Source: an uncultured Clostridia bacterium | GTDB taxonomy: Bacteria > Bacillota > Clostridia > Oscillospirales > Ruminococcaceae | DNA: 39,092 nt | Reading direction: 5' to 3' | Assembly: GCA_944386445.1 (NCBI GenBank) | Contig: CALXBD010000132.1 | Span: forward strand, 1-39,092 | In this document: positions 1 to 39,092 of the stretch, piece by piece | How positions within the stretch are numbered: the first letter of the stretch is position 1 | How the letters are laid out: each line of letters begins with the position of its first letter | Position numbers and translations under genes: made by a program | The notes under the pieces: generated by a model | Told to the model about the DNA's origin: nothing | The model's input: the letters and a program-made list of their open reading frames with translations, nothing else | The model's database searches: none

Positions 1-1
1 T

Positions 2-94
2 GGGAAATGGTATTATCTCTATGAAAGCGGTGCAATGGCGGCAGATACCACTATTGACGGCTTCCGTATTGGTGTAGACGGGGCAATGATATGA
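2..94 (+). CDS. C-terminal end of a cell-wall-binding repeat protein (partial)
   Basis: Only the last 30 residues are in the window. The frame opens at base 2 and ends at TGA 92-94. It carries GKWYYLYESGAMAA followed by DGFRIGVDGAMI, an aromatic and glycine-rich choline-binding-type wall repeat with a short C-terminal cap. The same pattern ends the GHL10 hydrolase at 20670-22343 (GGKWYYFYDNGSMAA, then a DGYRVDSSGAWIQ cap), so the two proteins probably share an attachment mode. Repeats of this kind tether secreted enzymes to the cell wall or its polymers. The catalytic part lies outside the window. The stop codon lies within a few bases of a decayed gene on the other strand. Confidence 0.75.
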   Translation, partial: GKWYYLYESGAMAADTTIDGFRIGVDGAMI

Positions 95-349
95 AGAGAA
101 TGTGCTGAAATTCTGCGCCATTTCGGAAGACCCTGCTGCTATAAAGATTCCGCCGCCGATGGTGGCTTCACCTGCATAATCCAATGAGCCGTTTCCGCTG
201 TCAGCCGGTCCGAATACGTAAATTTCTCCTCCGGTAACGGTCAGGTTACCGTTTGGGTCAATGCCGTCACCGGATGTGTCAATATGCGGTATTCCGCCGG
301 AAATCATAATATAGGCATCCTCCGATGCGGCAAAATATCTCCCGCCGCG
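95..349 (-). pseudogene. Fragment of a Cthe_2159-like (DUF4353) carbohydrate-binding protein
   Basis: Read on the minus strand this stretch gives SGGIPHIDTSGDGIDPNGNL, then TVTGGEIYVFGPADSGNGSL, then DYAGEATIGGGIFIAAGSSE and MAQNFS. The DGIDxNGxLxVTGG, GPxxSGNGxLDY and AAGSSxMAQ motifs are typical of the beta-helical Cthe_2159/DUF4353 family, secreted proteins thought to bind acidic polysaccharide. There is no start codon context, and an in-frame stop (350-352) lies just upstream. Similarity ends near base 95, where the frame runs into the antisense of the wall-repeat protein. I infer a remnant truncated at both ends; the family call rests on motif memory. Confidence 0.6.
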
Positions 350-423
350 TCAGCCAAAGCCGTTGTATACAGCGGTTTTGGACGTTTTCGTCGTTGTGGC
401 TTAAGCGTAAAGCAACTCCCGGA

Positions 424-2556
424 TCATGACGACTCACCTTTTATCATTTGCAGTTTGCCCTGGGAATCCCGTTTCCATTTTACCCGTATCACGCCATGGC
501 AGGTAGTCAGATATCCCTCAGCCCAATCCAACTGGGGAATGTCCGCCGGAGAGAGTGTGTACTCCTGGTAACCTGCTCCGGCATCTGCCTGTCGGATACC
601 TAAAATCTCGGTAAACAGCAGCTTTACCGATGCCCCGAACATGGGATGGTCGTGAGAAGCGTCCCCGTTCCAGGTCTCCCATAGGGTGGTGGCCCCGGCA
701 TCCATCATGCCGGCAAAAGAAAGACCGGCGCGGGTGGTCATCAACTCATAAGCCAGCGCAGCTTCTCCTTCTCGGAATAGGGTTTGGAGCAGCAGTGGGG
801 TGCCCAAAATTCCCGTATCCAGGCATCCCTTTTCCTTGTATCTGCGAACTAGGTTTTGCCGGGTTTGAGAGGTGCCCAGTCCAATATCCAGAGCAAAAGC
901 ATCTGCACCGTTGGCCCCGCCGCAAAAGCTGCCGGTATGGGGGTCATAGTATTGGTTCTTTAGTGCCTGCTCCGTGGCTGCCAGTCGGTCTTTCAGATAG
1001 AGAGGTGCTTGCATCACCAACCATTGAGAAGCTTTTAAGGCGCAGCGCATTCCTTTGATGTAGTAATAGGTATTTACAAAGGTTGGGGGGATCTCTGGAG
1101 GCTCTGCGGAAGGGGGAGGGCACCAGTCTCCCAGACACCAGCCGCCCTTTTCTTCCCGTGTCACCAGATGGTTTTCCGAATGGCTTTCCATGTACTCCAA
1201 CCATTTTAAAATATGAGGATAACATTTTCGCAGTAAGGAAATGTCCCCGTAGGTGCGGTAATAGGCCATGGGGATCAGAAAAATTGCGCCGCCCCATCCG
1301 CCGGGACCGCCGCCGCCTCCCATAAAGGGAGCCGTGTGGGGAATGTGGCCGGTTTTGGAGCCGCTGCTGTCCAGAATATCCTGCATCCATTTTTGATACA
1401 TACGCTTGGTTTCCGCAGGGTCCAGAGTCATCATGGCGGTTTCTGCAGTGAGCTGCCCGTCCCCAGTGTAGCCAAGACGTTCCCGGTGAGGGCAGTCAGA
1501 GGGGATGCACCCGTGGAGATTATTGAGCTGGGTGCGGATATAAGCTCGATACAGCCAGGTGAGTACAGGGTCTGAACAGGAAAAGTCGGAGGTTACGGGG
1601 ATAGCTGCATGCACCACCGAGACGCTTTGAGGCGTGGCAGGGCCAGCAATCTCAAAATATCGGAACCCATGCCAGCAGAATTTGGGGTGTACCGTCATTT
1701 CCCGATGGGCGCAGAGATACCGATCCTGCTGAATTTGCTCTTCTCCGCCGGTTGAGGCAAAGTCCAGTTCTTGGCCATTGGCTTTTAGGTTTTCACTGTG
1801 GCGGATCCATACCTCCTTGCCTTCCTGTCCTTGGCACAGGACGTTGACCCAGCCGGCGATATTTTCTCCACAGTCGTAGATTTGTCTTTCCCCATGGGAA
1901 AACAACAGAGAAGGGGTGATGGTGCGTATCACCCGGTCAGGGGGGCAATCCTGCCGAGTAAGGTATGTCACAGGCGCGGCGCATTCTATGGCAGGCTTCC
2001 ACCCTTGTAGGCTGGCGTTTGGCAGGCACCAATCCTCCCGGATTTTCCGAAGGTCATGAGTCTCTCCGTAAAATAAATTGTTTTCTGTAATCTCACTTTC
2101 TGTCCATAGAGTCTCAGTATCGCTTTCTAAAAAAAACTGGGAACCATCCTGCTCGGTGGCGGTCAGCTCATAGCGCAGCTTGGGAAAGCCAAATAAAAAA
2201 TCGCCCTCTGCCTTTCTGCGAATCTGGTGATACCAGCCGTTACCCAGCTGCACGCCCAACACGTTTTCCCCTTCTCGTAAATAGGGGAGCAGGTCATATT
2301 CCAGATAAAAGGTGCGAAATCCCGCTCGTTCTTCCCATACCGGATATGTGGTCTTTTGGCCCATCACCGAGGAATAGTTGGTGAAGGCAGGGGCCAGTTC
2401 CTCAGCACCAACGCGCTGGCCATTTACATACAGCTGAAAAAATCCAAGCCCACAAATTTCCAAGTGAGCTTTTGCGGGATTGCGAATGTAAAAGCTTCTG
2501 CGAAATAAGGGAGATTCGCAGTGATCTCCCCCTTGAATCCAATGTTGATTTTTCAT
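424..2556 (-). CDS. Alpha-L-rhamnosidase, GH78 family
   Basis: A 710-residue protein without an obvious signal peptide, so probably cytoplasmic, hydrolysing terminal alpha-L-rhamnose from plant or host glycosides. The N-terminal part (LYVNGQRVGAEELAPAFTNY) matches the rhamnosidase N-terminal beta domain. The (alpha/alpha)6 domain carries SDCPHRERLGYTGDGQLTAE, the GH78 signature with the proposed catalytic acid, then GGWGGAIFLIP and TTLWETWNGD. It is shorter than many 850-1000-residue relatives but the C-terminal beta domain is present. ATG 2556 is preferred over an in-frame GTG at 2565 because AGGTG sits six bases before the ATG. It follows the sensor kinase on the same strand and has its own promoter. 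Confidence 0.88.
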   Translation of the reverse strand: MKNQHWIQGGDHCESPLFRRSFYIRNPAKAHLEICGLGFFQLYVNGQRVGAEELAPAFTNYSSVMGQKTTYPVWEERAGFRTFYLEYDLLPYLREGENVLGVQLGNGWYHQIRRKAEGDFLFGFPKLRYELTATEQDGSQFFLESDTETLWTESEITENNLFYGETHDLRKIREDWCLPNASLQGWKPAIECAAPVTYLTRQDCPPDRVIRTITPSLLFSHGERQIYDCGENIAGWVNVLCQGQEGKEVWIRHSENLKANGQELDFASTGGEEQIQQDRYLCAHREMTVHPKFCWHGFRYFEIAGPATPQSVSVVHAAIPVTSDFSCSDPVLTWLYRAYIRTQLNNLHGCIPSDCPHRERLGYTGDGQLTAETAMMTLDPAETKRMYQKWMQDILDSSGSKTGHIPHTAPFMGGGGGPGGWGGAIFLIPMAYYRTYGDISLLRKCYPHILKWLEYMESHSENHLVTREEKGGWCLGDWCPPPSAEPPEIPPTFVNTYYYIKGMRCALKASQWLVMQAPLYLKDRLAATEQALKNQYYDPHTGSFCGGANGADAFALDIGLGTSQTRQNLVRRYKEKGCLDTGILGTPLLLQTLFREGEAALAYELMTTRAGLSFAGMMDAGATTLWETWNGDASHDHPMFGASVKLLFTEILGIRQADAGAGYQEYTLSPADIPQLDWAEGYLTTCHGVIRVKWKRDSQGKLQMIKGESS

Positions 2557-2597
2557 ATTTGTCACCTACTTTTCCATTTCTGCCTGGTGTTTTTTCT

Positions 2598-2626
2598 ACT
2601 ATATCACGAAACCCGTGGCAAAACAA
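2598..2626 (-). promoter_or_regulatory. Sigma-A promoter for the GH78 gene
   Basis: Minus-strand TTGTTT (2626-2621), 17 bases, TATAGT (2603-2598), about 45 bases before the rhamnosidase start. No convincing terminator was seen between the kinase stop at 2679 and this site, so read-through from the two-component operon is also possible. Confidence 0.55.
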
Positions 2627-2678
2627 CAACGCTTTTTGCTTTTTTCGGGGACTTTTTTTACTGGAATCTCCGGCTGCT

Positions 2679-3926
2679 TTATGCCGGAAAGGTGACGGTA
2701 ATCAGCAGCGATTTTTCGTCTTGGGTGGCTGCCGAGATTTTCCCTTTATGAGCATTTACAATGGCTGCGGCGATAGAAAGGCCCAGCCCATATCCCCCCG
2801 TTTGAGAATTTCGGGATTGATCTGCTCTGTAAAACCGGTCGAACAAGTGGGGCAAGCTACTTTTAGCAACCGCTTCGGCTGTATTGAACACGTATAGCCG
2901 GATGAAATTTTTCTGTTTTTCCAGTGTCAGTGAAATGTTTCCGTCGTCTTCAGAGTACTTGACTGCATTGTCTAAAAGAATCGAAAATAACCGGCGAATC
3001 GCTTTTTCATCTCCTACCATCGAAATCATGGGCTGAATCTGAAAGGTGAGGGATTTGTTCTGCGTTTTTGCCGGTGCTTGAAAAGCTGCAACAGCTTCCT
3101 CAGCCATGTCCGACAGCGGAAATTCAATCGCTTCGATCCGTGGTTGCTCTTCCTCCATTCGCGCCAGAAGAATCAGATTGTTTGTCAAGTCTGCCAGCCG
3201 TTTGGTTTGATTTTGAATGTCGTTTAGCCATTCGTTTTGTCCAAGATCCATTTCCAGAACTTCCGCATCTGCATCGATAATTGTCAGCGGCGTTTTTAGT
3301 TCATGACCTGCATCGGTGATAAATTGTTTTTGTTTTTCAAAATTCTCTATAAAGGGTTTGACGATGCGCCTGGATAAAAGGATCAGAAGCAGGAGAACCG
3401 CCAGCAGACCTACCAGGGAAGTTGCTACACCGTTCAGCATAAACGTGCGAAATGAACTCAGGCTGCGGCCACAGTCCAAAAATATAAGGTGAACCTCTGT
3501 ACCTAAAGAATATATCAGATATCGGTAATCGTCTGCAAAGCCTTTGTCATTTTTATTTTGCCAAACATCCTGCGCATACTGAATGGCAGTGGAGGTGTCT
3601 ACGGCGGCAATTTTGTCCGTGTTAACCGATATTACATTTCCACTGCTGTCCAAAAATACGGAAAAATACCGTGATTCGTAGGGCAGTTCAGGGGAAAATC
3701 GGGGAATCCCTCGATAGATATCATCTGGCGGAGGTTGTTCTTCAAACTTTTTTCCATTATCCGGGAAATTCCCGCCATTTTCAGACAGAATGGAAAGAAC
3801 TGTATCCGCATCGCTTATGATTTTTTGATAATTCAGGACTCCCGCGGTTCCCAAAATAATCAGCAGAACAATAAAAAGAGAAAACATGGAGGCAACAATC
3901 AACTTGATGCGGAGCTTTTTTATCAT
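2679..3926 (-). CDS. Sensor histidine kinase (two-component system)
   Basis: A 415-residue membrane kinase. TM1 spans about residues 8-31 and TM2 about 162-186, enclosing an extracytoplasmic sensor region of about 130 residues. The HisKA H-box is DAGHELKTPL with His208. The N-box (LLDNAVKYSEDDG), FDRFYRADQS and GGYGLGLSIA (G2) complete the ATPase domain. No HAMP domain is obvious; the dimerisation helix follows TM2 closely. The start overlaps the stop of the response-regulator gene by four bases, so the pair is translationally coupled. The architecture is like small OmpR-linked kinases that sense envelope or peptide stress, but the signal cannot be read from the sequence. Confidence 0.9.
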   Translation of the reverse strand: MIKKLRIKLIVASMFSLFIVLLIILGTAGVLNYQKIISDADTVLSILSENGGNFPDNGKKFEEQPPPDDIYRGIPRFSPELPYESRYFSVFLDSSGNVISVNTDKIAAVDTSTAIQYAQDVWQNKNDKGFADDYRYLIYSLGTEVHLIFLDCGRSLSSFRTFMLNGVATSLVGLLAVLLLLILLSRRIVKPFIENFEKQKQFITDAGHELKTPLTIIDADAEVLEMDLGQNEWLNDIQNQTKRLADLTNNLILLARMEEEQPRIEAIEFPLSDMAEEAVAAFQAPAKTQNKSLTFQIQPMISMVGDEKAIRRLFSILLDNAVKYSEDDGNISLTLEKQKNFIRLYVFNTAEAVAKSSLPHLFDRFYRADQSRNSQTGGYGLGLSIAAAIVNAHKGKISAATQDEKSLLITVTFPA

Positions 3927-4597
3927 GAAATCTCCTCCAAAGAATAGCCTGCGTTGCGGGTAGCCCTTATTTGGATATCAGCATGCAGCGCCGCCAGCTT
4001 TTTGTGCAGGTAAGAAATGTACACCCATACGACATTCAATTCCGCTTCACTGTCGTATCCCCAGATTTTTTCCATGAATCGTTCGGTGGAAATGAGGTTC
4101 CGCGGTGCACTCATGAGCAGTTCCATCATCTGGAACTCTCTGTTTGCCAGCCGGAAGCTGCCTGTGGGAGAGGACAGCTCAAAGGTGGCGCAATCCAACG
4201 TAATATTTCCCATTCGTAGCTGGGAGCTTGTCTGGGCAGTTCGGGTACGCGTCATTGCGCGAATCCGGGCAAGCAGTTCCTTGGAGTGAAACGGCTTGGT
4301 CAGATAGTCATTGGCGCCGGCGTCCAGCCCTAAGACCTTGTCGTCTACTTCGGATTTGGCTGTGAGAAGCAGTACGGGAATCAGATTTCCCTTGCTTCGA
4401 ATTTCCTTGAGAACTGTAATCCCGTCGATTTTCGGCATCATAATATCTAAAATAAGACCATCGTAATTGTCCGCCGACAAATAATCCAACGCAGCTTGTC
4501 CGTCATATACCGGATCAACCGAATAATTATTTCGCTCTAAAATCGCAGTTAAAGCCTTTGAAAGTGCTTTTTCATCTTCGGCCAGCAGCAGTCGCAT
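3923..4597 (-). CDS. OmpR/PhoB-family response regulator
   Basis: A 224-residue DNA-binding response regulator. The receiver domain opens MRLLLAEDEKALS and has the phosphoacceptor Asp51 in LILDIMMPKIDG, the switch Thr in LLLTAKSE and Lys in NDYLTKPFHSKEL. The C-terminal winged helix contains LANREFQMMELLM and VWVYISYLHKKL. ATG 4597 is chosen because a clean GGGAGG lies eight bases upstream; a longer in-frame reading to 4642 lacks this. It is co-transcribed with the kinase, which it overlaps by four bases. Targets are unknown; the neighbouring rhamnosidase is a candidate by proximity only. Confidence 0.92.
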   Translation of the reverse strand: MRLLLAEDEKALSKALTAILERNNYSVDPVYDGQAALDYLSADNYDGLILDIMMPKIDGITVLKEIRSKGNLIPVLLLTAKSEVDDKVLGLDAGANDYLTKPFHSKELLARIRAMTRTRTAQTSSQLRMGNITLDCATFELSSPTGSFRLANREFQMMELLMSAPRNLISTERFMEKIWGYDSEAELNVVWVYISYLHKKLAALHADIQIRATRNAGYSLEEIS

Positions 4598-4640
4598 ATG
4601 TGATTCCTCCCAGCTTTGGCGTTCGTTTGCAATCTGTGTC

Positions 4641-4694
4641 AATTCTATTATACTATATCTCTTCCACTTTAAATAGAATTAAAAAGCTTCTATT
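4641..4694. repeat. Short inverted repeats upstream of the response regulator
   Basis: AATTCTATT (4641-4649) and its inverse AATAGAATT (4672-4680) are separated by 22 bases, and a further TTCTATT lies at 4688-4694. They flank an AT-rich stretch containing TATAGT and TATAAT on the minus strand, without a good -35 box. This could be an autoregulatory operator of the response regulator. Alternatively it is chance in AT-rich sequence. Confidence 0.3.
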
Positions 4695-4726
4695 GAATGC
4701 CGCAAAGAAATTTTTGAGAAATCATG

Positions 4727-4768
4727 AAGAAAGCGGAAAACCGACGTCTGATGACACCGGCTTTCCGC
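4727..4768 (-). terminator. Rho-independent terminator of the serpin gene
   Basis: On the minus strand GCGGAAA pairs with TTTCCGC across a partly paired 20-base centre and is followed by TTTCTT. It begins about 20 bases after the serpin stop codon. Confidence 0.65.
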
Positions 4769-4788
4769 ATGCTGATTCCGATTTTAAA

Positions 4789-6069
4789 TTATGAATCCAA
4801 GGAATTGACAATCCCGATAAACAGCGGCAGTCCCGTGTAGGTGTCCTGAATCAGGAAAAGGAACGGCCGATTCAAGGTGATGAAAATTGGCCCATCGTTT
4901 CGGGAATCTGCCGCGCTGGAGACAATATCGACTCTTGTAACGCCGGCAGCCTCTGCCCCTTCCCGGTTGACTTCCAGGACCGTCCGCTGCAGCACTTTGG
5001 ATACCTCAAGAGGGGCAAGGGCGCATTGTGCCATCCGGCTCAGGTCAGGATAGGTGCCCTCAAAGAAATTTTTCAGCCCCAGCTTTTGCAGGGGTTCCTT
5101 GAAATCAGCATCGCCCTCCATTTTCCACTCCGGAAAAGCGGCACGAGCCTCTCCGTCGTTGGAATAAGCCAAATTCCGCAGGTCGGCACCAGTCAGCTTT
5201 TCCGCCAGCTCCTCTGGGGTCATTCCCTTCGCCGGCAGAAGCCCTACAAAGGCAGCGTTTCCCTGATACTGCATCCGGAAACCGGTGTACAGCCCTTCCT
5301 CTTTCAGATAGGTTCCTGATCCATGAAGGAAGGAAAGAGAAGTTTCCGTTCCGTTCCGGTTGGTAAAGACGTCATCGTAAACCTGTCGTTCAGAGATTTC
5401 CTCCTGCCATTTACAGTTGAAATAAATTGTGTTGTAAAGATTCAGCATCAGGATCTCGGTAATTTCATCGGGCGTAATAATTTCATTGATCATACTATTG
5501 GTATGGCCGTTGACCCAATTGTTCATGTCTTTGGCCGCAGCTTCCGCATCCCGGTAGTCAGCCTGATAGATCTGTGCACCATAGTAGGCGGCATTTGCTT
5601 CCAAAAAATCATCATAAACCGTCAGATTATCTTTCCGGAACCAGACAGAATTTGCCAGCAAAACCGTTTTTCCGTCCTCCTCGGATGAAAGATCTTCCAT
5701 TAAGGTGCGGCAGGTGTTGTTAACGGAATCCAACGTCCCCGGCTTTCCGCCCAAAAGAGTTTCCAGCTGTTCCAGGGTGTTGGTGTCGGCTCCATTGGCC
5801 GTCAGGCCCAGAGCAAAATAGACCGACAATGGGGAAATAAAAGTATTTTCTTCATTCTGGTGGGTCGCTTCAAACAGATTAACGGAGAATTCGGCGGCAG
5901 CATTGACAGCTTCCTCTTCCAGCGGTTGGCGGGACGCTTTTTCCGCATTGACAGAGAGCAGATCTGTATCAATTGCGCGATTATTTCGGATACCGAAGAA
6001 AAGTCCGGTACCTGTTCCGACCAGCAGAACAACTCCGCAAAGAATTGCAATGATCCATTTCCGTTTCAC
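4789..6069 (-). CDS. Serpin (serine protease inhibitor), secreted or membrane-anchored
   Basis: A 426-residue protein with an N-terminal hydrophobic segment (residues 5-27) with no good lipobox, so either a signal peptide or an anchor. The rest is a full serpin fold: FISPLSVYFALGLTANGA, LANSVWFRKD, IYFNCKWQEEI, LEVNREGAEAAGV and the C-terminal NRPFLFLIQD. The hinge (GAEAAGVT, 371-378) has the small residues needed for loop insertion, so it should be inhibitory. Aligning to alpha-1-antitrypsin puts P1-P1' near Ser385-Ala386, in IVSSAA. Small P1 residues suit elastase-like proteases, as reported for serpins of gut Eubacterium siraeum (siropins). It has its own promoter. The target is inference. 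Confidence 0.9.
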   Translation of the reverse strand: MKRKWIIAILCGVVLLVGTGTGLFFGIRNNRAIDTDLLSVNAEKASRQPLEEEAVNAAAEFSVNLFEATHQNEENTFISPLSVYFALGLTANGADTNTLEQLETLLGGKPGTLDSVNNTCRTLMEDLSSEEDGKTVLLANSVWFRKDNLTVYDDFLEANAAYYGAQIYQADYRDAEAAAKDMNNWVNGHTNSMINEIITPDEITEILMLNLYNTIYFNCKWQEEISERQVYDDVFTNRNGTETSLSFLHGSGTYLKEEGLYTGFRMQYQGNAAFVGLLPAKGMTPEELAEKLTGADLRNLAYSNDGEARAAFPEWKMEGDADFKEPLQKLGLKNFFEGTYPDLSRMAQCALAPLEVSKVLQRTVLEVNREGAEAAGVTRVDIVSSAADSRNDGPIFITLNRPFLFLIQDTYTGLPLFIGIVNSLDS

Positions 6070-6076
6070 ATAAACC

Positions 6077-6118
6077 CCCCCTTTTCCTCATGGTACCATA
6101 AGGAAAAGGGGGTGTCAA
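6077..6118 (-). promoter_or_regulatory. Serpin promoter embedded in a 36-base palindrome
   Basis: On the minus strand TTGACA (6118-6113), a 17-base spacer and TACCAT (6095-6090) form a sigma-A promoter. The spacer and -10 box lie inside a palindrome (6077-6112) in which 17 of 18 base pairs match: CCCCCTTTTCCT, one mismatch, then ATGG|TACCAT and the return arm. Its centre falls at the edge of the -10 box. It may be an operator. It could also serve as the htpG terminator, although no good T run follows it. Confidence 0.6.
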
Positions 6119-6163
6119 CAACAATCCCGAAACAACAGATAACAATCTGACAACAGGTGAGGT

Positions 6164-8062
6164 TTACTTTGCCATCAGATCGCAGATGGCGTTGGAGAAG
6201 GCGACCGGGTCTTCAATGGGCAGTCCTTCAATCAGGAGAGCCTGGTTGTACAGCAGTCCAGCATAAGTTTTCAGCTTGTCAGCGTCGCTCTGGAAGAGGG
6301 TGCGGAGGGTTTCAAAGACCGGGTGATCCGGATTCAGTTCCAGAACCCGTTCTGCCTGGACCTTCTGGTCACCGGGCATAGAATTCAGAACCTTTTCCAT
6401 TTCGATGGAAACGCCGCCGTCAGCACTCAGGCAGACCGGATGGCTCTTCAGCCTGGTAGAAAGCCGTACGTCCTTCACCTTTCCTTCCAAGTCATCCTTG
6501 AGCAGCCGGAGCAATTCTTTGTTTTCTTCCGCCTTTTCTTTGACGGCCTCATTTTCGCCGGCGTCTTCGATTCCCAGGTCCTTGTCGGAAACAGAACGGA
6601 ATTCCTTACCGTCAAAGTCCCGCATCATCCGCAGCGCAAACTCGTCCACATCGTCGGTGCAGTAGAGAATCTCGAATCCCCGATCCCGAAGCATTTCGGT
6701 CTGAGGCAGCCGGTCAATTTTCTCCACAGTCTCGCCGCAGGCATAGTAGATATACTTCTGATCTTCCTTCTTCCGTTCTTTGTATTCTGCCAGGGTTACC
6801 AGCTTCTTCTCAGAGGACGAATAGAACATCAAGAGGTCTTCCAGCACGTCCTTGTTGGCGCCGTAGCCACTGTAAGCGCCATACTTTAAGGTCAGGCCAA
6901 AGCTCTTGTAGAAGGTCTCATATTTTTCCCGGTCGTTTTCCAGCATGGATTTCAGCTCGGACTTGATCTTCTTTTGGAGCCGGTCAGCGATCAGCTTCAG
7001 TTGACGGTCATGCTGGAGCATTTCACGGGAGATGTTCAACGACAGATCCTGAGAGTCCACTAAGCCCCTTACAAAGCTGAAGTAATCCGGCAGCAGGTCA
7101 GCACACTTATCCATAATCAGTACACCGCTGGCATACAGCTGAAGCCCTTTTTCGAATTCCTTGGTATAGAAATCAAAGGGCGGCTTAGCGGGAATGAAGA
7201 GCAGGGCGTTATAAGTGGCAGCTCCTTCTGTGCTGGAATGGATGACTGCCAGAGGATCCTGGAAGTCAAAGAATTTTTCTTTATAGAACTGATTGTAGTC
7301 TTCAGGCTTCAGTTCGTTTTTATTTTTCTTCCAGATAGGAACCATGCTGTTGAGGGTTTCCACTTCCGTATAGGATTCGTATTCAGCAGGCTTGTCTTCT
7401 GTGCCAGTGCCCTCTTTCAGACGGCTCTTTTCCACTGCCATCTTAATGGGGTAGCGGATATAATCGGAATATTTTTTGACCAAGCTCTGGATGCGATAAC
7501 TGTCCAGAAATTCGTCATAATTATCCTCGTCGGTGTTGGCCTTCAGGGAAAGAATGATGTCAGTACCATGCCCTTCCTTTTGAGCTTCGGAAATGGTGTA
7601 GCCGTCAGCACCGGTGGATTCCCACTTCCAAGCAGTATCAGAACCGTAGGGCCTGGAGATAACCGTTACCTTGTCGCTCACCATAAACGCAGAATAGAAT
7701 CCGACACCGAACTGTCCGATGATATCGATGTCCTCTTTTTCCTCAGCGTCCTTTTTGAATTTTAGGGAACCGCTCTGGGCGATAGTGCCCAGGTTATTTT
7801 CCAACTCCTCGGCGGTCATGCCAATGCCGTTATCAGAAACGTTCAAAGTCCGGTTGTCCTTATCGACAGAAATCTGAATGGCAAAATCATCCCGGCTGAG
7901 CCCGGAGATGCCGTCTGTCAGCGCTTTATAATAAAGTTTGTCAATGGCGTCGCTGGCGTTAGAGATCAATTCCCGCAGGAAAATCTCCCGATGGGTATAA
8001 ATCGAATGGATCATCATGTCCAGCAGGCGTTTGGATTCGGCTTTAAATTGTTTTTTAGCCAT
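6164..8062 (-). CDS. htpG: Molecular chaperone HtpG (Hsp90)
   Basis: A 632-residue cytosolic Hsp90. The N-terminal GHKL ATPase has [12 protein letters not shown] (catalytic Glu and Mg-binding Asn), [11 protein letters not shown], and [13 protein letters not shown]. The middle domain ([12 protein letters not shown], with the catalytic-loop Arg) and the C-terminal dimerisation domain are complete. Start at ATG 8062 ([10 protein letters not shown]), with AAAGG about ten bases upstream; an in-frame reading to 8104 would place the start inside the CIRCE operator and is rejected. A perfect CIRCE lies directly after the promoter, so heat-inducible control by HrcA is expected. Confidence 0.96.
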
Positions 8063-8093
8063 ATGAATCGAACCTTTCTTATCTCTTAATGAA

Positions 8094-8120
8094 TTAGCAC
8101 TCACAATGCATGAGTGCTAA
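8094..8120 (-). promoter_or_regulatory. CIRCE operator (HrcA-binding inverted repeat)
   Basis: TTAGCACTC (8094-8102), a nine-base spacer, and GAGTGCTAA (8112-8120). Both arms match the CIRCE consensus without error. The site begins about where transcription from the htpG promoter should start, a blocking position for HrcA. Confidence 0.96.
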
Positions 8121-8130
8121 ACTATTTTTT

Positions 8131-8159
8131 AGTATAAAACAGTTCCGAAAAAAAATCAA
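8131..8159 (-). promoter_or_regulatory. htpG promoter
   Basis: On the minus strand TTGATT (8159-8154), 17 bases, TATACT (8136-8131). An inverted repeat CAGTTCCG/CGGAACTG (8140-8147 and 8169-8176) straddles the -35 box. Confidence 0.75.
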
Positions 8160-8186
8160 GGTTCTTTCCGGAACTGTCACAAAAGT

Positions 8187-8747
8187 TTACAATTTATTTA
8201 CATTTTGCTTGGATACCCACTTTTTCTTGATCCATAGAGCCGCAGTTCGCACAGCTATGGCGGACAAAAGACCTAAAATGATCCCCCCAAGAATATCAGA
8301 AGGATAGTGCACGTACAGATAGATCCTGGAGAAGGCAATCAAGACAGCAAGAATCATTGCCGGAATTCCCACCCAGCGGTTCCGCATGAGCAGAATTACA
8401 GCGGCCGCAATGGAAGCGGATGTATGACCTGACGGGAAAGAAAAATCTTTTGGCGCGGAAATGAGAAGTTCTGTAAATTCATTGGCTGAAAAGGGGCGCT
8501 CCCGTGCAATCAAAGGCTTTAAAATCAGGCTCCCTACTATAGCGGCCACCGCCATAGCCGCCAGCATTTGGATTCCAGCTTCCCGCCATTTGGGCAGAAA
8601 AAGCAAAATAACCGCCACCAGGATCCAGATAGCCCCTGCATTTCCCAGCACAGTGAGCACCGGCATGACTGCATCCCCTAAGGGAGAGTGAAGATGCTCC
8701 GCCACCCAGTCGAGAATCTGGTTGTCAATTTTCAGAATCCAATCCAA
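8187..8747 (-). CDS. PAP2-family membrane lipid phosphatase
   Basis: A 186-residue polytopic membrane protein with the full phosphatase signature: KPLIARERP (Lys77 to Pro85), PSGH (105-108, catalytic His), and SRIYLYVHYPSD (Arg141, His147, Asp151). The active site faces outward in this family. Likely substrates are undecaprenyl pyrophosphate or phosphatidylglycerol phosphate; the sequence does not separate them. The start is TTG 8747 with GGAGG six to seven bases upstream. It is monocistronic, with its own promoter. No strong terminator was seen before the htpG promoter. Confidence 0.88.
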   Translation of the reverse strand: MDWILKIDNQILDWVAEHLHSPLGDAVMPVLTVLGNAGAIWILVAVILLFLPKWREAGIQMLAAMAVAAIVGSLILKPLIARERPFSANEFTELLISAPKDFSFPSGHTSASIAAAVILLMRNRWVGIPAMILAVLIAFSRIYLYVHYPSDILGGIILGLLSAIAVRTAALWIKKKWVSKQNVNKL

Positions 8748-8777
8748 AGGGATCCTCCTCTTCAGTAATTTGTCCTC

Positions 8778-8806
8778 AGTATACCGGTTTTTTGTTACAA
8801 AATCAA
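8778..8806 (-). promoter_or_regulatory. Promoter of the PAP2 gene
   Basis: On the minus strand TTGATT (8806-8801), 17 bases, TATACT (8783-8778), about 30 bases before the TTG start. Confidence 0.7.
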
Positions 8807-8863
8807 GAAATAGAAAGTTTTAATTGTTTTAACAGCAAAAGAGATATATATTTTGCGAATAGC

Positions 8864-8892
8864 TTGACATAATTGGTGAAAACGACTATAAT
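8864..8892 (+). promoter_or_regulatory. Consensus sigma-A promoter
   Basis: TTGACA (8864-8869), 17 bases, TATAAT (8887-8892): a perfect match to the housekeeping consensus, implying strong constitutive expression of the kinase-like gene. Confidence 0.9.
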
Positions 8893-8941
8893 TAAATTAC
8901 AGATTCTTTTGAGAATCAATTTTTGTAAAGGAGCGATCCGT

Positions 8942-9586
8942 ATGGCAACCAACACAGTTATCACAATTAGCAGGCAATACGGCAGCGGTGGAAGATTTGT
9001 AGGCAGAAAGCTGGCGGAGGCTCTGAACATTCCCTTTTATGATAAGGAATTGATTGCAATGGCCGCGGAAGAAAGCGGCATGAGTAGAGAGCTTTTTGAA
9101 AAAGCCGATGAAAAGGCCAGCAACAGCCTTCTGTATACCCTTTCTATGAATTCGTATCTGCTCCACGGAATGGCCGGGGTACCGGATCTTCCTTTAAATG
9201 ACAAGGTCTTTTTGGTGCAGTCAGAAGTGATTCGCAAAATTGCTGATAAAGGTCCCTGTGTCATTGTTGGCCGGTGCGCAGACTATATTCTTAGGGAACT
9301 TCCAAATTGCGTAAATGTCTACATTTATTCGGATATGGAGGATCGGGTCGCCAGAGCAACTACCTATTATAACCTTTCCGCAGACCGGGCAAAGGAACAG
9401 ATCCAGAAAACGGATAAAAAGAGGGCTACCTATTATAATTTTTACACGAACCTCAAATGGGGAAGAGCGGAAAATTACGATCTGTCCCTTAACAGCGCAA
9501 AGATCGGTATTGATGGCTGCGTGGACGTTATCTGCCGTTTTGTGAATTGCGCGGAAGCGGTGGAAGCCGCAAAGGAACAGAAGTAA
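8942..9586 (+). CDS. Cytidylate kinase-like family protein
   Basis: A 214-residue cytosolic P-loop protein. The N-terminus TVITISRQYGSGGRFVGRKL has the GSGGRxVG loop of the cytidylate_kin2 family rather than the GPxGxGKS of true Cmk. RCADYIL, RVARATTYYN and KKRATYYNFYTNLKWG fit the lid and C-terminal region of the family. Members are common in Clostridia and their substrate is unproven. ATG 8942 has AAAGGAG eight bases upstream. It is a single-gene unit bounded by a perfect promoter and a terminator. Confidence 0.85.
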   Translation: MATNTVITISRQYGSGGRFVGRKLAEALNIPFYDKELIAMAAEESGMSRELFEKADEKASNSLLYTLSMNSYLLHGMAGVPDLPLNDKVFLVQSEVIRKIADKGPCVIVGRCADYILRELPNCVNVYIYSDMEDRVARATTYYNLSADRAKEQIQKTDKKRATYYNFYTNLKWGRAENYDLSLNSAKIGIDGCVDVICRFVNCAEAVEAAKEQK

Positions 9587-9608
9587 TTCAATAGGAAAGA
9601 TATTCTGG

Positions 9609-9634
9609 GGACCGGTTTATTCCGGTCCTTTTTA
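9609..9634 (+). terminator. Rho-independent terminator
   Basis: GGACCGG (9609-9615), loop TTTATT, CCGGTCC (9622-9628), then TTTTTAT, 23 bases after the kinase-like gene. Confidence 0.9.
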
Positions 9635-9723
9635 TATGGAAGAAGCATTTTTGTGAAACCTCTGGACAGAAGAGGGAAAAGCGTATAAAATATAGAAAGA
9701 ATCTGAGCAAAGGAGCGTCGGCA

Positions 9724-11508
9724 TTGGTTGTACTTGCAGCGGAGAATATCTATAAAAATTACAGCGAAAAGACCCTGTTGGAGGGCGTTTCCCTGAACCT
9801 TTCCGAAGGGGAAAAGGTAGGAGTCATAGGGGTGAACGGCACTGGCAAAACAACTTTTTTGCGGATCTTGGCAGGGGATGAACAGCCTGATTCGGGAAAA
9901 GTCAGCCGTTTTGGCACGGTACGAGTCAGCTACCTTCCGCAGAACCCCGTTTTTGAAACGGGAACGTCCGTGCTGGAACAGGTAGAGAAGGGACTTTCCC
10001 CCGATCTGGCCGAAAGCAAGGAATTTGAAGCAAAATCCATCCTGACCCGGTTGGGAATTACGGATTTTGATGCAGATGTTTCCCTCCTCTCAGGCGGTCA
10101 AAAGAAGCGGGTATCTATTGCGGCAGCCCTGATCCGTCCCTGCGAGGTCCTGATTTTAGACGAGCCTACCAATCATCTTGACAGCGAAATGGTGTCCTGG
10201 CTGGAGGAACAGCTGAAAAAATATGCTGGTGCATTGCTGATGGTGACCCACGACCGATATTTCCTTGACCGGGTCACAACTCGGATCGTGGAGATCGATA
10301 ACGGGAAACTGTATAGCTATGACGCCAACTATAGCGGCTTTCTGGAACTCAAAGCTCAGCGGGAAGAAATGGCGGCAGCTTCAGAGCGCAAGCGTCAGAG
10401 CCTGCTGAAAAAAGAACTGGAATGGGCCGCTCGGGGTGCCAGGGCCAGGGGGACCAAAAGCCAGTACCGCTTGGATCGCCTGGAGGAGTTGAAATCGGCT
10501 TCCGGACAAAATCAAACGGAAGGGTTGGAATTTTCTTCCGCGACTTCCCGGCTGGGAAAGACGATCATAGAAGCAGAAGGGATTTCCAAGGGCTATGGTG
10601 GTCGGCCGCTTTTTTCTGATTTTAGCTTATTGGTGCAGCGGGACGCCCGCATCGGTATTGTAGGGCCTAATGGGTGCGGCAAATCCACCCTTTTGGAGGT
10701 GCTTTCCGGCCGTCAGGAGCCGGATCGGGGAAAGGTTGTCATTGGGAGTACGGTTCGGATCGGATATTTCTCACAAGAAGGCAAAGAATTGGATCCGGAA
10801 CAGAAGGTTATTGATTACCTGAGAGGGTTTGGAGAAAATCTGGACACCGGTGAGGGACGTCTGACAGCGGCTCAGATGCTGGAAAAATTTCTATTCCCGC
10901 CGGCGCTCCATTATACCGAGATCCGGCGGCTTTCCGGCGGAGAGCGGCGCAGGCTCTTCCTGCTGGGAATCCTCATGGGGGCTCCCAATGTCCTGATCCT
11001 GGACGAGCCGACCAACGATTTGGATATCTCCACACTTCGGGTTCTGGAGGACTATCTGGAAACCTTTTCCGGTGCAGTCCTCACCGTTTCCCATGACCGG
11101 TATTTTCTGGATCGGGTAGTGGATACAATCTGCGCTTTTCAGCCGGATGGGAGCATCCGGCGGTATCTGGGGGGATATACCGATTATCTCGCCCTGCGTG
11201 AGGAAACCGCACCTGTTCGGGAGAAAAAGGCGGAATCCAAATATCGGGGAAGTCATGAACAGAAACTGAAGTTCACTTATAAAGAGCAGAAAGAATATGA
11301 AACGATAGATCAGGACTTGGAGGAGCTGGAAAGCCGAATTGCAGAAACGGACCGGCTTCTTTCGGAAAACGCTAGCGATTTCGAGAAGCTGCAGGAGCTG
11401 ACCGCCTTGCGGGATTCACTGTCGGAACAATTGGATCAAAAAACGGAACGATGGGTTTATCTGACCGAATTGGCAGAAAAAATCGCCGCGCAGGAAGCGG
11501 AACGGTGA
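9724..11508 (+). CDS. ABC-F family ATPase (Uup/EttA-like)
   Basis: A 594-residue soluble protein with two ABC domains and no membrane segments, the ABC-F plan. Domain 1: GVNGTGKTT, LSGGQKKR and LILDEPTNHLD. Domain 2: GPNGCGKST, LSGGERRR and LILDEPTNDLD. Between them is the basic helical linker (ARGARARGTKSQYRLDRLEE), which in relatives enters the ribosomal E site. The C-terminal 80 residues are a charged coiled coil, as in Uup. Roles in the family include ribosome rescue and antibiotic resistance; the coiled coil favours a housekeeping Uup-type role. Start is TTG 9724 with AGGAG eight bases upstream, an uncommon start that may limit expression. Confidence 0.9.
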   Translation: MVVLAAENIYKNYSEKTLLEGVSLNLSEGEKVGVIGVNGTGKTTFLRILAGDEQPDSGKVSRFGTVRVSYLPQNPVFETGTSVLEQVEKGLSPDLAESKEFEAKSILTRLGITDFDADVSLLSGGQKKRVSIAAALIRPCEVLILDEPTNHLDSEMVSWLEEQLKKYAGALLMVTHDRYFLDRVTTRIVEIDNGKLYSYDANYSGFLELKAQREEMAAASERKRQSLLKKELEWAARGARARGTKSQYRLDRLEELKSASGQNQTEGLEFSSATSRLGKTIIEAEGISKGYGGRPLFSDFSLLVQRDARIGIVGPNGCGKSTLLEVLSGRQEPDRGKVVIGSTVRIGYFSQEGKELDPEQKVIDYLRGFGENLDTGEGRLTAAQMLEKFLFPPALHYTEIRRLSGGERRRLFLLGILMGAPNVLILDEPTNDLDISTLRVLEDYLETFSGAVLTVSHDRYFLDRVVDTICAFQPDGSIRRYLGGYTDYLALREETAPVREKKAESKYRGSHEQKLKFTYKEQKEYETIDQDLEELESRIAETDRLLSENASDFEKLQELTALRDSLSEQLDQKTERWVYLTELAEKIAAQEAER

Positions 11509-11567
11509 ACAGCGGTTCTGAAAATGAAGTCCTTGTGGTCTGAAACGGCTGTCTTTTAGGGAAGTAA

Positions 11568-11596
11568 TTGCCTTCCTGGAAAGAACAGATTATAAT
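11568..11596 (+). promoter_or_regulatory. Promoter of the GDPD operon
   Basis: TTGCCT (11568-11573), 17 bases, TATAAT (11591-11596), 34 bases before the GDPD start. Confidence 0.65.
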
Positions 11597-11630
11597 GTCT
11601 TTAGAGTCGACAGAAAGTGGGGAAGTTGAT

Positions 11631-12389
11631 ATGACCAGAATCCTTGCACATCGCGGAGCAAGCAAAGAACAACCTGAAAACACTATGGCTGCCTTCCGAA
11701 GGGCAGAAGAACTGCAGGCAGATGGCATCGAAATGGATGTCCATTTGCTGCCGGACGGAAGCTTGCCGGTTCATCACGATGACAGGCTGGGACGTACCGT
11801 TCCCGAGGGGACCGGTTCTATTTATGGGTATACCTTTGAAGCCCTTCGGCAATTCAGTGCCGGCGCCGCTTTTGGGGAGGAGTACCGGAATGAAAAAATT
11901 CCGTCTTTCCGGGAACTTTTGGAGTTCCTGAAAGGGAATTCCCTTTACCTGAACGTGGAGATCAAAGCTAATACCGGCTTTATTACCGGTGTAGAGGATC
12001 GTGTCGTGGCAATGCTTCGGGAATATCATATGGAAGACCGCTGCATCATTTCATCTTTTAACCACTTTATCCTGAAAAACATAAAAAAGCGCTATCCGGA
12101 CTTCCAGGTAGGAGCCTTGTATTCCATCACGCTGGATAAGGACATGGCCGAATATGGCGCAGAATGGGGATGCAACACCCTTCACGCGGATTATCATCTG
12201 GTGGATCAGGCACTGGTGGAAAAGGCCCATTCGCTGGGAATGGCCGTCAACGTTTGGACTGTCGATCAAAAAGAGGATATCCGCCGGATGCTGGAGCTGG
12301 GTGTGGATTGCATTATCTCCAACGACGCGGCTCTGGCACTGGCTGAACGAGATGCTTTTGAAAAAGAGAAGGGAGAGTCACTGATATGA
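11631..12389 (+). CDS. Glycerophosphodiester phosphodiesterase
   Basis: A 252-residue cytosolic TIM-barrel enzyme that splits glycerophosphodiesters into glycerol-3-phosphate and an alcohol. HRGASKEQPENT holds His7 and Arg8; DGIEMDVHLLPDG has Glu34, Asp36 and His38; the catalytic acid-base His is in LPVHHD (48-49). AVNVWTVD and DCIISNDA close the barrel. The start at ATG 11631 has GGGGAAG six bases upstream; a longer in-frame reading is weaker. The stop overlaps the next start by four bases, so the two genes are coupled. No signal peptide, so the substrate is probably imported lipid or teichoic-acid fragments (inference). Confidence 0.9.
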   Translation: MTRILAHRGASKEQPENTMAAFRRAEELQADGIEMDVHLLPDGSLPVHHDDRLGRTVPEGTGSIYGYTFEALRQFSAGAAFGEEYRNEKIPSFRELLEFLKGNSLYLNVEIKANTGFITGVEDRVVAMLREYHMEDRCIISSFNHFILKNIKKRYPDFQVGALYSITLDKDMAEYGAEWGCNTLHADYHLVDQALVEKAHSLGMAVNVWTVDQKEDIRRMLELGVDCIISNDAALALAERDAFEKEKGESLI

Positions 12390-13345
12390 TTCAGACAAAA
12401 CCGATCACCGGCAGCTGGTTTGAGTTCCTGCATCACAATACCGCAGAGGGCAAGTACTGGAACGAGACGATCACCGCCTTTACTGAGGCACAGTGGCGGG
12501 AAAAGCTCCGGGAAATGAAGGAAGTGGGGATGAAGTATGTGGTTCTGATGGCCACGGCCCTCTATTCCAAATGCTATTTTAAGACCGATATCTTTCCGGA
12601 GTGGGAGATCGGCTGTGCCAATCCCATCGAGGTGCTGCTGGATGAAGCTGACAAGCTGGACCTGAAGGTTTTCATCGGAAGCGGCTTCTACGGCGACTGG
12701 ACCGATCCCATCGGGAATATGACCAACCCGGAAGTGTTGAAGCGGATGCTGCAGGCCATCAATGAATTGTCTGCACTGTATGGGCATCACAAGAGCTTTT
12801 ACGGCTGGTACTACCCCGATGAGACCTGGATCAACGGGCATATGTCTGAGGAGTTTATCAAATACGTGAACCTGTCCTCCGCAGAGGTCCATAAAATGGG
12901 CGCTCACTTCAAGACCCTGATCGGGCCGTATGGCACCCGGGACGTCATTGCCGATGACCGCTATGTGAAAGATTTGGAAGGGCTGGACATCGACTTCGTG
13001 GCATATCAGGATGAGATCGGCGTGGAAAAAACAAGCCTTACCGAAAGCGCAGGCTTTTATGAGGCACTGAAACGGGTCCATGACAAGGCAGGGCGGTCGA
13101 AGCTCTGGGCTGACGTAGAAGCTTTCCGGTTTGAAGGTAAGGTATATCATTCCGCACTGTTACCGGCTCCGTTTGAACGGCTCCAAAAACAATTGGAAGC
13201 GGTTTCGCCTTATGTGGAAGAGATCCTGATTTACGAGTACCCGGGCCTTATGAGCAAACCCGGTGGCAGTGCCTTTGCAGGTCATCCCGACGCAGCCAAA
13301 CTTTATACTGACTATGTGAACTATCGTGCAGCTCTGAATAAATAA
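12386..13345 (+). CDS. DUF4434 domain protein (putative TIM-barrel glycosidase)
   Basis: A 319-residue protein without signal peptide. TGSWFEFLHHNTAEGKYWNE at the N-terminus, EMKEVGMKYVVLM, SFYGWYYPDETW and DIDFVAYQDEIGVE match my memory of DUF4434, a barrel fold related to glycoside hydrolases. Acidic residues in GWYYPDE and YQDEIG sit where barrel hydrolases place catalytic carboxylates, but no activity is established. It is translated with GDPD through an ATGA overlap, with GGGAGAG upstream. The pairing suggests a glycan-linked glycerophosphate substrate. Confidence 0.75.
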   Translation: MIQTKPITGSWFEFLHHNTAEGKYWNETITAFTEAQWREKLREMKEVGMKYVVLMATALYSKCYFKTDIFPEWEIGCANPIEVLLDEADKLDLKVFIGSGFYGDWTDPIGNMTNPEVLKRMLQAINELSALYGHHKSFYGWYYPDETWINGHMSEEFIKYVNLSSAEVHKMGAHFKTLIGPYGTRDVIADDRYVKDLEGLDIDFVAYQDEIGVEKTSLTESAGFYEALKRVHDKAGRSKLWADVEAFRFEGKVYHSALLPAPFERLQKQLEAVSPYVEEILIYEYPGLMSKPGGSAFAGHPDAAKLYTDYVNYRAALNK

Positions 13346-13362
13346 GCACAGTCCAAAAATAA

Positions 13363-13398
13363 AAGAGACCAAAAGCCTACGCTTCTGGTCTCTTTTTC
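13363..13398. terminator. Terminator between convergent genes
   Basis: AGAGACC and GGTCTCT close a stem with AAAGC/GCTTC inside and a CTAC loop, followed by TTTTTCTT on the plus strand. AAAA on the 5' side lets it also serve the GNAT gene on the minus strand. Confidence 0.88.
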
Positions 13399-13410
13399 TT
13401 CTGATGAACG

Positions 13411-13881
13411 CTAGCGCGTTATTTCCTTCATCATCAAAAAACACGATGTCCCTTTTTTGTAAAAATCTGGCAATACGCCAACCTGCCGATATCCCAGACT
13501 TTCATATAATTTCTTTGCGCGGATATTGAAATCGTCCACAGTCAGAAAGTATTTTGTTGATAAGTAAGCAGAAGCGTTTTCTTCAAAATATTTTAGTAAC
13601 TGTTTTCCGATCCCCTGACCACGATATGCCTCTTTAACAGAAAGAACATGCAGATAAGGATAACTGCCGAAAACGCCTTTGGGCATAAACCAGACAAACC
13701 CAAGGCATCTTTCTTCAGCACAGAGTGCGGCGAATACTTCTCCCCTTTGTACAGCATCCGCTAGCATTGATCGAGTTTTTCCAATGTCGCTGAAATAGAT
13801 GGCTCCTATATCGGAATGTATCAGCGCATCTACGCAGTCCTCAATATGACCTAAATCAGCCTTTACAATAGTGATCTCCAT
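13411..13881 (-). CDS. GNAT-family N-acetyltransferase
   Basis: A 156-residue acetyltransferase. The acetyl-CoA loop is RGQGIGKQLL, preceded by the beta-4 strand YLHVLSVKEAY. The C-terminus (DDFNIRAKKLYESLGYRQVG) is the standard GNAT dimer-and-fold region. The start MEITIVKADLGHIEDC at 13881 has GAGGGA five bases upstream; the in-frame extension to 13983 would run over the promoter of the riboswitch on the other strand and lacks a ribosome site. The substrate is unknown. Confidence 0.85.
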   Translation of the reverse strand: MEITIVKADLGHIEDCVDALIHSDIGAIYFSDIGKTRSMLADAVQRGEVFAALCAEERCLGFVWFMPKGVFGSYPYLHVLSVKEAYRGQGIGKQLLKYFEENASAYLSTKYFLTVDDFNIRAKKLYESLGYRQVGVLPDFYKKGTSCFLMMKEITR

Positions 13882-13918
13882 AAATCCCTCATGCACTTTA
13901 ACTGGTAGTAAATAGTCC

Positions 13919-13947
13919 TTGCATTTTCGAATGAGATGTGCTATAAT
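13919..13947 (+). promoter_or_regulatory. Promoter of the guanine riboswitch transcript
   Basis: TTGCAT (13919-13924), 17 bases, TATAAT (13942-13947). Transcription should start near 13954, about 27 bases before the aptamer. Confidence 0.75.
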
Positions 13948-13980
13948 GAACCTGCTTGAAAAACTTTTCTTTGTGGCAGA

Positions 13981-14050
13981 CACACATATATTGCCGCGAA
14001 TCTGGCGTGGGAGTTTCTACACGGTCACCAAATTGACTGTACTATGTGTG
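13981..14050 (+). ncRNA. Purine riboswitch aptamer, guanine type
   Basis: P1 pairs CACACATA (13981-13988) with TATGTGTG (14043-14050). J1/2 is TAT. P2 pairs TGCCGCG with CGTGGGA around the loop AATCTGG. J2/3 is the invariant GTTTCTAC (14013-14020). P3 is ACGGTC/GACTGT with an eight-base loop. The residue equal to position 74 of the xpt aptamer is C14042, which selects guanine rather than adenine. J1/2 has T where xpt has A24. It is followed by a terminator but by no plus-strand gene. Confidence 0.9.
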
Positions 14051-14084
14051 GCTGACCTTCTTTCTAATGGTTTCATAAAACTGT

Positions 14085-14118
14085 AAGAGGGTGAAAGATT
14101 TCACCCTCTTTTTGTTTT
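14085..14118 (+). terminator. Riboswitch expression-platform terminator
   Basis: AAGAGGGTGAA pairs with TTCACCCTCTT around AGAT and is followed by TTTGTTTTT. The 5' arm AAGAGGGT (14085-14092) can instead pair with ACCTTCTT (14055-14062), eight base pairs including one G-U, as an antiterminator. Confidence 0.88.
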
Positions 14119-14144
14119 TATAAATATGGCCCTGAAGAATAAGG

Positions 14145-14429
14145 TTAAAAATAGCCAGGCACAGTAGGAATTTGTTGTAAATTCCACAGCAGCGGAAGCA
14201 GATTCGCTAAAAAAACGAAAAGGAAGTATGCGATAAAGCCGATAGCAAAAAGCGCTGCTCCAATGATACAGATCATGGGGATAATTTTTTGGTCCGGATT
14301 TTGCTGAGAACCCGGATTGTCAAACTGACGAAACGTCGGCCGTTTTTCAGATGGCCCTTGTGGTGCGGGTGCCCCACAATTGCTGCAAAAGGCGCTTTTC
14401 ACTTCATGTCCGCAGCGTGGGCAGATCAT
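14145..14429 (-). CDS. Zinc-ribbon membrane protein, small
   Basis: A 94-residue protein opening MICPRCGHEVKSAFCSNCGA: two CxxCG knuckles of a zinc_ribbon_2-type domain. A Pro/Gln/Ser-rich linker (residues 23-47) leads to one or two hydrophobic segments (about 50-80). The N-terminal ribbon is expected in the cytoplasm. Function unknown; proteins with this layout are frequent in Clostridia. AAGGAGAGG precedes the ATG. It has its own promoter and lies opposite the path of any read-through from the guanine riboswitch. Confidence 0.8.
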   Translation of the reverse strand: MICPRCGHEVKSAFCSNCGAPAPQGPSEKRPTFRQFDNPGSQQNPDQKIIPMICIIGAALFAIGFIAYFLFVFLANLLPLLWNLQQIPTVPGYF

Positions 14430-14504
14430 AAGAACCTCTCCTTTTTGTTGTCGAAAATTGACGAATTGAAGGATTTTTCACACATGATTCGTGTGCTTGT
14501 ACTA

Positions 14505-14533
14505 ATTATATAATTTTTTCATTGTTAATTCAA
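14505..14533 (-). promoter_or_regulatory. Promoter of the zinc-ribbon membrane protein gene
   Basis: On the minus strand TTGAAT (14533-14528), 17 bases, TATAAT (14510-14505). Confidence 0.7.
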
Positions 14534-14562
14534 TAGAAGTTTCGAAAAATTCATAAAAGCCC

Positions 14563-14591
14563 TTGACATTTTTTAAAAATTAGGTTATGAT
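14563..14591 (+). promoter_or_regulatory. Promoter of the sigma-factor gene
   Basis: TTGACA (14563-14568), 17 bases, TATGAT (14586-14591), 34 bases before the chosen start codon. Confidence 0.8.
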
Positions 14592-14625
14592 ATTCTCATC
14601 GTAATGAAGTTTGGGTGAATCAGGC

Positions 14626-15213
14626 ATGAAAATGACGCCAAATGTCTCCGGTGACGGCCCTTTGGCTGAGGAACAAGCCTTGCTGGCGCTTTACCAGGGA
14701 GGTGACGGAGATGCAGCTGCAGTTCTCCTGTCTCGATATATCCCCCTTATTCATCGATATGCGCATCAGTTTCAGGGCGTGCTGGACTCGGATGATTTGA
14801 TTCAGGAAGGTTGTATTGGTTTCCTGGACGCAATCCGAAGTTTTGATCCCGATTCAGGTGTGAAATTCAGTTCCTATGCGTCGGTTTGTATTAAGAATCG
14901 AATGCTGAAGGCTGTGGAAAAAAGCTCCAGCAAAAAGGCCGGCATCCTTAACAACAGCATCCCCTTGGAAGAAGCCGAAGAACGTTCCGATGGTTTGACC
15001 CCGGAAAAGATCTTTATCGAAAAGGAAAGCCTTGAGGCTGTCCTGGAGGATGTTAACAACGTACTCTCCCCCTTAGAGCGGAAGATTTTGTTTTCCCATC
15101 TCGGCGGTTGCGATTATCAGATGATCGCTGATTCCCTGCATATCTCGCGAAAAGCCGTTGACAATGCTCTGCAGCGTGTCCGGAGGAAACTGAAGTCTAT
15201 TCATCGGGCGTGA
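14626..15213 (+). CDS. Sigma-70 family RNA polymerase sigma factor (SigH-like)
   Basis: A 195-residue sigma factor. Region 2 is DLIQEGCIGFLDAIRSFDPD (core binding) with KFSSYASVCIKNRM (-10 recognition). Region 4 is LSPLERKILFSHLGGCDYQM followed by the helix-turn-helix ISRKAVDNALQRVRRKLKS. The GLTPEKIFIEKE spacer and the VDNALQRV helix resemble Spo0H/SigH more than ECF factors. It lacks regions 1 and 3. ATG 14626 is taken because GGGTGA lies seven bases before it; a TTG at 14611 is possible. No anti-sigma gene is adjacent. A role in stationary phase or sporulation is inference. Confidence 0.85.
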   Translation: MKMTPNVSGDGPLAEEQALLALYQGGDGDAAAVLLSRYIPLIHRYAHQFQGVLDSDDLIQEGCIGFLDAIRSFDPDSGVKFSSYASVCIKNRMLKAVEKSSSKKAGILNNSIPLEEAEERSDGLTPEKIFIEKESLEAVLEDVNNVLSPLERKILFSHLGGCDYQMIADSLHISRKAVDNALQRVRRKLKSIHRA

Positions 15214-15228
15214 ACCGGATTTGTTCAC
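15210..15228 (+). other. Hairpin just after the sigma-factor gene
   Basis: GTGAAC (15210-15215), loop CGGATTT, GTTCAC (15223-15228), with no T run, so not a terminator. Its loop and 3' arm are complementary to the T arm of the downstream tRNA-like element. Confidence 0.6.
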
Positions 15229-15239
15229 CCCACTCCCCA

Positions 15240-15311
15240 TTTGCCCCAATAGCTTAATTGCAGAGCGTTGCTTATCACAAAGGTGGCGGTGCAAATCCGT
15301 CTGCGGGCAAA
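15240..15311 (+). ncRNA. tRNA-like element with a shortened anticodon arm
   Basis: An outer stem TTTGCCC/GGGCAAA (15240-15246 and 15305-15311) encloses U8 and A9 equivalents (15250-15251). The D arm is GCTT/GAGC with loop AATTGCA. The T arm is GGCGG/CCGTC with loop TGCAAAT, followed at once by the acceptor 3' strand. The anticodon stem has only three pairs (TTG/CAA), with loop CTTATCA and variable loop AGGT. The inner acceptor has two mismatches and no CCA is encoded. A decoding tRNA is therefore unlikely. It is either a decayed tRNA or a structured leader of the zinc-ribbon gene 29 bases downstream. Confidence 0.6.
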
Positions 15312-15339
15312 AAATTTATCCTAAGCGAGGTATTTGATC

Positions 15340-15618
15340 ATGTTTCAAGACAAAACCCTGAGATGCAAAGAGTGCGGCCAGGAATTCGTTTTCACCGCTG
15401 GTGAACAGGAATTTTATGCGGAGAGAGGCTTTGAGAATGAACCCCAGAGATGCAAAGAGTGCCGCAACGCCCGCAAAAACAGCACCAAAGCCCAGAGAGA
15501 AATGTTCACTGCTACTTGCGCTGCCTGCGGCGGCGAAGCAAAGGTCCCCTTTAAACCCCGTGAGGACCGTCCTGTTTACTGCAGTGAATGCTTTGCAAAA
15601 ATGAAAGAGCAGGGCTAA
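15340..15618 (+). CDS. Zinc-ribbon domain protein (zf-trcl type)
   Basis: A 92-residue soluble protein with two zinc sites. The first is LRCKECGQEF with RCKECRNARK about 23 residues later, the usual zf-trcl layout. The second is TCAACGGEAKV with VYCSECFAKMKEQ near the C-terminus. The middle is basic (NARKNSTKAQRE), suggesting nucleic-acid or ribosome contact, but function is unknown. ATG 15340 is chosen, with GAGG nine bases upstream; TTG 15334 is possible. It follows the tRNA-like element and the sigma-factor gene, and no separate promoter was recognised, so it may be co-transcribed with the sigma factor. Confidence 0.8.
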   Translation: MFQDKTLRCKECGQEFVFTAGEQEFYAERGFENEPQRCKECRNARKNSTKAQREMFTATCAACGGEAKVPFKPREDRPVYCSECFAKMKEQG

Positions 15619-15634
15619 TCCCTCAGTGACTTTT

Positions 15635-15671
15635 CAGAAGACAGAGAAATTTCTCTGTCTTCTGTTTTTAT
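15635..15671 (+). terminator. Terminator, perfect 30-base palindrome
   Basis: CAGAAGACAGAGAAA (15635-15649) is followed directly by its inverse (15650-15664), then TTTTTATTT. Confidence 0.92.
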
Positions 15672-15677
15672 TTATAG

Positions 15678-15710
15678 AAAAGCCCCGTTTCCTTTGGAAA
15701 CGGGGCTTTG
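15678..15710 (-). terminator. Terminator of the ireB gene
   Basis: A 14-base-pair stem, AAAGCCCCGTTTCC with GGAAACGGGGCTTT, and a three-base loop. On the minus strand it follows the ireB stop and is followed by TTCTATAAATAAAAA. It also backs up the plus-strand terminator. Confidence 0.85.
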
Positions 15711-15733
15711 ACTTTTCAGTAACGGACTAGGAA

Positions 15734-15979
15734 TCAATCGGCGAGGTAAGCCTTGACCATAGCCTGAAGCAGCTCATCGCGGTCAATTTTGCGGATGAGG
15801 CTTCTGGCGTTATTATGCGTAGTGATATAAGTAGGGTCTTCAGAAAGAATATAGCCTACGATTTGGCTAATCGGATTGTATCCTTTCTGCTTGAGTGCAT
15901 CATACACAGTTGTCAGGACTTTTCGCATTTCCTGTTCCTTGTCTTCCGGTACGGAAAACGTCATCGTCTTATCCTGCAT
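15734..15979 (-). CDS. ireB: IreB-family regulatory phosphoprotein
   Basis: An 81-residue protein, [20 protein letters not shown] onward, with [20 protein letters not shown] and [14 protein letters not shown]. This is the UPF0297/YrzL family. In Enterococcus faecalis IreB is phosphorylated on N-terminal threonines by the IreK PASTA kinase and modulates cephalosporin resistance; Thr5 and Thr7 are conserved here. ATG 15979 has GCGAGGTG six bases upstream. The usual context is alaS-ireB-ruvX, but here it is a single-gene unit downstream of pheT with its own promoter. Confidence 0.9.
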
Positions 15980-16027
15980 TATTTCACCTCGCAAACTGCA
16001 AAATCTTAAAAAATCATTACTTTATAT

Positions 16028-16056
16028 ATTATAGCGCATCTCGAACAAATATACAA
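16028..16056 (-). promoter_or_regulatory. Promoter of ireB
   Basis: On the minus strand TTGTAT (16056-16051), 17 bases, TATAAT (16033-16028), just beyond the pheT stop codon. Confidence 0.75.
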
Positions 16057-16061
16057 GTGTT

Positions 16062-18461
16062 TCACTGCCTTAAGATTGCATTAATTTTCTCCAGTGCTTT
16101 TAGGATTTTTGCCATAGCGTGGTCACATTCCTCGTCAGTAAGAGTTCTGTCAGAAGCACGAAGTACCAACGAGTAAGAGACGCTCTTTTTGCCCTCAGGA
16201 ATCTGGCTGCCTTGATAGACATCGAACAGCTGAACCTTCTCGACAATATTGGAAGCAGCGGAACGAATGGTTTTTTCAAGTTGGGCGATAGGCATATCGA
16301 CGTCAGCCAGTACCGAGAGATCACGAGTCGAGGCGGGGAATTTGGGAAGGGGCTGATAGATAGTCTGCTGCTTTTCCAATGCCGCAAAGAGAGGCTCCAG
16401 CCGCAATTCCGCAACATAAGCCCGGATATCTATGCCGAAATCGGCGGCAGTAAGAGGGTGGACCTCGCCTAAAACGGCAACAGGAGCATCATATCCGGGA
16501 AGCCGGACTTCTGCCTGACGGCCGGGGTGCAGGTAAGGTTCAGCAGAAGGCGTGAAATCACCGTTAACACCAAAACGTTTTAAAACAGTTTCCACAATTC
16601 CTTTAAGCGTAAAGAAATCTTCGTCAGGCCCATAAAGTCCCAAGCAGACTGCCGGAATCTCTGCAGGCTGCTCCGTGACCGGCAGCGCCTTTGGCAGAAA
16701 GAGCTTTCCTACCTCAAACATCCGCACAGCAGGGATTTTTCTACTGTCGTTCAGCGCCAGAACCGTTAGCATGCTGGATACCAACTGGGTGCGCATTACA
16801 GAATATTCCTCGCCTAGGGGGTTCAGAAGGGTAACGACCCGGCGGCGGGAATCTTCTTTATCCAGACGCAAAGCATCCAATGCTTTGGGGCTAATGAAAG
16901 AGTAAGTGGTGATTTCCCGCATGCTCTGGGCAGCCAGCAGATTTTTCAGGGTATCTGTGTGAATCCGTTCCGGCAGCTTTTTGCCCCGGGTCAGCGCGCC
17001 GCGGATAGGCGTTGCCGTAATATGCTCGTATCCGTAAATCCGCATGACCTCTTCGGCCAGGTCGGCCCGACCTTCGATGTCATCCCGGAAGGAAGGAATT
17101 CGGCAGGTCAGGGTATCGCCTTCCACAGTGGTGGCGATTGCCAAAGCATTCAAAATTTCCACCATAGCCGGCACGGGGACATCAACCCCTAACAGCGCGT
17201 TGATAGAGGCCGCCGGAACCTGCAGAATCCGCTCTGCAGGAAGCCCCTGATTACGGTCGATGATGCCTTCCATGATGTCACCGGCATCCAACTCCTCAAT
17301 GAGCTGCAATGCCCGTTCCATGGCGTAGGAAACATTGTGGATATCTACGCCTTTCTCATAACGGGCGCTGGATTCTGTGCGCATACCCAAGGTACGGGCG
17401 GTGCGGCGGACGCTGTCGCGGCGGAATTTCGCACATTCCAGGAAAAGATCTGTGGTATCGGGTTTGATTTCGCTGTCCAGACCACCCATGATACCTGCCA
17501 GGCAGGAAGGACCTTCGCTGTCCGCAATCACCAGCATATCGCTGTTCAAGGTATGGGGCTTTCCATCCAATGTGGTGATGGTCTCTCCGTCCTTTGCCCG
17601 TCTTACGATGATCTGGGCTCCGCGGATATCCCGCATATCAAAGGCGTGCATCGGCTGGCCGGTTTCCAGCATTACGAAGTTTGTAATGTCAACGATGTTG
17701 TTGATGGGGCGCATCCCGGCACTTTTGATGCAGCGCTTCATCCAGTCGGGGGATTCCTTAATCCGCAAGTTGCGAACGGCACGGCCGATATATCTCGGAC
17801 AAAGGTCATAATCTTCTACTGTAATGCTCATGCAGTCCGCGATGTTGCCGCCCGCGGTCCGGAAGGAAGGAACCGGCATATGGAATTCTTCTTTTAAGAC
17901 CACAGCCACCTCTCTGGCGATGCCCAGCACGCTGTTGCAGTCGGGACGGTTGGAAAGGATGGAGAAATCGATAATCACATCGTTCAGGTCCAGGACTTCC
18001 CGCATGTCGGTGCCAGGCGTCCAGTTGCCCTGCAGGATCAGAATGCCGTAAACCTCGGCGCCGGGGTAGTCGGATTCCTTCAGGCAGAGCTCTTCGCCGG
18101 AGCACATCATGCCGTCAGAGGGAAGGCCCCGCAGCTTGCCACGTTTGATATGGGCGCCGTTGGGCAGGTGGGAGTCATGGAGGGCGCAGGGCACAAGGGC
18201 GCCTTCAAAGACGTTCTGAGCGCCGGTGATAATTTGAATCGGCGCGTCTCCACCGACATCCACTTGGCAAACCTGCAGCTTGTCCGCGTCGGGGTGCTTT
18301 TCAATTTTTAAGATACGGCCAACCTTTACATTATCCATGGTTTTGGAAAGGTCAATCATTTCCTCGACCTCGAAGCCGCTCATGGTCATTTTATCGCAAA
18401 GCTCTTCTGCTGAAACCTTAATATCCACATAGCGCTTCAGCCAGTTCAGAGATACTTTCAT
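16062..18461 (-). CDS. pheT: Phenylalanine--tRNA ligase beta subunit
   Basis: A 799-residue beta chain of the alpha2-beta2 PheRS. MKVSLNWLKRYVDI begins the N-terminal domain; a tRNA-binding EMAP-like domain (VGRILKIEKHPDADKLQVCQ) lies at 47-150. The B3/B4 editing domain, the B5 domain and the C-terminal FDX-ACB anticodon-binding domain (FPASTRDLSVLADVDMPIAQ) complete the length. GGAGG precedes ATG 18461. It lies 18 bases after pheS, the usual operon order, and is controlled by the T-box upstream of pheS. Confidence 0.97.
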   Translation of the reverse strand: MKVSLNWLKRYVDIKVSAEELCDKMTMSGFEVEEMIDLSKTMDNVKVGRILKIEKHPDADKLQVCQVDVGGDAPIQIITGAQNVFEGALVPCALHDSHLPNGAHIKRGKLRGLPSDGMMCSGEELCLKESDYPGAEVYGILILQGNWTPGTDMREVLDLNDVIIDFSILSNRPDCNSVLGIAREVAVVLKEEFHMPVPSFRTAGGNIADCMSITVEDYDLCPRYIGRAVRNLRIKESPDWMKRCIKSAGMRPINNIVDITNFVMLETGQPMHAFDMRDIRGAQIIVRRAKDGETITTLDGKPHTLNSDMLVIADSEGPSCLAGIMGGLDSEIKPDTTDLFLECAKFRRDSVRRTARTLGMRTESSARYEKGVDIHNVSYAMERALQLIEELDAGDIMEGIIDRNQGLPAERILQVPAASINALLGVDVPVPAMVEILNALAIATTVEGDTLTCRIPSFRDDIEGRADLAEEVMRIYGYEHITATPIRGALTRGKKLPERIHTDTLKNLLAAQSMREITTYSFISPKALDALRLDKEDSRRRVVTLLNPLGEEYSVMRTQLVSSMLTVLALNDSRKIPAVRMFEVGKLFLPKALPVTEQPAEIPAVCLGLYGPDEDFFTLKGIVETVLKRFGVNGDFTPSAEPYLHPGRQAEVRLPGYDAPVAVLGEVHPLTAADFGIDIRAYVAELRLEPLFAALEKQQTIYQPLPKFPASTRDLSVLADVDMPIAQLEKTIRSAASNIVEKVQLFDVYQGSQIPEGKKSVSYSLVLRASDRTLTDEECDHAMAKILKALEKINAILRQ

Positions 18462-18479
18462 AACAGGATCCTCCTTCTT

Positions 18480-19502
18480 TTAATTGAACTGTTCCAGAAA
18501 ACGCAGGTCGTTCTCGAACAGCAGCCGGATATCGCTGATCTTATAGCGGGTCGTTGTCAGCCGGTCCAGACCGATTCCGAATGCGAACCCGGAATAGACT
18601 TCCGGATCGATACCGCAGCCTGCCAGCACTCTGGGGTGGACCATACCGGCTCCCAAGATTTCGATCCAGCCGGCGCCCTTGCAGACTCGGCAGCCCTTGC
18701 CGCCGCAGGCGCTGCAGCTCACATCGACCTCAACGCTGGGTTCCGTGAACGGGAAGAAGGAGGGACGGAACCGCACCTGGGTTTCCGGCCCGTATATCTC
18801 ATGGACAAACTGCTCCAAGCAGCCTTTCAGGTCGCACATGGTAATCCCTTTGTCCACGACCAACCCTTCCATCTGGTGGAAAACAGGGGAGTGGGTGGCA
18901 TCCACCTCATCGGCCCGGTAAACGCGGCCGGGGCAAACCATTCGGATCGGAGGCTGACGGTGTTCCATAGTACGGGCCTGAGCCGCGGAGGTCTGAGTCC
19001 GCAGCAGCAGATTCTCTCCCAAGTAGAAGGTGTCCTGCATATCCCGGGCAGGATGATCCTTCGGCACGTTTAGGGCCTCAAAGCAGTAATAATCCGTCTC
19101 CACCTCGGGACCGTCCACCACGTCGAATCCCATGGACTGAAAGATGTTGATGAGGTCCTCCTGGACGATGCTTAAAGGATGCAGTCCGCCTAAAGCCCGT
19201 TCTTTTCCGGGCATTGTGATGTCCAGCTTTTCTGCTGCAAGGCGATCCTCCAGTTCTCTTGCTTTCAGTTCCTCCTGACGATGGGCGACTGCTTCTTCCA
19301 AAGTCTGCCGCACTTCATTGGCCACCTGTCCGATGACAGGACGCTCTTCTGCAGACAGCTTTCCCATCTGTTTGAGAATGGCAGTCAGTTCTCCCTTTTT
19401 ACCCAGATATTTGACTCGCAGTCCGTCCAAAGCCTTCAGATCCGGACATTCGCGCAATTCTTTCAGCGCATTTTCCTTGATTTGCTCTAATTGTGCACGC
19501 AT
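18480..19502 (-). CDS. pheS: Phenylalanine--tRNA ligase alpha subunit
   Basis: A 340-residue class II synthetase catalytic subunit. The N-terminal coiled coil (residues 1-90) binds tRNA. Motif 2 is [20 protein letters not shown] and motif 3 is [17 protein letters not shown]. The cysteine pairs [16 protein letters not shown] are a common feature of PheS. GGAGG lies before ATG 19502. It is the first gene of the pheST operon, behind a Phe T-box leader that senses uncharged tRNA-Phe. Confidence 0.97.
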
Positions 19503-19784
19503 ATGAATCCTCCTTTATTCCAAACAAAAAGCCCTCATCCCATCCGTTTCCGGACTGGGACGAAGGCATCATGCTCCGCGGTACCACCCAGGTTCCGCCA
19601 TAATAAGGCGGCTCTTGAATCCCCATAACGTAGGGCAGCCGTCGCTTCCTACTGAAGGTTCAGAAGCGCCGCTCACAGGGGAAACTTCACGGAATCCATT
19701 GGCAGACGGGCTTACAGCCGGTGACCCATCCTCTCTGATGCATACATTCCGCTACAGACCTGGTCAAAGCGTTTAATTATTACT
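19503..19784 (-). ncRNA. T-box leader of pheST, Phe specifier
   Basis: Read on the minus strand. Stem I contains AGAGAGGATGGG and CTGTAAGCCCGTC distal-loop elements. A TTC specifier codon (19683-19681) lies in GTGAAGTTTCCCC. The T-box proper GGGTGGTACCGCG (19588-19576) carries the UGGN that pairs with the uncharged tRNA end. The terminator is GCCTTCGTCCCA pairing with TGGGATGAGGGC (19566-19531), then TTTTTGTTT. Everything is ordered as in classical transcription-attenuating T-boxes. Confidence 0.95.
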
Positions 19785-19813
19785 AGGATAGCACATTTAC
19801 GCTAAAATTGCAA
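19785..19813 (-). promoter_or_regulatory. Promoter of the pheST operon
   Basis: On the minus strand TTGCAA (19813-19808), 17 bases, TATCCT (19790-19785), directly before the T-box. Confidence 0.7.
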
Positions 19814-19838
19814 GTATTTTTCTCTGCAGAAAAGAAAT

Positions 19839-20567
19839 TCACAATTTCAATGTATTGAAATCCGTGCAGGTATATTCATAGATCCGATCCACTTCTTCAA
19901 ATCCCATTTTTGCATACATTTCTTTCGGTATGTCGTCCAGATCTGCGTGTAAGTAAACTTGATCGCCGTTTTTTCGGGCTGCCTCCACGATTCCTTTGAT
20001 CAAAGTCGTTGCTATATACTGATGACGGTAATCCATGTCGACATTTAACCCGTCCATACACGTACATCCGTTTGTGGAATAAGTATAGCAATATCCAACC
20101 AGCTTGTTTTCCAAATATGCACCGTGATAATCCATCTTTTCATAGAGCCTTCTAATGTTTCGTGCGGTAAAGCTTTCACCATACAGCGGGCCATAGTGAC
20201 TTACTTCTTGCTGCTCCATTGGTTCGATATCTGGTGCTTTCAATACTATATAGGGATTGGTTTTCCACAATTGAATGTTGGCTTCCGCTTTGAGCATCAT
20301 GACAAGTGTAACTTCTTCTTCGATTCCAAAGGAGTTTTCAAGGGGCCAGTATCCTTCCAGCTTGATAAAATCCTGCCCTCTTCTTTTTTGATATTCCACA
20401 GCTTTCCTGAATTCCTCTATGGAGGGCTGCCCGGAATATTTGAATGCGTTATGATCATATTTGTCTAAAAGAAGACTGTCTTCCCATTTGATAAGATGCT
20501 CAGAAAACACAGTCGGTATCGAGAACAGCAGCGCGATCTTTTTATCAACCAATCTGGTTAAGCTCAT
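19839..20567 (-). CDS. GNAT-family acetyltransferase, two-part
   Basis: A 242-residue protein whose C-terminal half (about 130-235) is a GNAT fold: YHGAYLENKLVGYCYTYSTN, MDGLNVDMDYRHQYIATTLI, and KEMYAKMGFEEVDRIYEYTC. The acetyl-CoA loop is YRHQYIATTLI rather than RGxGxG/A, so binding may be weakened or altered. The N-terminal 120 residues show no family I recognise (GYWPLENSFGIEEEVTLVMM). AAAGGAG lies eight bases before the ATG. Substrate unknown. Confidence 0.75.
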   Translation of the reverse strand: MSLTRLVDKKIALLFSIPTVFSEHLIKWEDSLLLDKYDHNAFKYSGQPSIEEFRKAVEYQKRRGQDFIKLEGYWPLENSFGIEEEVTLVMMLKAEANIQLWKTNPYIVLKAPDIEPMEQQEVSHYGPLYGESFTARNIRRLYEKMDYHGAYLENKLVGYCYTYSTNGCTCMDGLNVDMDYRHQYIATTLIKGIVEAARKNGDQVYLHADLDDIPKEMYAKMGFEEVDRIYEYTCTDFNTLKL

Positions 20568-20589
20568 ATGTCATTTCTCCTTTGCAATT

Positions 20590-20637
20590 AACCCCCGCCT
20601 GGTTGGAATTATATCCAACATAGGCAGGGGTTTCTTT
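20590..20637. terminator. Hairpin between GHL10 and GNAT genes
   Basis: AACCCC with GGGGTT, GCCT with GGC, and TTGGA with TCCAA form an interrupted 40-base stem-loop. The T run (TTTCTTT) is on the plus strand, where no gene ends. On the minus strand it follows the GHL10 stop but leads into TTAATTGC, so termination there would be weak. Confidence 0.45.
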
Positions 20638-20669
20638 ACAAATTACAGCCTTTCTCCAAGGCAGCAGAA

Positions 20670-22343
20670 TTATTGAATCCAGGCGCCGCTGGAATCCACC
20701 CGATAGCCGTCGGGCGTAACCGTATTGGCGGCCATGGAGCCGTTGTCGTAGAAATAGTACCACTTTCCGCCGACAAGTACCCAGCAGTTACGAGCCATGC
20801 CGCCCCAAGAAGCCAGATAATACCAAGTATTACCTTCCAGGTACCATCCCGTCTGCATTCCGCCCCAAGGCCGGAGGTAGTACCAGTAGGAGCCGTCCCA
20901 TTTCCAGCCAGTTGCCATAACGCCCGTTGTCGGTTCAAAATAGTACCAGGTATTATCGATTTTCAGCCAGCGCTCAGCCAATTTTCCATCAGAAGCCTTT
21001 TTGAAAACCCAATTGCCATTCTGATATTGGATCCATTGTCCGGTAGCATCCTTGGAAGTGTATTGAGTTTTGATATTTGAATCCGGCTTGGAAGGTTCAG
21101 GATCTGGTTCCGGTTCCGGCTTGGAGGAAGCGGTATAAGTATCCGTGTAGAATTTCTGCAGCCCGGGAACCGTCAGCAGGAACTGATAACGGAAATGGAC
21201 TTCACCGGTGATTTCCGGAATAGTTTCGTTAAGTGCAATTTGGTTTTCGATCGCACTGATGCCGTACCAGGGACTGCTGCTGCTGGAATTTCCGGCCTTA
21301 TAATCTGCCATGCCGATATAAAGCTCTACATCTGTGCCTTTAACAGTATTGGCCCACCATTTGGCCAAAGTTTCATAATCAGCAGTATCATGCCCAATCT
21401 CCCAGTAAATCTGGGGGCAAATATAATCAATCCAGCCTTCCTTCACCCATTTCCGGGTATCCGCATAATGGGAGAAGTAGGATTGATTGCCTGCGGTGTC
21501 GGAGCCATTGGGCATAGAAGAGGCAGTATTACCTGTTTTGTTTGCCCAAATGCCGAAGGGACTGATCCCGAAGGAAACAGAAGGATCCACCGCGTGGATT
21601 GCGGCGTCCAATTCTTTCACCAACAGGTTTACATTTTCCCGCCGCCAGTCATCGATGGAGGAAAAGCCCTGTCCATACTTTGCATAGGTATCCGTATCCG
21701 CAAAGCCGGTTCCCGGGTAAAAATAGTCGTCCATATGGATCCCATCCACATCATAATTGCGAACGATTTCCACTGCGCCGTCCACAACCAGTTTTCTGAC
21801 TTCCGGCAAACCGGGATTCATATAATAGTTACCGTCCGAATATTTCACAACCCAATCCGGATGCTGAACCGCCGGATTTTTGGATGACAGAGAATTATAG
21901 TCGGCAGAACCTGATCTGGTGACACGATAGGGGTTAATCCATGCATGAAGCTCTAATCCTCTGGCATGGGCACCCTCTACCCAATACTCCAGCGGGTCAA
22001 ATCCGTCAGCCGGGGCAGTTCCCTGAGAACCGCTCAGATATTGGCTCCAGGGATAAATAGAAGAGTTATAAAGCGCATCGCCGTTGGGGCGGACCTGAAG
22101 AATGACCGCAGTCATTCCCATACTTTTGCAGTTATCCAAAATCGAATCTGCTTCTTTTTTCAGTTGTGACACAGATAGTCCTGTTTTGCTGGGGTAATCC
22201 AAATTGTAAATCGTAGAGACCCAGACCGCACGGAACTTCTTCAGCGAGGAGGAGGTATCCGCTGCCGAAGCCGGTATCACCAGAAGTGTCAGTGCTGTAG
22301 CCAAAGCCATGGCAAAGGCCAGCATACGTTTTAAATTTTTCAT
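20670..22343 (-). CDS. Secreted GHL10 (DUF187) glycosyl hydrolase with cell-wall-binding repeats
   Basis: A 557-residue exported enzyme. A signal peptide (residues 1-28, cleavage near PASA-AD) precedes a family-10-like TIM barrel of about 360 residues: FRAVWVSTIYNLDYPSKTGL, AVILQVRPNGDALY, LHAWINPYR, VDGIHMDDYFYPG and SFGISPFGIW. A PEPEPDPEP linker (about 400) leads to choline-binding-type repeats (TWYYFEPTTGVMATGW, YWYYLRPWGGMQTGW, GKWYYFYDNGSMAA). The family is linked to peptidoglycan or wall polysaccharide cleavage. AAAGGAG precedes the ATG. The C-terminal repeat pattern recurs in the gene cut at the left edge of the window. Confidence 0.9.
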   Translation of the reverse strand: MKNLKRMLAFAMALATALTLLVIPASAADTSSSLKKFRAVWVSTIYNLDYPSKTGLSVSQLKKEADSILDNCKSMGMTAVILQVRPNGDALYNSSIYPWSQYLSGSQGTAPADGFDPLEYWVEGAHARGLELHAWINPYRVTRSGSADYNSLSSKNPAVQHPDWVVKYSDGNYYMNPGLPEVRKLVVDGAVEIVRNYDVDGIHMDDYFYPGTGFADTDTYAKYGQGFSSIDDWRRENVNLLVKELDAAIHAVDPSVSFGISPFGIWANKTGNTASSMPNGSDTAGNQSYFSHYADTRKWVKEGWIDYICPQIYWEIGHDTADYETLAKWWANTVKGTDVELYIGMADYKAGNSSSSSPWYGISAIENQIALNETIPEITGEVHFRYQFLLTVPGLQKFYTDTYTASSKPEPEPDPEPSKPDSNIKTQYTSKDATGQWIQYQNGNWVFKKASDGKLAERWLKIDNTWYYFEPTTGVMATGWKWDGSYWYYLRPWGGMQTGWYLEGNTWYYLASWGGMARNCWVLVGGKWYYFYDNGSMAANTVTPDGYRVDSSGAWIQ

Positions 22344-22393
22344 AATTTCTCCTTTCTGTTTATACGGAGGAGTGAAACGCCCATACTTGTTAA

Positions 22394-22422
22394 ATTATAT
22401 CATAATCTGTTGTCGATTTCAA
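22394..22422 (-). promoter_or_regulatory. Promoter of the GHL10 gene
   Basis: On the minus strand TTGAAA (22422-22417), 17 bases, TATAAT (22399-22394). Confidence 0.78.
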
Positions 22423-22512
22423 CCGGAAAAGGGTTCCAGACAACGTTCTCTTAAAAATTGTGTCAAAAATCAATAGTTCTGTTGCAAATCGTTTGTTGTG
22501 GAAAAATTGTTC

Positions 22513-22541
22513 TTGCCTGTGTTTATAAGCTGTGATATAAT
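22513..22541 (+). promoter_or_regulatory. Promoter of the CDF-patatin operon
   Basis: TTGCCT (22513-22518), 17 bases, TATAAT (22536-22541). Confidence 0.72.
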
Positions 22542-22593
22542 AAAAAGAATGCATTGAGTTCGGTTGTATTCTCCTGGGAAAGGAATGGTTTGT

Positions 22594-23772
22594 TTGACAC
22601 GTTTGCTGGTGCGGATGTTTATCCGAGATTATCAAAATGTTAAAGATCCGGAGGTCCGGACTGCCTATGGCAGACTTGCAGGATTGGTGGGCATTGTCTG
22701 CAACTTGCTTCTGGGCGGAGGAAAGGTCTTAGCAGGCATAATTTTTTCCAGTATTTCCGTCCTGGCTGATGGAATCAATAACCTTTCAGATGCCACATCG
22801 TCGGTGGTGACCCTGGTTTGTTTTAAGATGTCTTCCAGGCCTGCGGACAAGGAACATCCTTTTGGCCATGCCAGAATGGAATATGTTTCCGGACTTGTAG
22901 TGGCAATGCTTATCATAATGGTTGGTTTCAGTTTGGCGCAATCTTCTTTTGAGAAAATAATCCATCCGGAAGAAACGCCTTTCAGTTGGTTGTCTGTGGG
23001 CATTTTGATCGCTTCGATTCTGGTCAAGGCGTGGATGATGCTTTTTAATCGGAGCATCGGAAAACGAATCGATTCTACCGCTCTGATTGCGACTTCTGCC
23101 GACAGCCGTAATGATGTTGTGGCCACTTCTGCTGTTTTGCTGTCGGCACTGATTTCCAAGTGGTCCGGACTGCGGCTGGATGGCTGGATGGGTATGGCGA
23201 TTGCGTTGTTTATTTTGATTTCCGGAATTAACCTGATTCGGGATACGTTGAGTCCTCTGTTGGGAGAAGCGCCTAACCCTCAACTGGTTCATGAGACCAT
23301 GATGCGCTTACGGAAATACGACGGCGTTTTGGGAATTCATGATTTAATGGTGCATGACTATGGACCGGGCCGCTGTTTTGCCACCGTGCATGTAGAGGTG
23401 GATGCCAGGGAAGATGTTATGAAAAGTCATGACCTCTGTGATATTATTGAGCGTGATTTTGAGGCCACTGGAATTCACCTGGTCGTTCATATGGATCCGA
23501 TCGTGATCGACGACACAGAGTTGAATGAGCTTCGAAAAAATGTGGTCAGAATCATAGCTTCGTTCAATCAGGGGCTGACAATGCACGACTTTCGAATGGT
23601 AAAAGGCTATAGCCATACAAATCTGATTTTTGATGTGGCCGTTCCATCCGGATGTTCCATTGGGGAACAGGAGCTGAAGAATCAGATTCAGGAGAAAGTG
23701 CGGGAAGCTTATCCTGAGAAAAACTATTATACGGTTGTCGGAATAGACCATAACTATACGGAACTGGTTTAA
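22594..23772 (+). CDS. Cation diffusion facilitator transporter, probably Mn type
   Basis: A 392-residue CDF exporter with about six membrane helices and a cytoplasmic C-terminal dimer domain. TM2 has SVLADGINNLSDATSSVV and TM5 has TSADSRNDVVATSAVL, giving NxxxD and DxxxD metal sites rather than the HxxxD of zinc exporters. In characterised relatives (MntE) this pattern goes with manganese, so Mn efflux is inferred. KEHPFGHARMEYVSGL is the usual histidine loop. TTG 22594 is chosen because AAGGA lies eight bases upstream; ATG 22585 is too close to it and ATG 22615 has a poor site. It is coupled to the patatin gene 11 bases downstream. Confidence 0.87.
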   Translation: MTRLLVRMFIRDYQNVKDPEVRTAYGRLAGLVGIVCNLLLGGGKVLAGIIFSSISVLADGINNLSDATSSVVTLVCFKMSSRPADKEHPFGHARMEYVSGLVVAMLIIMVGFSLAQSSFEKIIHPEETPFSWLSVGILIASILVKAWMMLFNRSIGKRIDSTALIATSADSRNDVVATSAVLLSALISKWSGLRLDGWMGMAIALFILISGINLIRDTLSPLLGEAPNPQLVHETMMRLRKYDGVLGIHDLMVHDYGPGRCFATVHVEVDAREDVMKSHDLCDIIERDFEATGIHLVVHMDPIVIDDTELNELRKNVVRIIASFNQGLTMHDFRMVKGYSHTNLIFDVAVPSGCSIGEQELKNQIQEKVREAYPEKNYYTVVGIDHNYTELV

Positions 23773-23783
23773 GGAGACCCTCT

Positions 23784-25124
23784 ATGGAAAAACGAGCCAT
23801 CGTCCTTGGCGGGGGAGGTTCCCGGGGAGCATATCAGATCGGGGTCTGGCGGGCGCTGCGAGAATTGGGAATCGATTATCAGATCGTGACAGGCGCGTCG
23901 GTAGGAGCCTTGAATGGGGTCATGATGGTACAACGGGATTATGACCGGGCAGAACAATTATGGCAGAAAATTTCCACGGAAGATGTTGTTAACTTGAAAA
24001 TTGCCCCGGAGGGGATTGATTATAAGAAGCCGGGCTGGGAAAGGGAAGTCTGGAAAAATTTTGTGCAGGCGGCTGCTGCCAACGGAGGAGCAGATTTCAG
24101 CCCGCTAGAAAAAACCATTTCTCAGGTAGTCGACGAAGAAAAAGTCCGTGATTCGGAGGTGGATTTCGGACTGGTGACGGTGGAGTTTCCTTCTATGAAG
24201 CCGGCGGAGCTGACGATTGAGCAGATTCCCAAAGGGGAATTAGCAGAATTCTTGCTGGCCTCTTCATCCTGCTTTCCGGCGCTTAAGAGCAGGAAAATCG
24301 GAGATGTGAGGTATGTGGACGGTGCCTATCACGATAATATGCCGGTCAATCTGGCCCTCTCTATGGGAGCGTCAGAAGTAATCGCAGTTGATTTGGAAGG
24401 TCCCGGAATTGTCAGACGGCCCAAGGCAGGGACCGTGCCAGTGCGGTATATCCGCTGTTATTGGAATTTGGGTCCGTTTTTGTGGTTTGAACCGAGTTTA
24501 TCCAGGAAAAATATGGAACTGGGATATTTGGATACGCTTCGGGCGTACAGAAAGGTAGAAGGGACGGCGTATTCCTTTGTTTCGGGGACAGGTGAGTATT
24601 TACAGAAGCTGCTTTCGACACCTGGACAGAGGCTTTTAGAAATATTCCGGCAATGGCTGAAGGCAGAAGCCTCTGGCAGTATAGGCCGTACCTTAAGCCG
24701 TGGGACTCAGCTGCGATGCCAGCGAATTTTGCGGAAGCATGGAGGTAACCTGCGGAGCAGCGAAGGCTTTTTTATGGCTGTGGCAGAAATTGCCGGTGAA
24801 CTGCTGAAATTGGAACATACTCTTTTGTATTCGGCGGACGAATTTCATAGGCACCTGACAGAAGCTTATGCACCAGTTGAAAAGTTTACCGGACAAATAG
24901 TTGAATCGTTCCGGCAGCAGAAAGCATCTGTCTGGGAACTGGTAGAGAAAGTGATACATGAGGGCCCTCTTTCTGCAGTCAGTTTCTGCTGTAGTGCGAT
25001 TCTTCAGGCTGCCTCGGAAGGCGATTGGCCGTCGTGGATTTGGAATCTGGGAATTGTAGTGCCAGAGTCGTTTTTGACCGCAATTTACTTGTGCCTGCTT
25101 CGAATGTCATCTGAAAACGGATAA
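23784..25124 (+). CDS. Patatin-like phospholipase
   Basis: A 446-residue protein with a complete patatin catalytic site: the oxyanion glycine loop GGGGSRGAYQIG (9-20), the nucleophile Ser39 in GASVG, and the Asp of VDGAYHDNMP (about 178). Lipid acyl hydrolase activity is expected. The last 150 residues have no recognised domain; two hydrophobic stretches near the end (AVSFCCSAILQAA, ILGIVVPESFLTAIYLCLL-like) may hold it at the membrane. AAGGAG precedes the ATG. It is the second gene of the CDF operon. Confidence 0.88.
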   Translation: MEKRAIVLGGGGSRGAYQIGVWRALRELGIDYQIVTGASVGALNGVMMVQRDYDRAEQLWQKISTEDVVNLKIAPEGIDYKKPGWEREVWKNFVQAAAANGGADFSPLEKTISQVVDEEKVRDSEVDFGLVTVEFPSMKPAELTIEQIPKGELAEFLLASSSCFPALKSRKIGDVRYVDGAYHDNMPVNLALSMGASEVIAVDLEGPGIVRRPKAGTVPVRYIRCYWNLGPFLWFEPSLSRKNMELGYLDTLRAYRKVEGTAYSFVSGTGEYLQKLLSTPGQRLLEIFRQWLKAEASGSIGRTLSRGTQLRCQRILRKHGGNLRSSEGFFMAVAEIAGELLKLEHTLLYSADEFHRHLTEAYAPVEKFTGQIVESFRQQKASVWELVEKVIHEGPLSAVSFCCSAILQAASEGDWPSWIWNLGIVVPESFLTAIYLCLLRMSSENG

Positions 25125-25126
25125 AG

Positions 25127-25166
25127 AAACAGCTCCCGGGAAGAAACCCAGGAGCTGTTTTTGTTG
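25127..25166. terminator. Bidirectional terminator between patatin and secA
   Basis: AACAGCTCC and GGAGCTGTT with inner GGG/CCC, followed by TTTTTGTTGTTTT on the plus strand and TTTCTTTAT on the minus strand. It serves two convergent genes. Confidence 0.9.
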
Positions 25167-25168
25167 TT

Positions 25169-27931
25169 TTAATCATTGTCATCAGGGAATTGGCCTGCGC
25201 CGCAGCACTTTTTGTACTTTTTCCCGCTGCCGCAGGGACAGGGGTCATTGCGGCCTACCTTTTTTGCAGCACTGTGCCGTACCGGCTGCTTTTTGACGGT
25301 TTCATCACCATGAGAGGCAACCGTAGGTTTGGCCACCTGTTCCCGCTTGGGTTCCTCTTCAGGATTGCGGAGACGGACTGTCAGCAGCATCTTAACGGTA
25401 TCTTCGCGTATGGAAGCAACCATTTCATCAAACATATCGAAGCCTTCCAGACGGTATTCTACCACCGGATCCCGTTGACCGTAAGAACGCAGGTAAATGC
25501 CCTTCCGCAGTTCGTCCATAGCATCAATGTGATCCATCCATTTAGAGTCTACGTTCCGAAGCAGCACGACACGTTCTACTTCCCGCATCCGATCGGGACC
25601 GATCTCGGCCTCTTTTTCTTCGTATTTTGCCACAGCCTTTTTGTAAAGGATGTCCACAATATCCTTTTTCTCCATATTGCCCAGCTCATTTGGGGTAAAC
25701 TGGAGGTCATCAGGTTCGGTAAAGAAGCCCAGATAGTGATCTCGCAGACCGGCGATATTCCAGTTGTCATGGATCGTTTCATCAGAAAGATAGGTATTTG
25801 CAGTTTCAGTGATGTTCTCCTTCAGCATATCCATGATATATCCCCGGAGATTTTCACCATCCAAAACCTTGGCACGCTGGCTGTAGATCAATTCACGCTG
25901 ACGGTTCATAACGTCGTCAAACTGAAGGACATTGCGGCGGATACCGAAGTTGCGTCCTTCGACCTTCTTCTGTGCGGACTCGATAGAGTTGGTGAGCATT
26001 TTGTTTTCGATAGGCTGATCCTCATCAATTTTCAGCGCTTCCATCATTCCTTGGATCCGCTCGCCGCCGAAGAGACGCATAATATCATCTTCCAGTGAGA
26101 GGAAGAAACGGCTTTCGCCGGGATCGCCCTGACGGCCTGAACGTCCCCGCAGCTGATTGTCGATACGCCGGGATTCATGACGCTCAGTACCCAGAATAAA
26201 CAGACCGCCGGCCTTTCGAACCTCATCAGCTTCTGCTGCAATAATAGGCTTATACTTTTCAACCAGTTCCTGGAATGTTTTGCGTGCATTGAGGATTTCT
26301 TCGTTATCGGTTTCACCGTAGGCATCAGCTTCTGCGATCAAGTCCTCAGAGAAGCCCATTTTTCGCATATCAGTTTTCGCCAAGAACTCGTCATTACCGC
26401 CCAACTTGATATCGGTACCACGGCCTGCCATATTGGTCGCAATTGTGACAGCACCCTTTTTACCTGCCTGAGCTACAATTTCCGCTTCTTTTTCATGGTA
26501 CTTCGCGTTCAAAACCACGTGCTTGATCCCGCGGCGTTTCAGCATACTGCTCAGCAGCTCGGATTTGTCGATGGTAACCGTACCCACCAGAACCGGCTGG
26601 CCTTTTTCATGGCACTCTAAAATCTGCTTGATTACGGCATTGAACTTTCCGCGCTCGTTTTTAAAGACCACATCTTCATGATCTTGCCGAATCACGGGCT
26701 TGTTGGTAGGAATCTCCACCACGTCCAGCTTATAGATTTCACGGAATTCCGCTTCTTCTGTCAAAGCGGTACCGGTCATGCCGGAGAGCTTTTTATATAT
26801 GCGGAACAAATTCTGGAAGGTAATGGTAGCAAGGGTTTTAGACTCCCGTGCAACCTCAACGCCCTCTTTGGCTTCGATTGCCTGATGGAGACCTTCGTTA
26901 TATCGACGGCCGATCATCAGACGACCAGTAAACTCGTCAACAATAATGACCTCGCCGTCTTTGACCACATAATCGACCTCATTATGCATAACGCCGTGGG
27001 CCTTGATCGCCTGGTTGATGTGATGGAGCAGCGTCAAATTCTGAGGATCCATCAGGTTATCGATTCCGAAAGCAAGCTCGGCTTTTTTCACGCCCAGAGG
27101 AGTCAGAGTAGCAGTTTTGGCTTTTTCGTCGACGATATAGTCGCCTTCCAAATCATCGTTATCCTGCTTGTCATCCAGCTCCACGACTTTATTCATCTTC
27201 AAAGTGCGCACGAACCGGTCTACGATCTTATACAAATCTGTAGACTTGTCCCCCTGACCGGAAATAATCAAAGGCGTCCGGGCCTCGTCGATCAAGATGG
27301 AGTCCACCTCGTCCACGATAGCGTAGTTAAAGGGACGCTGAACCCGCTGTTCCTTATAGGTCACCATGTTGTCTCTCAGGTAGTCAAACCCAATTTCGTT
27401 ATTGGTGCCGTAAGTAATGTCACAAGCATAAGCAGCACGGCGCTCATCATTACTCATGTCATGAATAATCAGGCCAACCGTAAGTCCCAAATAACGGTAA
27501 ACCTTGCCCATCCATTCAGAGTCACGCTTTGCCAGATAATCATTGACAGTTACAATATGGACACCTTGTCCTGTCAGAGCGTTCAAATAAGCAGGCAGAA
27601 GGCAAGTCTGTGTTTTACCTTCACCGGTTTTCATCTCAGCGATACGCCCCTGGTGAAGGACAATGCCGCCGATGATCTGTACCGGATAGTGAGGCGTTCC
27701 CAAAACCCGGCGGGTAGCCTCCCGGCAGGTAGCGAATGCGCGGGGAAGGATGGTATCCAAGGTTTCCCCATCGGAGAGCATTCCCTTCAGGTACTCTGTT
27801 TGTTCCTGGAGCTTTTTATCCGGCATAGCCTTATACTCCTCTTCCAAATCGAGCACGCTTTGGAGGATCGGTTTGATTCGTTTCAGTTCCCGTTTGGAGT
27901 AGGAACCGAACATTTTCTCAATGAGTCCCAT
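25169..27931 (-). CDS. secA: Preprotein translocase ATPase SecA
   Basis: A 920-residue motor that drives proteins through SecYEG. Walker A is TGEGKTQ (102-108), Walker B is [17 protein letters not shown], and [13 protein letters not shown] and [20 protein letters not shown] belong to motor domain 2. The preprotein cross-linking and helical scaffold domains are full length. The C-terminus ends with the zinc motif [16 protein letters not shown] for SecB or ribosome contact. The start ([20 protein letters not shown]) is 14 bases from AAAGGA, unusually far; between them lies the short frame ATG GTC TAA. It is transcribed alone behind a structured leader. Confidence 0.97.
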
Positions 27932-27945
27932 TGTTGTTAGACCAT

Positions 27946-28026
27946 TCCTTTCGGAGTTTTAATTTCAAAACTCTGCCGGCGGCAAGCCGGGCACTGTAAA
28001 TTTTTACGTATTTCTGCGTCCGGCAG
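27946..28026 (-). ncRNA. Structured 5' leader of secA
   Basis: On the minus strand CTGCCGG (28026-28020) can pair with CCGGCAG (27979-27973) over a long loop. It can also fold as a local CTGC-CGGAC-GCAG hairpin, while CCGGC-TTGCC-GCCGG forms from the same 3' bases. GAGTTTT/AAAACTC (27973-27967 and 27960-27954) makes a hairpin directly before the AAAGGA site. Alternative helices near a ribosome site suggest control, but this is not a family I know. Confidence 0.45.
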
Positions 28027-28046
28027 AAAACACCCAATTACATTTT

Positions 28047-28075
28047 ATTATACTCGTTTGAGCCGATTCTTTCAA
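28047..28075 (-). promoter_or_regulatory. Promoter of secA
   Basis: On the minus strand TTGAAA (28075-28070), 17 bases, TATAAT (28052-28047), giving a leader of about 110 bases. Confidence 0.8.
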
Positions 28076-28111
28076 GCAATATTTTATGAATTATCCGAAA
28101 CATTGGATATT

Positions 28112-28906
28112 TCAGCAGATTCCCAGAAGCTCTTCGGCATTCTGATAAAAGATCCGGTCCTTTTCAGCCGAAGTAAGGGGAAGGCTGTCGATAAATTCCG
28201 CGGCATCCGCGCTTGATTGCCAAGGAGCATCGGATCCGAAGAGGACATTTTCTGCGCCGTGCTTCCGGATGATCCGATAAGCCTGTTCCGGGGAGATCAT
28301 TCCCCTCAGAAGAGCTGTATCCATCAGAATATCGGACCCGGCCAGCTTGTCTTCAACTTCATTCCACATGGCAAGCCCACCCAAATGAGCCAGGATAATC
28401 CTTAGTCTTGGGAAAAAGCGATGCAGCCGCAGGATTCCTTCCGGGGTAACGCGGGTGCGATCAGGAGAAACCGAATCCCATCCAGCGTGGAAAACACAAA
28501 GCAGTCCTAGTTCTGAAGCGGTATCATAAACCGGAAACATTCTCCGATCCAAGAGCTCCAGATTTTGATAGTCCGGATGCAGTTTTATACCCTTCAATCC
28601 CATTTCGGAAATTCGGTACAGTTCCTGTTCTGCGGAAGGGGTGGCACCATGGACAGAGCCAAAAGCAAAAATGTTTTTTTCATCCTGGATTGCGGCGGCA
28701 AAATTGTTGACGCTGGACTGCTGATGGGCGTTTGTCGCCACATTCAGACAAACGGCGCGATCTACCTTCCAATCTTTCAATTTGCTGGTAAGATCAGAAA
28801 GTGTGCCGTTCGTCAGAGGCTCATAATGAACGTGGGTTTTTAGCTGGCAGACAGCGTTGTCCGCCACACGATCGGGAAAACAATGGGTGTGAAAATCGAT
28901 TAACAT
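28112..28906 (-). CDS. Amidohydrolase-family metal-dependent hydrolase
   Basis: A 264-residue TIM-barrel protein of the amidohydrolase_2 type. Metal ligands are visible in DFHTHCFPD (His6, His8), GIKLHPDYQ, VFHAGWD, LAHLGG and FGSDAPW (the last Asp). SAEKDRIFYQNAEELLGI is the usual C-terminal helix of this family. The substrate is not evident; relatives include decarboxylases and lactonases. ATG 28906 is favoured because GAGG lies six bases upstream; an ATG at 28918 is also in frame. It has its own promoter. Confidence 0.85.
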   Translation of the reverse strand: MLIDFHTHCFPDRVADNAVCQLKTHVHYEPLTNGTLSDLTSKLKDWKVDRAVCLNVATNAHQQSSVNNFAAAIQDEKNIFAFGSVHGATPSAEQELYRISEMGLKGIKLHPDYQNLELLDRRMFPVYDTASELGLLCVFHAGWDSVSPDRTRVTPEGILRLHRFFPRLRIILAHLGGLAMWNEVEDKLAGSDILMDTALLRGMISPEQAYRIIRKHGAENVLFGSDAPWQSSADAAEFIDSLPLTSAEKDRIFYQNAEELLGIC

Positions 28907-28980
28907 AGGCGTCCTCATCTGGATTCGTTCCGTTTTTCTGTCACTAATTTTGGAGATAATTACCTGATATCTATTGTTTC

Positions 28981-29009
28981 ATCTTAATCTATTTTACCCA
29001 GATTGTCAA
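28981..29009 (-). promoter_or_regulatory. Promoter of the amidohydrolase gene
   Basis: On the minus strand TTGACA (29009-29004), 17 bases, TAAGAT (28986-28981). Confidence 0.75.
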
Positions 29010-29074
29010 CCGTATGACTTTTGAAAAAACGATTCTTTGACTGAAGAGGTTCTTTTATTTGTGTTATACCTCAT

Positions 29075-29103
29075 AAAAAGGGGACCGGATCATTCCAGTC
29101 CCC
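29075..29103 (-). terminator. Terminator overlapping the end of the 56-residue gene
   Basis: On the minus strand GGGGACTGGA pairs with TCCGGTCCCC around ATGA and is followed by TTTTTAT. The 5' arm encodes the last residues (Gly-Leu-Glu) and the stop codon TGA lies in the loop. Confidence 0.88.
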
Positions 29104-29260
29104 TGAGCTTTTCCACGCAGTCCTGCATTTCCGCAAACGATGCAGCATCCTTCGCAAAAACCCAGGACTGCAATTCCGGCGGAAGCGCATAAAAATACTC
29201 ATAACTGGTCAGATCCTGATCCAGCAGATCTGTAATTCCCAGATAGTATCGATCTTTCAT
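29090..29260 (-). CDS. Small protein of unknown function, 56 residues
   Basis: MKDRYYLGITDLLDQDLTSY is followed by an acidic, aromatic stretch (EYFYALPPELQSWVF) and a helix ending EMQDCVEKLRGLE. No metal site, signal peptide or membrane segment. I do not recognise the family, though a short acidic protein with a YEYFYxLP core looks like a conserved clostridial type. AAAGGAAA lies before ATG 29260, next to a GGACG/CGTCC hairpin (29276-29291). A longer reading to 29437 would cross the copA promoter and is rejected. A strong terminator overlapping its stop supports a real gene. Confidence 0.7.
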   Translation of the reverse strand: MKDRYYLGITDLLDQDLTSYEYFYALPPELQSWVFAKDAASFAEMQDCVEKLRGLE

Positions 29261-29364
29261 AGAGATTTCCTTTCCGGACGTTTGAGCGTCCGATTTTAGT
29301 ATTCCGCCCGGAGCGATACTCATTCTTTGTGGTGCAATTTGGTCAGATTTTGCTTGGAAAGGTG

Positions 29365-29392
29365 TTGACAAATTTTTTAAAAATGTTATACT
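29365..29392 (+). promoter_or_regulatory. Promoter of the copA-csoR operon
   Basis: TTGACA (29365-29370), 16 bases, TATACT (29387-29392). Transcription should begin near 29399, just before the putative CsoR site. Confidence 0.8.
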
Positions 29393-29401
29393 AGAATCAA
29401 A

Positions 29402-29419
29402 CACCCCCCACAGGGGGAG
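29402..29419 (+). promoter_or_regulatory. Putative CsoR operator
   Basis: CACCCCCCACAGGGGGAG: a C tract and a G tract in inverted arrangement, as in CsoR operators. It sits between the transcription start and the ribosome site (GGAGG at 29425-29429). A CsoR gene ends the operon. Confidence 0.65.
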
Positions 29420-29435
29420 GGATAGGAGGCTCTGC

Positions 29436-31985
29436 ATGAAACAAAAATATCAGGTTACAGGTATGTCCTGTGCGGCCTGTTCTGCACATGTTGAAAAGGC
29501 GGTGGGACAGCTGGATGGAGTTAAAAAAGTAACCGTCAGCCTGTTGACAAATAGTATGACCGTGGAGTATGATGATTCTCGTATCAATGATGCTGCGATT
29601 ATCAAGGCAGTGGAAAATTCGGGCTACGGCGCCGCCGTTGAGGGCGCAAAGGCTGCTAAAGATCAGGCAGGTTCTGCCCAGGAGGCCGCCGATAATGCTT
29701 CTAAAAGTGTAAAACGTCGGTTGATCGTATCCTTTGCCTTTATGATTCCCTTGTTTTATCTGTCTATGGGGCATATGATGGGTTGGCCGCTGCCGTCTAT
29801 TTTTCACGGAACGGAGAACGCAATTACCTTTGCTTTTACGCAGCTGCTGCTCTGTTTGCCCATTGTAGCTGTCAACCACAAATATTTTACAGGTGGATAC
29901 AAGGCGCTTTGGCATCGGGCACCTAATATGGATTCATTGATCGCCATCGGCTCCTCCGCGGCAATCGTTTACGGAATCTGGGCAATTTACTGCATCGGCT
30001 GGGGCTTGGGACATGGAAATTCGGCAATGGTAGAGCAGTATTCCATGGATCTTTATTTTGAAACCTCCGGGATGATTTTAGCGCTCATTACGCTGGGAAA
30101 ATTTTTGGAGGCACGCTCTAAGGGAAAGACTTCCGAAGCAATCACCAAATTGGTTGCGCTTGCCCCGAAGACCGCTTTTGTGGAGCGGGAGGGCACAGAG
30201 CAGGAAATTCCGGCGGAAGAGGTTGTTCCGGGCGATATCGTCGTGATTCGCCCCGGCGGACGCGTCCCGGTAGACGGAGTCGTTGTATCCGGCAACTCAT
30301 CTGTGGACGAGTCGGCTCTGACCGGAGAGAGTATCCCCGTGGAAAAGCAGCCGGGAGATAAGCTCACAGGGGGAACCATCAACAAGGCCGGATTTATGAA
30401 AATGGAAGCCCGCAAAGTCGGAAATGATACCGCTTTGGCACAGATCATTCGGTTGGTAGAAGAGGCTGCGTCTTCTAAGGCACCCATCGCAAAGCTGGCA
30501 GACCGGGTCAGCGGCGTATTCGTGCCGGTCGTGATCGGCATCGCGCTACTGTCTGTACTGGTCTGGCTGCTGGTAGGAAAAGGTTTGGCTTTTTCCATTT
30601 CGATTGGGATTGCAGTACTGGTCATTTCGTGTCCGTGCGCTTTGGGATTGGCTACACCGACTGCCATTATGGTCGGTACCGGTAAGGGAGCGGAAAACGG
30701 GATCCTGATCAAATCCGGAGAAGCGCTGGAAACCGCTCATCAGGTGGATACTGTAGTGTTGGATAAGACTGGCACCGTTACGGAAGGTGTTCCCAAAGTA
30801 ACGGATATCCTTCCGACAGGATATTCGGAAGGAGAATTGCTGCGTCTGGCAGCAGCCATCGAAAGCCGCTCGGAACATCCTTTGGCAGAGGCGGTCGTGC
30901 GGGCAGCCAATGAAAAAGGACTGGAATTCCCGGAACCGGAAGGATTCAACTCTATTCCTGGGCGGGGAATAGAAGCGGTTCTGGAAGGCCGCAAATGGCT
31001 TTCCGGCAACCGTCAGTTGATGGATGAACGCGGAATCGCATTGGGTGATTCTCTGGCTGCAGCTGAAAAGCTGGCTGATGACGGAAAGACCGTCTTGTAT
31101 TTTGCCTGTGAAGGAAATCTGGCGGGAATGATTGCCGCAGCGGATACGATCAAGGCTACCAGCGCCGAAGCAGTGTCGGAAATGAAACAGTTGGGACTTT
31201 CAGTTGTAATGCTGACCGGCGACAGCGCGCGTACTGCGGAAGCAATTCGCCGGCAAGCCGGAATCGAAACTGTTATCGCGGAAGTTCTCCCCGACGGAAA
31301 GGAACAGGAAGTCCGGCGGCTTCAGGAGCAAGGCCGTAAAGTGGCAATGGTAGGGGATGGTATCAACGATGCCCCCGCTTTGGCAAGGGCTGATGTGGGT
31401 ATGGCAATCGGCGCCGGTACCGATGTGGCAATTGAATCCGCAGATATCGTTCTGATGAAGGGTGATTTGCGAGATGTGGCTACCGCTGTCCGGCTGAGCC
31501 GGGCGGTGATCCGGAATATAAAGGAGAACCTGTTCTGGGCGCTTTGCTATAACAGCTTGGGAATTCCGCTGGCAGCGGGGGTCTTTTATGCAGCGCTTCA
31601 ATGGAAGCTCAACCCCATGTTCGGCGCCGCCGCTATGAGTCTCAGTTCCATCTGTGTCGTCATGAACGCGCTGCGGCTGCGGTTTTTCAAGGCCGGTCAT
31701 GCTGCTTCTTGTCCGACCGGTGCCTGTCCAATTGCCGCCAGAGCTGCCGAGCAGCCTGTGGCCGGTAAACATCCGGTTGTGCTCCGCATTGAGGGAATGA
31801 GCTGCAGTCATTGTACTGGCCGGGTTACCCAAGCTTTGGCAGCAATTGGCGTGCAGGCTGAGGTAACGTTGGATCCGGGTATGGCAAAAGCGGAAGTATC
31901 TGCTGAGATCACCGACAAATTGCTGAAAAAAACGGTAGAAGAAGCAGGATACAAGGTGGTTGACATTGAGCATCCTGAACAATAA
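29436..31985 (+). CDS. copA: Copper-exporting P1B-type ATPase with HMA domains at both ends
   Basis: An 849-residue Cu(I) exporter. The N-terminal HMA has GMSCAAC (9-15). The membrane metal site is CPC (399-401) in ISCPCALGLATPT. The P domain has the phosphorylated Asp443 in DKTGTVTEG and GDGINDAPALARADVGMAIG; TGES is the actuator motif. A second HMA at the C-terminus has GMSCSHC (about 787-793), after a Cys-containing linker (CPTGACP). Most bacterial CopA proteins carry their HMA domains only at the N-terminus. It is co-transcribed with csoR, 27 bases downstream. Confidence 0.95.
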   Translation: MKQKYQVTGMSCAACSAHVEKAVGQLDGVKKVTVSLLTNSMTVEYDDSRINDAAIIKAVENSGYGAAVEGAKAAKDQAGSAQEAADNASKSVKRRLIVSFAFMIPLFYLSMGHMMGWPLPSIFHGTENAITFAFTQLLLCLPIVAVNHKYFTGGYKALWHRAPNMDSLIAIGSSAAIVYGIWAIYCIGWGLGHGNSAMVEQYSMDLYFETSGMILALITLGKFLEARSKGKTSEAITKLVALAPKTAFVEREGTEQEIPAEEVVPGDIVVIRPGGRVPVDGVVVSGNSSVDESALTGESIPVEKQPGDKLTGGTINKAGFMKMEARKVGNDTALAQIIRLVEEAASSKAPIAKLADRVSGVFVPVVIGIALLSVLVWLLVGKGLAFSISIGIAVLVISCPCALGLATPTAIMVGTGKGAENGILIKSGEALETAHQVDTVVLDKTGTVTEGVPKVTDILPTGYSEGELLRLAAAIESRSEHPLAEAVVRAANEKGLEFPEPEGFNSIPGRGIEAVLEGRKWLSGNRQLMDERGIALGDSLAAAEKLADDGKTVLYFACEGNLAGMIAAADTIKATSAEAVSEMKQLGLSVVMLTGDSARTAEAIRRQAGIETVIAEVLPDGKEQEVRRLQEQGRKVAMVGDGINDAPALARADVGMAIGAGTDVAIESADIVLMKGDLRDVATAVRLSRAVIRNIKENLFWALCYNSLGIPLAAGVFYAALQWKLNPMFGAAAMSLSSICVVMNALRLRFFKAGHAASCPTGACPIAARAAEQPVAGKHPVVLRIEGMSCSHCTGRVTQALAAIGVQAEVTLDPGMAKAEVSAEITDKLLKKTVEEAGYKVVDIEHPEQ

Positions 31986-32012
31986 AGCGTCAAAATGAAA
32001 AGGAGAACAATC

Positions 32013-32273
32013 ATGAAAGCCGATCATCAGAAAATCAGCAACCTTATGAAAACTGTCCGTGGTCAGATCGACGGCATCCTTCGGATGATCGAAGACGACC
32101 GGTACTGCATGGATGTGGCTCATCAGATCATGGCCGCAGAAGCAATCCTTCGGAAAGCCAATAAGGAAGTTTTGAAGGCACATATGGAATCCTGTGTCAA
32201 GGAAGCCATCGAAAACGGAGATACAACCAAAATCGATGAGTTGACTCAGTTGATCGATCGGGCCTTGCCGTAA
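32013..32273 (+). CDS. csoR: CsoR-family copper-sensing repressor
   Basis: An 86-residue all-helical repressor of the DUF156/CsoR family. The Cu(I) ligands are Cys32 (RYCMDVAHQI), His57 and Cys61 (KAHMESCVKEAI), the C-H-C set of true copper sensors. VRGQIDGILRMIEDDR is the DNA-contacting first helix region. Copper binding should release the GC-rich operator upstream of copA. ATG 32013 has AAAAGGAG eight bases upstream; an in-frame ATG at 31995 is less likely. Being last in the operon makes the circuit autoregulatory. Confidence 0.92.
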   Translation: MKADHQKISNLMKTVRGQIDGILRMIEDDRYCMDVAHQIMAAEAILRKANKEVLKAHMESCVKEAIENGDTTKIDELTQLIDRALP

Positions 32274-32304
32274 ACCTGAGTTTATAAAATTATCGGAGAT
32301 GTTG

Positions 32305-32336
32305 AAAGCCGGACAGAATTTTCTGTCCGGCTTTTG
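32305..32336 (+). terminator. Terminator of the copA-csoR operon
   Basis: AAAGCCGGACAG and CTGTCCGGCTTT enclose AATTTT and end in TTTT. Confidence 0.92.
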
Positions 32337-32390
32337 CATGTGGAAAAACGGTGAGGACCTTTGGATCAAGGTGTTTTTTAATACTTGATG

Positions 32391-33053
32391 TTATAATTGC
32401 TGCTTTTCAACATGATGTAAATGAAATTGGTTCTTGCGAAAGGTCAAAATTCCTTCCTTTTGCATACGTCCGAGTTCTTTCGACAATGCGCTGCGCTCCA
32501 CGTTTAGATAATCCGCCATTTGTTGGCGGTCAAAGGGAATGACAAATTTCATGGTACCACGTTTTACGGCTTCCGAGGATAAATAGGTCATGATCCTGGC
32601 ACGGATGCTCTTAGAAGAAATGCAAAACACCCGATTTGACCATGCGAGATTTTTGCTTGTAGAGAGCACCAGCATGTTATATAACAATTTGTTGTACCAG
32701 GAGCGGGTTTGATTATGAGAAGACAGCAAAATGCCGATGTCTACAAACAGCACTTCGCAATCTTGTACGGCAATGACGTCTACCATGATCGGCACCTTGC
32801 AAAAAGCGTAGGTTTCGGCAAAAGCTTGCCCTTCTGAAATGTTATGCAAAATGATGCGGTTTCCCCACAGATCGATGTTTTCAATATGGATCTCACCGGA
32901 AAGCAAAATGCCGAATTCCTCGGTTTGATCCCCTGTGTGGAACAGAATAGCCCCTTTTTCGTATTCAGCCGTATGAATCCATCCGCATGATGCCATTTCG
33001 CTGTATTCTTCCGGGGTGATGTCGTTAAAAATGGGATGTTGAATAGGAACCAT
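32391..33053 (-). CDS. Crp/Fnr-family transcriptional regulator (HcpR-like)
   Basis: A 220-residue regulator. The cyclic-nucleotide-binding-like fold spans about 10-125 (GAILFHTGDQTEEFGILLSG, GQAFAETYAF), then a dimer helix and a winged helix with FDRQQMADYLNVERSALSKE. No N-terminal FNR iron-sulfur cysteine cluster is evident. It is divergent from cupin-hcp, the standard setting of HcpR-type regulators that respond to nitric oxide or nitrite, so that role is inferred. GGAGG lies seven bases before the ATG. Its promoter and a 14-base palindrome are in the shared intergenic region. Confidence 0.88.
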   Translation of the reverse strand: MVPIQHPIFNDITPEEYSEMASCGWIHTAEYEKGAILFHTGDQTEEFGILLSGEIHIENIDLWGNRIILHNISEGQAFAETYAFCKVPIMVDVIAVQDCEVLFVDIGILLSSHNQTRSWYNKLLYNMLVLSTSKNLAWSNRVFCISSKSIRARIMTYLSSEAVKRGTMKFVIPFDRQQMADYLNVERSALSKELGRMQKEGILTFRKNQFHLHHVEKQQL

Positions 33054-33069
33054 AAAAAGCCTCCGTTCC

Positions 33070-33083
33070 GTGGTTTAAACCAC
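33070..33083. promoter_or_regulatory. Palindromic operator shared by Crp/Fnr gene and cupin-hcp
   Basis: GTGGTTTAAACCAC is a perfect 14-base palindrome with the 5-4-5 geometry of Crp/Fnr sites. It lies about +14 on the regulator transcript and at -41.5 relative to the plus-strand start predicted from TATACT 33106-33111. Confidence 0.65.
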
Positions 33084-33098
33084 ATACTTTTTGCTTTT

Positions 33099-33127
33099 AT
33101 TGTACTATACTTAAGACAATAAAACAA
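33099..33127 (-). promoter_or_regulatory. Promoter of the Crp/Fnr gene
   Basis: On the minus strand TTGTTT (33127-33122), 17 bases, TACAAT (33104-33099). Confidence 0.65.
33106..33111 (+). promoter_or_regulatory. -10 box of the cupin-hcp promoter
   Basis: TATACT without a usable -35 box at any normal spacing, as expected for an activator-dependent class II promoter. The start would be near 33118. Confidence 0.5.
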
Positions 33128-33140
33128 GGAGGGCAATGAA

Positions 33141-33182
33141 ATGATTGAAAATATATTTTTACAAAGCAGAAGTCTGCGGTAA
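33141..33182 (+). CDS. 13-codon minicistron in the cupin-hcp leader
   Basis: ATG 33141 begins MIENIFLQSRSLR and stops at TAA 33180-33182. The ribosome site GGAGGG (33128-33133) is stronger than those of many full genes here and lies seven bases upstream. It could be a leader peptide, or the surviving 5' end of a deleted gene. Nothing in the peptide is recognisable. The rest of the leader to 33338 holds a TTCAA-GTAA-TTGAA inverted repeat (33192-33205) and TCGCATGCGA (33257-33266), and no gene. Confidence 0.4.
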   Translation: MIENIFLQSRSLR

Positions 33183-33338
33183 CTGCGCTGATTCAAGTAA
33201 TTGAAGAGTAGTTTATCCAGTTGTATCTGCAAAATACCTTATCATAAAAGTTCGAATCGCATGCGAATTTTCAGTGCGTTGAATAAGCAGCAGGCAAAAG
33301 ATTGAAACTATATGTATAGACAGATTGGAGGTCGTCTT

Positions 33339-33671
33339 ATGAGTTCAAAAATCAAAAATATCAGTCAGGCAGAGGTCTTGGTCTTAAAGGATCAGATTGC
33401 TTATCAGGAAGGTCAGGTAGTCAGTAAAACGTTGGCACAGAACAACGCTTTAAGTGTTACCTTGTTCTCCTTTGCAAAGGGAGAAGAAATCAGTACCCAT
33501 GAATCCGGCGGCGATGCTTTTGTAACCTGCCTCGACGGCGTGGGAAAAATTACCATTGATGGAATCAGCTATCTGCTCCATGAGGGTGAATCCATTGTGA
33601 TGCCTGCCGGGCATCCTCATGCGGTATATGGGGAAGAGCAATTTAAGATGCTGTTAGTTGTCGTGTTCTAA
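33339..33671 (+). CDS. Small cupin-domain protein
   Basis: A 110-residue single-domain cupin. Motif 1 is [20 protein letters not shown] (His and acidic residues in place), and motif 2 is [15 protein letters not shown] with two histidines, so a metal site is likely. Cupins of this size bind small ligands or protect against metal or oxidative damage; the role here is unknown. Its position directly before hcp suggests a linked stress function. ATG 33339 has GGAGG seven bases upstream. Nineteen bases separate it from hcp. Confidence 0.85.
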
Positions 33672-33690
33672 AAAGAAAAAGGAGTTTTAT

Positions 33691-35331
33691 ATGGATCAAA
33701 AAATGTTTTGTTATCAGTGTCAGGAAACTGCGGGGTGTAAAGGCTGCACCGTTGCTGGTGTCTGCGGCAAGCAGCCTGATGTCGCTGCCATGCAGGATTT
33801 GCTGGTGTATGTGACAAAAGGAATTTCTGCAGTTGCCACCATTTTGCGCAAAGAGGGTAAGGCAGTACCCGCTGAGGTAAATCATCTGATTACCTTCAAT
33901 ATGTTTACTACTATTACAAATGCCAACTTTGATAAGGAGAGTATAGAAGGCCGTATCCGTGCTACCCTGGATGCGAAAGAGAATCTGCTGGGACAACTGA
34001 ACAGCACGGAAAACCTGCCGGAAGCTGCCCGCTGGGACGGTTCCGGTGATTGGGAGGAAAAAGCTAAAATGGTAGGGGTTCTTTCTACCAAAGACGAGGA
34101 CATCCGCTCTCTGCGCGAACTGATTACCTATGGGGTAAAGGGACTTTCAGCTTACACCAAGCATGCTAACACGCTGCTGCAGGATGACGAAGAGGTAGAT
34201 GCATTCATTCAGCGCGCATTGGCTGCCACTTTGGATGACGGCCTCAGTGCGGAGGACTTGGTAGCGCTGACCTTGGAAACCGGCAAATACGGTGTGTCCG
34301 GTATGGCTCTCTTGGACAAGGCCAACACGACTGCCTACGGTGACCCTGAAATCACCAAGGTGAAGATTGGCGTGGGCAAAAATCCCGGCATTCTGGTTTC
34401 CGGCCATGACCTTCGCGATTTGGAAATGCTTTTGGAACAAACTCAGGGCACCGGAGTGGATGTCTACACCCATTCTGAGATGCTTCCCGCACACTATTAT
34501 CCGGCGTTCAAAAAGTATCCTCACTTTGTAGGCAATTACGGCAACGCCTGGTGGAAGCAAAAGGAGGAATTCGAATCCTTTAATGGGCCTATTCTCATGA
34601 CCACTAACTGTATTGTGCCTCCTAAGGACAGCTACAAAGATCGATTGTATACCACCGGCGCAACCGGATATCCCGGCTGTCGGCATATTCCCGGTGAAAT
34701 CGGCGAAAAGAAGGATTTCTCTGTCATAATCGATCACGCCAAAAAATGTCCGCCGCCTGTTGAGATTGAAACCGGTGAAATCGTTGGCGGCTTTGCCCAT
34801 GCACAGGTATTTGCACTGGCTGATAAGGTTGTAGATGCTGTCAAAAGCGGCGCTATCAAAAAATTTGTGGTCATGGCCGGCTGCGACGGACGTATGAAAA
34901 GCCGCAGCTACTACACTGATTTTGCCAAAGCGCTTCCGAAAGACACTGTTATTCTGACCGCCGGCTGTGCGAAATACAGATATAACAAACTGTCTTTGGG
35001 AGACATTGGCGGGATTCCCCGCGTATTGGATGCCGGCCAGTGTAACGATTCCTACTCTTTAGCCGTTATCGCTCTCAAGCTGAAAGAAATTTTTGGCCTC
35101 GAGGATATCAACCAGCTTCCCATCATTTATAACATCGCTTGGTATGAACAAAAGGCGGTTATCGTGTTATTGGCATTGTTGTCTTTGGGCGTTCAGAATA
35201 TTCACCTCGGACCGACTCTTCCAGCTTTCCTCAGTCCTAATGTCGCAAAGGTACTGGTAGACAAATTCGGTATTTCCGGTATTGGTACCGTAGAGGATGA
35301 TTTGAAGCTCTTTTTTGATGAAATCGCATAA
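33691..35331 (+). CDS. hcp: Hybrid-cluster protein (hydroxylamine/NO reductase), class I
   Basis: A 546-residue iron-sulfur protein. The N-terminal cluster cysteines are Cys7, Cys10, Cys19 and Cys25 (CYQC, eight residues, C, five, C), the class I spacing of strict anaerobes. Ligands of the 4Fe-2O-2S hybrid cluster are visible in [27 protein letters not shown]-like TAGCAKYR, and GQCNDSYSL. Hcp acts as a nitric oxide or hydroxylamine reductase and S-nitrosylase in nitrosative stress. AAAGGAG precedes ATG 33691. It is co-transcribed with the cupin, and a Crp/Fnr regulator is divergent. Confidence 0.95.
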
Positions 35332-35350
35332 TTTTTAATTTATAAAATAG

Positions 35351-35394
35351 GAAACGGGAACTGTGATTTTGAACACTCACAGTTCCCGTTTTAA
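35351..35394. terminator. Terminator between convergent hcp and pgmB
   Basis: AAACGGGAACTGTGA and TCACAGTTCCCGTTTT form a 15-base-pair stem. It ends in TTTTAAT on the plus strand and TTTCCTATTTTAT on the minus strand, so it can work both ways. Confidence 0.9.
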
Positions 35395-35423
35395 TATCTG
35401 CGTAATTTTGGTTGATTTATAAC

Positions 35424-36086
35424 TTATTCACCGCGGGCTGCCAAAACTTTATCAACATTCAGCTCGCTGGTAGAAGCCAGATGGTAATCAGGCTCCAAGG
35501 TGGTAACATCAACGTTGATGCCAACTGAGAACATCCCCGCCGCATGAATTGCTTCAATGCCAGCCTGGGCATCTTCAAAGCCGATACATTCTTCCGAGGT
35601 CAGGCCCAGCGCATCACGGCATACCAAGAAAACCTCAGGATCGGGTTTGGTATGGGTGACCTTTCCAGCATCAGCAATGTAGTCGAACTGGTCTGCAATC
35701 TGAAGGGATGCCAGTACTTTTCCGGCATTGCGGCTGGCGGAGGCAACCGCCAGTTTGATGCCGCGGGATTTGGCATCATGCAGAAAATCCTGTACGCCGG
35801 GCAGAACATCTGCTGGCGTAATATTGCCGATCAGTTCCACATAACGCTCGTTCTTTTTATTTGCCCAATACTCTTTTTCTTCTTCAGTAAAGCGATCCTG
35901 TGCGTTGTTGATTTCCAAAATGATCTCAAAGGAACGGATCCGGCTGACACCTTTCAGCCGTTCGTTATCCTGCTCATTGAAATGGAAGCCGAATTCATCA
36001 GCCAGCTGTTTCCAAGCCAGAAAATGATACCGTGCGGTGTCAGTCAGTACACCATCCAGGTCAAAGATAAATGCTTTTGTTGCCAT
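35424..36086 (-). CDS. pgmB: Beta-phosphoglucomutase
   Basis: A 220-residue HAD-family enzyme converting beta-glucose-1-phosphate to glucose-6-phosphate. The nucleophile and acid-base Asp pair is in FIFDLDGVLTDTARYHF, the cap has RLKGVSRIRS, then VASASRN and THTKPDPEVF (conserved Lys), with GFEDAQAGIEAIHAAG for Mg binding. It is the third gene of the operon with two GH65 phosphorylases, which make exactly its substrate; nine bases separate it from the second. Confidence 0.95.
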   Translation of the reverse strand: MATKAFIFDLDGVLTDTARYHFLAWKQLADEFGFHFNEQDNERLKGVSRIRSFEIILEINNAQDRFTEEEKEYWANKKNERYVELIGNITPADVLPGVQDFLHDAKSRGIKLAVASASRNAGKVLASLQIADQFDYIADAGKVTHTKPDPEVFLVCRDALGLTSEECIGFEDAQAGIEAIHAAGMFSVGINVDVTTLEPDYHLASTSELNVDKVLAARGE

Positions 36087-36095
36087 AGTTCCTCC

Positions 36096-38429
36096 TTATT
36101 TACCGCAGGGAAGTGTAATTTCATCTGTGAAGGTGTGCTCTGTGCCGTTTATCAGGAAGGTGGTGGGCTGATTTCCGGTCAGACGAGTTACGGTCAGAGA
36201 ATTTTTTGTGACAGTAAGCTGCAGTTCCTGGCCTTTCCAGAAGATTTTGGCCTTGAGAGAAGACCATGCATCCGGAAGATTGGGTTGGATGCGGAGTTTG
36301 CCCCCCACAACCCGGACGCCGGCAAAACCATTGACAGTGCATTGCCAGATGCCGCCGAAGGAAGCCGCATGAATACCGGCATCGCTGGTGGTCATAACAG
36401 GTCCCAGGTCGATGCGGCAAGCGCGCTCGAAGAGCTCATAAGCCTTTTCACGCTCATGCAGGTCACTGGCCAGAATGGAATGGGTGGACAAGCTCAGAGA
36501 GGAGTCATGGAGGCAGCGCTCTTCATAATAGTAGAAGTTAGCCTTTTTAACCTCTGCCGGGAATAAGTCTTCCATCAGGTAGAACAGCACCAGTACATCT
36601 GCCTGCTTAGAAACCTGCATATGGTTAATCTGTTCCATGTTGTAATCGTTGTAAATAGTTCCGACCACATCGCTGGCTTTGTACTTGGAAAGATCCACTT
36701 CCGGAAGGGTCAGATAGGTGTCGTCCTGCGGGATGATATGATTTTCGTTTTCCCGGGGCAGATAGATCTTGTCTACCTTGGCCTCCCATTTAGGATAGGT
36801 CCCGTCGATGTCAATCACAGCATTGATCCGAGCATAGATCTCAGGCTTTTCGGCTTTGAGCATCCGGGCATATTCCATAGCCTTGCAGATGTTCCAATGT
36901 GCCATGTAGTTGGTGTAAGCGTTGTTGTTGACATGCTCTTTGTATTCGTCGGGGCCGATCACATCGCGAATCTCATACCGATCCAACTTGTCATTGTATT
37001 CCAGCCGAGACTGCCAGAACTTTGCAGTATCCAGAATCAATTCGTAGCCGCACCGATCCATAAAGTCCTGATCGCCGGTAACAGTGTAATAATAGTACGC
37101 GCCATAGGCCACATCGCTGGTGATATGCTGTTCAATGATACCGGTCCAGATCTTGGTGGCCTTGCCGGTGACGATGTCTGCTGCACCCCACAAAGGAGTA
37201 ACTTCGCCGTCCTCGATCCAGGCGCTTTCCCAGGGATACATGGCGCCTTCATAGCCGTTTTCAGCGGCTTTCCGCCGGGCACCGCCGATGCAGTTGTAGC
37301 GGTATTCGATCAAGGAGCGGGCGCCTGCCGGATCAGCCAGAATATAGTGAGGCAGCATAAAGACTTCGGTATCCCAGAAGGTATGGCCTTTGTAGCCTTC
37401 GCCGGAAAGCCCCTTGGCGCCGATATTCATCCGGTTGTCATGGACAGGAGTCATAACGGTCAGATGATAGATGGCAAACCGGAGCGCCAGCTGATCAAAA
37501 TCGCTGGTGGATTCCACCTGGATATCCTTAGGCTCCCAGATCTTCTTCATCCAGACAGCTGCAGATTCCTCAGCGTGAGTGGAGAAGGGAATCGCCGCTG
37601 CGGCTTTCAGAGCCTCCAAGGAGATTTCCCGCAGTTCGTCCAGAGACTTGCCTTCCATTTCCTTGTCCCGGGAGGTGTAGATGTTGGAAGTCTTGGTGAC
37701 GGTCATGGTTTTGCCCGCGGGGATGACGCCATCATATTTCACAAAGATTTTCCGCCGCTCGATGCAGATGAGTTCTTCCGGAGCATACTCTTTTCCGTCC
37801 AGTGTGAAGACGTTTGTGGTGTTGACGACAAAGTCAATGCCGGATTCAGAGGTTTTCATGACACTCTGCTGATATTTTTTGTCGAAGAAACGCTTCTCGC
37901 CTTCCACAAAATGCTGGGAACCAGTGTTGGATACCTGGCCATTAATGCCGGATTCCAGGTGGAATTTCACATCTTCATTCAGGGCAGTTACGGACATTTC
38001 CTGTGCAATCAGGTGGAGATCCTTCATGGATACAATCCGCTTGAAGTCAAATTTCAGCTGAGCACCGGATTCGCTTGTCCAGGTAAAGCTCCGTTCCAAC
38101 AGGCCGGTTTTCAGGTTCAAAGTGCGAAGGTAGCCTTCCACTTTGCCTTTGGAAAGGTCCAGCAGCTCGCCGTTTACGCGAATGGGCATCGCGATGACGT
38201 CAGCCACATTGGGAAGTTCAGTCACTTCATCACCGAATTTGTTGAAGGTACCAGCTACAAAAGTATCCCTGGTATTCCCCAGATAATTTTCCTCTGTTGC
38301 GGAACGGATGCCCATATAGCCGTTGCCTAAGCACATAATGGATTCACATTTTCCAAGACGATCGGGCTGGAAAGAATCTTCCGCCACGATCCAGTTTTTG
38401 AATTCGCCGGTTCCGAGTTGATACTGCAT
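36096..38429 (-). CDS. GH65 disaccharide phosphorylase (kojibiose/nigerose type)
   Basis: A 777-residue cytosolic inverting phosphorylase. The catalytic acid is Glu495 in IGPDEYKEHVNNNAYTNYM, FWDTEVFMLP (351-360) is in the active site, and the phosphate pocket is HDSSLSLSTHS. The specificity loop reads GAMYPWESAWIEDGEVTP (about 395-412); my recollection is that MYPWESA belongs to kojibiose and nigerose phosphorylases, while maltose and trehalose enzymes differ. 3-O-glucosyl-rhamnose phosphorylase is another possibility. AAAGGA lies before ATG 38429. The product, beta-glucose-1-phosphate, feeds PgmB. Confidence 0.88.
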   Translation of the reverse strand: MQYQLGTGEFKNWIVAEDSFQPDRLGKCESIMCLGNGYMGIRSATEENYLGNTRDTFVAGTFNKFGDEVTELPNVADVIAMPIRVNGELLDLSKGKVEGYLRTLNLKTGLLERSFTWTSESGAQLKFDFKRIVSMKDLHLIAQEMSVTALNEDVKFHLESGINGQVSNTGSQHFVEGEKRFFDKKYQQSVMKTSESGIDFVVNTTNVFTLDGKEYAPEELICIERRKIFVKYDGVIPAGKTMTVTKTSNIYTSRDKEMEGKSLDELREISLEALKAAAAIPFSTHAEESAAVWMKKIWEPKDIQVESTSDFDQLALRFAIYHLTVMTPVHDNRMNIGAKGLSGEGYKGHTFWDTEVFMLPHYILADPAGARSLIEYRYNCIGGARRKAAENGYEGAMYPWESAWIEDGEVTPLWGAADIVTGKATKIWTGIIEQHITSDVAYGAYYYYTVTGDQDFMDRCGYELILDTAKFWQSRLEYNDKLDRYEIRDVIGPDEYKEHVNNNAYTNYMAHWNICKAMEYARMLKAEKPEIYARINAVIDIDGTYPKWEAKVDKIYLPRENENHIIPQDDTYLTLPEVDLSKYKASDVVGTIYNDYNMEQINHMQVSKQADVLVLFYLMEDLFPAEVKKANFYYYEERCLHDSSLSLSTHSILASDLHEREKAYELFERACRIDLGPVMTTSDAGIHAASFGGIWQCTVNGFAGVRVVGGKLRIQPNLPDAWSSLKAKIFWKGQELQLTVTKNSLTVTRLTGNQPTTFLINGTEHTFTDEITLPCGK

Positions 38430-38452
38430 AATACTCGTCCTTTCTTTTACTT

Positions 38453-39092
38453 TTATTTCAAATGAATTTCTTCGCCGTTAAAACGGACTGTAATTGCCGG
38501 TCCGGAAAGAAGGGTGATCCGGCTTCCGGAGCGGTCTACAGATACTTCCATCAGACTGCCGCGGTAACGGAATTTGAAATGGTAGCCGGTCAGCTCCTCA
38601 GGAAGGACCGTCTGGAAGATCGGCATGCCGCTGTCGGTACGGAGCCCTGCGAAGCCGTTGACAACGCACATCCAGGAACCTGCCATAGATGCTGCGTGGA
38701 TGCCATCCTTGGTGTTGTGGTGGAGGTCTTTTAAGTCAGTCAGAGCGGTGTGGCTGAAATGTTTGAACGCGTCGCCGCTGTTGCCAATTTCGCATGCAAT
38801 AATGGAGAAGATTGCAGCAGACAGAGAAGAGTCATGAGTGGTCAGCGGCTCATAGAAATCGTAGTCCCGCTGCTTTTGTTCCTTGCTGAAACGGGAGGAC
38901 AGAAGAAATTCCGCCAGAACCGTATCGGCTTGCTTGCATACCTGATGCCGGTAGATCACCAGCGGATGGTAGTGCATCAGGAGGGGATAATTTTCTTTAG
39001 GCGTATTGGCAAAATCCCAAGGCTCTTTATCTAAGAAGCTGTCGTCCTGCAGGCAGATGCCGCGCTCTTCATCATAGGGAAGATACATTTTT
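38453..39092 (-). CDS. Second GH65 glycoside phosphorylase, C-terminal part
   Basis: About 212 residues are visible; the start lies beyond the right edge. QVCKQADTVLAEFLLSSRF, YEPLTTHDSSLSAAIFSIIA (phosphate site) and DGIHAASMAGSWMCVVNGFA align with the C-terminal third of GH65 enzymes, and with the neighbouring copy. The YEPLTTHDSSLS form resembles maltose or trehalose phosphorylases more than the neighbouring gene does, so the two copies probably have different substrates. It lies 23 bases upstream of the second GH65 gene, in one operon with pgmB. Confidence 0.85.
   Translation of the reverse strand, partial: KMYLPYDEERGICLQDDSFLDKEPWDFANTPKENYPLLMHYHPLVIYRHQVCKQADTVLAEFLLSSRFSKEQKQRDYDFYEPLTTHDSSLSAAIFSIIACEIGNSGDAFKHFSHTALTDLKDLHHNTKDGIHAASMAGSWMCVVNGFAGLRTDSGMPIFQTVLPEELTGYHFKFRYRGSLMEVSVDRSGSRITLLSGPAITVRFNGEEIHLK

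Follow-up and report, generated by a model that had tools for sequence, protein, structure and literature searches.

A complete riboswitch of the guanine-I type is found without a gene of its own in an uncultured Clostridia bacterium of the Ruminococcaceae, at positions 13919 to 14118 of a 39,092-nt stretch of DNA (contig CALXBD010000132.1 of assembly GCA_944386445.1, genome G000 in our set) that was analysed as a whole and is called the window here. The riboswitch class is a known one but the setting is unusual, and the element is valuable chiefly for comparison with a pair of gene-less copies found in two species of genus g63. We regard it as an orphaned, transcription-terminating leader that has lost its gene or was separated from it and that is probably still transcribed and able to switch, a reading that we favour with confidence and doubt in about equal measure. 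A riboswitch is almost always interpreted by way of the gene that follows it, and the five gene-less cases among the 97 purine aptamers of the family, one pair of them shared by two species, offer concrete places where recruitment as free regulatory RNA can be set against lingering after gene loss. The elements of the locus, in order along the window, are these:

12386..13345, plus strand: DUF4434 gene (Pfam), missing from this interval in the congener G002, where the flanking genes are the same
13411..13881, minus strand: GNAT acetyltransferase gene (Pfam), divergent from the riboswitch promoter
13919..13947, plus strand: putative promoter with a weak -35 and a perfect extended -10, start probably near 13954
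13964..14064, plus strand: guanine-type purine riboswitch aptamer (RF00167, P2 and P3 pairs; presumed C74 equivalent at 14042)
14055..14092, plus strand: antiterminator hairpin, predicted by RNAfold of truncated and constrained transcripts
14085..14118, plus strand: intrinsic terminator, an 11-pair stem at 14085-14110 and then the U tract
14145..14429, minus strand: ORF for a small zinc-ribbon protein of 94 aa, convergent with the riboswitch and a possible antisense target
14563..15213, plus strand: promoter and gene of a sigma-70-like factor, first co-directional gene after the riboswitch (ORF, promoter scan, Pfam and comparison with G002)

A covariance-model search of the window matched RF00167 at 13964-14064 on the plus strand over the full model length, with 59.9 bits (E 4.6e-8) for a gathering score of 37, which excludes a low score and confirms the complete guanine aptamer proposed in the initial annotation. 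When its own genome was searched (86% complete, 154 contigs), the match had an E value of 7.8e-10 and was the sole purine aptamer found. All seven P3 pairs and six of the seven P2 pairs form, with a G.G at the second position of P2, so that a decayed aptamer is unsupported; moreover, the sequence and its alignment show the usual GUUUCUAC in J2/3 and a J3/1 with its C. The canonical fold lies 1.5 kcal/mol above the minimum; P1 is present in the fold of 13954-14118, and this RNA folds with -52.9 kcal/mol (z -4.7), a value as low as which was reached by 0 of 200 shuffles. By our own assignment, with the numbering of the xpt aptamer, equivalents of U22, U51 and C74 are all present, and we take position 14042 to be C74, in agreement with the earlier proposal. 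These three bases are given as ligand contacts in PMC9295807. The window element is a complete guanine-I type aptamer and is predicted to bind guanine.

The promoter had been described as a consensus one, and this holds for a part of it: the extended -10 at 13939-13947, TGCTATAAT, has no mismatch (the window contains 4 such sites versus 0.84 expected), but the -35 TTGCAT at 13919-13924 has 3 of 6 matches and a two-hexamer promoter scan of the window did not list 13919-13947. Behind the aptamer, the 11-pair stem at 14085-14110 followed by TTTGTTTTTA bears out the proposed intrinsic terminator, supported also by the fold of 13954-14118, and the eight-pair antiterminator, another element of the initial annotation, is likewise recovered, with 14055-14062 paired to 14085-14092 in the minimum-energy fold of an RNA cut at 14096 (RNAfold). 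This antiterminator overlaps the extended P1 by only about two bases (14056-14057), and both are therefore largely able to coexist. In partition-function calculations, the probability of the antiterminator, with the 5' arm of the terminator held upstream, was 0.69 when P1 was forced and 0.89 when it was forbidden. The difference of 0.20 falls on the median for the 59 computable aptamers among the 97 of the family (31 had no terminator and 7 no P1), with equal or lower values in 31 of the 59, the window aptamer included; the test is a rough one, since for the pbuX riboswitches of G003 and G004 it chose a terminator of only -1.3 kcal/mol. The modelled coupling between P1 and antiterminator is modest, and the whole looks like an OFF switch. 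The idea that all switching parts look intact is sustained for aptamer and terminator; intactness of parts alone cannot separate recent orphaning from function. Compared with known guanine-I riboswitches (RF00167; the xpt, pbuX and pbuG leaders), the window element shares the aptamer core, the three helices, the L2 GG and L3 CC, the terminator and the antiterminator, and differs in having no gene behind, an L3 of 6 nt instead of the 7 of the RF00167 model, and the small overlap of antiterminator and P1.

Leading a purine gene is usual for a guanine-I riboswitch and does not define the aptamer class. In the window no purine gene follows: as the initial annotation had described, the next gene is the convergent zinc-ribbon ORF on the minus strand, and the next one on the plus strand encodes a sigma factor with its own promoter, TTGACA-17-TATGAT at 14563-14591 (11 of 12 matches), the ORF starting at 14611 and its first ATG at 14626. 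To the left of the riboswitch stand the divergent GNAT gene and then the DUF4434 and GDPD genes. A distance of 26 nt separates 14118 from the zinc-ribbon stop; it shows no remnant of a purine gene and has hardly room for one. Plus-strand ORFs of at least 20 aa (ATG, GTG or TTG starts) within 700 nt, the sigma gene aside, are few and none has a Shine-Dalgarno-like site, for which reason a hidden small ORF was rejected as the partner gene. The protein of 14145-14429 has an N-terminal zinc ribbon and a hydrophobic tail, with matches to Zn_Ribbon_1 and DZR below their cut-offs. GC content is 0.39-0.41 across 13400-14600, below that of the adjoining DNA, with nothing sharper. A mobile element was also rejected, as 13882-14144 had no blastn match in phage or plasmid collections and shows only short imperfect repeats. 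The GNAT gene, whose best other match among the 396 family genomes reaches 59%, was discarded as a partner too: in the ~3.4-kb loci of its six nearest matches (L245-L250, with identities of 59, 56, 42, 30, 35 and 34%; for three of them the gene order was inspected) nothing from Rfam scored over its gathering cut-off.

The best-matching congener, G002, keeps the order ABC, GDPD, zinc ribbon, sigma, zf_Tbcl, with the GDPD and zinc-ribbon genes convergent and 3 nt apart, and there the DUF4434 gene, the GNAT gene and the riboswitch are absent, so that this stretch was either gained in G000 or lost in G002. The zinc-ribbon counterpart of G002 stands in the same place and is 26% identical over 72 aa, and its sigma-gene counterpart has a similar promoter without a riboswitch. 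It had been considered at the outset that related genomes could carry a purine gene here; none was seen, the flanking genes of G002 being those 3 nt apart. Among 60 relatives the 200-nt element had no full match, the sole hits outside G000 being 27 and 36 nt long, and no aptamer was found in the 10 of 80 sigma-gene loci that were scanned (those of named genomes, G002 and G005 included). Conservation of the arrangement, a sign of function and not a strict requirement for it, was not seen in these 60 relatives (by DNA), the 10 named loci or G002.

Purine genes and their riboswitches have a changing distribution in the genus, whose gene names (BDH, mfd, pth, xpt and so on) were recognised from sequence except for those given by Pfam. 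One purine aptamer each was found in 4 of the 7 genomes. In G002, G003 and G004 it precedes a permease gene, pbuX (Xan_ur_permease by Pfam for the G004 copy, the other copies named by similarity), which stands back to back with xpt, and no aptamer other than this one was found in the congeners. The expression platform of the window element is unlike those of the pbuX riboswitches, and beyond the aptamer core there is little resemblance, whereas a common platform is found in G002 and G004; the element is therefore not simply a relic of a pbuX riboswitch of the genus, and this origin was rejected. All six congeners have xpt (83-100% identity, the query being taken from one of them), whereas the best match in G000 has only 26%, and the best matches there to pbuX and to the symporter adjoining xpt have 28% and 41%. 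Neither xpt nor pbuX was found in G000 at its 86% completeness, and in the congeners both stand elsewhere than at the riboswitch locus. A BDH-mfd-pth stretch that adjoins the purine genes in G001, G002 and G003 lies on contig C147 of G000 without them; since the genome is incomplete and C147 stops ~2 kb past pth, loss of the purine genes is likely, though unproved. In G001, G005 and G006, moreover, xpt is present and no aptamer was found, so gain and loss of this riboswitch occur in the genus in any case.

At the level of the family, 97 purine aptamers were found in 70 of 396 genomes, one of them below the gathering score, and at least 700 nt of downstream DNA was examined for all 97. Comparison by blastx with six reference proteins labelled 68 of them with a matching gene, which starts within 350 nt in 61 cases and at 388-855 nt in the other seven, six of these having an xpt-like gene in between. 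The remaining 29 were inspected by eye; a co-directional gene follows in 24 of them (purE, purC, xanthine dehydrogenase, guanine deaminase, MATE, of which one copy looks broken, ECF, SIMPL and others) and is lacking in 5. The names of these 24 genes were recognised from sequence and not by family search, as was the label of the SIMPL-like secreted protein, a non-purine gene that in two species of genus g87 (L122 and L130) lies about 260-340 nt downstream of a purine aptamer. Gene-less guanine aptamers are uncommon but recurrent in the family, and their share of 5/97 is an estimate, as search filters were strict and the family was sampled. In the portion of the literature reached by a search with no claim of completeness, a gene-less guanine riboswitch is not described. 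Besides the window aptamer, the gene-less cases are the following:

G108:C7:1537611-1537711, minus strand: gene-less aptamer (L117), no co-directional gene
G130:C46:62994-63094, minus strand: gene-less aptamer (L097), no co-directional gene
G174:C2:597114 and G242:C3:2919, the g63 gene-less aptamer loci: L112 about 499-815 and L128 around 2001-2101 (L128 on the minus strand), with base-pair changes and an identical 43-nt stretch

Within 700 nt of the five aptamers, the sole ORF of at least 20 aa with a Shine-Dalgarno-like site is one of 23 aa in G174, encoded on the opposite strand from rplA. In G108 the next gene is convergent and starts about 600 nt away, and the coupling between P1 and antiterminator is strong (0.03 with P1 forced and 0.74 without it, in the same rough test).

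The two copies of g63 (G174 and G242, two species) lie between spoIIID and a convergent rplA, as named from sequence. Base pairs are kept in both at 22 of 23 positions, 4 of them with two-sided changes, and there are zero two-sided changes when the alignment is slid by 1-3 columns; the structure was taken from one of the two sequences, and 37 of 500 shuffles equal this result, a consequence of only two sequences existing. Behind both aptamers follows an identical 43-nt stretch, and their promoters are alike. Four other genomes of the genus had no match, which leaves the aptamer in 2 of 6. In P3 and J3/1, the aptamers of G174, G242 and G108 are similar to the family's purE-associated ones, a likeness that fits an origin from purE leaders.

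Orphaning is the most likely origin of the window element because the riboswitch stands at the right-hand end of a block of extra DNA, made of DUF4434, GNAT and riboswitch, between genes that are 3 nt apart in G002. The gene that it formerly led would have been lost, or would never have come along with the block. In favour also count the leader-bearing genes not found in G000 (xpt, pbuX and the adjoining symporter) and the recurrence of gene-less aptamers in the family. Transcription would start at about 13954; with much guanine it would stop near 14118 and give a leader RNA of about 165 nt, and with little guanine some polymerase would read through, giving antisense to the zinc-ribbon gene with probably little or no selected effect. 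Against orphaning speak the apparently intact parts, the platform unlike those of the genus pbuX riboswitches and the lack of any visible purine gene remnant; the missing purine genes, moreover, could lie in the unassembled part of G000, and the riboswitch is variable in the genus in any case. The initial annotation had offered three readings, deletion of a purine gene, a small RNA acting alone and antisense to the zinc-ribbon gene, and each keeps some probability here.

The main rival to an orphaned leader is a selected antisense role, possible though on balance unlikely, in which read-through at low guanine would lower expression of the zinc-ribbon gene and termination with guanine would protect it. 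Precedents for this design are described in PMC7154746, where a B12 riboswitch controls the antisense RNA of Listeria rli39/aspocR, and where an S-box antisense to the ubiG operon of Clostridium acetobutylicum is shown by experiment. As in the published description of aspocR, the window riboswitch is convergent to the next gene and has none of its own, and ligand would stop antisense read-through; the ligand is another one, and in the window the transcript is a predicted one whose candidate target has no known relation to the ligand. With the S-box, as far as that source describes it, the window element shares a riboswitch-gated convergent layout, with a predicted transcript here and an experimentally shown one there, and differs in ligand and in the sulfur operon that is the target. 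The 26 nt from 14118 to the zinc-ribbon stop, the OFF-type layout with its antiterminator and the single plus-strand terminator-like site listed between 14118 and 14563 (6 pairs, at 14325) would all suit such control. However, the window copy was not found in the other genomes examined, the zinc-ribbon protein has no known purine link, the coupling is modest, and the terminator hairpin counts as a terminator-like site on the minus strand as well, where its role may be no more than to end the zinc-ribbon transcript. If the read-through continued across the zinc-ribbon gene into the sigma gene, the element would be the long leader of an excludon. The order of the genes and the 6-pair site between them would allow it, but the sigma gene has its own promoter, as does its G002 counterpart without any riboswitch, and the distance is about 490 nt, with 285 nt antisense to the ORF; we consider this very improbable.

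A stand-alone guanine-dependent small RNA, whose terminated or read-through form acts in trans, or which is a ligand-dependent RNA in its own right, is improbable for the window element. It draws on the g63 pair, with its kept and two-sided pairs, identical 43 nt and similar promoters, but that pair has the limits of two sequences and of 2 genomes in 6, its 43-nt stretch was not seen behind the window aptamer, and no target is known. A broader proposal, that the family has a small group of guanine riboswitches without genes, acting alone as guanine-gated antisense or trans RNAs, with the window copy directed at the zinc-ribbon gene and the spoIIID-rplA copies of g63 as a conserved second type, is doubtful. 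A riboswitch between CD2517 and CD2517.1 of Clostridioides difficile, which is listed as an orphan with no known function (PMC11477304), belongs to another class, apparently c-di-GMP-I to judge from its place in that list. Lastly, a wrong join in this metagenome-assembled genome would agree with its 154 contigs, 86% completeness and 2.3% contamination and with a GNAT gene that has no close congener match; it is hardly credible for an element in mid-contig with genes on both sides matching the G002 order.

Two other RNAs were observed in the window. A short tRNA-like RNA lies at 15243-15309 on the plus strand, between the sigma-factor and zf_Tbcl genes, and recurs at L159 8554-8618, L161 8618-8684, L162 8617-8682, L163 8669-8732 and L166 3739-3802; it scores 33-40 bits to the tRNA model and has a shortened anticodon arm, with two of the six aligned loci identical, and ARAGORN called no tRNA in L020-L026, the copies of the window and G002 included. 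An ordinary T-box leader at 19553-19776 on the minus strand (107 bits) lies upstream of an apparent pheS-pheT pair, named from sequence, at 18480-19502 and 16062-18461 on the same strand.
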